A stretch of DNA of 64,000 bases from Alphaproteobacteria bacterium (GTDB lineage Bacteria > Pseudomonadota > Alphaproteobacteria > SMXP01), in contig JANQPV010000021.1 of the NCBI GenBank assembly GCA_028285305.1, positions 1-64,000 on the forward strand, given 5' to 3'. How positions within the stretch are numbered: position 1 is the first letter of the stretch; every line of letters begins with the position of its first letter. This document shows positions 1 to 64,000 of the stretch, piece by piece. Position numbers and translations under genes: made by a program. Under the pieces are notes generated by a model. The model searched no databases. It was not told where the DNA came from and worked only from the letters and a program-made list of their open reading frames with translations.

Positions 1-1110
1 GTTGGGCGTGATACGCTGCTGCCCCAGATTGGGAGTTACTACACAAAGGAAATCGAAGTTCTCGATTACTCCATCATTGTCGTGCGCGATACGGAAGAAA
101 AGATTCGCGCCTTTCACAATGTCTGCCCCCATCGGGGAAACAAACTGGTATGGGACGGGCACCCAAAGAACGAAGTGTCGGGCAGATGCCCAACGTTCAT
201 CTGTAAGTATCACGGTATTGGATATGGCCTGGATGGAAAAGTCAGCCTTTTGAAGGATCCCGATGCATGGTTCGGCTCGCAAGGGAGAGATCTGCAACTG
301 GCGGAAGTCCCAGTCGAAACCTGGAATGGCTTTATCTTCGTCAACTTTGAATCTGGTGGACCCTCGCAATCCTTACGCGAATATATGGGCCAGCATATTT
401 GGAACGCGCTCGACGATTTTCCAACCGAACTCTATACAGAACGCGTATTCGCCAAAAGTGAAATCAACAGCAACTGGAAAACTTTGCACGATGCCTTTTC
501 GGAAGGATGGCATGGGTCGACGTTACACAGTCAGGCAATGGTCGGCCTACGGAATGTCATTTTTCGCAATCCGCCGAGTCGATTTGAAGGTCCCCACAGG
601 ACAGCTCTGGCGTGTGGAACCTACTCGCCAGATCAACACAATTTCGAAATAGAGCGCATATCCAAGGCCTCCGTTACCGGTACGCGCTTGCCCCCTGCGC
701 GCCCAATCTTGCCGCCCAAATCGGGGGTTCCTGACGGGCGAGAGGATTGGCTCTGTATTACGTATACGATCTTTCCCAATTTCCAGTTCCAGATCTATGC
801 GCCGGGATGGATCATGCTTTATCACTATTGGCCATTGTCTCATAATCAGATGCGGTTTGAGGTTACCCAGTATTATCAGCCTGCGAAGAACTTCACTGAA
901 TTGTTTGCGCAAATGGTCGGAGTATCGATTGTGAGCGACAATGTTAGGCAAGACCTCGGGACGCTCGAAGCAACGCAACGGGGACTCCAAGCGCGTGTCT
1001 TTGATCAATACCCCCTAATCGACGAAGAAAACAACTTGCGCCATTTCCACTTTACGATCGATCAACGCATCAAGGCCTATGAGGCCGAACAATCCAAGCC
1101 AAAGGGCTAA
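1..1110 (+). CDS. Rieske aromatic-ring oxygenase alpha subunit, 5'-truncated by window edge
   Basis: Reading frame 1 is open from the first base, so the N-terminus lies outside the window; 369 residues remain. The Rieske [2Fe-2S] ligands are visible as CPHRG and CKYHG about 25 residues apart. The catalytic mononuclear iron site follows in NWKTLHDAF-SEGWHGSTLH, with the His-x4-His pair and preceding Asp typical of ring-hydroxylating oxygenases. It is a close paralogue of the gene at 1545-2810: the two align end to end and share FHNVCPHRGNKL. The family takes electrons from a reductase, with or without a ferredoxin, and hydroxylates aromatic or demethylates substrates. The substrate cannot be read from sequence. 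Probably co-transcribed with the next two genes. Confidence 0.93.
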   Translation, partial: VGRDTLLPQIGSYYTKEIEVLDYSIIVVRDTEEKIRAFHNVCPHRGNKLVWDGHPKNEVSGRCPTFICKYHGIGYGLDGKVSLLKDPDAWFGSQGRDLQLAEVPVETWNGFIFVNFESGGPSQSLREYMGQHIWNALDDFPTELYTERVFAKSEINSNWKTLHDAFSEGWHGSTLHSQAMVGLRNVIFRNPPSRFEGPHRTALACGTYSPDQHNFEIERISKASVTGTRLPPARPILPPKSGVPDGREDWLCITYTIFPNFQFQIYAPGWIMLYHYWPLSHNQMRFEVTQYYQPAKNFTELFAQMVGVSIVSDNVRQDLGTLEATQRGLQARVFDQYPLIDEENNLRHFHFTIDQRIKAYEAEQSKPKG

Positions 1111-1143
1111 AGAGTCTTGGTTGTTTTGTTCGATGGCGAACGT

Positions 1144-1164
1144 CTGCGAGTGTTTAACTCGCAG
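1144..1164. repeat. Perfect 7-bp inverted repeat between Rieske gene and small gene
   Basis: CTGCGAG and CTCGCAG flank a 7-base spacer, 33 bp after the stop of the first Rieske gene and 22 bp before the next start. There is no T-run, so it is not a standard terminator. It could be an mRNA-processing or stabilising hairpin inside an operon, or a protein-binding site. Function is inferred only from position. Confidence 0.45.
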
Positions 1165-1186
1165 GTCATATTCGGAGAAAAAACAG

Positions 1187-1528
1187 ATGAGCGCCAACAT
1201 GGATATTGATCTTCCACCGGAGTTTTCCGACTTAGAGCGATTTGTCGCCAAGTGGGACAAGCCTGACACAAATGAGCGTTATGCCAACCGGCTGAACAGC
1301 ACAATGGAGGAAATGACCGAGTTTCACGATGCCGTTTTGCCCAGAATTCCTGCGATCAAGGGTTACCTAGATAAAAAGAAGTTTGAGGACTATTCGGATG
1401 CGGATTTCAGGTTGGCGCGGCTTACATTCGCCTGGGTGCCGGTGGCGGAAGCTGTAGAAGTCTTTGGAGAGCCAAGCGTGCCAGATTCGAGAACCTATTG
1501 GGAAGTCGTGGACGAGCCAAAATTTTGA
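1187..1528 (+). CDS. Small uncharacterised protein between two Rieske oxygenases (113 aa)
   Basis: The start is the ATG at 1187, preceded by GGAGAAA; an in-frame extension upstream would run into the preceding gene and lacks a ribosome site. The 113-residue product is acidic, soluble and has no signal peptide, membrane segment or cysteine pattern. Its C-terminal half contains RLARLTFAWVPVAEAVEVFG. It sits 76 bp after one Rieske alpha subunit and 16 bp before its paralogue, so it probably belongs to the same operon. It is too short and lacks the expected features of a ring-hydroxylating beta subunit (about 160-190 residues), but an analogous accessory role is conceivable. I do not recognise the family. 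Confidence 0.75.
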   Translation: MSANMDIDLPPEFSDLERFVAKWDKPDTNERYANRLNSTMEEMTEFHDAVLPRIPAIKGYLDKKKFEDYSDADFRLARLTFAWVPVAEAVEVFGEPSVPDSRTYWEVVDEPKF

Positions 1529-1544
1529 TTGATGAGGTAAAAAG

Positions 1545-2810
1545 ATGACACAGATTTTCAAGAGTAACCGTCCCGAAGAAGGCTGGACGAAGAAGTTTAA
1601 ACTCGATCGTGCCCTCATCAGTTTTGAAGACATGATTTCTGAAGACTTTTTTGAGCTGGAGCGCGAAGCCATCTTTCGTCCGAGCTGGCTGTATGTTGGC
1701 CGCGCTGACCGCATCAAGCAGCCTGGCCAGTATTTTACGAAAGAGATCGAGGTTCTGAAGCAGTCCGTGTTGGTGGTTCGCAACAAGGATGAGCAAGTCC
1801 GCGTCTTCCACAATGTTTGCCCACACAGAGGCAACAAGTTGATGTGGAATAGGGATGCCTCAAAAGAGGTTTCTGGTCAATGTGTGAACTTTTTTTGCAA
1901 GTTTCACGGTATTCAGTTTGATACTGACGGAAATCTAGCAGTCCTCACTGAGCGAGACGCTTGGCTAGATGGTCAAGGGGATCAACTGAAACTTGCGGAA
2001 GTTCCGTTCGAAATTTGGAACGGGTTTATCTTCGTCAATCTCCATCCTGATGGTCCCAAGGAAACTTTGCGCGAGTTTCTCGGAGACTATTATTGGACCG
2101 GGTTTGACGGCTACCCATTTGAAAAGTGTTCCCAAAGATACTTCGTCCGCTGCAATTCGAATGCGAATTGGAAGGCGATGATCGATGGGTTTTCAGAAAC
2201 GTATCACGCTCCGACCACTCATGCCCTCCCATACAACGTAGAGCCGGGCGAGGTATCGGTATTTCCTGAAGAGCATTATGGGATCAATGGGCGACATCGC
2301 ATGATGGTATATCAGAGTTTTGGCAACGATGTTTACAATTTCGACTATGAGCGTGCGACGCTCGCGTTCGGCACGGGGCCTCGCTATCCGTTCCCTGAGG
2401 AACTGACGAAGCTCCCGCCGGCCGCAAACCCGACTGGCCTTGAGAATTGGGGAAACAGTTCGCACAAGTTCTGGCCCAACTTCTTCATTCAGTTCTACAA
2501 TCCGGGATGGTTTCTCACCTACGCGATGTGGCCGCTGTCCTACAATGAGATGCGGTTCGAAATTGAAATCTTTATGCCGCCCCCAGAAGATTTCACCCAA
2601 CTCCTCTCACAACAGGCCAGTCTCTACATGTTTATGGATGCGGCGATACAAGATTTTAGCCTCCTTGAAGCAACGCAACTCGGATTGGAATCCAACGCAA
2701 TTAGGGAGTATCCCCTTTGCGATCACGAGGTCCTTGTGCGAAGCTTTCATGAGAACATTCACGAAGTCGTCGAAGACTATAAGCGCAAGTTGAATGGTCG
2801 GAATGCGTGA
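1545..2810 (+). CDS. Rieske aromatic-ring oxygenase alpha subunit
   Basis: A complete 421-residue alpha subunit. Rieske cluster ligands are C92, H94, C118 and H121 (CPHRG...CKFHG). The catalytic domain has NWKAMIDGFSETYH with D214 and the iron ligands H221 and H226; a third carboxylate is probably in the C-terminal MDAAIQDF stretch. The start ATG follows GAGG at a sensible distance. It is paralogous to the truncated gene at 1-1110, but substrate-pocket residues differ, so the pair may be two different oxygenases or a heteromeric enzyme. No ferredoxin or reductase is encoded nearby. A monooxygenase/demethylase role is as possible as dioxygenation. Confidence 0.95.
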   Translation: MTQIFKSNRPEEGWTKKFKLDRALISFEDMISEDFFELEREAIFRPSWLYVGRADRIKQPGQYFTKEIEVLKQSVLVVRNKDEQVRVFHNVCPHRGNKLMWNRDASKEVSGQCVNFFCKFHGIQFDTDGNLAVLTERDAWLDGQGDQLKLAEVPFEIWNGFIFVNLHPDGPKETLREFLGDYYWTGFDGYPFEKCSQRYFVRCNSNANWKAMIDGFSETYHAPTTHALPYNVEPGEVSVFPEEHYGINGRHRMMVYQSFGNDVYNFDYERATLAFGTGPRYPFPEELTKLPPAANPTGLENWGNSSHKFWPNFFIQFYNPGWFLTYAMWPLSYNEMRFEIEIFMPPPEDFTQLLSQQASLYMFMDAAIQDFSLLEATQLGLESNAIREYPLCDHEVLVRSFHENIHEVVEDYKRKLNGRNA

Positions 2811-3057
2811 GCTTCTTGAGCTACGGAGGATCCATCTTTGCTCTTGTTCCATCGATCTAGGGAAACGGTAGACGAAACTCCTGCTCAACTGAACTTCGCC
2901 AAACTTTGAATGGTTCCATATTGTGCTGACGAAAGTACAGATGTCGGAACGCTATTGATCTGTGCACGATGAAGGGGATTGGAACCACTGCGTCTGTCTT
3001 GGGACTGCTTCGCGCGACTTGGGCTGCGCCGATCTGGAGTTGCTGCGGGAACCCTCA

Positions 3058-3921
3058 ATGCTGCCTTATGAAGACCTATTAGCTCTGCCGCCACGAGTGG
3101 TTCTTGCCAACTACGATAAGCACGACGCCATTCTATACGCCCTAGGAGTCGGCGTCGGCGCCGACGATCCACTGAGTTCGAGCGAGCTCCAGTTCATCTA
3201 CGAACAAGATCTAAAAGCCCTTCCGACCATGGCCGTCGTTATTGGGGACGCCGATTTCTTTTTGAGAGATCCCCTGTATGACGTTGATTGGTGCCGTGTA
3301 CTTCATGGTGAGCAGCGGCTGAGGATCCACAAGTCCATTGAGCCCGAAGGGTCAGTCAAAAGCGTTCTGACGCTCGATGAGATTTACGATAAAGGACCAC
3401 AAAAGGGAGCATTGTTGCTTTCAACACGCAAGATCTACGATCAGAGAACTGGGGAACTTCTTGCGACAATGGGGGCGACATATGTCATGAGGGGCGACGG
3501 TGGCTTCGGGGGCAGCACTGCAAGTGCACCGTCACCTCACCAAATATCGGATCGAGCGCCGGATCTAGTCTTCGAAGCGTCGACGCGAAGAGACCAAGCG
3601 CTGTTATACCGGCTTTCTGGAGACATGAACCCTCTGCACGCCGACCCCGCCGTGGCCGATAGCGCCGGTTTCGGTAAGCCTATATTGCATGGGCTGTGTA
3701 CGTATGGTGTTGTGGGACGAGCTATCCTGACGGAGCTATGCGGCGATGCGCCTGAAAGGCTTCGGCAATACGACGTACGCTTCTCAGCTCCCGTTTACCC
3801 AGGCGATCGGATTCAAATCGAGGTCTGGATCGAAGGAAAGGGCCGCGCTTCTCTTCGAGCTCATGTCGAAGCACGAGACCAGATTGTTCTCGATAACGGC
3901 TTTGTGCAGTTCGCGGTCTAG
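3058..3921 (+). CDS. MaoC-type double hot-dog (R)-enoyl-CoA hydratase-like protein
   Basis: Start chosen at ATG 3058 because the protein then begins MLPYEDLLALPPR like other two-domain MaoC hydratases; an in-frame GTG at 2962 adds 32 residues without family resemblance. 287 residues: an N-terminal non-catalytic hot-dog (about 1-140, with ALPTMAVVIGDADFF) and a C-terminal hydratase-2 domain carrying YRLSGDMNPLHADP, where D189 and H194 match the catalytic pair of hydratase 2/MaoC. The family hydrates enoyl-CoA thioesters, here plausibly during side-chain or ring-cleavage-product beta-oxidation following the Rieske steps. The 247 bp gap before it suggests its own promoter. The 3' end faces the island. 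Confidence 0.88.
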   Translation: MLPYEDLLALPPRVVLANYDKHDAILYALGVGVGADDPLSSSELQFIYEQDLKALPTMAVVIGDADFFLRDPLYDVDWCRVLHGEQRLRIHKSIEPEGSVKSVLTLDEIYDKGPQKGALLLSTRKIYDQRTGELLATMGATYVMRGDGGFGGSTASAPSPHQISDRAPDLVFEASTRRDQALLYRLSGDMNPLHADPAVADSAGFGKPILHGLCTYGVVGRAILTELCGDAPERLRQYDVRFSAPVYPGDRIQIEVWIEGKGRASLRAHVEARDQIVLDNGFVQFAV

Positions 3922-4289
3922 TGTGACCAATGCGGAATGCGCCGATGTGCTAAACCCCGTCTTTAGCCAAGCATTTTTTGTCCTGCAAAGGTTCAAGTCA
4001 AGGGGCGGAAATCAAAGGCTCCAGTGCTCGTTGCGTTCTATGAGAGCTTAGCTTCAGAATAGAAATAAATGGTCTTTCCGCTGCATTGAAACGACTGATT
4101 AGAGTGCGAATTTGAGAAGGGTCAGTTTAACATCCGTTCAAACTAAGAAATCATGCTTGACTGGGGCTTTCACGGACAGCATAAGGCGAATGCACGTCAA
4201 GTCTTTGTTCCAAAGACCAATAGCCCGAGAAATTAACTCACTCGACAGAACATCGGGCCTAGGAATAGCAATTGGGGTACTAGAGGAGG
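3922..4289. other. Non-coding gap at left edge of the mobile-looking block
   Basis: About 370 bp between the MaoC gene and the convergent recombinase gene. I see no ORF with plausible composition, no tRNA-like fold and no clear terminator. The left junction of the putative island probably lies here, but serine-integrase sites have very short cores and I cannot place one by eye. Confidence 0.4.
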
Positions 4290-5951
4290 TCAAGCGCTAA
4301 GCGCTTTTCTCTGATCATTCCACGACGTCGGTATATTTGAATGCCGTCGAAGCCGAAATGAAGTCAGACAGGATGGTTGCTTACCTTCAAGGGCCGCCTC
4401 GATAAGATCCGGCGCAAGGAACGAGAGAGGCAGAAACCGACTGACATCGCTTGGCGAAACCTTATTGAGCTCAGCTATTTCCTTGATCGATGAGAACTCT
4501 CCGGACCGTACTTGGTCCATCCAAAGGTGAGCGCGAGCAATCAGCCTTAGCAGCGTTAAATCGGGAGATTGTTGACGAAGCTCATCGCCTTTCAGAATGA
4601 TCCTGCTTTCGACGCCGCGTCGCTTCCATTGAATCGGCACCTGCCACTCAAATGTTTCTTCCTTTTGATCTGATGCATTGATGCCAACCAGCTTGGCGAG
4701 TTGAGATGAGGAAAGCGCGATACGCAGCTCGGTTGTAGCGACATCGATACGATGGAGGATTGGTCTCCAGTCTTCAATTGAACTTCGATTTGATGCATTC
4801 TCACAAAATCGCTGGATAGTGAGGGTGTTGTGTAACGACGACGATCCATCGGATAGGTGAGTTTGAATGAGGTTGGGTTGTCCCAAAAGACTGCTTAGGC
4901 TTTCTCTCACGACACGTTCGATCTCGTTTGCGGGAAGACGCCAGCCCTGAGAACGGTCGGTCCTTTTTCCATTCAATGATCGCGAAATATAGTACCTGTA
5001 TCTAACACCATTTTTGTTCGTATGGTGACTGGTCATCGGCTCCCCGGCGTCATCGAAAAGTAGACCCAGAAGGGGACTTGGCTCCGTATGCCGAACTGTT
5101 CTCAGGTGGTCAGCAAAGTTTGATTTCGAGGAGAGTTTGTCTTGGGTACGGCGCCACGTTTCAGGATCGACGATGGCTTCGTGCTCGCCTTCGTAGTGAA
5201 CGCCTTTGTGGGCTATCTTCCCAATGTAAATGGGGTTCTTGAGAAGATGGTAGAGCCCGCCTTTGACAAAGGCCTTTCCGCCGAGCATTTTCCCGTTCTT
5301 GTGTACCCGGCGCTTTGTTCTCAACTTCTGTCGGTCGGCTTCGGCCTTCAGCTCACGAACGCTCCCGAGTTTCAGATAGAGATCGAATAGTCGTTTGACG
5401 GTTTTTGCTTCTTCCTTATTGATGATCAGCTTTCGATCTCTGACATCGTAACCCAAAGGCACATTACCGCCCATCCAAATGCCTTTCTTCTTCGAGGCGG
5501 CGATCTTGTCTCGTATTCTTTCGGCAGTGACTTCCCGTTCGAATTGAGCGAACGAGAGAAGGACGTTTAGCGTCAATCGACCCATGGACGTGGTTGTATT
5601 GAATTGCTGTGTGACCGAGACAAATGAAACGCCGTGCGCGTCGAACAGTTCAACCAACTTCGCGAAGTCAGCAAGCGAACGTGTGAGCCGGTCCACCTTA
5701 TAGACGACGACGATGTCGATTCTGTTTTGCCTGATGCCATCCAAAAGGTCCTGAAGGGCAGGGCGGTCCAAATAGCCACCCGAGTATCCTCCGTCGTCAA
5801 ACCGTGATTTGATGAGGTTCCACCCTTCGGATTTCTGGCTAGCGATGTAGGCCTCGCAAGCTTCTCTCTGCGCATCGAGAGAGCTAAAGTCTTGCTCAAG
5901 ACCCTCTTCCGTAGACTTTCGGGTGTAAACGGCGCAACGAAGCCGCTTCAT
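4290..5951 (-). CDS. Large serine recombinase
   Basis: 553 residues from ATG 5951, which overlaps the preceding DUF2924 stop as ATGA; a longer in-frame reading to 6113 would lie wholly inside that gene and was rejected. The N-terminal resolvase domain (about 1-150) has catalytic S13 in YTRKS, then SLDAQ, VVVYKVDRLTRS and SFAQFEREV. A recombinase domain follows (about 165-290, GGNVPLGYD...LKNPIYIGK), then a zinc-ribbon-like/coiled region and a C-terminal tail. These enzymes cut and exchange DNA at short att-like sites through a covalent phosphoserine. It is the last gene of a four-gene operon with DUF3489, a small ORF and DUF2924. It probably moves the block to its right, though mobility of this cassette type is not established. 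Confidence 0.93.
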   Translation of the reverse strand: MKRLRCAVYTRKSTEEGLEQDFSSLDAQREACEAYIASQKSEGWNLIKSRFDDGGYSGGYLDRPALQDLLDGIRQNRIDIVVVYKVDRLTRSLADFAKLVELFDAHGVSFVSVTQQFNTTTSMGRLTLNVLLSFAQFEREVTAERIRDKIAASKKKGIWMGGNVPLGYDVRDRKLIINKEEAKTVKRLFDLYLKLGSVRELKAEADRQKLRTKRRVHKNGKMLGGKAFVKGGLYHLLKNPIYIGKIAHKGVHYEGEHEAIVDPETWRRTQDKLSSKSNFADHLRTVRHTEPSPLLGLLFDDAGEPMTSHHTNKNGVRYRYYISRSLNGKRTDRSQGWRLPANEIERVVRESLSSLLGQPNLIQTHLSDGSSSLHNTLTIQRFCENASNRSSIEDWRPILHRIDVATTELRIALSSSQLAKLVGINASDQKEETFEWQVPIQWKRRGVESRIILKGDELRQQSPDLTLLRLIARAHLWMDQVRSGEFSSIKEIAELNKVSPSDVSRFLPLSFLAPDLIEAALEGKQPSCLTSFRLRRHSNIPTSWNDQRKALSA

Positions 5952-6394
5952 TCTTCGGCAACTCTGTTCGATTTGGTAAGACCAAAGAAGCGCCGTCCAT
6001 TCCAGTGCGCTCCTGTAATTTCTCGGGCGATCGCAGATAGCGAAGGGTAGGGCTTTCGGTCGAAGAGGAACCCGTCTTGCGTCGCATCGACGATGTAGGT
6101 CCGACCGTTCCACTCTCTCACCAGCCGGGTGCCAGGTGCGAGCTTCGTACGCCGCGCTGGAACGAGTTTACCTTCGTCTTCTAGAACCGACATGAGGCGC
6201 TTACGGAGGGAAGGTTTGAGGCCGCCGTAGACCTTGGCTTGAAATCGATAGGCGAGATCGCGCTTGACCAGGGTGGGGCTCATTGCTTTGGGAGGAGGGG
6301 CCTTGAAAACACGCGTCCACTCTTCCCTCAACTGTTGGGGAGACATAGTTTCCAGTCGCTCAAGGTATGCCGCGATGCGCTCTTGGTCAGTCAC
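5948..6394 (-). CDS. DUF2924 domain protein
   Basis: Start taken as GTG 6394, which overlaps the stop of the upstream 55-aa ORF (GTGA) and follows a GAAGG stretch; the in-frame ATG at 6445 would sit deep inside that ORF. 148 residues show the family's hallmarks: LREEWTRVFK, RDLAYRFQAKVYGGL, then LAPGTRLVREWNGRTYIV, DGFLFDRKPYPSLSAIAREITG and HWNGRRFFGL. DUF2924 proteins are, to my knowledge, nearly always encoded directly before a serine recombinase; their role (perhaps DNA binding or directionality) is not established. Its stop overlaps the recombinase start as ATGA, so translation is coupled. Confidence 0.9.
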   Translation of the reverse strand: MTDQERIAAYLERLETMSPQQLREEWTRVFKAPPPKAMSPTLVKRDLAYRFQAKVYGGLKPSLRKRLMSVLEDEGKLVPARRTKLAPGTRLVREWNGRTYIVDATQDGFLFDRKPYPSLSAIAREITGAHWNGRRFFGLTKSNRVAEE

Positions 6395-6558
6395 GCCTTC
6401 GGACCCTTCGTGAGCGTCTTGGCAAGGCGCTCTGTCAACTTCCATACATCTGGTCTCGTTCGGCGCTCAAGCAGCACCTCTTCTCGTGTGCGCGAAGGGC
6501 GAAGAAGGTAGGGGCTCACGTATGGAGCTTCGCCTTCGGAGGATTGTTCGCTTCTCAT
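6391..6558 (-). CDS. 55-aa ORF between DUF3489 and DUF2924 genes
   Basis: The ATG at 6558 comes one base after the DUF3489 stop, and the TGA overlaps the GTG start of DUF2924, so the ORF fills the gap in the operon exactly. The product is basic, rich in Arg and Glu (SRTREEVLLERRTRPDVWK), with no recognisable domain. The perfect fit between neighbours is the main evidence that it is translated; alternatively it exists only to couple translation of the flanking genes. Confidence 0.6.
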   Translation of the reverse strand: MRSEQSSEGEAPYVSPYLLRPSRTREEVLLERRTRPDVWKLTERLAKTLTKGPKA

Positions 6559-6559
6559 T

Positions 6560-6817
6560 CTACGCACCACCGGTGGACTTGCCTTCAATGCGATAAGTCC
6601 GACCCAACGTACCCGGTTTCGACTTTATCGTGAGGCCCATTTTCTTCTTCAGCTTTCCGCTGATGGCACCGCGAATTGAATGGGCCTGCCAACCGGTTGC
6701 TTCGACAAGATCTGCGATGGTCGCCCCTTTCTTGCGTGATAGAAGTCGAACAAGAACTGCTGTTTTGGTTTCGGCAAGTGGTGTGCGCTTTGCGCGAGAC
6801 TTGGATGGTGTAGTCAT
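6560..6817 (-). CDS. DUF3489 domain protein (small winged-helix-like)
   Basis: Start at ATG 6817 with GGAG six to seven bases upstream; the longer reading from 6841 has no ribosome site. The 85-residue product contains the DUF3489 core TKTAVLVRLLSRKKGATIADL, VEATGWQAHSIRGAISGKLKKK and a C-terminal strand ending YRIEG, which resembles a winged helix-turn-helix. It is the first gene of the recombinase operon and lies 21 bp from a perfect 8-bp-arm palindrome at 6838-6857. A natural guess is that it autoregulates the operon, but this is inference. Confidence 0.9.
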   Translation of the reverse strand: MTTPSKSRAKRTPLAETKTAVLVRLLSRKKGATIADLVEATGWQAHSIRGAISGKLKKKMGLTIKSKPGTLGRTYRIEGKSTGGA

Positions 6818-6837
6818 CGTTTCTCCGAGAGTGTTCT

Positions 6838-6857
6838 GCACAGATACAAATCTGTGC
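6838..6857. promoter_or_regulatory. Perfect palindrome upstream of recombinase operon (candidate operator)
   Basis: GCACAGAT and ATCTGTGC form perfect 8-bp arms around a 4-base centre, 21 bp upstream of the DUF3489 start. Position and symmetry fit a dimeric repressor's operator; the DUF3489 protein or the XRE regulator at 7931 are candidate binders. It could also fold in a 5' leader RNA. Confidence 0.5.
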
Positions 6858-6871
6858 TTCCACCCCGGAGA

Positions 6872-6895
6872 CCCCGGCCGAATGGTCGGTCGGGG
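6872..6895. repeat. GC-rich hairpin (10-bp stem, one mismatch)
   Basis: CCCCGGCCGA and TCGGTCGGGG pair around the loop ATGG. It lies about 95 bp beyond the stop of the leftward membrane-protein gene and upstream of the recombinase operon, so it may terminate the former. It lacks a T-run, so rho-independent function is uncertain. Confidence 0.4.
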
Positions 6896-6990
6896 CTCAT
6901 ATGCGCAAACGTCTCGTTAGGGACTAGCAATGCTTCCTTTGCTGTAAAAGTCCAGTCTTATTCTAGCGAACATTCTAGTTTCCATCTCAC

Positions 6991-7749
6991 CTATAGGAGG
7001 GCGAGTTCGATGAAAGTCCAACTTCCCTCGTCTGTATACTGTAGTGTGGCCGTCCAAGGCGTTCTGATTTCGGCGCCAAATCCGTTCTGGGCATCTACGA
7101 ATGAGCGGATCACGAATTTGCAGTCGCCGACCGTTTTGATGTGGTCCGTAAAGCTCCATGGAAACTTGGCGCTGCGCGGGCTCTTAAGCCGCGTTTTCAC
7201 TGCCTCGGTGGCGTACATCCAGGCGTAAGATGTGGTGCAATTCTGCTCTCTCTTTTTAGCGATTTCTGCCAGGCGTTCTCGTTGGCGCTTTTCTGCTTCC
7301 CGGGCCGTGCGCTCGCGGAGTTCCTGCTCGTAGGCTGAGGGTTGTATCTCTTTGAGAGCTTCTAGCCAGGCCTCGTCGCCGCGCCAGTCTTTGAGCTTCT
7401 CCAGATAGGCAGTTTCATTCGATAGGTGAAGACGGGCAAGCTCTTCTTCTTGCATCGTGAATTGGGCGTCTGAAACATTTGCCCCGATACCGACTGCGGT
7501 AAGCAGGGACATAAATCCGACTACTCTGCCGATGTTGGCCCATCTCAAAAAACCCAAGACCGCTAAACACCCCAAAACGGACGCTAGTCCCGTTGCCGCC
7601 ATGGCTAAGGAGGTAGAGATCGGGAGCACGACATTGACCACCAACGCCCCGCTGCAGAAAACGGCGAGGGCCGCCAGCCATTGCTTCGGTCCTCGCCCCT
7701 TACGTTTGTTGGATTCGACTTTTGTTGAAGACTCAGCTTGGTTACTCAT
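6991..7749 (-). CDS. Membrane protein with coiled coil and a conserved C-terminal domain, unknown function
   Basis: Start at ATG 7749, preceded by AAAGG; 252 residues. A basic N-terminus is followed by about three hydrophobic segments (roughly residues 23-100), then a charged helical coiled-coil stretch (about 110-175, rich in Glu, Arg and Lys). A C-terminal domain contains LKSPRSAKFPW, a GDCKFVI strand and VDAQNGFGAEIRTPW. I recognise that LKSP-AKFP/NGFGA pattern as recurring in small bacterial and phage-associated proteins but know no assigned function. It is transcribed divergently from the XRE regulator across 181 bp. Its place between recombinase and methyltransferase genes suggests an island cargo gene. 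Confidence 0.75.
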   Translation of the reverse strand: MSNQAESSTKVESNKRKGRGPKQWLAALAVFCSGALVVNVVLPISTSLAMAATGLASVLGCLAVLGFLRWANIGRVVGFMSLLTAVGIGANVSDAQFTMQEEELARLHLSNETAYLEKLKDWRGDEAWLEALKEIQPSAYEQELRERTAREAEKRQRERLAEIAKKREQNCTTSYAWMYATEAVKTRLKSPRSAKFPWSFTDHIKTVGDCKFVIRSFVDAQNGFGAEIRTPWTATLQYTDEGSWTFIELALL

Positions 7750-7904
7750 CACACAACCTTTCGATACGAAGTACTTGTTGGAACCGATCCTCAATTCCCG
7801 AGGTGGCTCGTATCTACTCAATCGGTCGCCTCGTTCATGAGCACCGGGTACAGTCTTAGCTCGAAATCTTTAATGGAATGTGACTCATAGTCTGTAGATT
7901 CATA

Positions 7905-7914
7905 GGATGCATCC
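7905..7914. promoter_or_regulatory. 10-bp perfect palindrome just upstream of XRE gene
   Basis: GGATGCATCC lies 16 bp before the XRE start and within the divergent intergenic region. XRE regulators commonly autoregulate through short palindromes, so it is a candidate operator. A 10-bp palindrome is weak evidence on its own. Confidence 0.3.
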
Positions 7915-7930
7915 CGTAATTTTTTGAGGG

Positions 7931-8188
7931 ATGGACATTCGTGAGCGCCTTTCTTTAAATGTGCAAAGACTTCGCCGGGAACAGGGCTGGTCCCAAGAGG
8001 ATCTGGCGTTCGAAAGCGGCCTTCATCGTACTTATATCAGCGGCATTGAGCGGTGCGTTCGAAATCCGACGATCACTGTGGTGGACCGCATCGCAGTGTC
8101 TTTGGGCGTGAGCTGTGGAACGCTCTTGGATGCTCCAGCCAAGGGGAAAAAGTCTACTCGGAGACCGCGGGGTAAGTCGAAGAGATAA
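7931..8188 (+). CDS. XRE-family helix-turn-helix regulator
   Basis: 85 residues that are almost entirely one lambda-repressor-like HTH: LNVQRLRREQGWSQEDLAFESGLHR is followed by TYISGIERCVRNPT and the C-terminal helix VDRIAVSLGVS. A basic tail (KGKKSTRRPRGKSKR) ends the protein. Such one-domain proteins act as island or phage repressors and as controller proteins of methyltransferase systems. Here an adenine methyltransferase lies 1.1 kb downstream and a recombinase operon 1.1 kb upstream, so either target is possible. The only upstream Shine-Dalgarno-like bases (GAGGG) abut the ATG, so initiation may be weak or leaderless. Confidence 0.9.
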   Translation: MDIRERLSLNVQRLRREQGWSQEDLAFESGLHRTYISGIERCVRNPTITVVDRIAVSLGVSCGTLLDAPAKGKKSTRRPRGKSKR

Positions 8189-8246
8189 CGCAAACTTAAT
8201 CCGCGTTGGGCATCGTTTCTGGAGACACTTCAACCTTTGGTCTCTG

Positions 8247-8972
8247 ATGCCCATATTGCCGCTCGATTCCCCAGAACCCTTCGCTGCAACTCTCGGAGTT
8301 ATGCTCTATCCGGGCGCGGAGGAAGGCGAGCCTCAAAAGGCGGCTGCTTTCGCGTCCCAATATCTAGCAAGCCCTAGTCGGGAAGCTCGTCGAAATGGAT
8401 TTGAGTTAAGGCATCAAGACTTGGCTCTGATCGCCGAAAAATGTGGAGCCGTGCTTGGAGATCTAGATGAAAGATGGTGGGCCGGTTCTGCGACGGGCGA
8501 AGTCTTCAAGGTCCTATTTGCTCTCCACAACACTGACCAACGCCTAGCCTCTTGGAACAATGCCACCAAAATCGCAGAGGCTGTGGCTGGCCGACTTCAG
8601 CACATTGGAAGCAGATCAAAGCTGATGACAGCACGCAGCGCATTTTCTGGTGTTGCGCATTTGTGGGCAGCTTGGGTAATTCGTGAGGGCAAGTTCCACC
8701 AGGAACCGGAGATCGGATACGATTTCGCCACCGACTTTCAGTTTTTCTTGACCGAAGCTGAAATCCTCAGGAGTTGGGGCCAGTCTTGGGTTCCCGCACG
8801 GGCGAAAGCTGAGCATCCTTTGCCAAAAGAGGTTTGGCGAGTTCCTGATGATTGGACTCCTCCAATGCGGCATCCTTCTTGGCCCCATACCGGTAAGATC
8901 CCGCATCTTAGTTTGTCCGATGACCTCCTAAATATGGTTAAGCCGGCCGGTCGCCCAAAAAAGTCTGCCTAA
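8247..8972 (+). CDS. Uncharacterised island protein (241 aa)
   Basis: Start set at ATG 8247; the in-frame reading from 8115 would overlap the XRE gene out of frame. The predicted soluble protein has PEPFAATLGVMLYPG near the N-terminus, a helical middle (residues about 20-160, many Ala, Trp and Glu) and a C-terminal Pro/Trp-rich region (VPDDWTPPMRHPSWPHTG). No catalytic motif or known domain was recognised. It lies 58 bp after the XRE gene and is closed by a stem-loop terminator at 8978-9006, so the two probably form one unit. An antitoxin/toxin-like pairing with the HTH gene can be imagined but nothing in the sequence shows it. Confidence 0.75.
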   Translation: MPILPLDSPEPFAATLGVMLYPGAEEGEPQKAAAFASQYLASPSREARRNGFELRHQDLALIAEKCGAVLGDLDERWWAGSATGEVFKVLFALHNTDQRLASWNNATKIAEAVAGRLQHIGSRSKLMTARSAFSGVAHLWAAWVIREGKFHQEPEIGYDFATDFQFFLTEAEILRSWGQSWVPARAKAEHPLPKEVWRVPDDWTPPMRHPSWPHTGKIPHLSLSDDLLNMVKPAGRPKKSA

Positions 8973-8977
8973 AACCC

Positions 8978-9006
8978 TGTCCAAAGATTTCTGGACAAAT
9001 TTTTTC
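8978..9006 (+). terminator. Rho-independent terminator after the 241-aa gene
   Basis: TGTCCA and TGGACA form a 6-bp stem around an 8-base loop, followed by AAATTTTTT, six bases after the stop at 8972. It separates the XRE unit from the methyltransferase unit. Confidence 0.6.
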
Positions 9007-9021
9007 GATCGATCTCGCAGC

Positions 9022-9059
9022 TTAGTTTCCTGTTCTTTGTCATTATAACAGGAGACTAA
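9022..9059 (+). promoter_or_regulatory. 13-bp stem-loop sequestering the ribosome-binding site of the 82-aa gene
   Basis: TTAGTTTCCTGTT (9022-9034) pairs over its full length with AACAGGAGACTAA (9047-9059), twelve Watson-Crick pairs and one G-U, around a 12-base loop. The Shine-Dalgarno bases AGGAG (9050-9054) of the gene starting at 9062 lie inside the right arm, so the folded RNA would hide them. This could be a translational switch (protein-, RNA- or temperature-dependent), or as DNA an operator for the upstream XRE protein or the methyltransferase itself. Confidence 0.6.
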
Positions 9060-9061
9060 AT

Positions 9062-9310
9062 GTGACTCAGTACTACAAAATTGCGAAATCCACGTCCGAC
9101 ATTCTCGGCGCAACGTATTGCGGCTGCATACCCTGGGTGATCTATCACCCGAAAACCGGTGAGGAGTGCGTTGCTACCGCTCACTATTACGTTCACGACG
9201 ACGATCGACGATTCATTCGTACGGAAGAAGATACGAAGTGGGTCGTTCGTGAACTGTTAAAGGCGGTGAATTGGCATCGGGAACAGGAGTTGCTCGATGC
9301 GAACCATTAA
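9062..9310 (+). CDS. Small uncharacterised protein upstream of methyltransferase (82 aa)
   Basis: Starts with GTG at 9062, eight bases after AGGAG, which is buried in the 9022-9059 hairpin. The product is acidic with two cysteines in TYCGCIPW and histidines in ATAHYYVHDDDRR; no known domain. It overlaps the methyltransferase start by 14 bp, so the two are translationally coupled and repression of this gene by the hairpin would also limit the methyltransferase. It might be a leader peptide-type gene or a partner protein. Confidence 0.65.
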   Translation: MTQYYKIAKSTSDILGATYCGCIPWVIYHPKTGEECVATAHYYVHDDDRRFIRTEEDTKWVVRELLKAVNWHREQELLDANH

Positions 9311-10595
9311 CCGCGAATTGTGCGTCGAGATCAAAGAGATCTCAGCGCTAAATCCTTATTCGAACAATCCACGGACGCACTCCAAGAAACAGATAAAGCA
9401 AATTGCTGAATCGATGCGCGTTTTCGGCTGGACGAATCCCATTCTCATCGACAGGGAAGGGGGCATCATTGCCGGTCATGGCCGCTTAGAAGCCGCGAAT
9501 CGGCTTGGTTTAGATCGTGTGCCGACCATCTGTCTCGAAGACATGACCGATGAACAAAAGCGCGCTTATGTCTTGGCCGATAACAAGCTCGCGGAAAACG
9601 CCGGATGGGATAAGGGGCTCCTCGCCATTGAATTGCAAGGCCTTAGCGAAATCAATCTCGATTTCGACATCACGGTCACCGGCTTTGAGATGGGGGAGAT
9701 CGATATCATCTTGGGTGAGTTGGACGAGACGGACTCAGGAGAAGCTGAAACTGTTCCCGAAATCGATCCAACACTGCCGACGATTTCTCAATCGGGCGAT
9801 CTTTGGGTATTGGGGCGCCATCGGCTCTATTGCGGTGATGCGACGGACGCTGAATCTTACGCGCGCCTCATGGACGGCGAGGGTGCGCAGATGGTTTTCA
9901 TGGACCCGCCCTACAATGTGCCGATAGACGGCCATGTCTGCGGACTTGGGAACGTAAAGCACGACGAGTTCGCCATGGCGGTCGGCGAGATGTCTGAGGC
10001 GGAATTCACGGACTTTCTGAAATCCGTGCTCTGCCATTTGAGCGACAACAGTGTCGACGGCTCTATACATTATATATGTATGGATTGGCGCCACGTGTTT
10101 GAGCTCTTGTCGGCCGGCCGCGATGCTTACACCGAACTCAAGAACATTTGTGTTTGGAACAAAGCGAATGGCGGCATGGGCTCGCTCTACCGCTCAAAAC
10201 ATGAGTTCGTTTGCGCGTTTAAGAACGGTACCGCCCCTCACATCAACAATGTGCAACTCGGCAAGTACGGCCGTTATCGGACGAATGTTTGGGACTATGC
10301 GGGCGTCAATGGCTTCGGTGCGGATCGGGAAGACCTCGCGCTTCATCCGACCGTAAAACCGGTCGCGTTGGTCGAAGATGCGATCAAGGATTGCTCAAAT
10401 CGCGGCGACATTATTCTCGATGTGTTTTCGGGGTCAGGCTCGACGATCATCGCGGCGGAGAAATCCGGCCGCCGCGGTTTCGGGATGGAGTTGGATCCGA
10501 AGTACGTGGACGTGACGCTGAGACGATTTCGGGATTTGACGGGTGTTGAACCGATTGAGGAGCGAAGCGGCCTGCCGTTCAACGTACTTGAATGA
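9297..10595 (+). CDS. ParB-like domain/beta-class DNA adenine (or N4-cytosine) methyltransferase fusion
   Basis: 432 residues, ATG 9297 with GGAG eight bases upstream. Residues 15-110 are a ParB/Spo0J-type N-terminal domain (NPRTHSKKQIKQIAESM, IIAGHGRLEAA, YVLADNKLAE). Residues 165-425 are an amino-methyltransferase with catalytic DPPY at 203-206 before the AdoMet motif DVFSGSGST at 375-383, the beta-class order, plus LHPTVKPVALVE. The fusion is common on phages and integrative elements and is usually an orphan methyltransferase with no restriction partner; none is visible here. It may protect element DNA or alter expression. It is followed by a DUF5681 gene. Confidence 0.93.
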   Translation: MRTINRELCVEIKEISALNPYSNNPRTHSKKQIKQIAESMRVFGWTNPILIDREGGIIAGHGRLEAANRLGLDRVPTICLEDMTDEQKRAYVLADNKLAENAGWDKGLLAIELQGLSEINLDFDITVTGFEMGEIDIILGELDETDSGEAETVPEIDPTLPTISQSGDLWVLGRHRLYCGDATDAESYARLMDGEGAQMVFMDPPYNVPIDGHVCGLGNVKHDEFAMAVGEMSEAEFTDFLKSVLCHLSDNSVDGSIHYICMDWRHVFELLSAGRDAYTELKNICVWNKANGGMGSLYRSKHEFVCAFKNGTAPHINNVQLGKYGRYRTNVWDYAGVNGFGADREDLALHPTVKPVALVEDAIKDCSNRGDIILDVFSGSGSTIIAAEKSGRRGFGMELDPKYVDVTLRRFRDLTGVEPIEERSGLPFNVLE

Positions 10596-10622
10596 TGGAT
10601 TTCCTCTGCAAGGAGAGAAAAT

Positions 10623-10655
10623 AGACAGTTTGAACAAAAGAGACAGTGAACAATG
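10623..10655 (+). repeat. Short imperfect direct repeat before DUF5681 gene
   Basis: AGACAGTTTGAACAA is followed at once by AGACAGTGAACAA, between the methyltransferase stop and the DUF5681 start. It may be a tandem binding site or slippage duplication; nothing more can be said. Confidence 0.3.
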
Positions 10656-10684
10656 AACCCAACTTAGTAACAAGGTAGATTAAG

Positions 10685-11161
10685 ATGAATACGAATAACG
10701 ACATTGGTGATGACGACAAAGACTATGAAGTAGGGTACCGGAAACCGCCCAAGCACGCCCAATGGAAAAAAGGCCAGTCCGGCAATCCGAAAGGACGCCC
10801 AAAAGGCTCAAAGAACATGTCCACAATTCTCAACGATATGTTGTCTGAGCGCGTGACTGTTCGCGAAAATGGCAAAGTCCGCACAATGCCCTTGCGTGAG
10901 GCCTGGGCGGCAAGTCTCGTTCGGACAGCGATGACCGGCAGCGTGCGCGATCAGCTCGCCTTGATGAAAGCGCTCCATCAATTCACGCCCACCGTTTTTG
11001 ATCCCCAGCCGGATTATCCGACCAGCATTCAAGTCACGCTTGTTGAATCGGATGGGAATGGCGGCAGGAAAGAGAGGGAGATTGAGTTTGGGAAGGAGCC
11101 AAAGACGGACGGCGAGGAGTCAGCCGAAGGGATGCAGGACGATTCGGACTCTAAAAGATAA
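10685..11161 (+). CDS. DUF5681 domain protein
   Basis: 158 residues. The N-terminus carries the DUF5681 signature YRKPPKHAQWKKGQSGNPKGRPKGS (quoted in part: KKGQSGNPKGRPKGS), a short basic Gly/Pro-rich segment found at the N-terminus of many phage and island proteins. A helical middle (about 45-110) and an acidic C-terminal tail follow. The family often neighbours ParB-like methyltransferases and terminase-like genes; no terminase is seen here, so the set may be a remnant. Function unknown; nucleic-acid binding is suggested only by the basic motif. It lies 89 bp after the methyltransferase and is the last rightward gene before the convergent kinase operon. Confidence 0.85.
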   Translation: MNTNNDIGDDDKDYEVGYRKPPKHAQWKKGQSGNPKGRPKGSKNMSTILNDMLSERVTVRENGKVRTMPLREAWAASLVRTAMTGSVRDQLALMKALHQFTPTVFDPQPDYPTSIQVTLVESDGNGGRKEREIEFGKEPKTDGEESAEGMQDDSDSKR

Positions 11162-11260
11162 GTCTCCGCTGTGACTTGAGAGACGCTTGTAGGGAGACTC
11201 TGCTCCGTCGATAGCTCCGAGCGCTAAGCAGGCCTCACAATTGTCGCAGTAAGAAGATAC

Positions 11261-12340
11261 TCAACCAACGCACTTTGGTGATGCTTTCTGCGTTGCTTTA
11301 CCCTCTGGCTTGCAAAGCCTGCAAAGGTCGCCTGGCATACTCAGAAGAGATTCCGAATTGTGATTGAGATCCGCAAGCGTCCCCTTTTCGAGCAAAGAAC
11401 GAAGTGCCTTGTTCACACTGCGATGATCCATGTATCTCATCAATCCCCTGGCTCCTTCAAATCTGCAATTGAGACTGGCGAGCGCTTGTCCAAATTTGAG
11501 GGCCCGGTCAAGATCGGCTTTTTTGAGCTTGGCAAATCCATTGGCGCCGCGCGCGCCGACAACATGTAAAAAACCCGCGCTACACCAATCGCCAGACCCG
11601 GCCGCATCTTCAAATATTGTGGTTCGAAAAGCAGGGAGCGCGCTCCAGCGACCACGCCAACGCAAGCGCAATCCGTCTTCGCCCAAGGTCTCCACAACCA
11701 ACCGTGGGGACTTCGCCGTTGCTAGATCGGGCAGGTGGCCGAGACGATCATGAGAGAATTTCAGCACATGACAAAGATCGACAGCTTGTTGGAAGGGTTT
11801 TTCATCGCCTACTGAAGCGGGCTCAAACAAGACCAGTGCGCCGGTCTCTCTCGCCCATTTTGCCATGCGGAGTGACGCGGGCGTAATCCGGTCAAAATAA
11901 AAGACTTTCGGTGCAAGGTCAGAGCCTAAGATTGGTGCTGCCTGATTGATCGTCATCGGACGAAATCGCGGCAACCACGCACCGCAATCAGGACATGACA
12001 GGGAAAATCGATGAGTTCGTTCACCGTCTTTGGTTTCAGTACAACGCTGAATGACAATCGGTGTCGCCACCCGGTCATCCCGAACGAGATGACAAGTCTC
12101 CACACCGACCGCTTGATATTCGTCGAATATGTAATCGCCCGCGGAATCTTCACCTATTCGACCACTGGGGCACGCTGTCCAGCCGAGCCAAGCCAGCATT
12201 ACCATCACATTGCCGCAGGAACCGCCTGCCGCTCCAAAGGTTCCAAATTTACCTTCAATAATATCGAGGGCAATAAATCCGGTCCCCATGGCCAAACTCG
12301 ATTGCCTGTGCTTTCTAATTTGCAGGTCTATTCTCGTCAT
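11261..12340 (-). CDS. PfkB/ribokinase-family sugar or nucleoside kinase in the PRTase-CE operon
   Basis: Start at ATG 12340, whose ATGA overlaps the stop of the preceding gene; a GTG at 12349 is an alternative. 359 residues with ribokinase-fold marks: AAGGSCGNVMVMLAWLGW near residue 40 (substrate-binding GG..N), LVLFEPASV in the middle, and the ATP/anion-hole and catalytic-base motif DAAGSGDWCSAGF at about 245-257 (D251 the expected base). The family phosphorylates ribose, fructose, nucleosides or similar. The canonical DTxGAGD is DAAGSGD here, still compatible with activity. As last gene of an operon with a phosphoribosyltransferase, HAD phosphatase and SIS domains, it probably acts on a sugar-phosphate or nucleoside made by the system. 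Confidence 0.88.
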   Translation of the reverse strand: MTRIDLQIRKHRQSSLAMGTGFIALDIIEGKFGTFGAAGGSCGNVMVMLAWLGWTACPSGRIGEDSAGDYIFDEYQAVGVETCHLVRDDRVATPIVIQRCTETKDGERTHRFSLSCPDCGAWLPRFRPMTINQAAPILGSDLAPKVFYFDRITPASLRMAKWARETGALVLFEPASVGDEKPFQQAVDLCHVLKFSHDRLGHLPDLATAKSPRLVVETLGEDGLRLRWRGRWSALPAFRTTIFEDAAGSGDWCSAGFLHVVGARGANGFAKLKKADLDRALKFGQALASLNCRFEGARGLMRYMDHRSVNKALRSLLEKGTLADLNHNSESLLSMPGDLCRLCKPEGKATQKASPKCVG

Positions 12341-13452
12341 CGCTCCCACTCGCCTCTAATCCACATTGAGTATAATTCAGTTCCTTCGGTTGTGGACTGC
12401 GTCGGCTCGCCATAGCTCGCCGCTTCCACATATGGGATACCGACTTTTAGACGCCCACCGCTCTTACTTCGATGGTCATAACATGCGAGGACCGCGCCCG
12501 CAGAGAGCAGTTTAGACGAAAGTGGAGATACGTAAGCTTTACAGCCGCCGAGCTCATTCAATGAATCCCTGTACCGATCAATGGCAGTGTAGAGTTGTTT
12601 GTACGCCTCGAAAGGATTGAATTCTGAAGCGTGCAGAATATTTCCAGGCTCAACCTGAAAATCATCGAAAAGCGTTTGTCGATAAGAAGCGATAATCTCA
12701 TCTCCGCGACGGGCATCTTTTGACGGGAAAGGGATTACAGGGCAGATTTCATCCGGACGTAGCTCTTCCCGTATGCGGGTGAGCCGCGTCTCCTGATCCT
12801 CTCCCAGGACAGGGAACCAAACCCTTGGAATGTGCTCGGTTACTTCGTTATTGAGTTCGCCGGAGAATCCAACAACACTTGTGACCGTATCGCTGAGTGA
12901 GGCCGGTTTCGCGCCTCTATCCGAGCTAACACTTTCCGCGGTCACGATATGAAGATTGATATCTTTGCCGCCTGCCTCAAAAGCCGCGTCCAGCAAATAC
13001 AGTACCTGGACCATGACTGTCATTGCTACCATGCGCGGCATAGCGCTGATATCTATGACGATATCATCATAGGCAGCTAACTCCTGTTTGCGGCCACGGA
13101 GGACCCCCGAAGTGTGGCGTGATGTGCCCGCCTGATTACCGCTAGTTGAGAGCCGGATTGGCAAATCCTGCATCGTGCCATTCCGAAAAATGCACTGATA
13201 GCGGGCGACGTTAGCGGCTGTCAGTTCGGCGCGTTTTGCAGAATCTGGCAGGCCATTGTCAAAACTAAGGAGCCAGGCATCCCGGTTACCTCTGCCGCCG
13301 ATGGCACAAATCCGTGCACTTCCTAAGGTCGCGCGAATATCGAATCCGCGGCCGACAACAAACAAAACATCGCGCTTGCGGCGCCCAAGATGGTCCGTCC
13401 AGAACCTTTCAAATTCGAGCTCTGTGGTTAGGACATAGGGGTCCCAACGCAT
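12337..13452 (-). CDS. Unassigned 371-aa component of the PRTase-CE operon
   Basis: Start at ATG 13452, 10 bp after the ATPase stop; extension to 13572 would run inside the ATPase gene. The protein alternates beta strands and helices in a Rossmann-like way: RDVLFVVGRGFDIRAT, ARICAIGG, YDDIVIDISAMPRMVAM, INLHIVTAESV, then a second half with ICPVIPFPSKDARRG, HASEFNPFEAYKQLY and CKAYVSPLSSKLLSAG. There is no transmembrane segment or known catalytic motif. The layout resembles ligand-sensing Rossmannoid domains such as CARF in general form only. By elimination it could be the sensor or the effector of the system. Stop overlaps the kinase start (ATGA). Confidence 0.85.
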   Translation of the reverse strand: MRWDPYVLTTELEFERFWTDHLGRRKRDVLFVVGRGFDIRATLGSARICAIGGRGNRDAWLLSFDNGLPDSAKRAELTAANVARYQCIFRNGTMQDLPIRLSTSGNQAGTSRHTSGVLRGRKQELAAYDDIVIDISAMPRMVAMTVMVQVLYLLDAAFEAGGKDINLHIVTAESVSSDRGAKPASLSDTVTSVVGFSGELNNEVTEHIPRVWFPVLGEDQETRLTRIREELRPDEICPVIPFPSKDARRGDEIIASYRQTLFDDFQVEPGNILHASEFNPFEAYKQLYTAIDRYRDSLNELGGCKAYVSPLSSKLLSAGAVLACYDHRSKSGGRLKVGIPYVEAASYGEPTQSTTEGTELYSMWIRGEWER

Positions 13453-13462
13453 GGTAGGCCTA

Positions 13463-15358
13463 TTAGTCGACAAGGCGGGCCTCCTTGACGACTCTCGCAC
13501 CGTGCTCCAACCATTGCAACAAGTCTTGAAGTGATTTCTCACGCCACCCGCCGTAGCCCAACGGCAGATCAAAATGGACGCAATTCAATCGATTAAGATA
13601 AAACACCACGTACTCACGCCCCTTGTTACGATGATCGAGTCGGGGCTCGATCTCGTTATGTGCAACCAGTGAAGCAAGCACTTCACGAAGCTTTCGGTAG
13701 TGAGCCGGCCCGTCATCAGCCCCGTCGATCAGCCTGGCGCGATCTTCCATAGTGATCGCGAACCCGGTCACTCCGGGCGCATAGGGGGCTGTTGGGCGAA
13801 AGGTCTGGATCTGACAAAACGTGCCGGCTGCTTCTAGGAGCCGGCGAGCATCATAGCCCTGAGGCAGTCTTCGCGGCATAGCCTGCCAACGCTTCTTCGC
13901 GGCGGTTTTGATGATCTCATGTTGACGATCCGTGGTGAGTGCGGCGGGTGTGGCGCGCGGACCGGTTACTTTTGCCGACATTTCTTCGAAAATGTCTCCA
14001 GCCACGTGTACGTACTGATCAACATTCCAAGAGGAGACAGCTGCCAGCACGGCTTTGCCGTAGTAGAGCGGTGCGGACATCTCATGGCGGAGAAAATGAC
14101 GAGCCGCGTTGCGCATGCCTGAGCTGTCTTTGGACGAATAGTCTTCATCGGAAAGAACTGCAAAATCAAATGTGCGTTGACCGCGTGCGAGATCGCGCTC
14201 GATTAAAATCTCGGTGGCGCGCCAATGAATCGCCTTGTCATATGCGCTCGCTTCGAGCGCCTCAGCAACCGTCATCCAATCTTGATAACGCGGATTGTTC
14301 TTGGTGAGAGTTTCGATCCGAGTTTTGATATTGGTTGAGGCTTCCGCATACACGGGGTCCCATTGCACGCAGTCATCTTCTTCAGACAAGAGGCCAAAGA
14401 AGTCGCGATCCTGAAATCCATCGGCGCGGCGCGCTCGCAAATCGGCAATCTGCGAGGCAAACTTCGAGTAGGCCTTATGACGATTTGCCCACAGATTTTC
14501 GAGCTGGACTACGTCTTTGTAGTCACGATGGCGCAGCGCACCTTCGCTCAAGATCTCTTGGTAATTGAGCGCCTCCATGCGCTCAGCAACCCAAATGCCA
14601 CAGTCGGCCCGAGCAGTGGCGAGCAAGTCCATGAGTGATTTTCGCTGGTCGTCGGAAAGCAATTGTAGATCATCCAGCATCAAAACCCGTTTGGAGTTGA
14701 CCTCCCCGTGGGCATCGCTCAGCTGAGCTTTGGCGAACCAGGTCAGAGCGTCAAGCTTTGTATCACCGCCAGAGCCTTCGGCATCACCCAAATCATCCAA
14801 TCGATCATAAAAAGTCCGCTCGATGTTCGCGGCCCAACTGTAAAGTTCTGCTCCCGTCGCTTTAGCAGGGATAGTGACATCCACATCGGGATCCCAATGG
14901 GCTTTCACCGTTTCCAGGTCATCAGGATACGTTCGATTGCTTCGCTCCAGGACGGCCCGCACGGTTGCGATCACAATTCTGGCGTTCAAAAGTGCTCGGA
15001 ACATACCAAGCCCTCGATCGACATCATCAAGATCGCGATACTCCGGAGTGAAAGTCGCCATCACGCCCAGGAGCGAAGGACCATCCTCCCCGATGGCACC
15101 TTTGCTGCGCAGGGCATCATAAGTCGGTCGCGAATGGGGATCCTCTTGAAGGTTGCAAGCAAGGCGAAGTGGTCGCGGGGTCATCAGCCTCAGGAACGAT
15201 GTCTTCCCTCCGCCTGGCGCGCTCCGAAGAACCACGAGCCCGCTGAATGGATCTGCTATATCATCAATCAGATCGAGTGCGCCCGCACCGAATAGATGGA
15301 CAAACTGTTCGTCATTAACGGCCCTCTGAGAGGCTCTGAGTCTGAAGGGGTTACGCAC
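13463..15358 (-). CDS. ORC/CDC6-like AAA ATPase of the PRTase-CE operon
   Basis: 631 residues. Walker A is SAPGGGKTS at 46-54 and Walker B is VLMLDD at 225-230, preceded by long helical insertions; the C-terminal third (about 400-631) has winged-helix-like stretches. It starts with GTG at 15358, sharing one base with the stop of the phosphoribosyltransferase gene. I assign it to the ORC-CDC6-like AAA family that I recall being described alongside PRTase-CE domains in predicted conflict systems; that association is from memory. Such ATPases typically sense or remodel nucleic acid or protein and gate an effector. It is predicted cytosolic. The Walker A lysine K52 is present, so ATP binding is likely. 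Confidence 0.85.
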   Translation of the reverse strand: MRNPFRLRASQRAVNDEQFVHLFGAGALDLIDDIADPFSGLVVLRSAPGGGKTSFLRLMTPRPLRLACNLQEDPHSRPTYDALRSKGAIGEDGPSLLGVMATFTPEYRDLDDVDRGLGMFRALLNARIVIATVRAVLERSNRTYPDDLETVKAHWDPDVDVTIPAKATGAELYSWAANIERTFYDRLDDLGDAEGSGGDTKLDALTWFAKAQLSDAHGEVNSKRVLMLDDLQLLSDDQRKSLMDLLATARADCGIWVAERMEALNYQEILSEGALRHRDYKDVVQLENLWANRHKAYSKFASQIADLRARRADGFQDRDFFGLLSEEDDCVQWDPVYAEASTNIKTRIETLTKNNPRYQDWMTVAEALEASAYDKAIHWRATEILIERDLARGQRTFDFAVLSDEDYSSKDSSGMRNAARHFLRHEMSAPLYYGKAVLAAVSSWNVDQYVHVAGDIFEEMSAKVTGPRATPAALTTDRQHEIIKTAAKKRWQAMPRRLPQGYDARRLLEAAGTFCQIQTFRPTAPYAPGVTGFAITMEDRARLIDGADDGPAHYRKLREVLASLVAHNEIEPRLDHRNKGREYVVFYLNRLNCVHFDLPLGYGGWREKSLQDLLQWLEHGARVVKEARLVD

Positions 15359-16485
15359 TATCCAAACGTCCTATGGCGACTAACGCGGGGGAACAAACCA
15401 TGAACATTGCTAGCTTCTCCAGCCCACAAAAGGAAGAGGGAATTATTTGGTGTGTTGTGACTGAGGATGACCGGCAGTGCGCAATCGGCATATCCATAAC
15501 GGAATGAGCTGCCGCCCACTTTGGCGTGTTCATCGTCAACGCTTTCGTCCCAATAAGCGTCATCGCGAACAAGGTCCAAGATGTCATCGTCGCCAGGAGA
15601 GGTTAGCTTCTGCCTGTCGCCCAGGCTATGGACGACTCGTAGCTCTATATCACCCCTCTTAAAACCCCGCTTTACTAAGAGTGGTGTCAGATGCGCGATC
15701 GCTTGCGGCGCTGCGACATAGAGAACGACGATGACTTTGACTCCAGTTGGACACATGAGTGCGCCCAGACCACCCTCATCATCAAGTCTGTTGAGGATTT
15801 TGTCGATCTTACCTTTCCAACCGCCGTTTCCGTCCTCCCGCAAGAAACTGGTTCCGCTGGCGGAAAAATCGTCTAGCAAAACCACAGTTTGAAAGAGCGG
15901 TCTAGCTTTTGCGTCGCCTTCCACGACGTTGGCGTTCAGCTTGGCGATATCTTTTTCGAGTTCCGCTTTGAGGTTCAGCGCTTTGTCTGTCGATATATCA
16001 TAGGCATGCCAGATTTGTTCATTAGAGATCTCACGCCAATTGGCACGCCGGAACCTATCCGTTCGCGCCCCGTCGCTGAGACCGAGCACAAGAGTGCGCC
16101 GCAAGTGCTGCTCATATGGCAAGCTGCCCGTAATCGATCGTACACGGAAAGCCGTGATTCCAAGCTCATTAGCAGTGCGTTCAATAAGGTGAGGGCGCAC
16201 GATAGTCGGGAATGCGAGCTCGACCAGGTGCCCCATCTCAGCTTCGGAGATAAAAATCAGGCGCTTACGCACGAACTCATAAGCTGTTTGACGGTCAGAA
16301 TTGGTCTTGAATTGCCGCAACCAGAGCGCGAGGCTCTCCAAAAACCGGAGTCCTGGCGCATATTGTTGGTATTCGTCATATTTATAGTTAGCAAAAGATT
16401 CAAGTGAGGCGCATTCAGCCGCTTTCTCGCTGTCCGTCCAGTTCATAATGTTGGCGAGAAGCCGCTCAGCCAAATCACGTCGCAT
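15358..16485 (-). CDS. PRTase-CE-like phosphoribosyltransferase
   Basis: Start preferred at ATG 16485 because GCGGAG lies six bases upstream; in-frame ATG 16491 and GTG 16503 are alternatives. 375 residues. The helical N-terminus leads to a phosphoribosyltransferase core whose PRPP-binding loop is VVLLDDFSASGTSFL (about 201-215): two acidic residues followed by a SASGTS phosphate loop, as in type I PRTases. Near the C-terminus is SHNTPNNSLFLLW, a motif I associate with the PRTase-CE family. It overlaps the SIS-HAD stop by 11 bp and abuts the ATPase gene. Type I PRTases move phosphoribose between PRPP and a base; here it may produce or destroy a nucleotide signal or metabolite on infection. 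Function is inference. Confidence 0.85.
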   Translation of the reverse strand: MRRDLAERLLANIMNWTDSEKAAECASLESFANYKYDEYQQYAPGLRFLESLALWLRQFKTNSDRQTAYEFVRKRLIFISEAEMGHLVELAFPTIVRPHLIERTANELGITAFRVRSITGSLPYEQHLRRTLVLGLSDGARTDRFRRANWREISNEQIWHAYDISTDKALNLKAELEKDIAKLNANVVEGDAKARPLFQTVVLLDDFSASGTSFLREDGNGGWKGKIDKILNRLDDEGGLGALMCPTGVKVIVVLYVAAPQAIAHLTPLLVKRGFKRGDIELRVVHSLGDRQKLTSPGDDDILDLVRDDAYWDESVDDEHAKVGGSSFRYGYADCALPVILSHNTPNNSLFLLWAGEASNVHGLFPRVSRHRTFG

Positions 16486-18403
16486 ACACATCTCCGCGAT
16501 CACCAGGCTGAATACAAAGGTGACCAGCTCCAGATGAGGCGTCGAATTTTGAAATATAATAGAGAGTCGCTTGGACGCCTTTTACACCTGCGGGAGCGAG
16601 TGCCCAACAGTGATTGAAGTGACGGCTAGCTTCATCCACGCTCAATCCTAGCGGGGTATCGAGGAGGTCTGCATCATTACCAGGCCAGACTCCCTTGTCT
16701 CCGATGCGTAGCACTTCAAATCCAGAGTGCAAACCGGCTTCGATTGTCTCCACTACATTGTTCTTTGAGGCGAATGTGAACTGAATATCGATCGAATGAC
16801 TGGAGGCGCTAACCCGGGCCGGCATGCCGTGCTCCGCTAGAACCGCATCTACCGCCGAAATGGCACTTGAGACTCCGATGAAGGGAGGTAGACGCATCGA
16901 AATTTGAGCTTCGTTGGAACGAAGTTCCGCTCTTGCGAGCACTGGGTGTGTACCAAGCGCCCTAACAAGTTCGGGAGACCGGAACGGGCCGATGAGATTT
17001 TCGTGTTGACTGGCGAGAGATGTGATCACTGCTCCATTATAGTAACCGATCGTCACCTCGTCCCAAGACTCTTTGGGCAGGATTTGTCGTAACGCTTTAC
17101 CGGCGGACGCCCCGCGACCAGTTGCGATACCAATTTTGATGCCATTGATGTGGAGCTTGCAAAGCGCCTCACCGACAACAGGTTGGAGCCGACCAAACCG
17201 ATGTCGATTGTCGCATAGTGTCCCATCATAGTCGAAAACCACAGCGCCGAATCTCGTCTTTGCAATCGTTTCCACCGCTTTGCGATGTGCCTTTGCCCAC
17301 ACATCGAACTGCAGCGCATCGCGCAATGCATCGGGCGCTTTTCTTTTTATCGCGGCTCTCTGGTTTGCTTGCGAAGTTTTTCGGCTAACGGGTCCCGGCC
17401 CTAAGCCATAAAGTTTGCGACCGAAACTTGGCACGCCGGGTTTGCCGGGATCGATACCTGAGACACGCCCCGCCGATTCGCTTACATAGAGACCCGCAAC
17501 CAGCGCGGCCACTGCCTGCAAATCCGGCGACCCCTCTAGGTTGATGCGCGCCACTGGGATGTCACGGGGAAGAAGGCCCAAAGTGCGGTCCGCAAGCGAA
17601 CGATCCCTTCCAGATACAAGGGCCAACACGCCGGTATCGTTGGCGCGTTTGGCCATCCAATGATGGCGACCGTGACCAAAGTTGCGAAGATCTGCGATGT
17701 GAATTGGTCCAAGAGCTGCCTCAACAAATCGCGATTCCAAGTCAATCGCCGCGCTCCGAGCGATTGGGCTAAAGAGAAGGCTGGTAAATGCCTTTACGAG
17801 GACAGGCTCTACCGCCAAGACGATCGTGTCAGCATTCTGCTTAGCCAAACAGGTTTGCAAAAAATCTTCGAACGATTCAGGGAAAAGTGAGTTCGTTCCC
17901 AGTACATTGTCGTAGGCGCGCGTCAACAAAATCGAGGTGGCAAGCAGAGTCGCCACAGCGAGGAACCCATCGCGAAAACTGGGGGAGCGGCCGCCCACAA
18001 CGTCTGTGTATCCGTATCTTCGCTGCAATTTGTGAAGCGGGGTGTCATTGGACAAAACAAGCGCACCAACAGGTCCACACTCTTGTTGCGCAGCATGCTT
18101 GAAGGCGATGCCGATATCTCGGTTTCTCCCACTTGCGGAAAAACACACTGTAGCTGTTTTTTGAGGAATGTCGTCAGACACCAACTCGAATGGTGTGGCT
18201 GCACGAGCTAGCTGGCCCGTTCGCCTCTGATGTAGATCAGCCGCAAAACTTGCAGTTGAGAACGAGCCACCAGAACCAACTGTAAGGACTGGGAGTTGGA
18301 TCAGGGATCCAACCATCGAAGAGATGGCCGAGATATCGAAACTTTGCGCAGCTGAGTAGACTTGGCTAAGAGCATCGAGTTCGCGCTTATAATATCGTAC
18401 CAC
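16475..18403 (-). CDS. SIS domain-HAD phosphatase fusion, first gene of the PRTase-CE operon
   Basis: 642 residues from GTG 18403, nine bases after AAGGAG. Residues 35-310 form a double SIS (phosphosugar isomerase/binding) module: VGSGGSFSTA at 42-51 and FSASGRNRD at 88-96 are the sugar-phosphate loops. Residues 385-600 are a HAD hydrolase: motif I DYDGTLCD (nucleophile D391, acid D393), motif II IATGRG at 426-431, and motif IV IGDKGVWPGNDADLL at 567-581, with a cap insertion between as in Cof-type phosphatases. The pair could isomerise and dephosphorylate one sugar-phosphate. The fusion leads an operon with a PRTase and a PfkB kinase, so all catalytic domains concern phosphorylated sugars or nucleotides. 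Confidence 0.9.
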   Translation of the reverse strand: MVRYYKRELDALSQVYSAAQSFDISAISSMVGSLIQLPVLTVGSGGSFSTASFAADLHQRRTGQLARAATPFELVSDDIPQKTATVCFSASGRNRDIGIAFKHAAQQECGPVGALVLSNDTPLHKLQRRYGYTDVVGGRSPSFRDGFLAVATLLATSILLTRAYDNVLGTNSLFPESFEDFLQTCLAKQNADTIVLAVEPVLVKAFTSLLFSPIARSAAIDLESRFVEAALGPIHIADLRNFGHGRHHWMAKRANDTGVLALVSGRDRSLADRTLGLLPRDIPVARINLEGSPDLQAVAALVAGLYVSESAGRVSGIDPGKPGVPSFGRKLYGLGPGPVSRKTSQANQRAAIKRKAPDALRDALQFDVWAKAHRKAVETIAKTRFGAVVFDYDGTLCDNRHRFGRLQPVVGEALCKLHINGIKIGIATGRGASAGKALRQILPKESWDEVTIGYYNGAVITSLASQHENLIGPFRSPELVRALGTHPVLARAELRSNEAQISMRLPPFIGVSSAISAVDAVLAEHGMPARVSASSHSIDIQFTFASKNNVVETIEAGLHSGFEVLRIGDKGVWPGNDADLLDTPLGLSVDEASRHFNHCWALAPAGVKGVQATLYYISKFDASSGAGHLCIQPGDRGDVYAT

Positions 18404-18448
18404 GCGACATCGCTCCTTATTGCCCGGGTGGTCCCTTTACGGTTCTCC

Positions 18449-18482
18449 GCGATCCGCGAATCGTAACATAGAGTGAATTATA
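18449..18482 (-). promoter_or_regulatory. Candidate promoter and operator of the PRTase-CE operon
   Basis: On the minus strand a perfect TATAAT (-10; plus-strand 18477-18482) lies about 75 bp before the GTG start. No good -35 is seen, so activation may be needed. Between it and the gene is a near-palindrome, CGATCCGCGAATCG (18450-18463, 12 of 14 positions symmetric), at about where transcription would begin, fitting a repressor site. Confidence 0.4.
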
Positions 18483-18771
18483 CATCGATCGTTGGAAAGT
18501 GATGGATATTCCTGGGTTTCGTTCAAAAAGTCGATGAATTCGTTGGGATCTCCCACAGATTCCTGTCACTACAACTAAGCCGCAAAAGGGGCATTCTTAA
18601 CACTCCGCTTCCAATTCAATCTGACGTGCTGCTCTGGATCCGAGCGGTACGAATTGAATTTTAGCATCCCGACCCGATTGGTTCGATAAGCCGGTTTTTG
18701 GTTCTCACATCTGCGCTTGTGCGACGAATAGCGATAGTTGGGAGAAGTAGTTGTAAGGAGCGCAACGGAGT

Positions 18772-18918
18772 CCCTGTTCTCTCCCTGCATGCCCCTGTTA
18801 AATGCCGCTTTTTCCCTGTTCAGATCATCAGGGTATTTGATGGTATAGTCCCGGAATTCCGCGAGAAACGAGCTGCACGTTTCCCCGCTGGGGCCAAAAT
18901 TTGAGAATTCTCCCTGTT
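18772..18918. repeat. CCCTGTT repeats phased at 21 bp
   Basis: CCCTGTT occurs at 18772, 18793 and 18814, exactly 21 bp apart, and once more at 18912; a partial copy (CTCCCTG) is at 18782. On the minus strand the phasing gives a Thr-Gly every seventh codon. The spacing of two helical turns fits a multimeric DNA-binding site. I recall similar AACAGGG arrays scattered in alphaproteobacterial genomes, origin unknown. Confidence 0.6.
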
Positions 18919-19235
18919 TTTTCGCTGTTAATCAGCGAACTTTGCCTGAGACTGGTTCGCCAAGGACTGCCCACAGCGCCACTTGGTCCGGGTCCATTCC
19001 TACCACATGGGCTGCAAATTGTTCCCGAGACCTAGGCAACACACTTTTGCCGAACGGGTTTTCGATCGGCAGCAAGCCTCAGGCGTCTTCGTCGAAATGT
19101 CCCAGATCATCGGTCATAAAGCTGGCCTGCCGGAGCCCATCTTCCACTTGATTGATGCCGGCATCCTGTTCTGCAAACACGGTGGATAGATTGGCTTTCT
19201 TCTTGTTCAGACAGATGCGTCTGCACATCGTAACG

Positions 19236-19251
19236 GTGACAGTTTTGTCAC
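19236..19251. promoter_or_regulatory. GTGACA/TGTCAC palindrome
   Basis: Perfect 6-bp arms around GTTT. It looks like a TetR-type operator but no gene starts nearby; the nearest is the GST 220 bp away. It may be the promoter relic of a lost gene. Confidence 0.3.
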
Positions 19252-19399
19252 GGAACGGAGAGTCGATCTCTTGGGGTTCCGAGTTGAATCTGGAGAAAGA
19301 GACGTGGCACTCGGCCTGCGTTTTCAGACCAAGTTTTGGCGCGGCCTGTCATTGTTGCGGTAGGCGACAAAGTCATCGTATTGGTCTACTGCAACAGGT

Positions 19400-19423
19400 C
19401 TCCTGACATAACACTGTCAGGAG
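19400..19423. promoter_or_regulatory. Perfect 8-bp-arm palindrome upstream of GST gene
   Basis: CTCCTGAC and GTCAGGAG flank an 8-base centre, ending 52 bp before the GST start. The CTGACA-n-TGTCAG form resembles operators I associate with YafY/WYL or HxlR-type regulators of stress genes; no such regulator is in the window. Confidence 0.5.
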
Positions 19424-19474
19424 CGTGCTGTTAATGTGTCGGTCCAATTCTGAACAAATCAATGGAGGTTGGCC

Positions 19475-20074
19475 GTGAAACACTATTTCCATCCCATGAG
19501 CAGAGCGGTGGGGACCCACTGGATGCTGATAGAGCTTGAAGCGGATCACGAGCAAATTGTCATCGATTTTACCAAGGGCGAAAACAACACGCCCGAATAT
19601 CGCGCCATCAATCCTATGGGTAAAATCCCCGCCCTTGTGGACGGTCAGGTGGTGGTTACCGAAGCTGCGGCGATTTGCGCCTACCTGGCGGATAAGTTCC
19701 CGGAAAAAGGGCTGGCGCCTCCGACCAACTCTTCAGAGCGCGGAAAATATTATCGCTACCTCTTTTATCCGGGCACTGTACTTGAACCGCTTTTCACTTT
19801 TGAGCAGATGGGCATTAGAGAGTATTCGCCGCAATCGGTGGGGTTCGGTGATTTGGAGCGATGCCTTGCCACCATTGAGGCGCTCACGCCGAAAGAGGAT
19901 TGGGCTATGGGCACTCAATTCACTGCGGCGGACGTGGTTTTCGGGGGCACCCTGGATTTTGCGGTGCAGTTTGGCTGGTTGAAATCGCCCTCACCGAAAG
20001 TGGCCGATTATGTTGCGAGGATCAAGAATCGACCGGCCTATCGGGAGAGTCACGATCCGTCCTGGTATGCGTGA
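19475..20074 (+). CDS. Glutathione S-transferase
   Basis: Start at GTG 19475, six bases after GGAGG; an in-frame TTG at 19469 is less well placed. 199 residues. The N-terminal thioredoxin-like domain (about 1-78) has YFHPMSRAVGTHWML at the catalytic region, the cis-proline stretch MGKIPALVD and the glutathione gamma-Glu contact TEAAAICAYLAD. An all-helical domain follows, with the AADVVFGG N-capping motif. It conjugates or transfers glutathione in the cytoplasm, probably detoxifying electrophiles. It stands alone behind the palindrome at 19400-19423, convergent with the AraC-type regulator. Confidence 0.93.
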   Translation: MKHYFHPMSRAVGTHWMLIELEADHEQIVIDFTKGENNTPEYRAINPMGKIPALVDGQVVVTEAAAICAYLADKFPEKGLAPPTNSSERGKYYRYLFYPGTVLEPLFTFEQMGIREYSPQSVGFGDLERCLATIEALTPKEDWAMGTQFTAADVVFGGTLDFAVQFGWLKSPSPKVADYVARIKNRPAYRESHDPSWYA

Positions 20075-20173
20075 ACTTCTGAAGTCTCGTAACACGATCG
20101 TAGTCTGCTCGTGCTTGATGGGACAAGCATTCGCCGCCTTGTTCGTGCTGGGCGCCGCCGTGGTCCATTCTAC

Positions 20174-21217
20174 TCACTCCGGCGCACTTTCCCCACACCA
20201 ATTGCTCATGGGGCGGAACATGCGGCGGTAGTGGCTGGGGGTGAGGCCAGTGGAGCGTTTGAACACTCGGCGGAAGAAGGCCGGGTTTTCATAGCCGACC
20301 TGGGCGGCGATTTCGTCCGTCGGGATGCCTTCTCCTTCCAAGAGCCTTTTGGCTTCTTCGATTCGCAGGTTTTGCACATGCGTGATCAGCGAGCTTCCTG
20401 TGGCGGTCTTGAACCGACGCTTTAACGTCCGTTCGGGGATGCCGCACTCTTCGACGACACTGGCGACGGGGTGGGGCTCGCGAAAGTGATCCGCCAGCCA
20501 AGTTTCAGCTTGGCGCACGATCGAATCGGCGTGGGGTTGGCGGCGGACCAGGCTTGCAAAGGGGAGCTGCCCCTCGCTGTGCCATTTGAGCAGGTACACT
20601 TTGGCAATGCGCAGGGCCTCGCCGGGACTGCAGTGGCGCGAGATAATGTGGAGCGCCAGATCATGCCACGAGGTGGTTCCGCCCGCCGTAACGATGCGGC
20701 CTTGGGGATCGGAGAGGACAATATTGGGCGCTGGATTAAATCGGACCGAGGGAAAGCTCTTGCGAAAAAGATCCTCATAGCCCCAGTGGGAGGTCGCCTC
20801 CCGGCCATCGAGCAGTCCGCTGGCGGCAAGGAGTACGGATGCGGAGCACCCGGAATAGATGATCGAGCCGGCCTGGTAGCACGCGTTCAGCCACTCCTTC
20901 AAGTCCTTATATCTGTCGGCCATGTCATCGTCCGGCGCGAGCCAAAATTCGGGAATAATCAGTACACCTGGCGTTGGTATGTCATGAAAGGATGCCTCCG
21001 GGCTCACAGGGATGCCATTGCCGCACCGGAATGCTTTGCGGGTCCTGGAAACAATATGAGGCCGGATGCGTTGATCCCCCGGGTCCTCGCCAATAAATTC
21101 GCGCCACAAGACGCTCGTGGCCGCCAGGACATCCACCATTCCATACAGGGCCGACCCTGCGGTTTCGGGGAGCGCCAGAAGATAGGCATCAAGAGGACTG
21201 GTTTCTTGGTTTTCCAT
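20174..21217 (-). CDS. GlxA-like AraC-family transcription regulator with DJ-1/PfpI domain
   Basis: Start at ATG 21217; the longer reading from 21289 would enter the divergent promoter region. 347 residues. Residues 10-185 form a DJ-1/PfpI-like ligand domain, with IYSGCSASVLLAASGLLDG holding the nucleophile-elbow cysteine and ATSHWGYEDLF. Residues 240-335 contain two AraC HTHs (VASVVEECGIPERTLKRRF and IPTDEIAAQVGYENPAFFRRVF). The class senses small metabolites and activates adjacent catabolic or detoxification genes. It is divergent from the OsmC gene, and repeated TTTGGCA elements lie between them. Confidence 0.92.
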   Translation of the reverse strand: MENQETSPLDAYLLALPETAGSALYGMVDVLAATSVLWREFIGEDPGDQRIRPHIVSRTRKAFRCGNGIPVSPEASFHDIPTPGVLIIPEFWLAPDDDMADRYKDLKEWLNACYQAGSIIYSGCSASVLLAASGLLDGREATSHWGYEDLFRKSFPSVRFNPAPNIVLSDPQGRIVTAGGTTSWHDLALHIISRHCSPGEALRIAKVYLLKWHSEGQLPFASLVRRQPHADSIVRQAETWLADHFREPHPVASVVEECGIPERTLKRRFKTATGSSLITHVQNLRIEEAKRLLEGEGIPTDEIAAQVGYENPAFFRRVFKRSTGLTPSHYRRMFRPMSNWCGESAPE

Positions 21218-21248
21218 GCTTTTCCAATCTTTCCGCTGCAGACTCGAA

Positions 21249-21279
21249 TTTGGCACAAAAGGACCGGTTTTGGCAAAAC
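21249..21279. promoter_or_regulatory. Tandem TTTGGCA elements between araC-type and osmC-like genes
   Basis: TTTGGCA at 21249-21255 recurs at 21269-21275, 20 bp apart on the same face of the helix; the second lies within the palindrome GTTTTGGCAAAAC (21267-21279). AraC-family proteins bind direct repeats at about two-turn spacing, so this is a candidate site for the divergent regulator. Confidence 0.45.
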
Positions 21280-21374
21280 TCGCACTCATAGGGCGCGCCG
21301 TCCAGTCCTAGTTTGCGGTGATGGCCGTCGCGGAATTCTGGCGCGGCGTTCACGCTTTAGAATGGAGATGACTT

Positions 21375-21959
21375 ATGAAAACCGAAATGATGGCAGAAGA
21401 GACGATGACGTCCCTCAATGGTCTTGATGTTCAGGCAGCCACAGATACGATTGACGCACTGACAAAAGACAAGAGTCTCGCGAAGTTTCAATTTCGTGCA
21501 AAGAACAGCTGGATCAATGGAGGCGAGAACCAATCGACGATCCGGGACTTTTACGGAGCCGGGCAAGAGGACATGTCCCGCACGTCCGACTTTGTTTTTG
21601 CCAACGGCGAACCGCCGGTTCTGCTGGGCAATAATGAAGGGGCCAATCCGGTCGAGTTCTTGCTTCATGCCCTTGCCGGGTGTGTGACGACCACCATTGT
21701 TTTGCATGCCGCGGTGAGAGGGATCACCATCCGCGAGCTCTCAACGGAGTTAGAGGGCAACATCGATCTGCAGGGATTGCTCGGCCTTGATGAATCCGTT
21801 TCAGCCGGCTATGAGAGCATAAAGATCCGTATGCATATCAAAGCCGACTGCTCTGATGAAGAGCTCGATGATTTGCTTTCCTATGCACATGGTCACTCGC
21901 CGGTGTGCACCACAGTCTGCCGCCCGATCCCGGTGCAAATCGAGCGGGTCGCGGCTTAG
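21375..21959 (+). CDS. OsmC/Ohr-family peroxidase-like protein
   Basis: 194 residues, ATG 21375 with GGAG upstream. The central part has NPVEFLLHALAGCVTTT with the first redox cysteine and the C-terminus has HSPVCTTVCRPIP with the second, matching the two-cysteine arrangement of OsmC/Ohr proteins that reduce organic hydroperoxides with dithiols. An N-terminal extension of about 35 residues precedes the fold. Many members next to GlxA-like regulators act in methylglyoxal or aldehyde stress, so the true substrate is uncertain. Convergent with the FMN oxidase gene across a hairpin. Confidence 0.9.
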   Translation: MKTEMMAEETMTSLNGLDVQAATDTIDALTKDKSLAKFQFRAKNSWINGGENQSTIRDFYGAGQEDMSRTSDFVFANGEPPVLLGNNEGANPVEFLLHALAGCVTTTIVLHAAVRGITIRELSTELEGNIDLQGLLGLDESVSAGYESIKIRMHIKADCSDEELDDLLSYAHGHSPVCTTVCRPIPVQIERVAA

Positions 21960-22001
21960 CGTCGGACCAACTTTGTGCTGTTTGATAGGTAGATATGAAA
22001 G

Positions 22002-22056
22002 GTGGGGCCCGTTATTCATCCCCGTCGTCAGTCAGGGAATTTATTGCGGGCCCCAC
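22002..22056. terminator. Long-loop inverted repeat between convergent genes
   Basis: GTGGGGCCCG (22002-22011) and CGGGCCCCAC (22047-22056) are perfect 10-bp arms 35 bases apart, between the ends of the osmC-like and oxidase genes. Placement suggests a bidirectional termination or mRNA 3'-end structure; there is no T-run. Confidence 0.45.
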
Positions 22057-22099
22057 TTCTCATGATGTCAATCAGGTGGCAGAGCGTTGCTCGCCTCTC

Positions 22100-23260
22100 T
22101 CAAACCCGTCGCACGCCCTCTTCGCGGAGGGCGGCGATGGAGGGATAGCCGTTGACGGCCATCATCAGGTCCGCTTCGGCGAGAATGCACTTCATGACAT
22201 GGGCCGCGCCGGCTGCACCGTCGAGGGCAAGGCCGTAATAGAAAGGACGCCCGAGGCCGATCGCCGTAGCGCCCATGGCCAGCGCCTTGACCATATCCGT
22301 ACCGGAACGAATGCCGCTATCGAACAGGACCGGCAGGTTGCCCGCGCCCTCGACCACGTCCGGCAACATGTCAATGGCAGCGATCCCGCCGTTCGCCTGC
22401 CTGCCGCCATGGTTAGAGCAGTAAATGCCGTCCAATCCCTCGTCGGCGGCACGCTTGGCGTCGTCCTTATGGCATATGCCTTTCAAGACGATCGGCATCT
22501 TGGTGATGGAGCGCAGCCAGGGAATGTCCTCCCACGTCAACACTTGTTGGAAATTGGCCATTACCGTTGCGACCGCGTCCTGCAGGTTTTCTTCGACGGG
22601 TTTGCCGAGCATGTCTCGAAATCGGGGGTCGGAGAAATAGTTCTGCATGACATGGCCGCGCAGCTGCGGGAAGTTGGAGGCGTTGAGGTCTCTTGGCCGC
22701 CAGCCCAGAATCGTCGTGTCGAGGGTGACGACCAGGGCTTTGTAGCCCGCGGCTTCCGCGCGGCGCACCAGGCTCTCGGCGAGCTCTTTGTCTTTGGGCG
22801 TATAAAGTTGGAAGAAGGAGGGCACGTTGCCGCAATGGGGGATCACGTCTTCCATGGGATCGTTCGAAAGGGTGGTGTGGCAATAGGGAACATTGGTCAT
22901 GGCTGAGGCCTGAGCTGCGGCGATGTCCCCATGCTGATCTTGTGTGGCCATGCCGGTGACGCCGATCGGTGCCATGAATAGGGGATGGGGCAGTTTCATG
23001 CCGAACAGCTCGATCGAGAGATCGGGGTTCGAGGCATCGACCATCATGCGCGGCACCATACCCCAATCGCCGAACGCCGTAACGTTGCGGTCCTGGGTTA
23101 GCTCATCACCGCAGCCGCCTTGGACATAGTTCAGGACCATATCGGGCAGGGCCGCCTCCGCTCTTTTGACGAGCGTCGCGTAGTCGGTTGGCAGTTTCGG
23201 CAGGACTCCGCCGAGGCCGTTCCAATAGATCTCTAGCTGATAGTCGCCATACACAGGCAT
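22100..23260 (-). CDS. FMN-dependent alpha-hydroxy-acid oxidase/dehydrogenase
   Basis: 386 residues of the glycolate oxidase/lactate dehydrogenase TIM-barrel family. YVQGGCGDELTQDRN near residue 45, PIGVTGMA at about 97, FFQLYT at about 150, VVTLDTTILGWRPRDL, IVLKGICHKDDA (FMN phosphate region) and the active-site SNHGGRQ, with the catalytic histidine, are all present. The enzyme oxidises an (S)-2-hydroxy acid to a 2-keto acid, passing electrons to O2 or quinone. A 222 bp upstream gap indicates its own promoter, although it follows the TetR operon on the same strand. It could use a lactate or mandelate-like product of the pathway. Confidence 0.92.
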   Translation of the reverse strand: MPVYGDYQLEIYWNGLGGVLPKLPTDYATLVKRAEAALPDMVLNYVQGGCGDELTQDRNVTAFGDWGMVPRMMVDASNPDLSIELFGMKLPHPLFMAPIGVTGMATQDQHGDIAAAQASAMTNVPYCHTTLSNDPMEDVIPHCGNVPSFFQLYTPKDKELAESLVRRAEAAGYKALVVTLDTTILGWRPRDLNASNFPQLRGHVMQNYFSDPRFRDMLGKPVEENLQDAVATVMANFQQVLTWEDIPWLRSITKMPIVLKGICHKDDAKRAADEGLDGIYCSNHGGRQANGGIAAIDMLPDVVEGAGNLPVLFDSGIRSGTDMVKALAMGATAIGLGRPFYYGLALDGAAGAAHVMKCILAEADLMMAVNGYPSIAALREEGVRRV

Positions 23261-23482
23261 CGCGTCTTCCTCCTTGGCGCTTCAAATCCCTGAACTCATT
23301 GTTTTGAGTAGCCCATTTGGGTCGCATTCGCAAAAGAACTTGGCGATTTCAGTGGATAGACTTTGAGAGCCGATTGGGCGGATCTTTGGCTCTCTCCCTG
23401 ACATACACGTCATGCCAAGAACAGCGTTCGAGTCTTCTTGCGGCTCGCGTGGCTCTTCAAAAGCGGCGGGCGCCTTTCGGCT

Positions 23483-24340
23483 TCAGTCGTCCTTCCCAAA
23501 CCGCTCGTCCAGCGCCCAAATGCGCTCGAAGCCAACCGTTCGGTTGAGCTCTTCAAACGGCATTCGATTGGTGTTCGCCGTTCCGTTTTGGAGATCCGCG
23601 TAGGAGTGCTGCAAAGCAATGGCTGCCGCCGTCAAACCGATCAAGGGATAAATGGCGACGGAAAAGCCCAGGCGCTGCAAAGTGTCCGGCGGGGCGAGAG
23701 GGGTTGAGCCCCCGTCCACCATGTTGGCGAGAAGCCAGGTCTTGGGAAAAGCTTTGCCGATTTCCTCGAGTTCCTTTTCGGACTCAGGGCTTTCCAGAAA
23801 GAGGATGTCGGCGCCGGCGTTGCGGAACGCTTCGCAGCGGCGCAGGGCTTCGTCCAACCCTAAACTGGTGCGCGCATCTGTCCGTGCAATGATGAGGAAG
23901 TCTTTGCTCTTACGCGCTTCAGCCGCGATCTGAATCTTGGCGGTGGCTTCGCTCAGATCAATCACGTCCCGGTTTTTGGTGTGGCCGCAGCGTTTGGGGA
24001 AGCGTTGGTCCTCGAGTTGGATCGCGGAGGCACCTGCGGTTTCGTAGGCACGAACCGTTTCTTCCACGTTCACGATCCCGCCAAAGCCTGTATCCGCATC
24101 GGCGATCAAGGGCGTCTCTATCACGTCACATATGGTTCGGACTCGGTCCGCCATGTGGGTCGCCGTGAGATAGCCTGCGTCGGGTTTTCCAAGGAGACTG
24201 GCGCTGGTGGCGTAGCCGGACAGATATAGGGCGCCGAATCCCATCGCGTCTGCGATCCGTGCGCTGAAGCCATCATAGATGCCGGGTGCTTGGACCAAGT
24301 CACCGGCTTCCAGTCTCTTTTTCAAATCGGATTTCGGCAC
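23483..24340 (-). CDS. Isocitrate lyase/PEP mutase family C-C lyase
   Basis: 285 residues with the PEP mutase/oxaloacetate decarboxylase signature: QAPGIYDGFSARIADAMGF, ADADTGFGG (Mg-binding Asp), IQLEDQRFPKRCGH with the KRCGH catalytic-loop motif, IARTDA and FLESPES. The family cleaves or forms C-C or C-P bonds in 2-methylisocitrate, oxaloacetate or 2,3-dimethylmalate-like substrates. It is the last gene of the TetR-CMD-VOC-GST-PEPM operon, only 3 bp after the GST gene, so it probably splits a C4-C7 dicarboxylic intermediate. Which reaction cannot be decided. Confidence 0.92.
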   Translation of the reverse strand: MPKSDLKKRLEAGDLVQAPGIYDGFSARIADAMGFGALYLSGYATSASLLGKPDAGYLTATHMADRVRTICDVIETPLIADADTGFGGIVNVEETVRAYETAGASAIQLEDQRFPKRCGHTKNRDVIDLSEATAKIQIAAEARKSKDFLIIARTDARTSLGLDEALRRCEAFRNAGADILFLESPESEKELEEIGKAFPKTWLLANMVDGGSTPLAPPDTLQRLGFSVAIYPLIGLTAAAIALQHSYADLQNGTANTNRMPFEELNRTVGFERIWALDERFGKDD

Positions 24341-24343
24341 GTG

Positions 24344-25081
24344 TTAGTCCGCGCTGTTTCGCTCATATTGAGCGTCGCCAAACAATTGAGAGCGGTGCTC
24401 GTCGTCAAATCCCTCAAGGCCGCCCTCAATGATTTCCGGGCGCACGTGGTCCTTCATTGACGCGAGGCCGCGTTGCACCGCAGGCCGCTCTCTCATCCGG
24501 TCGGCCCAAGCTTTGAGATGGGGACGGCTCGGCATCTGGGGACTGTCGACGGCGTCGACCACCCAGGGCAGGACGGCCATATCGGCTATCGTGTAGGCCG
24601 CGCCAGTAAACCACGTACTGTCCGCCAAATGGGCATCCATCACCGACGTCAACCGGAGCGTCTCGTTCATGTACCGGTCGATGGAATACCCATGTTTTTC
24701 TTTGGCATAAAAAAAGAAGTGTGCGAATTGTCCCATCATCGGGCCCACGCTCGCCATTTGAAACATCAACCACTGGTGGGTGAGCGCACGCGCCTTGCCC
24801 GTGGCGGGCAGAAACTGTCCCGTCTTTTCGCCCAAATACCAGAGGATCGCGCCCGACTCCCAAAGGACCAGCTCTTCCCCGTCGGGGCCGTCCGGGTCCA
24901 CCAGAACCGGGATTTTGTTGTTGGGATTGAGGGCCAGAAACTCCGGTTTGTGCTGATCGCCCGCCAAGATATCGATATACTCTTCTTTGTACGGCAGACC
25001 CATCTCCTCCAACGCGATCGAAACTTTGCGCCCGTTGGGCGTCGGGCTCGTGTAGAGCGTTACTCCTGGTGGTGAGGTCAT
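24344..25081 (-). CDS. Glutathione S-transferase (GstB/Ure2-like)
   Basis: 245 residues. The N-terminal thioredoxin fold has LYTSPTPNGRKVSIALEE and NPNNKIPVLVD; the glutathione-contact motif is LWESGAILWYLGEK. The helical domain contains YTIADMAVLPWV. N-terminal TSPTPNGRK is typical of the Ure2p/YfcG-like group with disulfide reductase or lyase activity. It is one base from the VOC gene and 3 bp from the PEP-mutase-like gene, so it is probably an operon-specific step such as glutathione-dependent opening or dehalogenation rather than general detoxification. Confidence 0.92.
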   Translation of the reverse strand: MTSPPGVTLYTSPTPNGRKVSIALEEMGLPYKEEYIDILAGDQHKPEFLALNPNNKIPVLVDPDGPDGEELVLWESGAILWYLGEKTGQFLPATGKARALTHQWLMFQMASVGPMMGQFAHFFFYAKEKHGYSIDRYMNETLRLTSVMDAHLADSTWFTGAAYTIADMAVLPWVVDAVDSPQMPSRPHLKAWADRMRERPAVQRGLASMKDHVRPEIIEGGLEGFDDEHRSQLFGDAQYERNSAD

Positions 25082-25082
25082 G

Positions 25083-25634
25083 TCAGCGCGCCTGGGTCAA
25101 ATCTGTGGCCGCATCGTCTTTCCAAAGCATGACTTTTGCAGGCGCCGGGGAGGGGTTAAATTCGGTTTCGTCCATCGCGGCGAGCGCCCGTTCGCGGTCG
25201 GCGTCTGTGAATGCGCCGGTTGTCAGGCAGAATTCCACCATGTTGCCGTTGGGGTCCTGGGTATAGACCGAATGGCACCAATTGTGGTCGATCTCAAGGA
25301 CGTCCAACCCCGCGGCGCTCCATTTGTCTTTCCAAGCGATCAACTCCTCCATCGTGTCTACACTGAAGGAATAGTGGTTCGTTCCGCGCGGAAGATTGGC
25401 GGCCGCGTTGAGATCGAATTCGTGATCGGATTGGGTCGGGGTGTCGTGCAGTTCCCAGAAGGCAATGAAACGGCTGTCATCGCCGTTCATCCGGTAGAAA
25501 AAGTGTTTACCCCAGCCGCCTTCCGGGATGGGGGCGACTTCCACTTTCACCAGCTCGAAGCCCATGATCTCTTCATAGAATTTGTGAGTGGCTTTCATGT
25601 CTTTTGCGGCAAGCGCCAGGTGGTGGTAGGCCAT
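25083..25634 (-). CDS. VOC-family metalloenzyme (glyoxalase/extradiol dioxygenase fold)
   Basis: 183 residues. A first VOC beta-alpha-beta-beta-beta unit begins MAYHHLALAAKDM with a probable metal-binding histidine; the second has NHYSFSVDTMEEL, CHSVYTQDPNGNMVEFCL with the usual His and Glu ligands. The length and single pair of units fit lyases, isomerases or small dioxygenases rather than full-length extradiol enzymes. It is embedded in the TetR-controlled operon with 1 and 11 bp spacings to its neighbours. The substrate is unknown; a thiol adduct or catechol-like intermediate is conceivable. Confidence 0.88.
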   Translation of the reverse strand: MAYHHLALAAKDMKATHKFYEEIMGFELVKVEVAPIPEGGWGKHFFYRMNGDDSRFIAFWELHDTPTQSDHEFDLNAAANLPRGTNHYSFSVDTMEELIAWKDKWSAAGLDVLEIDHNWCHSVYTQDPNGNMVEFCLTTGAFTDADRERALAAMDETEFNPSPAPAKVMLWKDDAATDLTQAR

Positions 25635-25645
25635 CTGTCTTCTCC

Positions 25646-26278
25646 CTATTCGTCAACCATGCTCATCACATCTGAGCTCGTCCCTTCCGGAGCGGCTATC
25701 TCAACAATGCGTTCCTCGACATCATCGTACTCCAGGCGCAAGGCTCGGCTCATGACCGCATGCATCATGTACGTGCACGTGATGTACGTAAACTCTAGAA
25801 TTTCCTCATCGGACAGATGCTTCTTCAGAATCGCAAATGTGCCGTCGGCGACGCGGCCGCGCTGGAGCACGAGATCGTCGGTATAAGCGAGAACGGCTCG
25901 CTCGATTTCGCTGTAACAGTCAGCGGTTGGCCAATGAGGAATCGCCTGGATTTGATCTTCGGTGAGGCCGACGTCCCGACAAGCTTTGCAATGCTGAGAG
26001 AACACAAACTGAGAGCCCACCGTGAACCCGGCGCGAATTTGGCCCAGCTCGCGTAATTTGGGATCAATCTTGCGCTCTTCCGATCGGTAAAAGCGGAAGC
26101 CGTCCGTGGTATGAGCGAAGGCGTCGGGGACGATGTTGAAAACGGTCCACCAGTTCCCAGGGGTGCCGGTGGCGGTGCCGGGCTCCTTGATGGGGTCGCG
26201 ATCACCGAACAGGAGATCGAAGATTTGATTTGCGTACGGATTATTGGCCTCGCGGCCCGCTTGTTTGAGACGGGGCAT
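25646..26278 (-). CDS. Carboxymuconolactone decarboxylase/AhpD-like protein
   Basis: 210 residues, all helical. The core around LRELGQIRAGFTVGSQFVFSQHCKACRDVGL corresponds to the CMD/AhpD active-site helix, with two cysteines spaced as C-x2-C after a histidine. This is more like peroxidase-type AhpD than gamma-carboxymuconolactone decarboxylase, which lacks the cysteine pair. Extra helices at both ends make it longer than the usual 110-180 residues. Second gene of the TetR operon, 14 bp after the regulator. It may reduce a hydroperoxide or decarboxylate a ring-cleavage product. Confidence 0.82.
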   Translation of the reverse strand: MPRLKQAGREANNPYANQIFDLLFGDRDPIKEPGTATGTPGNWWTVFNIVPDAFAHTTDGFRFYRSEERKIDPKLRELGQIRAGFTVGSQFVFSQHCKACRDVGLTEDQIQAIPHWPTADCYSEIERAVLAYTDDLVLQRGRVADGTFAILKKHLSDEEILEFTYITCTYMMHAVMSRALRLEYDDVEERIVEIAAPEGTSSDVMSMVDE

Positions 26279-26292
26279 ATTGCTTCACTTTC

Positions 26293-26910
26293 TCAGGGCT
26301 GCAGCCCTGTAAACATGACGTCCAGATACATTTTTTGAAAGGCGCTCACATTGTCCGGCGTTCGGACATCTTCACCGAAGGCTGATTGAACCAGCGGGGC
26401 AACGTTAAAACTCGTGACTGCCGCACCGTGGAGCAGCATTAAGACCTGGAAGGGTTTGAACGGCTTGATCAATCGGGCCTGAATGCATTGTTCGATCAAT
26501 TCCAGAAATTGGCTGTAGCTCTCAGTGAAAAGATTCCGCATGAGCCACTCCAACCGCTCACCTCCTGCTTGGCCTTCCGATAAGATGACACGGCCCAAAT
26601 TTGGGTTTGTGTTCGATTGTTCGATGAGCATGGCGCACGCGGCCTTCAGTGCCGATAGGGGGTCGAGGCTTTGGGTAACGCTTTTTTGAATGGACGCCGT
26701 GCGATGGCTTTCTTCGGCCATGGCGAGCATTGCCGCTTCCCAAAGTCGCCGCTTGCTTTTGAAGTGATAGTGGATGCTTGGCTGGGATACGCCCGCCGAT
26801 TCGGCAATCTCCGTTACACCGACATTGTCATAACCGCGGGCCGCAAAAAGAGAGAGCGCTTCGCCGACAATTCGATCCTTGGCGGAGGTTGATTTCTTCA
26901 AGCCTTCCAC
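26293..26910 (-). CDS. TetR-family regulator heading the CMD-VOC-GST-PEPM operon
   Basis: 205 residues, read from GTG 26910; no better start is in frame and the ribosome site is weak. The DNA-binding domain is canonical: KDRIVGEALSLFAARGYDNVGVTEIAESAGVSQPSIHYHFKSK (recognition helix VSQPSIHYHF). The ligand-binding half is helical. It heads a leftward five-gene operon with spacings of 14, 11, 1 and 3 bp, and a perfect 8-bp-arm palindrome sits 35 bp upstream, so autorepression relieved by a substrate is the straightforward reading. Confidence 0.93.
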   Translation of the reverse strand: MEGLKKSTSAKDRIVGEALSLFAARGYDNVGVTEIAESAGVSQPSIHYHFKSKRRLWEAAMLAMAEESHRTASIQKSVTQSLDPLSALKAACAMLIEQSNTNPNLGRVILSEGQAGGERLEWLMRNLFTESYSQFLELIEQCIQARLIKPFKPFQVLMLLHGAAVTSFNVAPLVQSAFGEDVRTPDNVSAFQKMYLDVMFTGLQP

Positions 26911-26944
26911 TGATTTACGCAGTCTGGTTCATATGTTGATTCAG

Positions 26945-26965
26945 TCTTATCAAAACCTGATAAGA
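26945..26965. promoter_or_regulatory. TetR-type operator
   Basis: TCTTATCA and TGATAAGA are perfect 8-bp arms around AAACC, 35 bp upstream of the tetR-type start; a further half-site GATTATCA overlaps on the right. Size and symmetry are typical of TetR-dimer sites. Confidence 0.65.
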
Positions 26966-27076
26966 TTATCAACCTCAACTACACTTATGTTTGCGCGAGT
27001 CTGTAGAACAGGATCCTTGATTTGGTCATTGTGCCATGAGGTCATCGAAAACCGAAAGGTCTACGCCGCTGTGAGG

Positions 27077-28360
27077 CTACTCCGCCGCTTGTTGCTTAAG
27101 GAGAATTGGGTCGGCTGCATGATGCCAAGGTTGTTCTTGATAATCTTTCAACAGTTGCTCTACGCGCAGATCTTCCGGAATGTTCTGAGGACCGATGATC
27201 CGGTCGATGCTTTCGTGGGCATAGTAGATTCGGCGCTCCATAAAGCTCAGATTGTACCCGCGGAAGCCCGGTGAGACGACGGCCCGCTGCTGTTGTTCTA
27301 AGAATTGCAGATCTTCGCCCATGACCACCTCCCAGAAAGAGAGCAGCGTTTCCCATGCCTTGGGTTTTTCGTTTTTCCCCCAGTCGAGGCCGAAGTGCAC
27401 CACATCTACGCGGGTCCTGTCTTTCGTAGTGGGCCAAAACATCAAGAATTGCCGGGCGCCTTCGGACACGGGTGTGATGATGTTCGGAAAGATATTGTGC
27501 GAGACGTGATAATTCGCGGCGATTTCGCCCATGGGAATTGGTGGCAATGAAGTGTCATCGTCTGCATACCCTCGGTTGATCTTGTCTTCCTCTCCCATGG
27601 TCGTCGGGCAGGTCATGCGCGTGTGGCCATTCGGGAGCAGCCCCATGACGGCGCCTGTTTCATCAAGGGCGGGGCCAACCGTTTTCGGATGAATGCCCTT
27701 GATGTGATAAACTTCCAAGAACGCATCCATGGTGAGCTTCCAATTGCATGTGAGCTCGTAAGATCGGATTGCTGCAGGTCTTAGCTTATCCATTTCGAAT
27801 TGCTCGAATTCGTCCGCAATCATACCGAGCCATTCAAGGAGAGGGGAAGCGTTCGGGTCTTCATTCACAAAGATGAGCCCGTTCCAGGATTCGCATTTTA
27901 CCTCCACGAGGCCAAGACAGGACTTATCGAAAGTTTCTGCGAAGTCGCGTTCATGCATGACGGAAACGAGCTTACCTTGGGTGTTGTATCCCCACTGATG
28001 ATAAGTGCAGCGCAAGAGCCGCTCTTTGCCTTCTTTGTCTCTGACGATCGGCGCGCCCCGATGAGAGCAGACATTGTAGAAGGCTCTGATCTTGTTGTCT
28101 TCGCCCCGAATTAGAAAAATGGAGGCCCACGGAATATCAAGAAGTAAGTAAGAGCCAGCTTCTGGCACTTGACTTTCGTGAGCTGCGTATAGCCACATCT
28201 TCGTCCAAAGGTGCTTCATCTCCAAATCAAAGAAGTCTTGGCTTGTGTACCGGCCGGGCGCCAAGGGCGGAAAACCTTTGAAAGTAGGCGGTGGCGTCTG
28301 GCGGCTAACTTCGCTTGCCATGCGCGCCTTGAGATTCTCGATGGCTTCAGGATGGTCCAT
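27077..28360 (-). CDS. Rieske aromatic-ring oxygenase alpha subunit
   Basis: 427 residues, ATG preceded by GGAGG. Rieske ligands lie in CSHRG and CTYHQWGY; the catalytic iron site is NWKLTMDAFLEVYHIKGIH with the H-x4-H pair. It is only distantly similar to the two Rieske proteins at the left end of the window, and belongs more to the CntA/toluate-like group with FYNVCSHRGAP. It is divergent from the VOC-P450 pair over 134 bp that contain several short inverted repeats, so shared regulation is likely. No reductase is adjacent. Confidence 0.94.
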   Translation of the reverse strand: MDHPEAIENLKARMASEVSRQTPPPTFKGFPPLAPGRYTSQDFFDLEMKHLWTKMWLYAAHESQVPEAGSYLLLDIPWASIFLIRGEDNKIRAFYNVCSHRGAPIVRDKEGKERLLRCTYHQWGYNTQGKLVSVMHERDFAETFDKSCLGLVEVKCESWNGLIFVNEDPNASPLLEWLGMIADEFEQFEMDKLRPAAIRSYELTCNWKLTMDAFLEVYHIKGIHPKTVGPALDETGAVMGLLPNGHTRMTCPTTMGEEDKINRGYADDDTSLPPIPMGEIAANYHVSHNIFPNIITPVSEGARQFLMFWPTTKDRTRVDVVHFGLDWGKNEKPKAWETLLSFWEVVMGEDLQFLEQQQRAVVSPGFRGYNLSFMERRIYYAHESIDRIIGPQNIPEDLRVEQLLKDYQEQPWHHAADPILLKQQAAE

Positions 28361-28398
28361 CAGATCTGTCCTCCGCTATGTTGAATTGTTTATCTAGG

Positions 28399-28409
28399 TT
28401 GGCAGCCAA
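28399..28409. promoter_or_regulatory. Short palindrome in Rieske/VOC divergent promoter region
   Basis: TTGGC-A-GCCAA, nested near a wider CCAAAT...ATTTGG inverted repeat. It is centrally placed between divergent genes and could be a shared operator; short and therefore tentative. Confidence 0.3.
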
Positions 28410-28494
28410 ATCACCTTCGGGCAAGATAATTTGGACAAGCGGGCTGCAGATGCTACCTCTTGGGATGGCGGGACATACTAGGAAGGAGAGGCGC

Positions 28495-29013
28495 ATGTAC
28501 ATAACCCCGATCGTCCAGGTGGCATATTTTGTCAGCGATGCGAGAACTTCCGCTCAGCGTATGGCTGAAACAGTCGGCGCGGGGCCGTTTTTCTTCATCC
28601 CAAGAATAGAGCTTGCGTGGGGTGAACATCGCGGCAAGTCTCAGACGTTTCTGCATTCCTCTGCCTATGGTCAGTGGGGAGAGATTATGGTGGAATTCGT
28701 GCAGCAAGATGAAGAGGGACCGTCGCCTTTCCGGGATATGTATGAACCCGGAGAAGAAGGCATCCATCATGTGGCAACCATGGTCGATTCCCAGTCTGAG
28801 GCTTATGGTCACTATCAGGCACACGGTTTCGAGGTCGCGGCGAAAGCGGAAACGAGTACGGGAACCGAGTTTGCGTTCATTGATGCGGTTTCTTCATTGG
28901 GCCATATGATTGAAATCTATGAAAAGTCCGATCAGTTGCTTGGATTTTACAGCATGGTGAAGCAAGCTTCTAAGGAGTGGGACGGCTCCGACCCTGTGCG
29001 CTCGATTGGGTGA
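28495..29013 (+). CDS. VOC-family protein
   Basis: Start at ATG 28495, with GGAAGGAG seven bases upstream; the longer reading from 28378 has no ribosome site. 172 residues begin MYITPIVQVAYFVSDAR, then GIHHVATMV with a probable metal-ligand histidine and GHMIEIYEKSD with the final glutamate. Like other VOC proteins it could be an isomerase, lyase or glyoxalase. It lies 33 bp ahead of a P450 gene and is probably transcribed with it. Confidence 0.87.
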   Translation: MYITPIVQVAYFVSDARTSAQRMAETVGAGPFFFIPRIELAWGEHRGKSQTFLHSSAYGQWGEIMVEFVQQDEEGPSPFRDMYEPGEEGIHHVATMVDSQSEAYGHYQAHGFEVAAKAETSTGTEFAFIDAVSSLGHMIEIYEKSDQLLGFYSMVKQASKEWDGSDPVRSIG

Positions 29014-29046
29014 CGTGCTTTTGTGCGATAAAAGAGAGATTATACG

Positions 29047-30336
29047 ATGAGTGAGATCAACCGAATGGACAATCCCATTTGTCCGGCTTCGTTGGATGAG
29101 GCGCGGCTTGCGGATCCTGAAGTGCTCGAATGTCCGTTCCCGACCTATGAGCTTCTCCTCAATGAAGCGCCGGTTTGGAAGGATCCGCTGACGGGGATGT
29201 ATATCATCTCAAAGTACGATGATCTGCGGCGAGTCTTGCTCGATACGGAAACGTTTAGCAATTGGCGTCCGGGTAACGATCCGGATCATATGACGGACAA
29301 ACAAAAGATCGCCCACAAATTGTTCCTTGAGAAAGGCTGGTTTCCGGCGGCGTCCCTTGCCGGGCGTGATGATCCCGAACACAAGCAAATGCGGGCCATC
29401 TTTGACAAAGCCTTTCGCGCCAGCCGCATTCGCGAACTGGACGGCGACGTCGAAGCGCTCGCTTACAGCTTGCTCGAAAAGTTTATTGATGATGGAAAAT
29501 GCGAGTTCATTCAGCAATTTGCCGTGCCGTTGCCGCTCATCATTATCTGCCGGCAGATGGGGGCGCCGGATGAGGATATCTGGCAGATTAAGGAGTGGAC
29601 GGACGCCTGGATCAAGGGAGGTGGTTTTGGCCTGACCGATGAAGAAGTGATCTGGGCGACGGAAAAAGAAATTGAGGCACAGCACTACTTCCAGAAGGTC
29701 TTTGAAAAGCTGCGCAAAGAACCGAACGATACGTTGCTGTCTGATCTGGTTAATACCGTTATCCCGGAATGGGGTCGTCCGCTCAATGACAACGAACTGC
29801 ACGCAGAAATGATGCAGGACACATTTGTCGGTGGGTCGGAGACGACGACGAACGCCATCGGGGCGGGGATGATGTTGCTTTGCCGGAACCCGAACGTATG
29901 GGATCAGCTTAAGTCCGATCCGGAGAAGTATCTTCCCACCTTTTGCGAGGAAGTTGTTCGGCTCGAAGGGCCGGTGCAAGGACTGACGCGCTTTGTGACT
30001 CAAGATACCGAAGTCTCAGGCGTGAAGCTTCCCAAGGGTTCCATGGTGTGTGTGCGGTTCGGTGCGGCCAACCGGGATCCCGAACAGTTTGCTGATCCTC
30101 ACACGATCGATTTGGAGCGCAAGAAAGCCGGCTCCCATCTGGGTTTCAGTTCGGGAACGCACCATTGTTTGGGCGCTCCGCTGGCGCGGCGGGAGCTTTA
30201 CTGGGCCTTCAAGGCCATTACCGACCGGATTGACGAGGTTTGGCTTCTGGAGGGCAAAAACAATCTCCGGCATCTCCCCAACTATATGCTTCGTATCATG
30301 AAGGAATTGCATATTGGGTTTAGCCCCAAGAGCTAG
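29047..30336 (+). CDS. Cytochrome P450
   Basis: 429 residues, soluble bacterial type without membrane anchor. The heme-binding loop is GFSSGTHHCLGAPLARRE with the thiolate C374; the I-helix is FVGGSETTTNAIG (261-268) with the usual acid-threonine pair; ExxR is E302-R305. It monooxygenates an unactivated C-H or C=C bond using ferredoxin-delivered electrons; no ferredoxin gene is nearby. Paired with a VOC gene and divergent from a Rieske oxygenase, it probably belongs to a pathway for a terpenoid, steroid or aromatic substrate. Confidence 0.95.
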   Translation: MSEINRMDNPICPASLDEARLADPEVLECPFPTYELLLNEAPVWKDPLTGMYIISKYDDLRRVLLDTETFSNWRPGNDPDHMTDKQKIAHKLFLEKGWFPAASLAGRDDPEHKQMRAIFDKAFRASRIRELDGDVEALAYSLLEKFIDDGKCEFIQQFAVPLPLIIICRQMGAPDEDIWQIKEWTDAWIKGGGFGLTDEEVIWATEKEIEAQHYFQKVFEKLRKEPNDTLLSDLVNTVIPEWGRPLNDNELHAEMMQDTFVGGSETTTNAIGAGMMLLCRNPNVWDQLKSDPEKYLPTFCEEVVRLEGPVQGLTRFVTQDTEVSGVKLPKGSMVCVRFGAANRDPEQFADPHTIDLERKKAGSHLGFSSGTHHCLGAPLARRELYWAFKAITDRIDEVWLLEGKNNLRHLPNYMLRIMKELHIGFSPKS

Positions 30337-30351
30337 CGCTTTACAACTGGA

Positions 30352-30810
30352 TTACTCTTTGAACTTTGCCTCGAACGCGTCAATTTCTGCGCGCGGGACA
30401 TCCCGGGTCCGCTGATGGAAAAACCACAGGTGCCCTTCAGTATCCTTGGCTTCATAGCGCCGATCTCCCCAGTACTGGTCGGCGGGTGGGGAGACGATCT
30501 CGGCGCCTGCTGATTTGGCCCTCTCATAATGGCCGTCCACGTCATCGACATAGATCATGAGACTCTCCGTGGGAGCGCCGGTTGAAGTTGGGCTGGCGAT
30601 GGAATGGGATCCGGCCGGCCCGATCATGATGTATCCGTCGCCCACTTGGATTTCTGTCACGATGATTGAGCCGCCTTTGCCTTCCAACCGGCTATCTTTT
30701 CGTTCCGGAAAGTCGAAGGCGTCATTCAGGAATTGAAGGGCCTCCTTGGGGTTCTCGTAGGCGATTCGCACGGTGATGCGTTGAATGCCGACAGGCGGGT
30801 TTTTGACCAT
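30352..30810 (-). CDS. VOC-family protein (PhnB/YdcB-like)
   Basis: 152 residues: QRITVRIAYENPKEALQFLNDAF opens the first unit; LMIYVDDVDGHYERAKSAGAEIV and YEAKDTEGHLWFFHQRT form the second, typical of the PhnB-like glyoxalase branch in which metal ligands are often lost. The start follows GAGAGGCAAG. Last gene of the SDR-P450-VOC operon, 15 bp after the P450. Confidence 0.87.
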   Translation of the reverse strand: MVKNPPVGIQRITVRIAYENPKEALQFLNDAFDFPERKDSRLEGKGGSIIVTEIQVGDGYIMIGPAGSHSIASPTSTGAPTESLMIYVDDVDGHYERAKSAGAEIVSPPADQYWGDRRYEAKDTEGHLWFFHQRTRDVPRAEIDAFEAKFKE

Positions 30811-30825
30811 GACTTGCCTCTCAGC

Positions 30826-32013
30826 TTAGACGTCCCATGCAACGGGCAGAAGATCGAATCCGTAAAGTACGCTGGGCTCGGTCAAAACGGGCTCGCCGTT
30901 CAGGCGAAAGCCCGGTAACTCGGTGAGGAGCGCCGTCAGCGCAATCCGGGCCTCCATGCGGGCAAGGGGGGCGCCGGTGCAGATATGGGCGCCCCAGCCA
31001 AAGCCTAGATGTTTGCGTGCCTCGGCAGGATCCCGGGTAACATCGAATGTGTCGGGATTCGAAAATTCGCGGTCATCTAAGTTTGCCGCGCCAAACAGGC
31101 ACATTACTTTGGAGTCTTTTGGGATCTCAACGCCATGCAGAGATACGTCCTCGTTATTTGTGCGGAAGAGTCCGTGGACCGGAGACCTGTAACGCAAAGA
31201 CTCTTCGATCAGCACAGGGACGAGACTCAAATCATCGCGCACCAGGTCCAACTGGTGAGGACGTTGTAACAGTTCATGGACAGTGTTGCAGATGAGCATG
31301 GTCGTCGTGCCGCTGCCCGCGATCAACAAAAAGGAAATGAACCCAATCACCTGCCCGATATCCAGTTGTTGGCCATCCTCGGTGGTCGTAAGCATACGGC
31401 TGATGAGGTCATCCGGCAGCGATTTGCCTTCATTGATCAGCGTCTGGCGCTTTTCGATTTCCCGCATGAAGTAGGCGGCAAGGGCCTGACCTGTTTCGGC
31501 ATGGACTTTGGGATCCGCATCTTGAAAGGTGCCGAGCGTGAGAACTTCCACCCACTTCCGGAACATGGGACTGTCCTTCGGATCTACGCCCAGCATGGTC
31601 GAAATGACAAAAAGGGGCAGGTGGACCGCGAAATCGCGCATCAGATCGCATTCGCCCTGCGGCTTTAGTCTCTCGATAGAATCGGCGACGAATGTCTCGA
31701 TCGCGGGCTCCAACGCGTCAATGCTCTTGCGCGTGAATGCCTTGTTGACGAGTCGCAACTGAAAATCGTGTTCGGGAGGATCCACGTTCACGAGCGCGGT
31801 CGCGGCTTCCGGACTGGAATAATCTGTCCCCGGACCGAACTTGCTCGACCACATCTTTGTGTCCCGAAGAATGGCCTTCACGTCTTCGTAGCGGCTGACC
31901 GAAAAGAACCCGTATTTCTCGGAGTGATGGACAGGGCAGGCGTCCCGCAATACCCTAAACGTCGCATGTGGATCTTGTTGGAAGGCGTCAGACTTTACGT
32001 CGAAATCGGTCAC
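30826..32013 (-). CDS. Cytochrome P450 with atypical I-helix
   Basis: 395 residues. The heme loop is GFGWGAHICTGAPLARME with thiolate C345; ExxR is E271-R274. The I-helix reads IAGSGTTTML (231-240): the acidic residue that normally precedes the catalytic threonine is glycine. Family knowledge says that acid-alcohol pair assists proton delivery for O-O cleavage, so this enzyme may rely on substrate or water, or do atypical chemistry. It lies 6 bp after the SDR gene. Confidence 0.94.
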   Translation of the reverse strand: MTDFDVKSDAFQQDPHATFRVLRDACPVHHSEKYGFFSVSRYEDVKAILRDTKMWSSKFGPGTDYSSPEAATALVNVDPPEHDFQLRLVNKAFTRKSIDALEPAIETFVADSIERLKPQGECDLMRDFAVHLPLFVISTMLGVDPKDSPMFRKWVEVLTLGTFQDADPKVHAETGQALAAYFMREIEKRQTLINEGKSLPDDLISRMLTTTEDGQQLDIGQVIGFISFLLIAGSGTTTMLICNTVHELLQRPHQLDLVRDDLSLVPVLIEESLRYRSPVHGLFRTNNEDVSLHGVEIPKDSKVMCLFGAANLDDREFSNPDTFDVTRDPAEARKHLGFGWGAHICTGAPLARMEARIALTALLTELPGFRLNGEPVLTEPSVLYGFDLLPVAWDV

Positions 32014-32019
32014 AGATCT

Positions 32020-32775
32020 CTAACCCTTGCCGTTGGGGCCCAGCGGTTTGTTCTCTACAACGACATACTCGCCGAACTTTTCCTCATCTTCAATAAGCCC
32101 GACGACCGCGGAGGCGATATTCTCCGGCTGCAAGACTTGGATGTTCTCCATGAGAGGCTGCAACCAGTCGGGTCTTTGGCCTCCCCCCAATTTTTCTAGG
32201 ATCGGTGTTTCCGTCACGCCCGGGCAAACGGCATTGACGCGGATATTGTACATGGTTTTGAGATCCGCGCAGGACCGGGAAAACATGATCACCGCCGCTT
32301 TGGATGCCGCATAGGGGGCATCTGCCAGATAGGGTGTGAGACCGCCGGTCGAGGCGGTGTTTATGATCACTCCTCCCCTGTCCTTCATTTGCTCGACGGC
32401 CATTTGTGAAGAAATGATCACGCTGGTTAGGTTGATGTCGACCAAGCGTTTGACACGATCATAAGGCGTGTCGGGAAAGGGTGGGGGGCCTGAGACGATG
32501 CCCGCATTGTTAAAGACAATATCAAGACGAGACACACGTTTGGCGGCCTCTGCGTAGAGGGCGGCCAGATCCGGAGTTGATGTGACATCGGTCTTCTTGG
32601 CAATGGCCGTTGCGCCCGCCTTTTCGATGAGCGCGCACGTTTCGGAGAGGCCGCTCTCGTCGATGTCCGCCGCCAGAATACTGTTGGCACCGCGCTCGGC
32701 GAGCATCGTGGCCGTTGCTCGTCCGATCCCTGCAGATGCTCCCGTGACTATCGCATTGCTGCCCTCGACCTTCAT
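32020..32775 (-). CDS. Short-chain dehydrogenase/reductase
   Basis: Start at ATG 32775, nine bases after GGAGG; extension to 32877 would cross the operator region. 251 residues. The cofactor loop is TGASAGIGRA; catalytic residues are Ser in NTASTGG and Tyr-Lys in YAASKAA; NNAGIV is present. It oxidises an alcohol or reduces a ketone with NAD(P). First gene of the SDR-P450-VOC operon, so its substrate is probably the P450 product or precursor. Confidence 0.94.
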   Translation of the reverse strand: MKVEGSNAIVTGASAGIGRATATMLAERGANSILAADIDESGLSETCALIEKAGATAIAKKTDVTSTPDLAALYAEAAKRVSRLDIVFNNAGIVSGPPPFPDTPYDRVKRLVDINLTSVIISSQMAVEQMKDRGGVIINTASTGGLTPYLADAPYAASKAAVIMFSRSCADLKTMYNIRVNAVCPGVTETPILEKLGGGQRPDWLQPLMENIQVLQPENIASAVVGLIEDEEKFGEYVVVENKPLGPNGKG

Positions 32776-32812
32776 GCCGGCTTCCTCCCTCAAGTCGCTG
32801 GAGCGACCCCCA

Positions 32813-32848
32813 TTCATTGAGTAATAGTACAATGAACGCCGTTCAATG
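32813..32848. promoter_or_regulatory. Overlapping inverted repeats upstream of the SDR-P450-VOC operon
   Basis: CAATGAAC-GCC-GTTCAATG (32830-32848) is a 19-bp near-palindrome with 7 of 8 pairs per arm; its left arm also pairs perfectly with TTCATTG at 32813-32819. It lies 38-73 bp upstream of the SDR start, fitting a repressor operator of TetR type. The TetR protein at 26293 is associated with a different palindrome, so another regulator is implied. Confidence 0.5.
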
Positions 32849-32931
32849 GAAGCCTTTCGGCAGATACTCGAGATCAACGGAAGCGCGGCCAGAGGGCAAA
32901 CTGAAAAAATCAGGGGAAATAGATGGGCCTA

Positions 32932-34383
32932 CTATCTTGGTAAGGTGCTTGTTCCCATGAGATATTCGTCGACAGCGCGCGCGCATTGGCGGCCTTCACG
33001 AATCGCCCACACGACCAAAGACTGACCACGGCGCATGTCTCCGGCTGCAAATACTCCTGGTGTTGAGGTTGTGTAATCGTCGGTGTTCGCGGCTACGTTG
33101 CCCCTTGGATCAAGTTTGACCTTGGATTGTTCGATCATGCCCTTGTGCTCGGGCGATAGAAATCCCATCGCGAGCAGAACGAGATCCGCTTGCAACTCGA
33201 ACTCGCTGCCCTCGACTTGACGCATCTCGGGTCGGCCTGAGTCTCCCTGCACCCACTCTACGCGGACGCAGTTGAGGGCTTCGATCTTTCCGTCTGATCC
33301 GCTCGCACCCGTGGTAAGAACGGACCAGTCGCGCTCTGCCCCTTCTTCTTGGGAGGACGAGGTGCGCAGCTTCAACGGCCAGTCGGGCCAGGTAAGCTCT
33401 TTGTTTTCGTGAACCGGGGGTTTCTCCAGGATTTCGAGCTGAGTGATCGACGCGGCGCCTTGCCGAATGGATGTGCCGATGCAGTCCGAACCGGTGTCGC
33501 CGCCGCCAATGACAATGACGTGCTTTCCCTTGGCGGAAATGGTTCCGCGGGGGGCCGCGACTTGTTCTGCATCGCCAGCATTGCGCTTGTTCTGCTGACG
33601 GAGAAAATCCATCGCAAAATGAATTCCATCCAGTTCGCGGCCCGAGACCTCTAAATCGCGGGGCAACTCCGCACCGCCGGTCATGACCACTGCATCAAAG
33701 TCTGTTTGCAGCTTTTCGAACGGGATATCGATTCCCACTTCGACGAGAGTCTTGAATTCGACGCCTTCCGCTTCCATTTGCTCCATCCGGCGGTCGATCA
33801 GCCACTTCTCCATCTTGAAATCGGGAATGCCGTAGCGAAGCAGTCCTCCAACACGGTCGTTCTTTTCAAAGAGCGTCACCGCATGACCCACCCGGGCGAG
33901 CTGTTGGGCGCACGCCATACCGGCCGGGCCAGATCCCACAACGGCCACTTTCTTGCCGGTCTTTTCCTTTGGAACGCGCGGTTTGATCCATCCCTCTTTC
34001 CAGCCCCGGTCGACAATGGCGCATTCGATCGTCTTTATGGTGACGGGATTGTCGGTGATGTTCAAGGTACAAGATGCTTCGCAAGGCGCAGGGCAGATCC
34101 GGCCTGTAAACTCGGGAAAGTTGTTCGTCGAATGTAGAACAAAGAGCGCATCTCGCCACTGATCGCGGTAGACCAGGTCATTGAAATCAGGAATGATGTT
34201 GTTGACCGGGCAACCATTGTGGCAAAACGGAATGCCGCAATCCATGCAGCGGGCCGCTTGCTTGTTGAGCTGCTCTGCAGGCAGAGGAACAACAAACTCC
34301 GACCATGTCTTGACCCGATTCTCGACGGGGTCATAGCTGCGATCAAGGCGATCGAACTCCAAGAATCCGGTGGCTTTACCCAT
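32932..34383 (-). CDS. gltD: Glutamate synthase small subunit
   Basis: 483 residues, full length. The N-terminal iron-sulfur region has [21 protein letters not shown] and CPAPCEASC, the ligands of two [4Fe-4S] clusters. The FAD site is [15 protein letters not shown] and the NADPH site [14 protein letters not shown]. It takes electrons from NADPH and passes them to GltB, which makes two glutamates from glutamine and 2-oxoglutarate. It lies 12 bp after gltB on the same strand. Confidence 0.97.
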
Positions 34384-34395
34384 AGATTGCGATCC

Positions 34396-37300
34396 TTACG
34401 CTGCTGGCGGATTGACTGATGTGTCAAATGCGACGGTTTGATCCTCCTCGCGGAGTTCCAAGAGGGCGCGGCGGAAATCTAGCGGCATCACTTTGACAAA
34501 TTGGGTGATGGTCTTCTCCCAATTGTTCAAAAACTCAGTCGCCCGCCGGCTTCCTGTTAGGAGCTTGTGCCGTTCCATGAGAATATGGAGCCGCTCTTCG
34601 TCGAATTCAAGCAAGTCGCCCATGCCGTTATTTTCCACACTGATGGAAAGGTGTTGGGGTCTGCCGCTTTCGCTTCCCGATTCGCCGGAGGCCGGGTTGA
34701 TCGGCTCCAAATCGACCATCGACAGATTACATCGTTCTTTGAATGTGCCGTCAGGATCGTAGACGTAGGCGATCCCGCCGGACATGCCTGCTGCGAAATT
34801 GCGGCCCGTTTCCCCCAGGACCAGCACCACGCCGCCCGTCATATATTCGCAGCCATGATCGCCGACCCCTTCGACGACGGCAATTGCCCCAGAGTTGCGC
34901 ACGGCGAACCGTTCGCCCGCGACACCTTCAAAATGGGCCTCTCCGGCGATCGCACCGTAAAGCACGGTGTTTCCGATGATGATGTTGTCCGTTGCGATCC
35001 GCTCCGTGCTGTCAGGTTGACGCACGACCAGCTGGCCGCCCGACAGTCCTTTGCCGACATAATCGTTTGCATCCCCTTCGAGATCGAAACGGATGCCGCG
35101 CGCGAGAAAGGCACCAAAGCTTCCCCCGGCCGTCCCTTTGAATTTGACCGTGATGGTGTTCTCCGCCAGGCCGGCGTGGCCATGACGTTTGGCGAGTTCT
35201 CCGGACAGCATGGCGCCTACGGAGCGATTAACATTCACAATCGAGCGTTCGATCAGTACAGGCTCTTTCTTTTCCAGAGCGGGAGCCGCCAACTGAATGA
35301 GCTCCTTATCCATCGCTCCATCCAGCTTGTGATCTTGAGTTTCGCAGTTAAAGATCTCAACGCCTTCTTTAGCGGGCTCTTGGTAAAGAAGGCGGCTCAA
35401 GTCCACGCCTTTCGCTTTCCAGTGATCGATCGCGCCACGCATGTCCAGTCGATGAGTTTGGCCCACCATTTCGTTGAAGGTACGGAAGCCCAATTGTGCC
35501 ATCAGCTCGCGAACTTCTTCTGCGATGAAGAAAAAATAATTGATGACATGCTCCGGGGCGCCGGTAAATCGCTTCCTCAGTACGGGGTCTTGGGTGGCGA
35601 TGCCAACCGGGCACGTGTTCAAATGGCACTTGCGCATCATGATACATCCCGCCGCTATCAGTGGCGCCGTCGCAAAGCCGAACTCGTCAGCGCCTAGGAG
35701 AGCGCCAACAACCACGTCGCGGCCGGTGCGCAGTCCGCCGTCGACCTGAACTGCGATCCGGCTGCGCAATTCATTTCGCACCAACGTTTGCTGGGTCTCC
35801 GCAAGACCGATTTCCCAGGGAGACCCCGCATGTGTGACGGACGTGAGGGGACTAGCGCCTGTTCCACCTTCATACCCCGCAATCGTCACGTGATCGGCCT
35901 TTGCCTTGCTGACGCCGGCCGCAACCGTTCCGACACCTACTTCTGAGACGAGTTTCACAGAGATGCGAGCGATTGGATTGGCGTTTTTGAGATCGTGGAT
36001 CAGCTGGGCCAAATCCTCAATGGAATAGATATCGTGATGGGGCGGAGGAGAGATCAATCCCACGCCGGGCGTCGAGTGGCGTACCTTGGCAATGTTCTTG
36101 TCCACTTTGTGGCCCGGCAATTGGCCGCCTTCACCGGGCTTTGCCCCTTGGGCCATTTTGATTTGGATATCGTCGGCATTGACCAGATATTCTGTGGTCA
36201 CACCAAAGCGCCCAGATGCGACTTGCTTGATCGCCGATCTTTCCGAGTCGCCATTGGCCTTGGGGGTAAACCGATCGACCTCTTCGCCGCCCTCTCCGGT
36301 GTTGGATTTCCCACCTATCCGGTTCATAGCGACAGCAAGCGTGGTGTGGGCCTCGCGGCTGATCGATCCGAAACTCATGGCGCCTGTTGCAAAACGCTTC
36401 ACGATAGAACTGGCCGGTTCAACTTCATCGAGGGGCAGCGGTTCGTCTGCAAACTTAAATTTCATCAGCCCCCGAAGGGTTAAGAAGCGTTCGTTTTGTT
36501 CATTAATGCTGCGCGCGAACTCGCGGTACTTTTCCGGATTATTTCCCCGTACGGAATGCTGCAAATCGGCAACGGATTGTGGTGTCCATGCGTGCTCTTC
36601 GCCTCGCAGCCGGAATGCATAGTCACCGCCAACATCCAACATCGTTCTGTAAATGGGGTTGTCACCCCAGGCGTCGGTATGACGCTTGAGCGATTCTACG
36701 GCAATCGCTTCAATGCCAACGCCCTCTACCGTTGTGGCCGTTCCCGTGAAGTGGCTTTCGACAAACTTGCTGGACAGGCCGACGGCATCGAAAATCTGCG
36801 CGCCGCAATAGGATTGGTATGTCGATATGCCCATCTTAGACATCACCTTGCGTATACCTTTGCCCACGGCTTTAATGTAGTTCTTCTGGGCCTCTTCCGG
36901 GGATTGCTCAATTTCTTCGCGTATACGGATGTCTTCGAGGGTGTCGAAGGCCACCCACGGATTGATCGCTTCGGCGCCGTATCCGGCGAGCGTGCAGAAA
37001 TGGTGGACTTGACGCGCTTCCCCGGTTTCGACGACCAAGCCCGTCAAGGTCCGTGATCCCTGTCGGATGAGGTGATGATGCACAGCGGCTGTTACCAGCA
37101 GTGCCGGAATCGGAACACGGCTCTGGGAGGCAGCACGATCGGATAGTATCAGAATGTTGTACCCGTTTTCGATCGATTCCGTCGCTTCTTGGCATATGTC
37201 GGCAAGACGTTCGTCGAGACCGGCAGCCCCTGCCTCAACCGCCCATGTAGCATCAATAGTCAGTGAGCGGAATGCCCCATTGGTGGCGCTCGAAATATGA

Positions 37301-39069
37301 CGGATCTTGTACAAATTCTCATTGGTGAGAATGGGTTGGGACGCCTCAAGCCGCTTATGGGTGCCAACTTTGTGGCCAAGCAGATCGGGTCGTGGACCAA
37401 TATATGTGAGCAGCGACATCACCAGTTCTTCCCGTATGGGATCGATGGGCGGGTTGGTCACTTGTGCGAAATTCTGCTTGAAATAGTTATAGAGCAGCTT
37501 GGGCCGGTCGGAGAGGACCGCCGGAGGGGTATCGGTTCCCATAGCGCCCACCGGATCGTCGCCGCGGAGGATCATCGGTTCCAAAAAGACCTTGAGATCC
37601 TCGCTGGTGTATCCGAACGCTTGTTGCACATTTAGAAGGTCTGCGCCGAGCGGCTCGACCGGGTCTTTTTCTTCGTTTGGCCCGAATGAAGCGGCGCTGG
37701 GTGCGGCAAGTGTTTCGAGATCAAAGCGCGTATTCTTCAATATCTCTTCATACGGATGAACGCTCGATAGTGTTTCTTTGAGTTCTTCATCGTCGATTAT
37801 GCGGCCCTCTTCGAAATCGATCAGTAGCATCTTGCCCGGTTGCAGACGCCATTTGTGAACGATTTGCTCGTCCGGGACTGGAAGAACGCCGACTTCGGAC
37901 GCCATGATCACATGATCGTCGTCCGTGATGACATAGCGCGCCGGGCGCAGACCGTTTCGATCGAGCGTTGCACCTACCTGCTTTCCGTCCGTGAACGCAA
38001 TACCTGCCGGACCGTCCCATGGCTCCATTAAGGCGGCGTGATACTCAAAGAACGCCCGGTGTTTGGGATCCATATCGTGATGCCCTGTCCAGGCCTCGGG
38101 GATCAGCATCATTGCGGCGTGGGCGAGGGAGTAGCCTCCCGCGCACATAACCTCGAGCGCGTTGTCCAAACATGCCGTATCGGATTGACCGTGAGGGACG
38201 ATCGGCCACAACTTGTCGAGATCGGGGAGCAGTTCGCTGCTCATGGAGTAATGCCGTGCATACATCCAGTTGACGTTCCCTCGAACGGTGTTGATTTCCC
38301 CGTTATGTGCGATCATCCGGTAGGGATGAGCCAAGGGCCAAGACGGAAACGTATTCGTCGAAAAGCGCTGATGCACAATCGCGACAGCGGAGACGGCGAG
38401 CGGGTTGCGCAAGTCTTCGTAAAAGCTTTCGACTTGGTGGGCGAGAAGCAGCCCTTTGTAGACAATCGTCCGTGAGGAAAAGGACGGCATGTAAAAGCTA
38501 CTGATGTCTTCAGTGACGCCTTCTGCTGTATTCAATGTTTGTTTACGGATGGTCAGCAAGATTCGCTCGAAGGCGTCCTGTGTTGGCACGTCCGGGCTTC
38601 GACCGACAATTGCTTGCCGTAATATGGGCATGGAGCGGATGGCCTGATCTCCGATGCCTGTCAAATCAACAGGGACCTCTCGCCATCCCAAGAGAGTTTG
38701 GCCTTCGGCTTCGATGAATCTCTCAAAGTGCCTCATGGCTGCCGAACATGCCGTTTCAGATTGAGGCAAATAGCATTGTGCCACGGCGTAATGGCCGGGC
38801 TCGGGCAATTGCAAATCTGTTCCCGTTGCCCAGTCTCTGAACAAGGTGTCAGGAAGTTGGATTAGGCAGCCCGCCCCATCGCCCATCAACGGGTCGGCAC
38901 CAACGGCGCCGCGATGATCAAGATTTACGAGTATCTGAAGACCGTCACGAATGATCTTGTGGGTCTTCACGCCCTTGATGTTTGCGATGAATCCAACACC
39001 ACAGGAATCATGCTCATTTTGGGGATCGTAAAGTCCCTTAGCTGGTTCTTGTTGGGTGTGAAACGCCAT
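34396..39069 (-). CDS. gltB: Glutamate synthase large subunit
   Basis: 1557 residues from ATG 39069; an upstream TTG at 39072 is possible. The class II glutaminase domain begins DSCGVGFI after a propeptide of about 23 residues, so that cysteine becomes the new N-terminal nucleophile. The central and FMN-binding synthase domains follow ([27 protein letters not shown]), then the [3Fe-4S] motif [12 protein letters not shown] and the beta-helix glutamate synthase C domain ([11 protein letters not shown]). It forms the ammonia channel enzyme with GltD. Upstream lies a 780-bp spacer that probably holds its nitrogen-regulated promoter. Confidence 0.97.
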
Positions 39070-39849
39070 CAAAATAAGTTCTCCTAAGCCGCATCAGCGT
39101 CAAAGCGGCGGGACCATACCCGCACCCCAGTTCTGGCCCCGTTTATCTTCGGACCAATCCGGACGTCAGTAGCCACGAGGGTTTTCCCTTGCGTGCGTGC
39201 GCCCGCTCGCCGCCGGGAAGGCTCATCCGGTCTCATACGAACCGGGGCTCATGCCCCAATTCAAACAAGAAGTCGAGCGCTTACTTGCGTAAACAGCACA
39301 GATCAAGGACCTACACTGCCGCACTCCTAATACGTGCGCTGCGTCTGATATTATCCCCAGACACACGAATGAGCAAAAAGGGCCTGTTTCAGCCAATTTT
39401 GTTCACTACGGGGCTCTAACGCGTGTTGAGATGCCACGTGACTAATCAAGTGTCTACTCACTTATGATCTCATTATAGCACAATTCCCGGTATGATCTAA
39501 TTTTGAGGCTCTCCACCCATAGGGGGGGATTTCGACGGGCTTTGAGCGTGTTCAGTCCTGGTTTTGGGCGCTTTTTAACAAATAGAATCTTGTTTTGGGG
39601 ACCCCTCGCTGCCGGCACGGCCCGGATCAGCAGGCCAAAGCCGCTTCCAACTTTTTTGAGTCAATGATGCTTTTGAGGCGCAGAATGCTTGCGCAAACGG
39701 CAGAGTAACCACTTGATCGAAGCGGTTGAGGCGCAACGCGTCTGCTCACGTCAAGGCAATGCCAATACCGGCTCGAAGGGCATATTGGCCAAGACTATAT
39801 CCTCGAATTCGATGGATAATCTTATTAAAAGTCTTGAGACTTCAGGGGT
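39070..39849. other. 780-bp spacer between gltB and the polysaccharide locus
   Basis: No credible ORF, tRNA or strong terminator was found. The stretch near 39588-39605 has two GTTTTGGG elements and a GGGG-A-CCCC palindrome. It must contain the gltB promoter on the minus strand; I could not identify a sigma-54 or sigma-70 pattern with confidence. Confidence 0.4.
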
Positions 39850-41133
39850 CTATTGCGACGTCTTCACCTTCTCTGAAAATCGGTAGGCATTTCCCACATG
39901 CCGGCTCCAGGCGTCGCGCTCGTTCGGATCGTGTCCCAGCTGTGGGATTCCATAGATTGACGCATAGAGTTCTGAGTCCGCCCAAGCAAAGGCTTTGACC
40001 CGAGGATAATTCGAGAGTTTCTCGGTTAAGACCTCTGCCATGTGGACGGAGCGGTCTACGCCCGGCCCGGCATCGGCGCCAAACTCAGGAAGGAAGATCG
40101 GTTTGTCAGTCACCGATTGCCATGCCTTGTACCCATCGGAGAGGGCAGTATCGAAATCAAGGGGCGGCTCGTCACTTTTCGTGTTCCAGGATGGGTGCGT
40201 GAAGTACACGCTCTGGCCAACCCAATCCATATATTCATCGCCGGGATAGTAAAACTTGGGATGAAGCCATTGGCTTTGTCCGTCCACGGAGGCAACCATG
40301 TAATTGCTCGCCGCATACATGAACCACGTCACATTGGTTACGCCTTCTTCCCGGAACAGATCAATGATGTGTCTGTAGAGGTCGCGAACCCGTTCCGGAC
40401 CATCCGGCCATGCGGGATCGCCATAGTGATTGCAGATGTTATCAACGTCATCCATCCAGGCGTTGCCCTCAGGCCCGAACCCAAACTCGCCCTGCCATGA
40501 AAACTCAGGGACCGTGGTCAACATAATGGGGACGCCGTTTTCTTTGATCTTTCTCGCGGTCTGACGGAAGAACGCGTCGTGCTTACCTTCAAGAATATCC
40601 TGGAAGTTTCGATGGGGCGGTAGAAGACGTTTCCAAAAATCCGCTTCATACCAGTTGCAGCAATAAACTGCCCAAGCGATTGCGAGAACCGTATCGTCTT
40701 CCCAAAGGTCTTTCGCATACTCCAGCGGTGAAAGTCCGGAGTCTCCTTCCATCGGATCATCGAACGTGCGATCAGGGATGGACGTTGTATTTTCTTCGTT
40801 TAGAAAGTCATGGAAAGTAAACAAGATGGGTGGGTTCGTGCCGCCGGCGTTCTCGAAAACGCGGTTGCCTTGCGCCTCGGGCGGAAGTTGAAACACTCCC
40901 GCATATACTTTGTCGGGGCGTTCCAAGACTTTTGTTGCACCAGGGAGCGGCGCCGAGGTTGCGGCGGGCAAGACAGGATCCTTGCTACAGCCTTCGGTTG
41001 CGCCGTCGTCTAGGCGATTGTCTAAAGCCCAGTCTTCGGCATTAGGATTCGTAGGCAAGGCAAAAACAGCCAGAATGAACAAGCCGAACGCGACGAGCAA
41101 TAAAACGCGGCCGGCCCCTATTTTCTCAAGCAT
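39850..41133 (-). CDS. Membrane-anchored GH26-like glycoside hydrolase
   Basis: Start at ATG 41133, five bases after GGAG. 427 residues: a signal anchor (GRVLLLVAFGLFILAVFAL, about 8-26), a proline-rich linker, then a TIM-barrel glycosidase with YAGVFQLP, ILFTFHDF, the putative acid/base region TTVPEFSWQGEFGFG (E210) and the nucleophile in PIFLPEFGAD (E350), as in GH26-type beta-mannanases. Catalytic domain is predicted periplasmic. It sits 23 bp after the Wzz gene and probably trims, releases or remodels the polymer made by the locus. Substrate not determinable. Confidence 0.8.
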   Translation of the reverse strand: MLEKIGAGRVLLLVAFGLFILAVFALPTNPNAEDWALDNRLDDGATEGCSKDPVLPAATSAPLPGATKVLERPDKVYAGVFQLPPEAQGNRVFENAGGTNPPILFTFHDFLNEENTTSIPDRTFDDPMEGDSGLSPLEYAKDLWEDDTVLAIAWAVYCCNWYEADFWKRLLPPHRNFQDILEGKHDAFFRQTARKIKENGVPIMLTTVPEFSWQGEFGFGPEGNAWMDDVDNICNHYGDPAWPDGPERVRDLYRHIIDLFREEGVTNVTWFMYAASNYMVASVDGQSQWLHPKFYYPGDEYMDWVGQSVYFTHPSWNTKSDEPPLDFDTALSDGYKAWQSVTDKPIFLPEFGADAGPGVDRSVHMAEVLTEKLSNYPRVKAFAWADSELYASIYGIPQLGHDPNERDAWSRHVGNAYRFSEKVKTSQ

Positions 41134-41156
41134 CTCGCTCTCCGGAGCCTCCGGAC

Positions 41157-43235
41157 TCACCGCCGGGCGTGAGAGGGCGGTGAGATGAAGAGGCGGTAAG
41201 CCCAATTGGGAATAACGAATTCCCTTTTGTTTAGGACAACACCCAGCACCTTACCTCCGGCTGCTTTAAGATTCGTCAAAGAGCGCAGAGCAACCGGCGC
41301 GGACGTTGATTCCGCGTCGACAACAAAAAGACATGCCGAGATTTTGGATGCGAGCAACAATTGCTCGGGATCACTGCCCAGAGATGGTGCATCGAGGATT
41401 ACGACGCCGCGGTGATTATCCGCTTGGTGAATATACTGCTCCACACTTTGGCGTCCGTAGTCTGCCTCTTTGGTCGGGTGCAGATCGACTTCTATGACTG
41501 AGGAGTTGGCAATTCCAACTGCAGGCAACGAGGTCGCCGGTTCGGATTTATCGGTCAGCCGCTTGACAGGGTTGCCCTTTTCAGTTTCCGGGTCAGATAG
41601 GTCCTCCAGCATTTCATTGCCCGAGCCCCTCACTTGAAGCAGCATGACGTCCACATCTTGTTCGCTCAGCGCATTGGCAAGACCGGCCGCGACGAAAGAC
41701 CGGCCTTCTCGTGCGGCGCTGCTGGTGACGAGCAAGAAGTAATGGCCTTTGTCGCCGAGAGCACGGCGAACCGCTTCGGCGACACGGCGAAACTCAATGA
41801 CGTTGCCCACCCGGTCTTGGCGCTTGCCACTCTCTTTCGTGATTGTCGCAATCACGGGCTCACCTAGGGCTTTTTCCGCCTCATCCCGGGTCGTCATCGT
41901 ACGGCGTAAAGTATCGAACCCATACGCTGTTCCAATGGCGCCCGCCATGCCCACGAAGGCGCCCAGAAATATTGTCAGGAACCGTTGAGGGAATTCAGGC
42001 AACAGAGGGGCTCGGGCCGGCTCAACTTGCACGACATTTGTCAGGTTCTTCACATCAAGGGTCTCGTTGATACGCGTTTCCTGTTCTTTTTTCAGAAACT
42101 TCGTAAACGCTTCTTCCTTAATGTTGACGTCGCGGCGCAGATCGACGACCTCGTCCGTCAGACCATCCAACCGTCTCAGTTCGGCTTTGTACTGTTTGAT
42201 TTCCGACTCTAGGACATCGATTTGCGATTGGCGAGCCGTGTTGATCCGGCTGCGGATATCGGAAATCTCGCGCTGAACCTGAGCTGCTGCGGGGCTGCCG
42301 GACATGTACTTGTCTCGTTCCAACTGGAGTTCGAATAGTCGTTGTTGGAGTGCGGGCGGTATGGCTGGGGCTCCTCCCGCATCGCCAACGCCAAGAGATA
42401 GGCCGCCAGCTATCGGGTTTTGGGCGTTCAACAGTGATTGTTCTGCCTTGTTCAAGCGATCAAGCAGCAGGGTCTTTTGCTGTTCGATCGATACGATGTT
42501 GGATGTGAGCTTGAAGGCCTGAAGTTCGCGCTGGGCTTCGTCCACTTGGCTGCGCAAGCGTCTCGATTCTTGTCGAACCACGTCTACCGCGAGCTGAGGC
42601 TTTTGTATCGACAGTTTGTGGTCCAAATAGTTGTTCACGAGACCATTTACGGCTTCGGCGGCAAATTCAGGGTCGGGCGATTTGAGCGTGACCACAAAGA
42701 CATCGGTTTTGGTGACTGGATTGGCGTCGATATTGTCCATCAACTTGCCGATGGCCTTCGTTACGGGATCATACGTTTCGACAGTCGGTTGGATCCCGGC
42801 TTTTTCAAGAACGTTCTTAGCCGGCTCAAATTTGTACAAGGACGAAACTGCCCAGAACTTTGCTTTTCCGGGAACTTCGGCCAAGAAATCCCAACGCCCC
42901 GTCATGCCTTCGAGAACCTTCTCGGGTCCCATGTCCAGGACAAGTTGTTCGGCGATGGTTTGGGACTTGAATATCTCCGCTTCCGTCATAATTTGGTCGC
43001 GCGGAGACAAGAATTGAACCGCTCCGTCGCCACCCGGCGTGAGAACAGAACTCAAGCGCAATGGATCTTGGCTTAAGACAAGTAAGCTTGAGCCGGCCAT
43101 GTAGATAGGCTGTGCAAGAAAAGCAAAGGCCGTCGAAATCGTGAAACAAAGAAAAAAGATCAGCAAGATCTTGAGGCGATGCCGGAACAGTGTCGCCAGG
43201 TGAGCTCGGAGATCAAATGCCGTTGCGTTATTCAT
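41157..43235 (-). CDS. Wzz-type polysaccharide co-polymerase fused to a degenerate tyrosine-kinase-like domain
   Basis: Start at ATG 43235, overlapping the sugar-transferase stop (ATGA). 692 residues. The Wzz domain has one membrane segment near residues 24-43, a long periplasmic coiled coil (about 170-390) and a second segment (LTIFLGAFVGMAGAIGTAYGF, about 420). A cytoplasmic BY-kinase-like domain follows, but Walker A reads SSAAREGRSF with Arg where the invariant Lys should be, Walker A' (MLLQVRG) lacks its aspartates, and no C-terminal tyrosine cluster exists. It probably controls chain length without phosphorylating. Confidence 0.9.
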   Translation of the reverse strand: MNNATAFDLRAHLATLFRHRLKILLIFFLCFTISTAFAFLAQPIYMAGSSLLVLSQDPLRLSSVLTPGGDGAVQFLSPRDQIMTEAEIFKSQTIAEQLVLDMGPEKVLEGMTGRWDFLAEVPGKAKFWAVSSLYKFEPAKNVLEKAGIQPTVETYDPVTKAIGKLMDNIDANPVTKTDVFVVTLKSPDPEFAAEAVNGLVNNYLDHKLSIQKPQLAVDVVRQESRRLRSQVDEAQRELQAFKLTSNIVSIEQQKTLLLDRLNKAEQSLLNAQNPIAGGLSLGVGDAGGAPAIPPALQQRLFELQLERDKYMSGSPAAAQVQREISDIRSRINTARQSQIDVLESEIKQYKAELRRLDGLTDEVVDLRRDVNIKEEAFTKFLKKEQETRINETLDVKNLTNVVQVEPARAPLLPEFPQRFLTIFLGAFVGMAGAIGTAYGFDTLRRTMTTRDEAEKALGEPVIATITKESGKRQDRVGNVIEFRRVAEAVRRALGDKGHYFLLVTSSAAREGRSFVAAGLANALSEQDVDVMLLQVRGSGNEMLEDLSDPETEKGNPVKRLTDKSEPATSLPAVGIANSSVIEVDLHPTKEADYGRQSVEQYIHQADNHRGVVILDAPSLGSDPEQLLLASKISACLFVVDAESTSAPVALRSLTNLKAAGGKVLGVVLNKREFVIPNWAYRLFISPPSHARR

Positions 43236-44695
43236 CTCGCACCTTTTCCATTTAAGACAGCGGGAATGGTTTGTAACAGCGCATAAAGGTCCATCCATAG
43301 GGACCAATTGCGGATATAGTACGTGTCGATGGCTTCTTGACGCGGAAGGTCAGCATCGCTTCTGTCGGTCACCTGGAGAAGGCCGGTAATTCCGGGTTTC
43401 ACCGAATTGCGAAGCTCGAGAAACTCATCCGAAAAACACTCCAAATGATAGGCGGGAAAGGGCCTGGGACCAACCAGGCTCATTTCCCCCGAAACCACAT
43501 GATAGAATTGCGGCAACTCATCCAGGCTCCAGCGACGCATCGGCGTTCCGATCAACGGGAGGATGCGGGGGTCGTCTGCGAGCTTCATATGGGTTTCCCA
43601 TTCAGCTCTCGCTTCCGGGTTATTCTCCAGATACTCGCTTAGGATCTGATCCGCATCCACGCGCATTGAGCGAAGCTTGATCATGCTAAACGGTTTGCCG
43701 TTTCGCACGCCCCGCTGTTGGCGGTAAAAGGCGGGGCCGCCGTCGATGAGTTTAATGAGTATCGCCAAAGCAAGGATGATCGGTGCGGCACAAGCCAGAA
43801 GGAAGCTTCCACCAACAATATCAATGATCCTTTTGATGATCTGATTTCGCTTGAGGAGAAGATTGCGTTTAATCCGCATAGCGAGAATGCCGCCAAGATC
43901 TTGCGGCGCGACCCATAGACTTTGGAAGTCAGCGGCGCTGGATACGACGAGAACATTTTTAAAGGGAAGGCTTCGTGTGAGCTGGCAAAGTCGTTTCGAG
44001 CCAAGTTCAGGAATTGCGATGATCACGGAATTGGCTTGTGGCCAAAGTTCCTTTGCCCTGGCGATCGGTCCTTCTGTTTCGATGCTTTCGCGGCGTTCTA
44101 TGTCGCCCGCTGCACGGTCATCGAAGCAACCGACGGGTGTGAGTCCCAAAAGAGGGTCCGCCTCTAGCGCGTCTTTGATCTTGCGCCCAATTTGTGTGGC
44201 ACCAATTATGACAACTTTTGATCCGTACCAACCTTTTTCGATCAGCCATCTCCTCGCAAGTATTACGCCCAGGCCGGGAACGAAAGAGGCAAAGAAGAAG
44301 GTGGAAAGAAGAATGCCACGGGACCAATTGCCATTCTGAATAAGCCAATCCCAAGCGGCTAATGCACCGAAGACGGACAGATTGGTAATTACAATCAGAC
44401 GAAGCCTCTCAATGCTGCCCATTCCATATCCGGGAATAAGGCCAACCGCGAACCATGATACGGGCAAGAGGAGAATGCCTGCCGCTATTCCGACATAGTG
44501 TTCCGGATCAAGATCAAATGGGAGCCATGGATGTACGGCTAGTCTAACGAGGTAGCCGCCCAAAACAGAAATCTCCGCCATAACCACCATAACGACAAAG
44601 AACGCCAGCAAGACGACTCCCTGGCGGGTTGCCTGGTCATATTCAAAGAATTTCCCGCGTAAGCGCGGCTCCAATCGGACTCCGGTGAAAGCCAT
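43232..44695 (-). CDS. Initiating polyprenyl-phosphate sugar-1-phosphate transferase (WbaP/WcaJ-like)
   Basis: Start set at ATG 44695, with GGGGTGG upstream; the in-frame ATG at 44749 directly abuts a strong hairpin and has no ribosome site, so it is less likely (it would add 18 residues). 487 residues: about four N-terminal membrane helices, a CoA-binding-like middle (KVVIIGATQIGRKIKD), and the PNPT-type catalytic domain with KRIIDIVGGSFLL, FYRQQRGVRNGKPFSMIKLRSM, DELPQF and MSLVGPRPF. It transfers hexose-1-P from a nucleotide sugar to undecaprenyl phosphate, starting repeat-unit assembly. Confidence 0.93.
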   Translation of the reverse strand: MAFTGVRLEPRLRGKFFEYDQATRQGVVLLAFFVVMVVMAEISVLGGYLVRLAVHPWLPFDLDPEHYVGIAAGILLLPVSWFAVGLIPGYGMGSIERLRLIVITNLSVFGALAAWDWLIQNGNWSRGILLSTFFFASFVPGLGVILARRWLIEKGWYGSKVVIIGATQIGRKIKDALEADPLLGLTPVGCFDDRAAGDIERRESIETEGPIARAKELWPQANSVIIAIPELGSKRLCQLTRSLPFKNVLVVSSAADFQSLWVAPQDLGGILAMRIKRNLLLKRNQIIKRIIDIVGGSFLLACAAPIILALAILIKLIDGGPAFYRQQRGVRNGKPFSMIKLRSMRVDADQILSEYLENNPEARAEWETHMKLADDPRILPLIGTPMRRWSLDELPQFYHVVSGEMSLVGPRPFPAYHLECFSDEFLELRNSVKPGITGLLQVTDRSDADLPRQEAIDTYYIRNWSLWMDLYALLQTIPAVLNGKGAR

Positions 44696-45271
44696 TTCAA
44701 GCCACCCCTTGGCTTTGGTATCTGTCGCAGATACCCAACTCTTACTCATGGCGCGCTCAGCGCGCCGGACTCAAACCTACAACTCTCGTCTTCTTGGAAA
44801 TGGCCTATGCCATTCCCTTGATCGCACTCTTCAACTCAGATGCTCGTTGGTGCAAATTGCTGACCCACTCTTACTCGCCGCGTTACGAGATTGGTAAAAT
44901 CTCTCACATTCCCGTCCAACCAGCATGCTTTCGAGTTATCGACCTCAATGCGGCGCGGCTAGATCCACTCCAGGCGGCCGCTTTCTTCTTTCAGGTCTGG
45001 GTGACTGCAATTTTCTGCCCGATTATGTGTGTCAAAATCAAACATAATCGAAGACCGAGGCGTAGAAAACTGGCTGCGCTTTTATGACCTCCCGCTTTGC
45101 GGGTATTTGAATTGATTATCTGCACAGACAATTGACACGGCATGTGCATTATCACGCATAAGTGTTCGATTTCGGAGCACGTTTCATTTGATCGGAATTG
45201 GGCTTCGTCTTGCGTGCGGCGGGTTTGAATTTGCGACAATGACAATCTGCAGATGGGACAAGGGACAAAAG
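44696..45271. other. Divergent promoter region of the polysaccharide locus
   Basis: About 580 bp between the leftward wba-like/wzz set and the 13-gene rightward run. No credible gene. It holds the hairpin at 44750-44766 and a TTGACACG-n4-GTGCA element at 45132-45148 that is two mismatches from sigma-54 consensus or could be a -35 box. Confidence 0.4.
44750..44766. repeat. GC-only hairpin abutting an alternative start codon
   Basis: GGCGCGC and GCGCGCC are perfect 7-bp arms around three bases, and on the minus strand the stem ends immediately before the ATG at 44749-44747. It would block initiation there, and may act as an RNA structure for the internal start at 44695. Confidence 0.5.
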
Positions 45272-46135
45272 GTGGAGATTAGGCAGCTCGGCAGTTCCAG
45301 TCTTTCCGTGTCCGTTTTGGGATATGGTTGTTCGCGGATCGGGTCGCTGGCCACGCCAGCGTCCACGGCTGAAATGCTGTCGGTCATGGAAGACGCCGTT
45401 GCGGGCGGGATTACCTTTTTTGACACCGCCAATGTTTATGGCCAAGGCGACTCTGAGCGAACGATCGCTCTATTGGAAGCGAAATTGGGAAAACGGCTGA
45501 TCGTGTGCACCAAGGCCGGATTGAGTGTGCGTGTTCCGCCTCTCCTGGTTCGCGCTGCGAAGCCTTTGGTTCGCCCCCTGATCAAGCGATCGCGTGCAAG
45601 CCGGCGTTCGGTCCAGTCGGCGAGACAGACTGCCGAGCGAACGAATTTCGATTCGGGACATATTTTGAAGCAGGTACACGGTAGCTTGCGTCGTCTCAAG
45701 AGGCAGGAATTGGATCTCTTCTTGCTGCATAGTCCTCCAGCAAGTGTTCTGAAGACTCCGGAGATATTCGCTTTGTTGGAGCATATTCGAGAACAAGGAC
45801 TTGCGAAACATGTGGGTGTGTCGTGCAGAGATTTAGCGGACGTGGAGATTTGCTTAGAGCAGCCTGTCGTCGAAGTTCTGCAATTGCCACTTCCGGGGGA
45901 AGTCCTAAACGGGGCATCCGACATTTTGGCGCAGGCAGAAAAGCAAGGGGTGGGGGTCATTGCCCGTGAAGTCTTGTCAAGTGTAGACAAAGAGAACCAA
46001 GATGGGGTTGAGGATGCTCTGAGACGTGTTGTCAGTATGCGGGGCGTTTCTACCGCGCTTGTGGGAATGACGTCTGCGGATCACTTACATCGCAACTTAT
46101 CCGCAATTGAACGTTCAATGTCTTTGCCAACATAA
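45272..46135 (+). CDS. Aldo/keto reductase
   Basis: Start at GTG 45272 (VEIRQLGSSSLSVSVLGYG is the usual family beginning); ATG 45239 is a possible alternative. 287 residues. The catalytic tetrad is D51, Y56, K81 and H153, in FFDTANVYG, CTKAG and LLHSP. It reduces or oxidises a sugar or aldehyde with NAD(P). It is the first gene of the long rightward run and is followed after 15 bp by a GMC oxidoreductase; I recall such pairs in other alphaproteobacterial polysaccharide loci, role unproven. Confidence 0.92.
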   Translation: MEIRQLGSSSLSVSVLGYGCSRIGSLATPASTAEMLSVMEDAVAGGITFFDTANVYGQGDSERTIALLEAKLGKRLIVCTKAGLSVRVPPLLVRAAKPLVRPLIKRSRASRRSVQSARQTAERTNFDSGHILKQVHGSLRRLKRQELDLFLLHSPPASVLKTPEIFALLEHIREQGLAKHVGVSCRDLADVEICLEQPVVEVLQLPLPGEVLNGASDILAQAEKQGVGVIAREVLSSVDKENQDGVEDALRRVVSMRGVSTALVGMTSADHLHRNLSAIERSMSLPT

Positions 46136-46150
46136 GCTGTTTTCAATCCG

Positions 46151-47791
46151 ATGATCAGGGATGCAAGAAAAATAAATGAAGGTGAGGTCCTCTCCTGCGA
46201 CATTTGTATTGTGGGGGCAGGGGCCGCTGGGATCACGCTTGCTTTGGAATTATCTCAATCGGGTCGACGGGTCATCCTTTTGGAGGCTGGGGACTTGCGC
46301 GGTCCTGCGGGCAGCGACAAGCTTTATCAAGGTAAGGCTGAGCCTCAGACAAAGCATCTGACGCCTGACGAAGACCGTCACCGCATGGTTGGGGGGACAA
46401 GCGCGAAATGGGGCGGCCGCTGTATCCCGTACGATTCCATTGATTTTGAGGCCCGTGCTCATGTTCCGTTTAGTGGCTGGCCGGTGGCACGCGAAGACTT
46501 GCTCTCATATTATGAAGAAGCCGTGAAGTGGTGCGAGTGCGGGCCGTTTGAGTTCTCGGCTGGAGGCGCCATGACCGCCGCTGCAGGTGAGATGTTCTCG
46601 GGCTTCAAAAGCGAACGGGTCACTTCGGACAGTTTGGAACGCTGGAGCCCGCCAACCCATTTTGGAAAGGCTTATCGCGATCGGCTTCGCTCACAGCAAA
46701 ATCTGACAGTTCTCACTCGTGCCGTTGCAATAGAGCTGTTGACCGACTCGAGTGGAAAATCCGTAGACAAACTTTCTGTCGCAACGCTGGCGGGTGGACA
46801 GTTTACGATTTCCGCAGGCACTTTTGTTTTGGCCGGCGGGGGTCTTGAAGTCACACGCTTGCTTCTCAATTCAAAAGATCAAGGGGGTAAATGCCTTGGC
46901 GATCACTCGAATTGGTTGGGGCGGGGTTACATGTGTCATATTCACGGGACGATTGCGAAGTTGATCCTCAATGAGGGCAAGGATGTCGTTTTTGGGTATG
47001 AAGCAGACGATCACGGCGTTTTCTGCCGACGACGGCTTTGCGTCAGTGAGACTGCTCAACGCGAGTTGGGTTTGTTGAACATGTACGCGCTGTTGGATCG
47101 CCCGCTTGTAAGTGATCCTGAACATGGGGACGCGACCTTATCGGCCGCCTATCTCGCAAAGCGCTTGCTGCAACGACATACAAAAGATGGCACGCGGAGC
47201 GGCAATCTCTACGTCAAACATGTGCTCAACATCTTGGCGGGCTCACCGACCCTTGTCACCCACTTGCCGAAGTTCGGCCGCGACCGATTCCTGCACAAGC
47301 GCCGCATGCCCTCCCTTTTGGTCAGGCCCCGAGGAAACACATATTACCTTTACTTCCATGCGGAGCAGGCCCCAAATCGGGACAGCCGCGTCATGCTGTC
47401 TAACGAGGTCGATGAGCTTCAAGTTCCGCGTCTCAGGATCAACTTTCAGATCACAGATTTAGATGTCGATAGCGTTTATCGCAGTCACGCCCTCATCGAC
47501 GAAGAATTGCAGGCAAGCGGTGTTGGCCGTTTAGAGTTTCTGTCCGAAGACCCCGAGAGTGAAATTCGCAAAGCCAGTGCAGTTTTGGGCCATCATATCG
47601 GGACCACACGCATGTCGGAACGTCCAGAAGACGGCGTGGTTGACAAGAATGCTCGACTGCATCACGTCAAAAACGTCTATGTTGCAAGCAGTGCCGTGTT
47701 TCCAACGAGCAGCCAGGCCCATCCCACGCTCACGATTGTTGCAATGGCGCTCAGATTGGCACGCCAACTGCAATCAACAAGGCAGACGTGA
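46151..47791 (+). CDS. GMC-family FAD oxidoreductase
   Basis: 546 residues. The FAD dinucleotide loop is VGAGAAGITLALE (21-33), ILLEAGD follows, and the GMC signature GGTSAKWGGRC is at about 91-101. The C-terminal GMC domain carries HHIGTTRMS, VKNVYVASSAVFPTSSQAHPTLTIVAMALRLA, with the active-site His/Asn-equivalent region. It oxidises an alcohol group of a sugar or polyol. In this locus it may oxidise a nucleotide- or lipid-linked sugar. No signal peptide, so cytoplasmic. Confidence 0.92.
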   Translation: MIRDARKINEGEVLSCDICIVGAGAAGITLALELSQSGRRVILLEAGDLRGPAGSDKLYQGKAEPQTKHLTPDEDRHRMVGGTSAKWGGRCIPYDSIDFEARAHVPFSGWPVAREDLLSYYEEAVKWCECGPFEFSAGGAMTAAAGEMFSGFKSERVTSDSLERWSPPTHFGKAYRDRLRSQQNLTVLTRAVAIELLTDSSGKSVDKLSVATLAGGQFTISAGTFVLAGGGLEVTRLLLNSKDQGGKCLGDHSNWLGRGYMCHIHGTIAKLILNEGKDVVFGYEADDHGVFCRRRLCVSETAQRELGLLNMYALLDRPLVSDPEHGDATLSAAYLAKRLLQRHTKDGTRSGNLYVKHVLNILAGSPTLVTHLPKFGRDRFLHKRRMPSLLVRPRGNTYYLYFHAEQAPNRDSRVMLSNEVDELQVPRLRINFQITDLDVDSVYRSHALIDEELQASGVGRLEFLSEDPESEIRKASAVLGHHIGTTRMSERPEDGVVDKNARLHHVKNVYVASSAVFPTSSQAHPTLTIVAMALRLARQLQSTRQT

Positions 47792-47893
47792 TAGATTTCC
47801 TTAGTTTTGACGCCATTGCGCGTTTTTAGTGGGTGGGGTTAAGGTCCACGAGCGGCGAATTGCTGGGGTGAGGGCAAGAGTAGGAGTGACGTA

Positions 47894-48910
47894 GTGGGAT
47901 ATCACATATTGATAACCGGTGGTGCCGGAATGATTGGTTCCAATCTTGTGCGCCGGCTTTCTGGGCAAGGTCACCGGGTGACTGTCGTCGATAATTTGTG
48001 GCGTGGAAAACGCGAATATCTCAGCAATGAAGACGGCAGCTGGGTCATCGATATGGATCGTGACTTTCACGAATTAGATCTATCGCGTCCTGATCAGTTG
48101 GATGCCCTGCTGCCGGGCGTCGACTATGTCTATCACTTAGCTGACATTGTCGCGGGTGTTGATTATGTGTTTTCTAACCAGCTTGAGATCTTCCGCCAGA
48201 ATTTGCTGATCAATACAAATGTGGTGGCAAGCGTTGCGCGGTTTAGGGACCTAAAGGGTTACATTTACGTCGGCACGGCTTGCAGCTTTCCCGAGCAATT
48301 GCAAACTGGTGTTGATGCAGCCCCTCTAAAGGAAGAGAATCTCTTCCCAGCCTCTCCCGAGTCAGCATACGGATGGAGTAAGCTGATGGGCCAATACGAA
48401 GCCCAGCTGTTGGCGCGGGATGTCGGCATTCCGATTTCGTTGCCGATGCTGCACAATGTCTACGGCGCTCCCTGTGATTTCAGCCCGGAGCGAAGCCAAG
48501 TCATTCCGTCTCTGGTGAGAAAGGCGATTGCTTATCCTTCCGAGGCGTTTGTCATTTGGGGAAGCGGCCAACAGGGGCGGGCGTTTGTGCACATCGAAGA
48601 CATTGTGGACGGTTTAGTCCTGTGTCTGGAGCGCGGATTGGGCCAAGGGTTCATTCAGCTGGGACCGGACTATTGCACTTCAATTGCCACTCTTGCTGAA
48701 ACCATCGTGGAGATCTCAGGCAAGCCCATCGATCTCAAGTTTGATTTGTCGAAGCCCGAAGGGGATCGGGGCCGGTGCGCCGATTTCGAGAAGGCGCGTA
48801 CAGTGCTCGGCTGGTCGCCTCGAGTTGAGCTGAAAGACGGGCTTGAGTCTATGTATCGCTGGGTCGAGGCCAGATATGCCGAACAGCAGGCGGTCGATCC
48901 CGCCGCCTAG
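47894..48910 (+). CDS. SDR sugar-nucleotide epimerase, GDP-mannose 3,5-epimerase-like
   Basis: 338 residues from GTG 47894 (AGGAG eight bases upstream). NAD loop GGAGMIG at 9-15; YxxxK is Y159-K163. The active-site strand reads YVGTACSFPE with C130 in the position of the catalytic cysteine of GDP-mannose 3,5-epimerases, where ordinary SDRs have Ser/Thr; FVIWGSGQQGRAFVHIEDI and HNVYGAPCDF also match. A GDP-hexose 3- or 5-epimerase is therefore likelier than UDP-glucose 4-epimerase, but this rests on pattern memory. Confidence 0.88.
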   Translation: MGYHILITGGAGMIGSNLVRRLSGQGHRVTVVDNLWRGKREYLSNEDGSWVIDMDRDFHELDLSRPDQLDALLPGVDYVYHLADIVAGVDYVFSNQLEIFRQNLLINTNVVASVARFRDLKGYIYVGTACSFPEQLQTGVDAAPLKEENLFPASPESAYGWSKLMGQYEAQLLARDVGIPISLPMLHNVYGAPCDFSPERSQVIPSLVRKAIAYPSEAFVIWGSGQQGRAFVHIEDIVDGLVLCLERGLGQGFIQLGPDYCTSIATLAETIVEISGKPIDLKFDLSKPEGDRGRCADFEKARTVLGWSPRVELKDGLESMYRWVEARYAEQQAVDPAA

Positions 48911-48981
48911 CGTAATTTGTGCATCGCTTTACAGCGAGTCGCCGAACCGAACGGCGAGATTGAAACCGGATAGGGTGTGTC

Positions 48982-49980
48982 ATGAGCTATTGGCAGAAGA
49001 AGAATGTCCTGATCACGGGCTGCACGGGCCTGGTGGGATCCTGGCTGACGCAACGATTGGTATCCGAAGGGGCAAGCGTCGTGGGCATCGTGCGCGACGG
49101 AGTGCCATTTTCAAATCTCTATTGGCAGAAAACAGACCAGAAGATCGTTTCTGTCCATGGGGATATTGCAGATTACGAATTGATGCTCCGCGCCTTCAAT
49201 GAATATGAGATCGATACGTGTTTCCACCTTGCGGCTCAAACCATCGTCGGGACCGCCAATCGCTCGCCTCTATCGACATTTGAATCGAACATCAAAGGGA
49301 CGTGGGTGCTTTTGGAGGCGGCGCGACTTTCGCCCAAGATGAAGAGAATGGTTGTCGCTTCGAGCGACAAGGCCTATGGGGCGCAGACAGAACTTCCGTA
49401 CTATGAGGATGCGCCTTTGATTGGAAGGCATCCTTACGATGTCTCTAAGAGCTGTACGGACCTCATTTCGCAATCGTATTTCCACACGTACGGTTTGCCT
49501 GTGGGCGTTGCTCGCTGTGGAAACATCTTTGGCGGCGGGGATTTGAACTTCAGCCGGATCATTCCCGAGACAATGCAAGCGGTCTATGAAGAAAGATCGC
49601 CGGTTATCCGCAGCGACGGCTCTCCAACGCGGGATTATGTTTACGTGGTGGATGCAGCTGAAGCCTATATGCGCCTTGCTGAAGGTCTAGATGACGAACA
49701 AAATCGCGGCGAGGGCTTCAATTTTAGTTACGAAGAGCCACAAAGTGTTCTGGAGCTTGTCGAGCGCAGCCTTGTTGTTCTGGATAAGAAGCATCTGCAA
49801 CTGGACGTGCGGGGTGAGGGATTGCCAAAAGGTGAAATTCCCCATCAATATCTTAGCGCAGCAAAATCTAAGGATCGCTTGTCGTGGTCCCCTCGATTTG
49901 GGTTCGAAGAGGGACTGCGAATGACTTATGATTGGTACCGTGACTTTTTCGATCGCCAAGCAGAAAATGCAGCCGTATGA
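48982..49980 (+). CDS. SDR sugar-nucleotide dehydratase, CDP-glucose 4,6-dehydratase-like
   Basis: 332 residues. It begins YWQKKNVLITGCTGLVGSWL and has SSDKAYG (127-133), PYDVSK with Y152-K156, ARCGNIFGGGDLNFSRIIPE and RDYVYVVDAAEAY, which parallel the RfbG family (FW-GK-V-VTGHTGFKGSW, TSDK-Y, AGN-IGGGDW-DRLIPD). RfbG makes CDP-4-keto-6-deoxyglucose from CDP-glucose; the matching cytidylyltransferase is at 58154-58933. It is slightly shorter than typical RfbG. Its stop overlaps the next start (ATGA). Confidence 0.88.
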   Translation: MSYWQKKNVLITGCTGLVGSWLTQRLVSEGASVVGIVRDGVPFSNLYWQKTDQKIVSVHGDIADYELMLRAFNEYEIDTCFHLAAQTIVGTANRSPLSTFESNIKGTWVLLEAARLSPKMKRMVVASSDKAYGAQTELPYYEDAPLIGRHPYDVSKSCTDLISQSYFHTYGLPVGVARCGNIFGGGDLNFSRIIPETMQAVYEERSPVIRSDGSPTRDYVYVVDAAEAYMRLAEGLDDEQNRGEGFNFSYEEPQSVLELVERSLVVLDKKHLQLDVRGEGLPKGEIPHQYLSAAKSKDRLSWSPRFGFEEGLRMTYDWYRDFFDRQAENAAV

Positions 49981-50975
49981 AGACCGAATTCACCGATAGG
50001 TCTGTTCTCGTAACAGGAGCGACAGGTTTCATCGGCACACATCTTGTGGCGCGATTGCTGCGGGAAGGCGCGCAAGTCCACGCGCTCGTTCGGCCGGGGC
50101 GGTACCTGCGCGTGCCGCCGGAATGGGCGCCGGGTGTGTCTATCGTGGAGGCCGATTTGTCCGACCGCGATGCTTTGGCTTCCCTGGCGGCGGGCGTTCG
50201 GCCAAGTCTGGTGTTCCATTTGGCGGCCCATACCAATGTGTCCCGGGATGTTGATCAAATCGAGGCCGCAACCCGAGCCAATCTGCACGGGACGATCAAC
50301 CTGCTCCAGGCACTCAGATCCTTTCCACCTGAATGCACGCTCGTTGTTGGGTCGGCAGAAGAGTACGGCGATCAAGCGGTTCCGTTTCATGAAGATATGG
50401 CTCTCGATCCGCGCTCACCTTATTCGGCGTCCAAAGCTGCAGCGATCCTGTGGTCGCAAATGTGGCATAGAATGACTGGCTTTCCTATTGTCATGGTACG
50501 CCCTTTTTTGACGTATGGACCCGGGCAGTCCACCGATCGCCTCGTGCCTCAGGCGATTGTTGCCGCCCTTGAGGAAAGAGAGTTTCCGATGACGTTGGGC
50601 GAGCAAACGCGGGAGTTTACCTTTATTGACGATATCGTGGACGGCCTATTTAAGGCTGTCACAACGCCCGACGCCGTCGGCGAAATCATCAATCTCGGCG
50701 CCGGAGATGAGATCAAGATTGTCGATTTGGTCAACAAAATCTTTGAGCTTGTTGGCTCTAGCAGTCGTCCCTTGCCCGGCGCGATCGCATACCGCGAAGC
50801 TGAAATCTGGCGGTATGTCGCGGCAACTGAGAAGGCGAAACGTATCTTGAACTGGACCGCGACGACCCCGCTGGATGATGGGCTCACTACAACGATAGCT
50901 TGGTATCGGAGCAGGCTGCGCGACGCGGAGCCTTACGCACAAAAATCGCTAGGTTTTCAAGCACAAACAGTTTGA
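49977..50975 (+). CDS. SDR sugar-nucleotide epimerase/reductase
   Basis: 332 residues, ATG overlapping the preceding stop. NAD loop TGATGFIG at 13-20, catalytic S126 region VVGSAEEYG, and Y149-K153 in PYSASKAA; VRPFLTYGPGQ follows. It is a GalE/RmlD-like extended SDR and, being coupled to the RfbG-like gene, probably acts on CDP-4-keto-6-deoxyglucose as epimerase or 4-reductase (an abequose or tyvelose-synthase-like step). The exact product is not readable. Confidence 0.88.
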   Translation: MKTEFTDRSVLVTGATGFIGTHLVARLLREGAQVHALVRPGRYLRVPPEWAPGVSIVEADLSDRDALASLAAGVRPSLVFHLAAHTNVSRDVDQIEAATRANLHGTINLLQALRSFPPECTLVVGSAEEYGDQAVPFHEDMALDPRSPYSASKAAAILWSQMWHRMTGFPIVMVRPFLTYGPGQSTDRLVPQAIVAALEEREFPMTLGEQTREFTFIDDIVDGLFKAVTTPDAVGEIINLGAGDEIKIVDLVNKIFELVGSSSRPLPGAIAYREAEIWRYVAATEKAKRILNWTATTPLDDGLTTTIAWYRSRLRDAEPYAQKSLGFQAQTV

Positions 50976-50988
50976 GAGTGCCGTTAGG

Positions 50989-52161
50989 ATGAGAATCGTA
51001 CACTTCAATGTTTCGGGTGCCGAAGCCGGACACTCATTTTATTATGATCATCATACATATCATATTATCGATGAGCTGACAAAAGAAGGGCATGAAGTCA
51101 TTCGAGTGGATCCTGCCCTTGAGCTTGGGCCGGGAAGAAGCGTTGATGAGTATTCCGAAGTTGCTCTTCGTCAGATGAAAGAGCTTCATCGGGACAAGGG
51201 TATCCATCTCTTCTTTGCGTCGGCCGTCGACTATACACTGTCCGGTGAGGCCATTGACGAAATCCGCCGGATGGGAATTCCAACCGTTAACATGAACTGG
51301 GATGATCTGTCTCACCCCTATCGTGTGAGCGAAGTGACGCGTCATTTCGATCTTGTTTGGACGACCGTTCGTGAGAATGCTCACGTCATTAAATCCTATG
51401 GTGCCAAGAAATTGATGGTGATGCCGTTCGCAGCGAATCCGCACTTCTTTAAGCCGCTCGATGTGGAAGAACAAAGAGTGGTCGGGTTCGTCGGCAGTTG
51501 TTACGGTGCCCGGGCGCGTAACCTGTGCACTCTGGCCCAGAGCGAAGTGCCTGTTGAGGTTTATGGTCAGTCTCCTAACGATGTCTACGCGAAAGTCGAA
51601 ACCAATAATCCGATTGCGCGCGCCATGGCGAGCCGAAGGGACGGCTGGACACGGCTGAAGAGAAGTTTGTCGTTTAAGTCTGGGCGCCAATGTGTGACTG
51701 CCGCCCTTAAGCGCTCTCTCATGGAACCCATGTCGTCTTTTCCGGAAAAGAATCCGCATGCGGGCTCTATCACCTATTCGAAGGGTCCAAGTTTTGAAGA
51801 CATGGTTCGGCGCTTGAATGAGTTTGCGCTCAGTCTTGGCTCGATCGAGTTGGCCAGCACATATGTCTTCAAAGATCCTCTGTTGTTTATTCGCATCCGG
51901 GAATTCGAGGCGCCTATGTGCGGGGCCGTTCATTTGGTCAACCGGATGCCGGAGCTGGAGGAGTATTTTGAAGAAGACAAAGAGATGCTCTTTTTCGACT
52001 CGCCGGAAGAGATGGTCGATAAGGCCAGGTTTTACCTCGATCCTAGACAAGATGTCGCGCGCCAAGCCATCCGGGTGCAGGCGCGGCGCCGCGCAGAAGC
52101 GGACCATGGCTGGATCAACCGGTTTCGGGCGCTGGGAGATGAGTTGGGGCTTGCCTTCTAG
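50989..52161 (+). CDS. CgeB-like glycosyltransferase
   Basis: 390 residues, 13 bp after the SDR. A GT-B fold is suggested: MRIVHFNVSGAEAGHSFYYDHH opens the N-terminal Rossmann domain, VVGFVGSCYGARARNL starts the second, and IRIREFEAPMCGAVHLVNRMPELEEYF with DSPEEMVDKARFYL is the nucleotide-sugar-binding end typical of CgeB/Glyco_trans_1_2 proteins. It probably adds a sugar to the lipid-linked repeat unit in the cytoplasm. An insertion of about 60 residues (from about 205) is unusual. Confidence 0.82.
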   Translation: MRIVHFNVSGAEAGHSFYYDHHTYHIIDELTKEGHEVIRVDPALELGPGRSVDEYSEVALRQMKELHRDKGIHLFFASAVDYTLSGEAIDEIRRMGIPTVNMNWDDLSHPYRVSEVTRHFDLVWTTVRENAHVIKSYGAKKLMVMPFAANPHFFKPLDVEEQRVVGFVGSCYGARARNLCTLAQSEVPVEVYGQSPNDVYAKVETNNPIARAMASRRDGWTRLKRSLSFKSGRQCVTAALKRSLMEPMSSFPEKNPHAGSITYSKGPSFEDMVRRLNEFALSLGSIELASTYVFKDPLLFIRIREFEAPMCGAVHLVNRMPELEEYFEEDKEMLFFDSPEEMVDKARFYLDPRQDVARQAIRVQARRRAEADHGWINRFRALGDELGLAF

Positions 52162-52298
52162 CCTCAACCGCTGGAGCGATTGCCTCTTGTGTTTAGGGCG
52201 AAAGATGGCAAAAAGTTTCGCTTAGCCAGGTCCCTTTCTTGCACATTACACTTTGTGGTGCGTCTTAACGGGATGGCGGAGAGTTAGAGTTTGGATCG

Positions 52299-53756
52299 AT
52301 GAACGCGTCCGTTTTAAAAGGCCCGCTCACTTTCTTAACGTCGGTGCTTGCCGGGACGACCCTCGGCGCCGCGGTCTCGGCCTTGTCGATCAAGGCCGTG
52401 CTTATACTGGGTGTCATTGGAGGCGGAGTCTTGCTGCTCGTGATGCCGGTTGCTGCGTACTACGTCATTATTGCTTCGACCCCGTTCAACATTCCTATTG
52501 CGGGACCGCTCACCGTGTCTCGTCTCGTGGTGGTGGGCGGGATCGCCATGATGTGTCTTCATGCTGCGACAGGCAGGTATCATTGGCCAATTAATCTTCA
52601 GCGCCCTGAAGCCATTCTCGCTCTTATGTTTTTTGGTGTGATCCTGGTCTCCAGCATGCTCCATAGCGGCTTGGGCGCGGGGGTTATTGCCGCCGGTCCC
52701 TATATCATTTATGCGGCGATGTTTTTCGTCATTTTGACTTGTGTGAACTCGCAAGAAATCGTTCGCAACAGTCTTTGGGTCTTGGTGGGAACAGCGGGGG
52801 GTGTGGCAACCCTTGCCATTCTTGAAGCGCGTTTCGGTATCTCTGTTCTTGGCGGCTTGCAGGCGGTGAATATGGAGGAGCAAGGCGATGCGGTGCGGGC
52901 CTCGTCAACGTCGTCCCATCCCATCGCCTTAGCGGGCTTCTTCCAAATCGTTATTCCTATGGCCATCGCGCTGCTCCTCTGGTCAAAGAGCAACTTCTTG
53001 CGATTAGGGTTGCTCGCTGGACTGCCCATTCTCCTTTATGCCTGGTGGAACGCGTACTCGCGGAGTTCGCTTATCGGCGTCGCTGCCATGACGGCTGCGG
53101 CCCTTTGTATCTACAGCCGAACGGGCAGGCTGCTTGTGGTTGCGGGCGCCATCGGGGCATTCTTTGTTCTGGCGCCGTTTGGATTCTCCATTATCGCCTT
53201 TCTCGAGTTCTTTGACGAAATTCCCTTTGTGGCCAGTCTGGTTGCCAAGGCCGGCGTGTCTTCGGGATCCGAAACGCTTCTGTGGCGGGTCGAAAACTGG
53301 GTGATGGGGCTCGGCATTATTGCCGATCATCCCATTCTCGGCGTCGGGGTCGACCGCTCCGAAGCGATGGCATATGACTATCTGCCGTCTTGGTCGACGG
53401 CGCACCGTTATACCCAGGCCGCTCTGCCACACAATCTCTTCATTATGGTGGGAGCTGATGGCGGTATTCCTGCGCTCGCGCTTTATTTGGGCCTTTGGTT
53501 CCTGACGTTTCGCGCGTTGATCAGAGCTGCGCGTATCGATGTTCTTCGTCCGTATGCAAAACTCTTTGCGACAATCATCATTGGGCAACTGGCGTTTCAG
53601 TTCATGAATCCGATGTTCAGGGAAGTCTGGCTCACCATGACGTTTGCTTTGGCTTTGGGGTGGATGTCGGAGGCCTATTATGTCCGCAGGGTAAGGCCGC
53701 ATGCACAGTCTGTCCGGGTACAGCCGGAACGGCAGCCGGAATTCGAGCCGATTTAG
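52299..53756 (+). CDS. Wzy/O-antigen-ligase-family polymerase
   Basis: 485 residues with about 11-12 predicted membrane helices. A large periplasmic loop sits between VENWVMGLGIIADHPILGVGVDR and YTQAALPHNLFIMVGADGGI (about residues 330-385), the characteristic position and H-N-F-like content of the O-antigen ligase (WaaL/Wzy) fold. In a locus with a flippase, Wzz and export proteins it is best read as the repeat-unit polymerase. The C-terminus is cytoplasmic and basic. Confidence 0.9.
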   Translation: MNASVLKGPLTFLTSVLAGTTLGAAVSALSIKAVLILGVIGGGVLLLVMPVAAYYVIIASTPFNIPIAGPLTVSRLVVVGGIAMMCLHAATGRYHWPINLQRPEAILALMFFGVILVSSMLHSGLGAGVIAAGPYIIYAAMFFVILTCVNSQEIVRNSLWVLVGTAGGVATLAILEARFGISVLGGLQAVNMEEQGDAVRASSTSSHPIALAGFFQIVIPMAIALLLWSKSNFLRLGLLAGLPILLYAWWNAYSRSSLIGVAAMTAAALCIYSRTGRLLVVAGAIGAFFVLAPFGFSIIAFLEFFDEIPFVASLVAKAGVSSGSETLLWRVENWVMGLGIIADHPILGVGVDRSEAMAYDYLPSWSTAHRYTQAALPHNLFIMVGADGGIPALALYLGLWFLTFRALIRAARIDVLRPYAKLFATIIIGQLAFQFMNPMFREVWLTMTFALALGWMSEAYYVRRVRPHAQSVRVQPERQPEFEPI

Positions 53757-53767
53757 GGGGATGGTAC

Positions 53768-54952
53768 GTGAATAAGCACCGGATCGTGTTCTTGAGAAAT
53801 AGCCGCGGGATCACCGACGTCACAGGAGCGGAATCCTATCTGTTTGTCTTGGCAAAGGGCTTAATGGAGCGCGGCCATGAGGTCTTGTTAGTGTGCGCGA
53901 CACGCAAGATGGATGAGAGCGAACCGCAGCCGGCATGGATGGAGGCCGCGCGGTCAAAAGATATTCCGCTCCACCTCATCGAAGTTTCCGATCGCTTTAG
54001 TATGAGCGATGTAACCGCGCTCCCAGCGCTCATCCGAACGTTCGATGCAGACGTGATCCATTCTATTGATCACCGTGCGGATATTGTTGGACTCGCGGCT
54101 GCGCGGCGCACGGGCCGCCCCTTGGTATCGTCCTGTTTTGGTTGGACCAATTGGTCAGGTTCTTCGCAGTTGGGTCAGGTTTATGCCTGGCTTGACCGAA
54201 GAGCGCTTTTGCGAGCGGATCAAGTGATTACCGATTCCAGTTTTATGGCGAACGAATTGGGACTGAAAGCGCGTTCCACACCGATTGCCGTCATTCCCAA
54301 CGGTGTGGATGTGGATCGGTTTGACCCGCTGCGCGCCGATCTCCAAGGCCTCCCGAACTGGTTCGAGGACGAAGATGTGATGACGATCGGCATGGTTGGC
54401 AGAGTTCATCCCAACAAGGGTCAGTTGGATTTCGCGGAAGCGGCTGCAAAGCTTCGCCAAATCCATCCTGATGTCCGTTTTGTTGTGATCGGGGATGCGC
54501 CAAAAGGATTTGAGAACTACAAGGCTGAACTTGCGAAGCGATCAGAAGAGCGCGACCTTTCAGGGAGGTTTGTTATTGGCAATGTGTCGCACAGCGAAGT
54601 TCCCTCCGCACTCAAATCTTTAGATGTTCTTGTTGCCCCGTCGTACATAGAAAGCTGTAGCTTCTCAATTCTGGAAGGCATGGCGATGGCGAAGCCGATC
54701 ATTGCGAGTGATGCGGGTGGTAATCCCGAACTTGTGAAGCACGATACAAATGGCCTCCTCTTCGCAACGGGGGATGTGGATGATTTTTTCGCGAAGATGC
54801 GATCAGTGGTCGAGGATGGCGATCGGCGAATGCACTTGAGCCGCGCGGCAAGACAGTCCGCTGTAAACGACTATTCGATCGATGCGATGGTTCAGCGCAC
54901 TTTGTCGGTTTATGCGCAAGCCACACGCCCTGCGGCACTCAAAGCGTCGTGA
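53768..54952 (+). CDS. GT4-family glycosyltransferase
   Basis: Start at GTG 53768, behind a GGGGG stretch; the longer reading from 53495 lies inside the polymerase gene. 394 residues: N-terminal GITDVTGAESYLFVLAKGL, second domain TIGMVGRVHPNKGQLDF, VVIGDAPKGFEN and the E-x7-E-like donor site SYIESCSFSILEGMAMAKPIIASDAGG. It retains configuration and uses nucleotide sugars. It comes 11 bp after the polymerase gene. Confidence 0.93.
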   Translation: MNKHRIVFLRNSRGITDVTGAESYLFVLAKGLMERGHEVLLVCATRKMDESEPQPAWMEAARSKDIPLHLIEVSDRFSMSDVTALPALIRTFDADVIHSIDHRADIVGLAAARRTGRPLVSSCFGWTNWSGSSQLGQVYAWLDRRALLRADQVITDSSFMANELGLKARSTPIAVIPNGVDVDRFDPLRADLQGLPNWFEDEDVMTIGMVGRVHPNKGQLDFAEAAAKLRQIHPDVRFVVIGDAPKGFENYKAELAKRSEERDLSGRFVIGNVSHSEVPSALKSLDVLVAPSYIESCSFSILEGMAMAKPIIASDAGGNPELVKHDTNGLLFATGDVDDFFAKMRSVVEDGDRRMHLSRAARQSAVNDYSIDAMVQRTLSVYAQATRPAALKAS

Positions 54953-54985
54953 ACAAACCGTGCGATGGACGGCAAAGGTTAAGTA

Positions 54986-56044
54986 ATGGGATCTCAGATG
55001 GATTACAAAGTTTCGATTGTGATACCGGCCTATAACGCCGTGGGCGTCATTGGCGGATGTTTGGAAAGTCTGGCTAATCAAATTGAGGGCACCCCGTCTT
55101 TTGAAGTGCTGCTTGTCGATGATGGGTCGTCGGACGACACGGTGAAATTTCTTGAAGACTTTAAGACAAACGATCCCGTGATTGGGCCGGTGATGACCGT
55201 TTTGAAACAAGAAATTAACCAAGGACCGGCGGCAGCACGAAATGCGGGTGCGCGCGCTGCTAAGGGTGAAGTGATCCTCTTCACCGATTCAGACTGTGTG
55301 CCTGAACGCGATTGGGTCTCGAAGATGTGGGAGCCTTTTGCGGACTCTGGGATTGCTGCGGTTAAGGGTGCCTACCGGACCCGGCAGAAGAGTGTCGTCG
55401 CCCGCTTTGCGCAAGCAGAATTCGAAGACCGCTATCGCCTGATGGAAAAGGCGTCTTCCATCGACGTGGTTTTCACCTATTCAGCGGCGTTCCGGCGTAC
55501 GATCTTTTTGGAGCTGGGCGGGTTTGATACAAGCTTCCCAGTCGCAGATAATGAAGATACGGAATTTTCTTGGCGCCTCGTTGGTGCCGGCCACAAGATT
55601 GCTTTCCAGCCCAGCGCGATCGTTTACCATCTTCATCCGCACACTCTCGAAATGTACTTGAGGAAGAAGTATAGCCGGGCCTATTGGCGGGCTTACGTCT
55701 ATCGGCGGTACCCTGAAAAAGCCATAAAGGACTCCTACACACCGCAATCCCTGAAATTGCAGATTGGACTGGCTGGAATGTCGCTCATGTGTGCCGCAGC
55801 AGCCGTTATCGATCAAAGGGCCCTGGTTGGCCTATTACTTGTAATGCTTGTGTTTGCGGGCACTGTTGTTCCGTTTGTGCGCCAAATGCGCGAACAAGAT
55901 TTGGGACTGCGTTTGGCGGCGGTCGGCATCACGTACGGCCGGGCTGTTGTGATGGGCTTCGGTCTCGTGGCATCTGTGCCGATGCTGCTCAGAGGTCATG
56001 TTTCGCCGCAGACAAGCAAGTCTCCTGCGGTACTCGACGGATGA
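54986..56044 (+). CDS. GT2-family glycosyltransferase with C-terminal membrane helices
   Basis: 352 residues. The GT-A domain (about 5-230) has VSIVIPAYNAVGVI, LLVDDGSSDDT, NQGPAAARNAGA and the D-x-D metal site FTDSDCVPE; ADNEDTEFSWRLVGAGH holds the acceptor-side ED. Two to three hydrophobic segments at the C-terminus (about 255-335) would place it on the inner membrane next to the lipid acceptor. Confidence 0.93.
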   Translation: MGSQMDYKVSIVIPAYNAVGVIGGCLESLANQIEGTPSFEVLLVDDGSSDDTVKFLEDFKTNDPVIGPVMTVLKQEINQGPAAARNAGARAAKGEVILFTDSDCVPERDWVSKMWEPFADSGIAAVKGAYRTRQKSVVARFAQAEFEDRYRLMEKASSIDVVFTYSAAFRRTIFLELGGFDTSFPVADNEDTEFSWRLVGAGHKIAFQPSAIVYHLHPHTLEMYLRKKYSRAYWRAYVYRRYPEKAIKDSYTPQSLKLQIGLAGMSLMCAAAAVIDQRALVGLLLVMLVFAGTVVPFVRQMREQDLGLRLAAVGITYGRAVVMGFGLVASVPMLLRGHVSPQTSKSPAVLDG

Positions 56045-56073
56045 ATCCGCGGTTTTGATGCTTTGGAGTTAGA

Positions 56074-56646
56074 ATGATGATCAGATCACTTATTTTGGGG
56101 CTTAGTCTTTTGGTCGGCCTGCCCGCGTTGGCCTGGTCGCAGGAGCAAGGCGCCATCACTCCTGAGATTCACAAAGAACACACTCTCGGCCCCGGGGATA
56201 TCATCAGTGTGCATGTCTGGAAACAGCCAGATTTGACCCAACAAATGACGATTGGTCCAGGCGGCAAGATAAACTTTCCCCTTATTGGGACAGTCACGGC
56301 GCAGGGATTGACCGTGCAAGGGTTGGGCGACGTTATGCGGTCGCGGTTGAGCCAGCACTTGCGCGTGCCGCAGGTTACGGTTTCTCTTGTTAAGCTGAAT
56401 AGCTTCCGGGTTTATGTAACCGGTGAAGTGCTTAAACCGGACGTCTATGTTGTGAACGGAACAGTCACGGCGGTTCAAGCGATCGCGATGGCCGGCGGTT
56501 TCACGCCCTTTGCTTCGCGCAAGGACATAATCATTCTTAAAGAAGGCGCTGAGAGCCAGCGGATTGTCTTTAACTATGACAAGTTCGTCCAAAAAGGGAA
56601 GGACAATCCCGTTTTGCAGTCCGGTGATACGATCATCGTGAAGTAG
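56074..56646 (+). CDS. Minimal polysaccharide export (OPX/Wza-like) protein
   Basis: 190 residues with a signal peptide (MMIRSLILGLSLLVGLPALAWSQ) but no lipobox cysteine. The poly-export domain is about 38-110 (LGPGDIISVHVWKQPDL, FPLIGTVTAQGLT), then one SLBB repeat (FRVYVTGEVLKPDVY, IAMAGGFTPFASRKDI). It is about half the length of E. coli Wza and lacks the C-terminal outer-membrane helix, so it cannot form its own outer-membrane pore. The adjacent beta-barrel is the obvious partner. Confidence 0.92.
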   Translation: MMIRSLILGLSLLVGLPALAWSQEQGAITPEIHKEHTLGPGDIISVHVWKQPDLTQQMTIGPGGKINFPLIGTVTAQGLTVQGLGDVMRSRLSQHLRVPQVTVSLVKLNSFRVYVTGEVLKPDVYVVNGTVTAVQAIAMAGGFTPFASRKDIIILKEGAESQRIVFNYDKFVQKGKDNPVLQSGDTIIVK

Positions 56647-56745
56647 GCGCCACGCCTTTTGCGCGAATCGGCTTCAGCGAAAACACCCACTACCTGGTTC
56701 GCATGCGGATAAACTGCGGCATTCTTACATCAGGTTAGACGGTTC

Positions 56746-56761
56746 TTGGCACGACGATTGA
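56746..56761 (+). promoter_or_regulatory. Sigma-54-like promoter before the beta-barrel gene
   Basis: TTGGCACG-ACGA-TTGA matches the -24/-12 consensus TGGCACG-n4-TTGC except for the final C. It lies 16 bp before the ATG at 56777, so transcription would begin almost at the start codon, which weakens the case unless a later start is used. Confidence 0.35.
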
Positions 56762-56776
56762 ATACTCTTGCTTGTT

Positions 56777-58072
56777 ATGAAAGCAAGAACCAGCTCTATC
56801 GCACTCAAGTTCTCAACGGCTACAGCAGCGGCTGCGCTGTGCCTGTTGCAGTCATTTCCTTCTTTTGCTCAAGAAGCGGAGGATCCGGTTGAAACGGAAC
56901 CTCGCCCAGAAATGCGGACCGTTGGGGAAATTCAAACCAAGCGATCCACCCTGACGGACCGGACACCCATCCGTGCCCGCTCGGTCACGGCGAGTACAGG
57001 CAGCAGGCGGAAGGTCGATCCGCCCCGGCCACGCGATACGGGATTTGTTCCGCGCTTAGCGATTTCCGCGGATGCCCAGGACAATCTCTTTTTCACCTCC
57101 GAAGATAAGACAGAGGACTTGATCCTCGCCATCTCTCCCGGCATCAATTTTGTCGAAAAAGGCAAACGCTGGAATGTTGCGGCGGACTACGCGTTTGAAT
57201 CTGCGCTTTATACAGACAATGATGATCTGAACGATGCTTTCGACTCGCAAGCTGCGACTGTAACGGCGGGCTATGAATTGTCTCAGCGCACCCAGGTGCA
57301 AGTCGTCAATGTGTTCTTGAAAACTCAAGACCCCACCGCGCAGCCGATTCCTGGAGCGGCCGCCGGCACAAGTGGTACGACCAACAATTTTGCCGATATT
57401 TCCTTGGCTCATGACCTCACCCGGCGTCTTTCCTTGGAAGTGCGCTACGGGTATGAAATCGGCATGGCGGAGGACGATGCGTCCACGGACATCAAGACCC
57501 ACGACTGGCAAGGTGCTGTTGCACGTGTCCTTTCTCCGCGCAGTAAATTGCGTCTGGATTACCGGAACCGGATCTTCGATTTCGAAGGCGTCGATGAGAA
57601 TGTGCATTCGGGCGGTCTCGAATATACGTATGATATCGCTTCAAATTGGACGATCTTCTTTGACGCAGGTGCTGCGGTAACGACGATTGAAGACGAAGAA
57701 GTTCAGGTTCGCGGCCGCGCCGGTTCCCAGGTTTCCCTCGGAAACGTCTCTCTCGAATTCGGTTTCGAGCGTGATGTTGGCAGCGTTGTCGGCTTGGATG
57801 ATCTTCTGATCTCGAATTCCGGCTTTTTTGAAGCGCGTGTTCCCATCGGCCAGAGGCTCGAACTCGACTCTCGTCTTGAGCTGGCTCGCTTCAAAACGCT
57901 TGAGCAATCGCCTCTTGAGGTCGATGAGATCGATATCTCGGTTGGAATGTCTTACGCCATCACGGACAAAACCTGGCTGCAGTCTCGCTACATCTTTACC
58001 GGTGAGGACATAAAAGGCAGCGATTTCGTGCCGGCAAACCGGTTCATTGTTGGTGTGGCGCAGACGTTGTAA
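56777..58072 (+). CDS. Outer-membrane beta-barrel protein (probable polysaccharide exit porin)
   Basis: Start at ATG 56777; TTG 56768 is an alternative. 431 residues: a signal peptide (SIALKFSTATAAAALCLLQ...SFAQ), a basic Arg/Pro linker (about 40-95) and then about 16-18 alternating amphipathic strands (for example WNVAADYAFESALY, TATVTAGYELSQRTQVQVV, LSLEVRYGYEIGM) to the end, VGVAQTL. In other bacteria OPX proteins without an outer-membrane helix pair with barrels of this size. Position directly after the minimal OPX gene supports that role. Confidence 0.85.
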   Translation: MKARTSSIALKFSTATAAAALCLLQSFPSFAQEAEDPVETEPRPEMRTVGEIQTKRSTLTDRTPIRARSVTASTGSRRKVDPPRPRDTGFVPRLAISADAQDNLFFTSEDKTEDLILAISPGINFVEKGKRWNVAADYAFESALYTDNDDLNDAFDSQAATVTAGYELSQRTQVQVVNVFLKTQDPTAQPIPGAAAGTSGTTNNFADISLAHDLTRRLSLEVRYGYEIGMAEDDASTDIKTHDWQGAVARVLSPRSKLRLDYRNRIFDFEGVDENVHSGGLEYTYDIASNWTIFFDAGAAVTTIEDEEVQVRGRAGSQVSLGNVSLEFGFERDVGSVVGLDDLLISNSGFFEARVPIGQRLELDSRLELARFKTLEQSPLEVDEIDISVGMSYAITDKTWLQSRYIFTGEDIKGSDFVPANRFIVGVAQTL

Positions 58073-58153
58073 GTACAAGGGTCCGGCGGCGCCAACCTTT
58101 CGGTCATGATTGCTTGGTAAAACCGGACCAACTTGCACAAGAGGCATCCAACG

Positions 58154-58933
58154 ATGGGAAATCCCAAGGTCGTTATCCTGGCCGGTGGACGCGGCACGCG
58201 TATCGCGGAAGAAACGCACACCCGGCCAAAACCGATGGTGGAGATCGGCGGTAAGCCGATCTTGTACCATATCATGAACATCTACGCCCACTACGATTTC
58301 CGGGATTTCCTGATCGCCGTTGGCTACAAGGGCGAGATGATCAAGGAATATTTCAGTAACTTTCATCTGCACAACAATGATTACGTCGTGAACCTAGCTG
58401 ACGGATCTCGGACCTTGCTCAATGAGGGACCGATCGACTGGCGGGTCGGTGTGATCGACACGGGGCTAGACACCAATACGGCGGGCCGGGTTGCGCGGCT
58501 TCGCGAATTGATTGGCAATGAGACGTTCTGTTTGACCTATGGGGACGGACTGTCCAACATCAACATTTCCGAGTTGGTTTCCTTTCACCGCAGTCATGGA
58601 AAGCTCGCTACCGTTTCAGCGGTGCGTCCGCCAGCCAGATTTGGTGCCATGGTCATCGCAGACGGCTTGGTTGAGAAATTCCAGGAAAAACCGCAAACTG
58701 AGGCGGGTTGGATTAATGGTGGTTTCTTTGTTATGGAGCCGGGTGTTTTTGACTTTTTGGGGGATGACGCGACGGCCCTGGAGCGGGAGCCTTTGGAAGC
58801 GCTCGCCAATGCGGGGCAACTGATGGCGTATCAACATAGCGGCTTCTGGCAACCTATGGACACGCTGCGTGACAAACAAAGTCTGGAAGCCGCTTGGGCG
58901 GACGGGAATGCTCCTTGGAAAGTCTGGTCTTGA
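58154..58933 (+). CDS. rfbF: Glucose-1-phosphate cytidylyltransferase
   Basis: Start at ATG 58154 after AGAGG; a TTG at 58133 is less likely. 259 residues. The nucleotidyltransferase loop is VILAGGRGTRIAEETHTRPKPMVEIGGKPIL (GGRGTR, KPMVEIG); YKGEMIKEYF, CLTYGDGLSNI with the metal Asp, and FWQPMDTLRDK near the end are RfbF hallmarks. It makes CDP-glucose from CTP and glucose-1-phosphate, feeding the RfbG-like dehydratase at 48982-49980. Confidence 0.94.
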   Translation: MGNPKVVILAGGRGTRIAEETHTRPKPMVEIGGKPILYHIMNIYAHYDFRDFLIAVGYKGEMIKEYFSNFHLHNNDYVVNLADGSRTLLNEGPIDWRVGVIDTGLDTNTAGRVARLRELIGNETFCLTYGDGLSNINISELVSFHRSHGKLATVSAVRPPARFGAMVIADGLVEKFQEKPQTEAGWINGGFFVMEPGVFDFLGDDATALEREPLEALANAGQLMAYQHSGFWQPMDTLRDKQSLEAAWADGNAPWKVWS

Positions 58934-58957
58934 GACTGATTATATGGGCGGGGTATC

Positions 58958-59866
58958 ATGGTTGAAACACATGCGGAGACTTCGATGAAGCCGGAGAAAG
59001 GGCAATTCGGAGCGCCCAGCAAGTTCGAGACGTTTGTTCGCTCGATCGTTCCGTCCACGGCTGTGTTGAGCCGGTGGCCTGGGTTCACGGCGTTCCTCTC
59101 CGTTGCTGAAGTGATCCCCCGGTCCTTTATCCGGTTTTTCACCAAGGCGCCCGTTCCGCCCACGAAGTACATTGTCCGCATCGGTGTTGGTAATTTTTTC
59201 TGGCGTCCGCATTACTGGTATCTGACGTCTTCGTTTGGGATGTGGATGTACTATTTGTCGAACGGCTATGTTCGCCTAGATTCGACGATCGTTGATATCG
59301 GAAGTGGCAGCGGCCGCTCTGCGGCTGGACTGCGTGATTGCGAGTATCACGGCGTTGGGTTTACCGGCCATTATTTCGGCTTTGATGTCGATAAAGACAT
59401 GGTTGCTTGGTGCTCCAAAAATTTCCCCGCGGATCGCTTCACGTTTAAGGCGGTGGAGTCGCGCAACAAAGTCTACAGTCCCGACGCGAAAGAAGAGATG
59501 CCGTCCCTCGACATCGGTGAGCAGATTGGAAATGCCGACCTTGTCTTTTCTCAATCCCTTTTCACGCATTTGCTTGAGCAGGATCTCAAGCACTATATCG
59601 CAGAGAGCTTTCGCGTCCTGAAGCCCGGCGGCGTGATGGCGATGACGTTCTTCTGTCTTGAGGATCTCAAAGATCAGGGGCTGATCGGCGGCCGGTGGAC
59701 GTTCCGGCACCGCATGGGGGCTGCTTATGTTGAGAATGAAGACTTTCCGGAAGCCGCTGTTGCGTACGAACGAGACTGGATCTTGTCCGCGTGCAAAGAG
59801 GCGGGTTTTTCTGAGGTTAGCACACCGTTGCCAAGTTTTCAGACCACGCTCATTGCGGTTAAGTAA
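58958..59866 (+). CDS. SAM-dependent methyltransferase
   Basis: 302 residues. Motif I is IVDIGSGSGRSAAGL (about 111-125), with YFGFDVDKDMVAWC as motif II, DLVFSQSLFTHLLEQDL and RVLKPGGVMAMTFF downstream. The N-terminal 70 residues are amphipathic and could touch the membrane. It probably methylates a sugar of the polymer or a chain end. Last of the rightward run, convergent with a glycosyltransferase. Confidence 0.9.
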   Translation: MVETHAETSMKPEKGQFGAPSKFETFVRSIVPSTAVLSRWPGFTAFLSVAEVIPRSFIRFFTKAPVPPTKYIVRIGVGNFFWRPHYWYLTSSFGMWMYYLSNGYVRLDSTIVDIGSGSGRSAAGLRDCEYHGVGFTGHYFGFDVDKDMVAWCSKNFPADRFTFKAVESRNKVYSPDAKEEMPSLDIGEQIGNADLVFSQSLFTHLLEQDLKHYIAESFRVLKPGGVMAMTFFCLEDLKDQGLIGGRWTFRHRMGAAYVENEDFPEAAVAYERDWILSACKEAGFSEVSTPLPSFQTTLIAVK

Positions 59867-59972
59867 GTTTTCGGATTCTTAGAATTTCGCGAATCTGGAG
59901 CTTTAGTGCTCGCCACCTTGGTATCTCGCTCCATCCCCAATCACGTAGAGGACGAGTTCTAACCCGGACGCT

Positions 59973-61169
59973 CTAGCTCGCGGCTTCCAAATACTGCTCT
60001 AGAACCGACGACTTGCGTTCGGCTCTTTCGTCCCAGGTGTTCTCACGGGCGGTTCGAATTCGCGCTTCGGTGAGTTCTGCGGACTCGTTTGTGAGCACCG
60101 TCTGAATACGGTCTATAAACTCGGCCGGTGTTGACGCAATTTCAACGAGGGGCCTTTCATCTTCGACGGCGGGAATGGGTGAAGAGACGATCGGTTTTCC
60201 CGACGCCATATATTCATAGAGTTTGAGTGGGTAGATGTTCCGCGTAAAGCCATCAATCCGGTAAGGGACCAAACACACATCGAACCCGCGAATGTATGAG
60301 GGGAGGTCCTTTTGATCTTTTGGCCCCAGCCAGTGGATGTTCGGAGGGGATGCATTGGTGAGGGCAGTCTCTACTTGGTCTGAGATGCAGGGTCCAACCA
60401 ATACAATTCGCCACCCCGGCTGTGCCTTCGCCATTTCTATCAACACGGGGATATCCAGACGATCGTCCAGATAACCCGTGTAGCCGACGACGGGTCCGCC
60501 TCCTTGCGGGAAATCGTCGGGGAGCCCTTTGTCTACCCGGGATGCTTGATGGAAAAGGTCGAAGTCGACGGCGTTGGGGACAAGATGCACTTGGCTTGTC
60601 AACTTGCTTTTGCTCTCATGAAGAGCCTTGGATACAACGAACACTAGGTCGGCATTTTCGCACAGCTGTTGATCCAGTTCCGCGCCGTACTTTAATTTGC
60701 GGCTGCCAGTATCTCCCGACCATTCTCCCCATTCATCAACACAGTCGTACACGGATAGCTTGGAAGGAATTGAATCGATAAGCGCAGGCCATTTGACGCT
60801 GTAGATCCACAAGATGGGATCCGTCATGTTCAGCAATGCCATTTGCCGCTTCAAAATGGAGGCGAAGACCAAATTATCAAAAAGCTGGGCCGCTTTGCAG
60901 AACGGTTCGGGAAGGCTTCCTGTCGGCAGAAAGACGGGTGGCGGTGAGTACTCAAACAGCTGCCCGGGGACGTCGTCGCGATGGGTTGGTTTGGATACGA
61001 TGCGCTTGCGGGCAGCTCGGTGCGTTAGGATTGTAGGAAGAATATAAGTCAGGTTGACATAGAGCACCCGATTGTGTCTGGCCAGACGGTAGATGGTCTG
61101 TTGGGGCGTGCCGAAATGCACATCCCAATCTTGAGAGCTGATGCAGAGTATGTCGTGCCCTTTGATCAT
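59973..61169 (-). CDS. GT4-like glycosyltransferase
   Basis: 398 residues. N-terminal ILCISSQDWDVHFGTPQQTIYRLA, middle SVYDCVDEW and LVFVVSKALHES, second domain VVGYTGYLDDRLDIPVL, and donor-site IRGFDVCLVPYRIDG...YPLKLYEYMASGKPIVSS with the terminal EY-x-A-GKP motif. This resembles the TuaH-type branch. It lies 55 bp after the flippase gene and shares its operon. Confidence 0.9.
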   Translation of the reverse strand: MIKGHDILCISSQDWDVHFGTPQQTIYRLARHNRVLYVNLTYILPTILTHRAARKRIVSKPTHRDDVPGQLFEYSPPPVFLPTGSLPEPFCKAAQLFDNLVFASILKRQMALLNMTDPILWIYSVKWPALIDSIPSKLSVYDCVDEWGEWSGDTGSRKLKYGAELDQQLCENADLVFVVSKALHESKSKLTSQVHLVPNAVDFDLFHQASRVDKGLPDDFPQGGGPVVGYTGYLDDRLDIPVLIEMAKAQPGWRIVLVGPCISDQVETALTNASPPNIHWLGPKDQKDLPSYIRGFDVCLVPYRIDGFTRNIYPLKLYEYMASGKPIVSSPIPAVEDERPLVEIASTPAEFIDRIQTVLTNESAELTEARIRTARENTWDERAERKSSVLEQYLEAAS

Positions 61170-61224
61170 GGGAGTCTTGGTTAAGCCTAACTGATTACAA
61201 GATACTTAAAGGCGATGGCGCGCT

Positions 61225-62547
61225 TTACGCTCGAACTTCCAACGATTTGCCGCGATCACTGAGCGCATGCCAGACGAGTGCAAGGGTCACCGTTCCTTGG
61301 ATGATGCGTGCGAACAATACCGACAATACTGCGCCCAACTCAGCATATTGGGGAATGAGCCAGAAGGCCAACCCCACCCAAATAGGTAGGATGATCATCG
61401 GTCCGAGTGCGGTCTTGTATGGTTGGTTCAAGGAGTAAAAGATCAATCCAAGAGGCGTCGTCATGAGATGAACGACCGTGCTGGCAAAGACGATAGGAAA
61501 CAGGTCCCCAGTGGGTCCGAAATCAGGCCCAAACAGGATTGGGATAAGGGGACCTGCAAATAACCCGATGGGAGCCAGCGCGAGGGCAAACGCAGCTGAA
61601 ATAAAGCTCGTGCGCTTGCAGAACTGAACAAGCTCGCTGCGATGCTTGATCTTACTGGCTTGCAGTTTTTGGACCATGATGATGGAACCGGCGGCGTGCT
61701 CAAGTACCACGGCAAAACTCATGGTCGCTCCGAAAATACCGGCTTCGCGTGGCCCCCAGAAGTAGAGAAGAAACGGGGCACTCAACCCCATGATCATCAG
61801 AATGGAGAGCATTCCGCCCATGGCCCAACCAGTAAACCTTAAAAGGTCGAGCATGGTGGCCTTCGTCATGCTCAGGCCCTGCAATTCTTGACGGACGGTC
61901 CATAAAGCGAGAAGAGCAAAAGCCATCATGGCCGCAACATCAAGCCAGAGGGCTTGCAAAAGTGTGCGCGCGCCCACGAAGACGAAAATGCCAAGAAAAA
62001 GGCACCTGACCGCGTTGAGCCCCGGAAGGATTGCGGCTCGCGCTATGAAGCGCTCTTGGGCGATGTAAATGGTGGCGACAAAAGAGACCAGAGCGGTCGC
62101 GACTCCGCCGACAATCCCGGCCAAGACAAGATAGCCGAACTGGGGATCGTCCAACAAATTTGGCCCAATGACATATGTATAGACGAGCGCGCCCAGCAGA
62201 AGCGGGCCAATGAATAGGGCGCGGATCATCAACGAACTGCCAAGGACTTCCGGCGCGTTCTTCGGGTCGTGATTGAGCCGGTAGGTGTAAAATCTCAACA
62301 CGCTGCTGTCGATGGACTCGCCTAAGAGCCCCAAGGACAGGGTGACGATCAGCATGTAGGTGTAAAAGAGACCGTAATCTTCGACGCCGAAAAACCGGGC
62401 GATCATCACACCGATGAGAAAGCCGATCGCAGAACGCACCATACTGCCCCCATAGAGCAGGAACGGTGGGAGGAGTTTGTCGATTTGGTACTTTCGCGAC
62501 AGTTGCCGCAACCGAACCAATCGGCGCTTGTTCAGACGAAATTGCAT
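61225..62547 (-). CDS. Wzx-type oligosaccharide flippase
   Basis: 440 residues with about 12 predicted membrane helices; the N-terminus has YGGSMVRSAIGFLIGVMIARFFGVEDYGLFY, the usual polysaccharide-synthase (MATE/MOP) opening, and the later part RTSFISAAFALALAPIGLFAG fits the C-terminal six-helix bundle. It flips lipid-linked repeat units across the inner membrane for the Wzy-like polymerase. A 28 bp gap separates it from the upstream radical SAM gene. Confidence 0.92.
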   Translation of the reverse strand: MQFRLNKRRLVRLRQLSRKYQIDKLLPPFLLYGGSMVRSAIGFLIGVMIARFFGVEDYGLFYTYMLIVTLSLGLLGESIDSSVLRFYTYRLNHDPKNAPEVLGSSLMIRALFIGPLLLGALVYTYVIGPNLLDDPQFGYLVLAGIVGGVATALVSFVATIYIAQERFIARAAILPGLNAVRCLFLGIFVFVGARTLLQALWLDVAAMMAFALLALWTVRQELQGLSMTKATMLDLLRFTGWAMGGMLSILMIMGLSAPFLLYFWGPREAGIFGATMSFAVVLEHAAGSIIMVQKLQASKIKHRSELVQFCKRTSFISAAFALALAPIGLFAGPLIPILFGPDFGPTGDLFPIVFASTVVHLMTTPLGLIFYSLNQPYKTALGPMIILPIWVGLAFWLIPQYAELGAVLSVLFARIIQGTVTLALVWHALSDRGKSLEVRA

Positions 62548-62575
62548 CTACTTCGCTCAGCAAAATAGAGACTTG

Positions 62576-63652
62576 CTAAAAAATCTGCAGTCTTCCGCGG
62601 ATGGTGCGAACGACATTCCGGATCGAGAATTTTTCCGTATCATAAGGCATATCGCACCCTTTGCAGGCCTCGATCTCTTCCGGCTCTTCATCCAATAGCT
62701 TTTGCCGCATATTTTGCATGGCGGCGCCGTTCCAGATTTCCGGTAGGCTCTGTGTAAAGAGGTTCCCAAGGACGGTCTTGTGTTGAAGGTCCCGACAGCA
62801 GGCTACGACATCCCCATTTGACGTAATGGAAAGAGATGTCCAAGGATAGGGGCACAAGAAGTATTTGCCGCCCGCCTTCGTTCCCTTCTTGGGCAAAAAC
62901 CCCGTACCGTTGTGGAAGGTCTTCGTAAAGAGCTTCAATCTCGGCGAGGCTGGAAGAAGCGAGCGAAGATTGGCAAAGTTTTCCTCAACGACTTTAGGAT
63001 CCTTTTGAGAAAAGGAGCTGATGTCTTTCACCTCAAGAGAAATATGGCTGAAGCGTTCATCGGTCAAGATGGTTTCGATGTTCTTCTTGATGACGGGCCA
63101 AGACTCTCTTGTCCCACGGATCTCTTCAAAGAGCTCTTTGTTATGGCAAAAGTCGATAATGAATGTATAGCGACAATCTTCAGATGGCAGAGTGCTCAGG
63201 CGGTCGGGTGTACAGAGCATTCCGTTGGTCGCGAAATACATGTGTGTGAATCCATGCTCGACACCCACACGGCAGATTTCGTGGAAGCGCTTGTTCATGA
63301 ACGGCTCACCGTCATGGGTCCAATGAATGACGTTGGTACGTACACCGCCTTCGCGAAGTCTGCGCAGAAGGATCGATGCTTGTTCAGGAACGAGATAGGT
63401 TTTGGGGACGATGTCGTGGTGGTTCGCTAGGCTCTGGACGCAGAACGCACATTTGAAATTGCAGACGTTAGTGACTTCCAGAAGAATGTCCTCCGGCATG
63501 TAATCCACACGTGGCTTATTCGCAATCCGGTAGTCGTAAAAGACGCGGGCGTAGTGGCTCATCTTGCCCATAAGAGACAAAGGCGGTTTTGGCGCAACGC
63601 GGGGTGAAGAAGGCACGGCCACTTGCCGCTCTTGGGTGTCAATACTCGCCAT
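62576..63652 (-). CDS. Radical SAM/SPASM protein
   Basis: Start at ATG 63652, eight bases after AGGAG. 358 residues. The cluster motif is CNFKCAFC (C-x3-C-x2-C) after ILLEVTNV, followed by THDGEPFMNK. A C-terminal SPASM-like region has CPYPWTSLSITSNGDVVACC and CKGCDMPYD, ligands for auxiliary iron-sulfur clusters. Such enzymes modify peptides, nucleosides or sugars by radical chemistry. Within an exopolysaccharide locus the substrate may be a sugar or a lipid-linked intermediate; no peptide precursor is visible. Confidence 0.92.
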   Translation of the reverse strand: MASIDTQERQVAVPSSPRVAPKPPLSLMGKMSHYARVFYDYRIANKPRVDYMPEDILLEVTNVCNFKCAFCVQSLANHHDIVPKTYLVPEQASILLRRLREGGVRTNVIHWTHDGEPFMNKRFHEICRVGVEHGFTHMYFATNGMLCTPDRLSTLPSEDCRYTFIIDFCHNKELFEEIRGTRESWPVIKKNIETILTDERFSHISLEVKDISSFSQKDPKVVEENFANLRSLLPASPRLKLFTKTFHNGTGFLPKKGTKAGGKYFLCPYPWTSLSITSNGDVVACCRDLQHKTVLGNLFTQSLPEIWNGAAMQNMRQKLLDEEPEEIEACKGCDMPYDTEKFSIRNVVRTIRGRLQIF

Positions 63653-63753
63653 GCATCTCACTCCTACTCGGACGCTTTGCCCTACATGATGTCAACGTCG
63701 CGCAGTTCTCTGTTAGGCCCTCATACCATGGCCATAGTGAAAGCTTCAAATCT

Positions 63754-64000
63754 CTAGGCATGTTCATGCACCAAAGATAGGGCCGGGCTTCCGGTGACTG
63801 ATTGATAGGCGTCCTGTGTTTGTTTTGCGATCTCGTTCCAGGAATATCGCGCAGCAACAGCAGGAACACCTTCGTCAAATGCGGCACGGAGCTCGTTGTC
63901 CGTGATCACTTGAATGAGAGCTTTGGCAAGGGAGGCCGGATCTTTGGGCTCGACCAGCAGTCCGTTGACGCCATCTTGCACGACCTCGTCGAAGCCGCCG
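63754..64000 (-). CDS. GT4-family glycosyltransferase, cut by window end
   Basis: The frame is open to the last base, so only the C-terminal 82 residues are present. GGFDEVVQDGVNGLLVEPKD (the donor-site glycine-rich turn) and the helix SLAKALIQVITDNELRAAF, then YSWNEIAKQTQDAYQSV, are standard for the C-terminus of GT4 enzymes. It belongs to the same leftward set as the radical SAM and flippase genes. Confidence 0.85.
   Translation of the reverse strand, partial: GGFDEVVQDGVNGLLVEPKDPASLAKALIQVITDNELRAAFDEGVPAVAARYSWNEIAKQTQDAYQSVTGSPALSLVHEHA

Follow-up and report, generated by a model that had tools for sequence, protein, structure and literature searches.

A composite array of short repeated sites at positions 18770-18981 of an alphaproteobacterial contig (JANQPV010000021.1) is considered here, with a probability of about 0.83, to represent the P side of attP, present here as attR, and to form the outer attachment end of an integrative element of about 14.7 kb, whose catalyst would be a large serine recombinase (LSR) termed REC and whose repeats would act as arm-type sites. 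In the window, by which the whole analysed stretch of 64,000 nucleotides is meant, the element extends over about 4.3-19.0 kb, with the outward-pointing REC gene at its left end and the array at the opposite one. The evidence computed directly comprises the recurrence and phasing of the array, its co-occurrence and layout with REC, the adjacency and constant orientation of tRNA genes, and the tRNA 3' nucleotides common to both ends.

Architecture of the array

The initial annotation had drawn attention to copies of CCCTGTT in exact 21-bp phase, with a further copy nearby, beside a stretch translating as FFAVNQRTLPETGS. Both observations were reproduced, since the heptamer is found on the plus strand at 18772, 18793, 18814 and 18912, and FFAVNQRTLPETGS is the exact translation of plus-strand positions 18918-18959. 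Taken by itself, the heptamer shows no enrichment in the window (7 copies against 6.5 expected), and the window contains two CCCTGTT pairs at 21-bp spacing, compared with 0 of 300 Markov simulations that yielded at least two at 21 or 22 bp. The pair pattern CCCTGTTN{4,34}CCCTGTT was confined to a single place in the 5.4-Mb genome to which the window belongs, where it gave two overlapping matches, and the reversed-pattern control gave 0. A chance origin of the array was ruled out by these simulations, by the uniqueness in its own genome and by the recurrence in relatives at 21 or 22 bp.

The composite feature exceeds what the initial annotation had described. It starts with three direct, putative arm-type sites on the plus strand (18770-18820), namely GTCCCTGTT (18770-18778), GCCCCTGTT (18791-18799) and TTCCCTGTT (18812-18820), which keep an exact 21-bp phase and have homologous arrays in relatives. 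The third repeat is followed on the minus strand by an inverted half-site, ATCAGGGTA (18827-18835), whose counterparts in relatives read TAGGGAA or ACAGGGAA. Further along the plus strand lies an inner site group (18910-18939), which is composed of CTCCCTGTT (18910-18918), an additional site TTCGCTGTT (18921-18929) and the inverted partner of the latter, ATCAGCGAA (18931-18939). Both arms of this inner palindrome are changed with respect to relatives, which read TTCCCTGTT...AACAGGGAA, and the pairing is kept. The feature is concluded by a recombination-end block (18948-18981, plus strand) harboring GAGAC at 18948, GGTTCG at 18954, GACTG at 18965 and CCA at 18979-18981, which is the predicted right boundary of the element. 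The FFAVNQRTLPETGS translation originates from the inner palindrome TTCGCTGTT/ATCAGCGAA and the subsequent GAGAC-T-GGTTCG, and the DNA at 18918-18959 is non-coding attachment DNA rather than a gene.

Just outside the element, window positions 18991-19193 are about 67-71% similar both to a stretch of pSymB of Sinorhizobium meliloti that carries no annotation and to a Rhizobium gene annotated as a helix-turn-helix protein; this segment is possibly a gene relic. The plasmid matches obtained by DNA similarity search cover 18991-19200, that is, DNA outside the array.

Recurrence in alphaproteobacterial genomes

A BLASTN comparison, which had been proposed as the check, matched 2 of 60 genomes including the own one; the array DNA is too diverged for plain BLASTN and was therefore traced by motif, layout and recombinase. 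The strict pair pattern TTCCCTGTTN{11,14}TTCCCTGTT was searched in 385 alphaproteobacterial genomes, with spacings counted from the match coordinates, and gave matches at 44 places, spread over 24 of these genomes, while the reversed-pattern control was 0 in every listed genome. The spacing was 21 bp at 33 places, 22 bp at ten, 20 bp at one and 23 bp at none. A phylum-wide draw of 299 genomes gave the strict pattern in 6 of the 86 members of the own class versus 1 of 213 others, the lone match outside the class being a simple repeat. The recurrence in alphaproteobacterial genomes that the initial annotation had proposed is thereby borne out, and the refuting case it had named, a region unique to this genome, does not hold, as the same composite is present across alphaproteobacteria.

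These arrays share a common order, in which three or four copies of TTCCCTGTT at 21 or 22 bp are followed by an inverted TAGGGAA, a variable stretch, and an inner part made up of TTCCCTGT(T/A), TTCCCTGTT and an inverted AACAGGGAA; the end block then reads GAGAC, GGTTCG, N5, GACTG, with CCA located 14 bases past GACT. When the spacing is left free, pairs of CCCTGTT turn up in 174 of 289 alphaproteobacterial genomes, mostly in apparent coding sequence or simple repeats, and the loose pattern is therefore uninformative unless the 21/22-bp phase and the TT prefix are demanded. Among the matches listed for the triple pattern in genome contigs, many were cyanobacterial 7-bp tandem repeats and 22-bp repeats of Verrucomicrobia, which were discounted as simple tandem repeats on the strength of spacing and host alone. 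On viral contigs, 8 of 120 loci passed a looser test (an array, a nearby AGGGAA and a loose match to the end block), two of which have the loose match without the full end block.

The end block was matched at 36 of the 55 array loci examined, the window being one of the 36 aligned ends. CCA stands at offset 14 from GACT in 32 of the 36, and the dyad partner AGTC stands at offset 20 in 14, being encountered once at any other offset tested. The conserved end, with six or more repeated sites over about 210 bp, would exceed the simple att sites of at most 50 bp used by LSR integrases, if the whole span is required.

The large serine recombinase REC

REC (4290-6113, minus strand) carries a Resolvase domain (PF00239, 1.7e-39), a Recombinase domain (PF07508, 2e-14) and a C-terminal helix-turn-helix, and both Pfam domains are present in 24 of 24 relatives. 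Its top fold matches are Bxb1, phiC31 and LSR-DNA complexes, and both sequence and fold identify REC as an LSR. YxRxS is the conserved catalytic motif of large serine recombinase integrases, and the corresponding Y9, R11 and S13 are invariant in the 24 REC sequences. The Zn_ribbon_recom profile matched 7 of the 24 members, the window protein giving E=0.0093, which is below the curated cut-off. The last 100 residues form a helical domain with an AlphaFold2 mean pLDDT of 89. At this C-terminus, HTH_ParB of Pfam was matched in 3 of 24 members (best E 7e-4), a profile search reached SopB at E 0.1-0.3 only, and the best fold matches were the DNA-binding domains of ParB, Spo0J, Noc and SopB, which are weak, with E-values above 1. 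Just upstream of REC and overlapping it is a DUF2924 gene (5948-6445, minus strand), and such a gene is found upstream of REC in 25 of the 26 REC loci with at least 600 bp upstream, a count outside which the window locus stands.

REC and the array as opposite island ends

Wherever both ends were located on one contig, an outward REC was found at the far end, 5-48 kb from the array. The array contigs of G157, G208 (two elements), G070 and G200 carry an outward REC 25-48 kb inside, which is 45-49% identical to the window REC over the full length, and the same layout is displayed by a truncated REC 22 kb inside (G090) and a REC relic 5 kb inside (G031). In the reverse direction, three additional REC genes, each with inside sequence of about 60 kb, were followed inwards, and all three led to an array 30-40 kb inside together with the end block, at a tolerance of up to three mismatches in 27 bases. 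Within the same 385 genomes, REC at E<=1e-100 was detected in 14 of the 24 array genomes versus 39 of the 361 others (Fisher p=1.2e-7). Ten of the 24 array genomes are without REC at this threshold; G031 and G186 have REC relics only beside their arrays, and G035 has a weaker REC match.

A second layout, in which the array is placed between REC and a tRNA gene, was seen in L427 and L470, while the array lies just past REC with no tRNA seen in L065, L124 and L332, and directly past a REC relic in L036. Since the array occurs on either side of the core in the two layouts, it is part of the recombination site and not of a fixed gene. The position at an island edge and the link with integration, both suggested initially, are supported. 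The dispersed element envisaged initially is to be corrected in that the array does not stand by itself and is the attachment end of islands with one LSR subfamily. The viral contig L274 (REC at 367-2028, class-1 array at 6273) has an orientation outside the general layout.

tRNA genes at the REC end and their 3' nucleotides at the array end

A tRNA gene was located 172-426 bp past the REC match at 18 of 30 REC loci, these 30 being the ones with a locus returned among all matches in 53 genomes, and its 3' end always faces REC. When only the 25 loci with at least 1.4 kb past the REC match are counted, 17 are tRNA-positive; the other five are too short. The tRNA kinds at the 18 loci are Met, Ala, Val, Lys, Gln and four Ser isoacceptors, to which further element ends contribute Tyr as well as two Ser cases in G090 (206 bp; 1.4 kb). 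In most cases the gap between the tRNA and the REC match amounts to 172-305 bp, which leaves no room for another integrase. On viral contigs, many of which stop soon after REC, a tRNA was found at 10 of 80 loci, all on the expected strand, and 6 of the 31 full-length RECs with at least 500 bp beyond them had a tRNA within 600 bp.

As a control, 30 loci were drawn by PF07508, comprising 9 of the REC subfamily and 21 less related LSRs with about 25% identity to REC. Four of the 21 adjoin a tRNA, namely Arg, Gln, Tyr and Ala (L396, L397, L401, L415), the control loci having less sequence beyond the gene than the REC loci; tRNA targeting by serine recombinases may therefore be wider than the REC subfamily. 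The Sphingobium plasmid pTomTYG65a (AP027331.1) provides a further case of a REC (BDX81257.1, annotated as hypothetical) with DUF2924 upstream and a tRNA-Gln about 190 bp beyond, and no array was found within 20 kb inside this REC at three or fewer mismatches.

No tRNA was detected in the window, and none at E<=1 at its REC end (2800-4600); the tRNA part of the model therefore rests on relatives. Rfam likewise gave nothing in the window at gathering thresholds, and one chance match only in 2800-4600 at E<=1. A tRNA beside the array itself is rarely seen, the cases being one tRNA-Ser at +336 (L036) and one tRNA 2.6 kb away (L311).

In 5 of 5 pairs with both ends available, the 3' nucleotides of the element's own tRNA (6-9 nt, ending in CCA) are repeated at the array end, as CAGCCA for Gln, CCTCCGCCA and CTCCGCCA for two Ser cases, and CCACCA for both Val and Tyr. 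The window core reads GCGCCA; tRNA-like sequences with a GCGCCA ending exist in its own genome, which proves no origin. By sequence comparison, the distance from GGTTCG to CCA at the array end is about the same as in a tRNA, and the array end in this way mimics a tRNA T-arm. The sequence that follows CCA at the array end is often similar to that following a tRNA at a REC end (L309/L310, L324), which points to elements stacked at one tRNA, and in G200 the array is immediately bordered on its outer side by another REC end. On three viral contigs (L435, L453, L497) REC is succeeded at 430-490 bp by an array in inverted orientation, an arrangement that would be expected of the junction of a circle or of tandem elements.

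Many REC ends (L359-L387) also possess an inverted repeat, CAGAGAC and GTCTCTG separated by about 40 bp, between the tRNA and the REC stop, and its GAGAC motif is the one that occurs at the array end as well.

Proposed mechanism and alternative explanations

From these observations we infer REC as the catalyst, the core, the binder of the arms and the control of directionality as follows. REC would recombine a core that ends in the acceptor CCA of the target tRNA, and the core of the element would sit in the dyad GACTG-N14-(C)AGTC beside the T-arm-like GGTTCG; with the core so placed, the array end would be left with a few 3' nucleotides of the tRNA gene, the intact copy of which would stay beside REC. 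The copies of TTCCCTGTT would be arm-type sites two helical turns apart, and therefore on one face of the DNA. Their likeliest binder would be the ParB-like C-terminal helix-turn-helix of REC, and the reading of the arm sites by this domain is the least certain step. In the manner of the lambda Int arms, these sites may assemble the synapse or gate it and its direction. On a broader and tentative view, for which the odds are rather against than in favor, an LSR family has evolved a lambda-like attP, in which an added ParB-type helix-turn-helix reads the TTCCCTGTT array and the core recognises the tRNA T-arm and CCA, with many isoacceptors as targets and stacking of elements.

The most serious competitor is an arrangement in which the array of the same islands is bound not by REC but by an accessory protein, be it an excisionase or directionality factor, DUF2924 or the ParB_N-methylase, for a role in excision control, segregation or regulation, while REC uses a short core alone. 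This falls not far short of an even chance, because known serine integrases use att sites of at most 50 bp and integrate without an accessory protein, according to the portion of the source consulted (PMC4111918), and because DUF2924 adjoins REC in nearly all of the loci counted above; it is opposed by the array immediately adjoining the recombination-end block in either layout and by the extra helix-turn-helix in REC itself. Far less probable is an operator or other regulatory repeat without a recombination role, since the distance of the array is fixed to the end block and not to a gene start, and the array is located at the distal or the REC end of islands, always the recombination end, common as repeated operator sites are.

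The gene adjacent to the tRNA bears on a still less likely idea, namely that a tyrosine integrase performed the integration and REC was a passenger. tRNA targeting is usually credited to tyrosine integrases (PMC4383910), and L124 has, judging from its sequence, a tyrosine-integrase-like ORF to the right of the array; nevertheless, REC is the tRNA-proximal gene, at the short distances given above in most cases, and the array co-occurs with REC. Ends of the Tn7/Mu/IS21 type contain multiple transposase-binding sites about 22 bp apart, and the spacing and direct orientation of the array are like those of TnsB-type ends; on this view the association with tRNA and REC would be secondary. Such a transposon end is extremely improbable in light of the tRNA 3' nucleotides that the array end carries, the tRNA-flanked REC gene on the opposite side, and a Pfam search of ten island proteins that returned no DDE transposase.

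Relation to known systems and significance

Prophage WO of Wolbachia encodes a recombinase homologous to REC over the full length at 34-36% identity (AB036666 gp31, wVitA), and its recombinase gene is likewise adjoined by a DUF2924 gene, as stated in the section consulted of PMC11376236. By contrast, the att sites of WO are placed in a magnesium chelatase gene or intergenic DNA in the consulted text of PMC9203015, and a search of the 600 bp surrounding the gp31 end revealed no TTCCCTGTT array. The ssrA islands of Dehalococcoides (DsiB, CcrB-like), so far as the excerpts of PMC3146451 go, resemble the REC islands in having a serine recombinase gene beside attL, the 3' part of a tRNA-like gene as the site, tandem islands and short direct repeats; the same excerpts differ in giving one target (tmRNA), a repeat of 20 bp and an additional small serine recombinase, and contain no arm array, whereas the REC islands use many tRNA kinds with repeats of 6-9 bp.

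Islander-type tRNA islands share the intact tRNA at one end, the 3' fragment at the other and tandem accretion, but they use tyrosine integrases where the REC islands use a serine recombinase. The complex attP of the lambda type is comparable in having an arm of about 200 bp with repeated protein-binding sites beside the core (about 240 bp for lambda in the consulted part of PMC4111918), yet it belongs to an unrelated catalytic family, and arm binding in the REC islands is putative. Paracoccus phage vB_PamS_Pami6 is also an alphaproteobacterial serine-recombinase phage with predicted integration at tRNA-Met, as given in the available passage of PMC6536676, and differs in being a single predicted case. 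The literature searched yielded no account of the array, subscription papers being outside reach.

The array and its end block furnish a sequence handle for one boundary of otherwise unmarked alphaproteobacterial islands and their cargo. The finding also runs counter to two working assumptions expressed in the consulted excerpts, the one being that tRNA genes are not specified by serine integrases, the other that the att sites of these enzymes are short and simple. Should REC by itself be able to exploit many tRNA 3' ends, it would serve well as an integration tool and would give direct access to the question of how a serine recombinase governs direction by means of arms.

Putative cargo of the island

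Between the two ends, the window element harbors on the plus strand a gene for a ParB_N protein with an N6/N4 DNA methylase domain (9297-10595) and a DUF5681 gene (10685-11161). The same two genes (window 9297-11161) also occur near arrays in L101, L124 and L136, which suggests that they constitute a shared accessory module of the islands. The genes at 11261-18403 (minus strand) encode a PfkB kinase, a CARF6 protein, an ORC-CDC6-like ATPase, PRTase-CE and a HAD-type protein. They form a probable conflict or defence operon, which looks like island cargo, and its CARF6 protein was matched by PADLOC at 2e-108.
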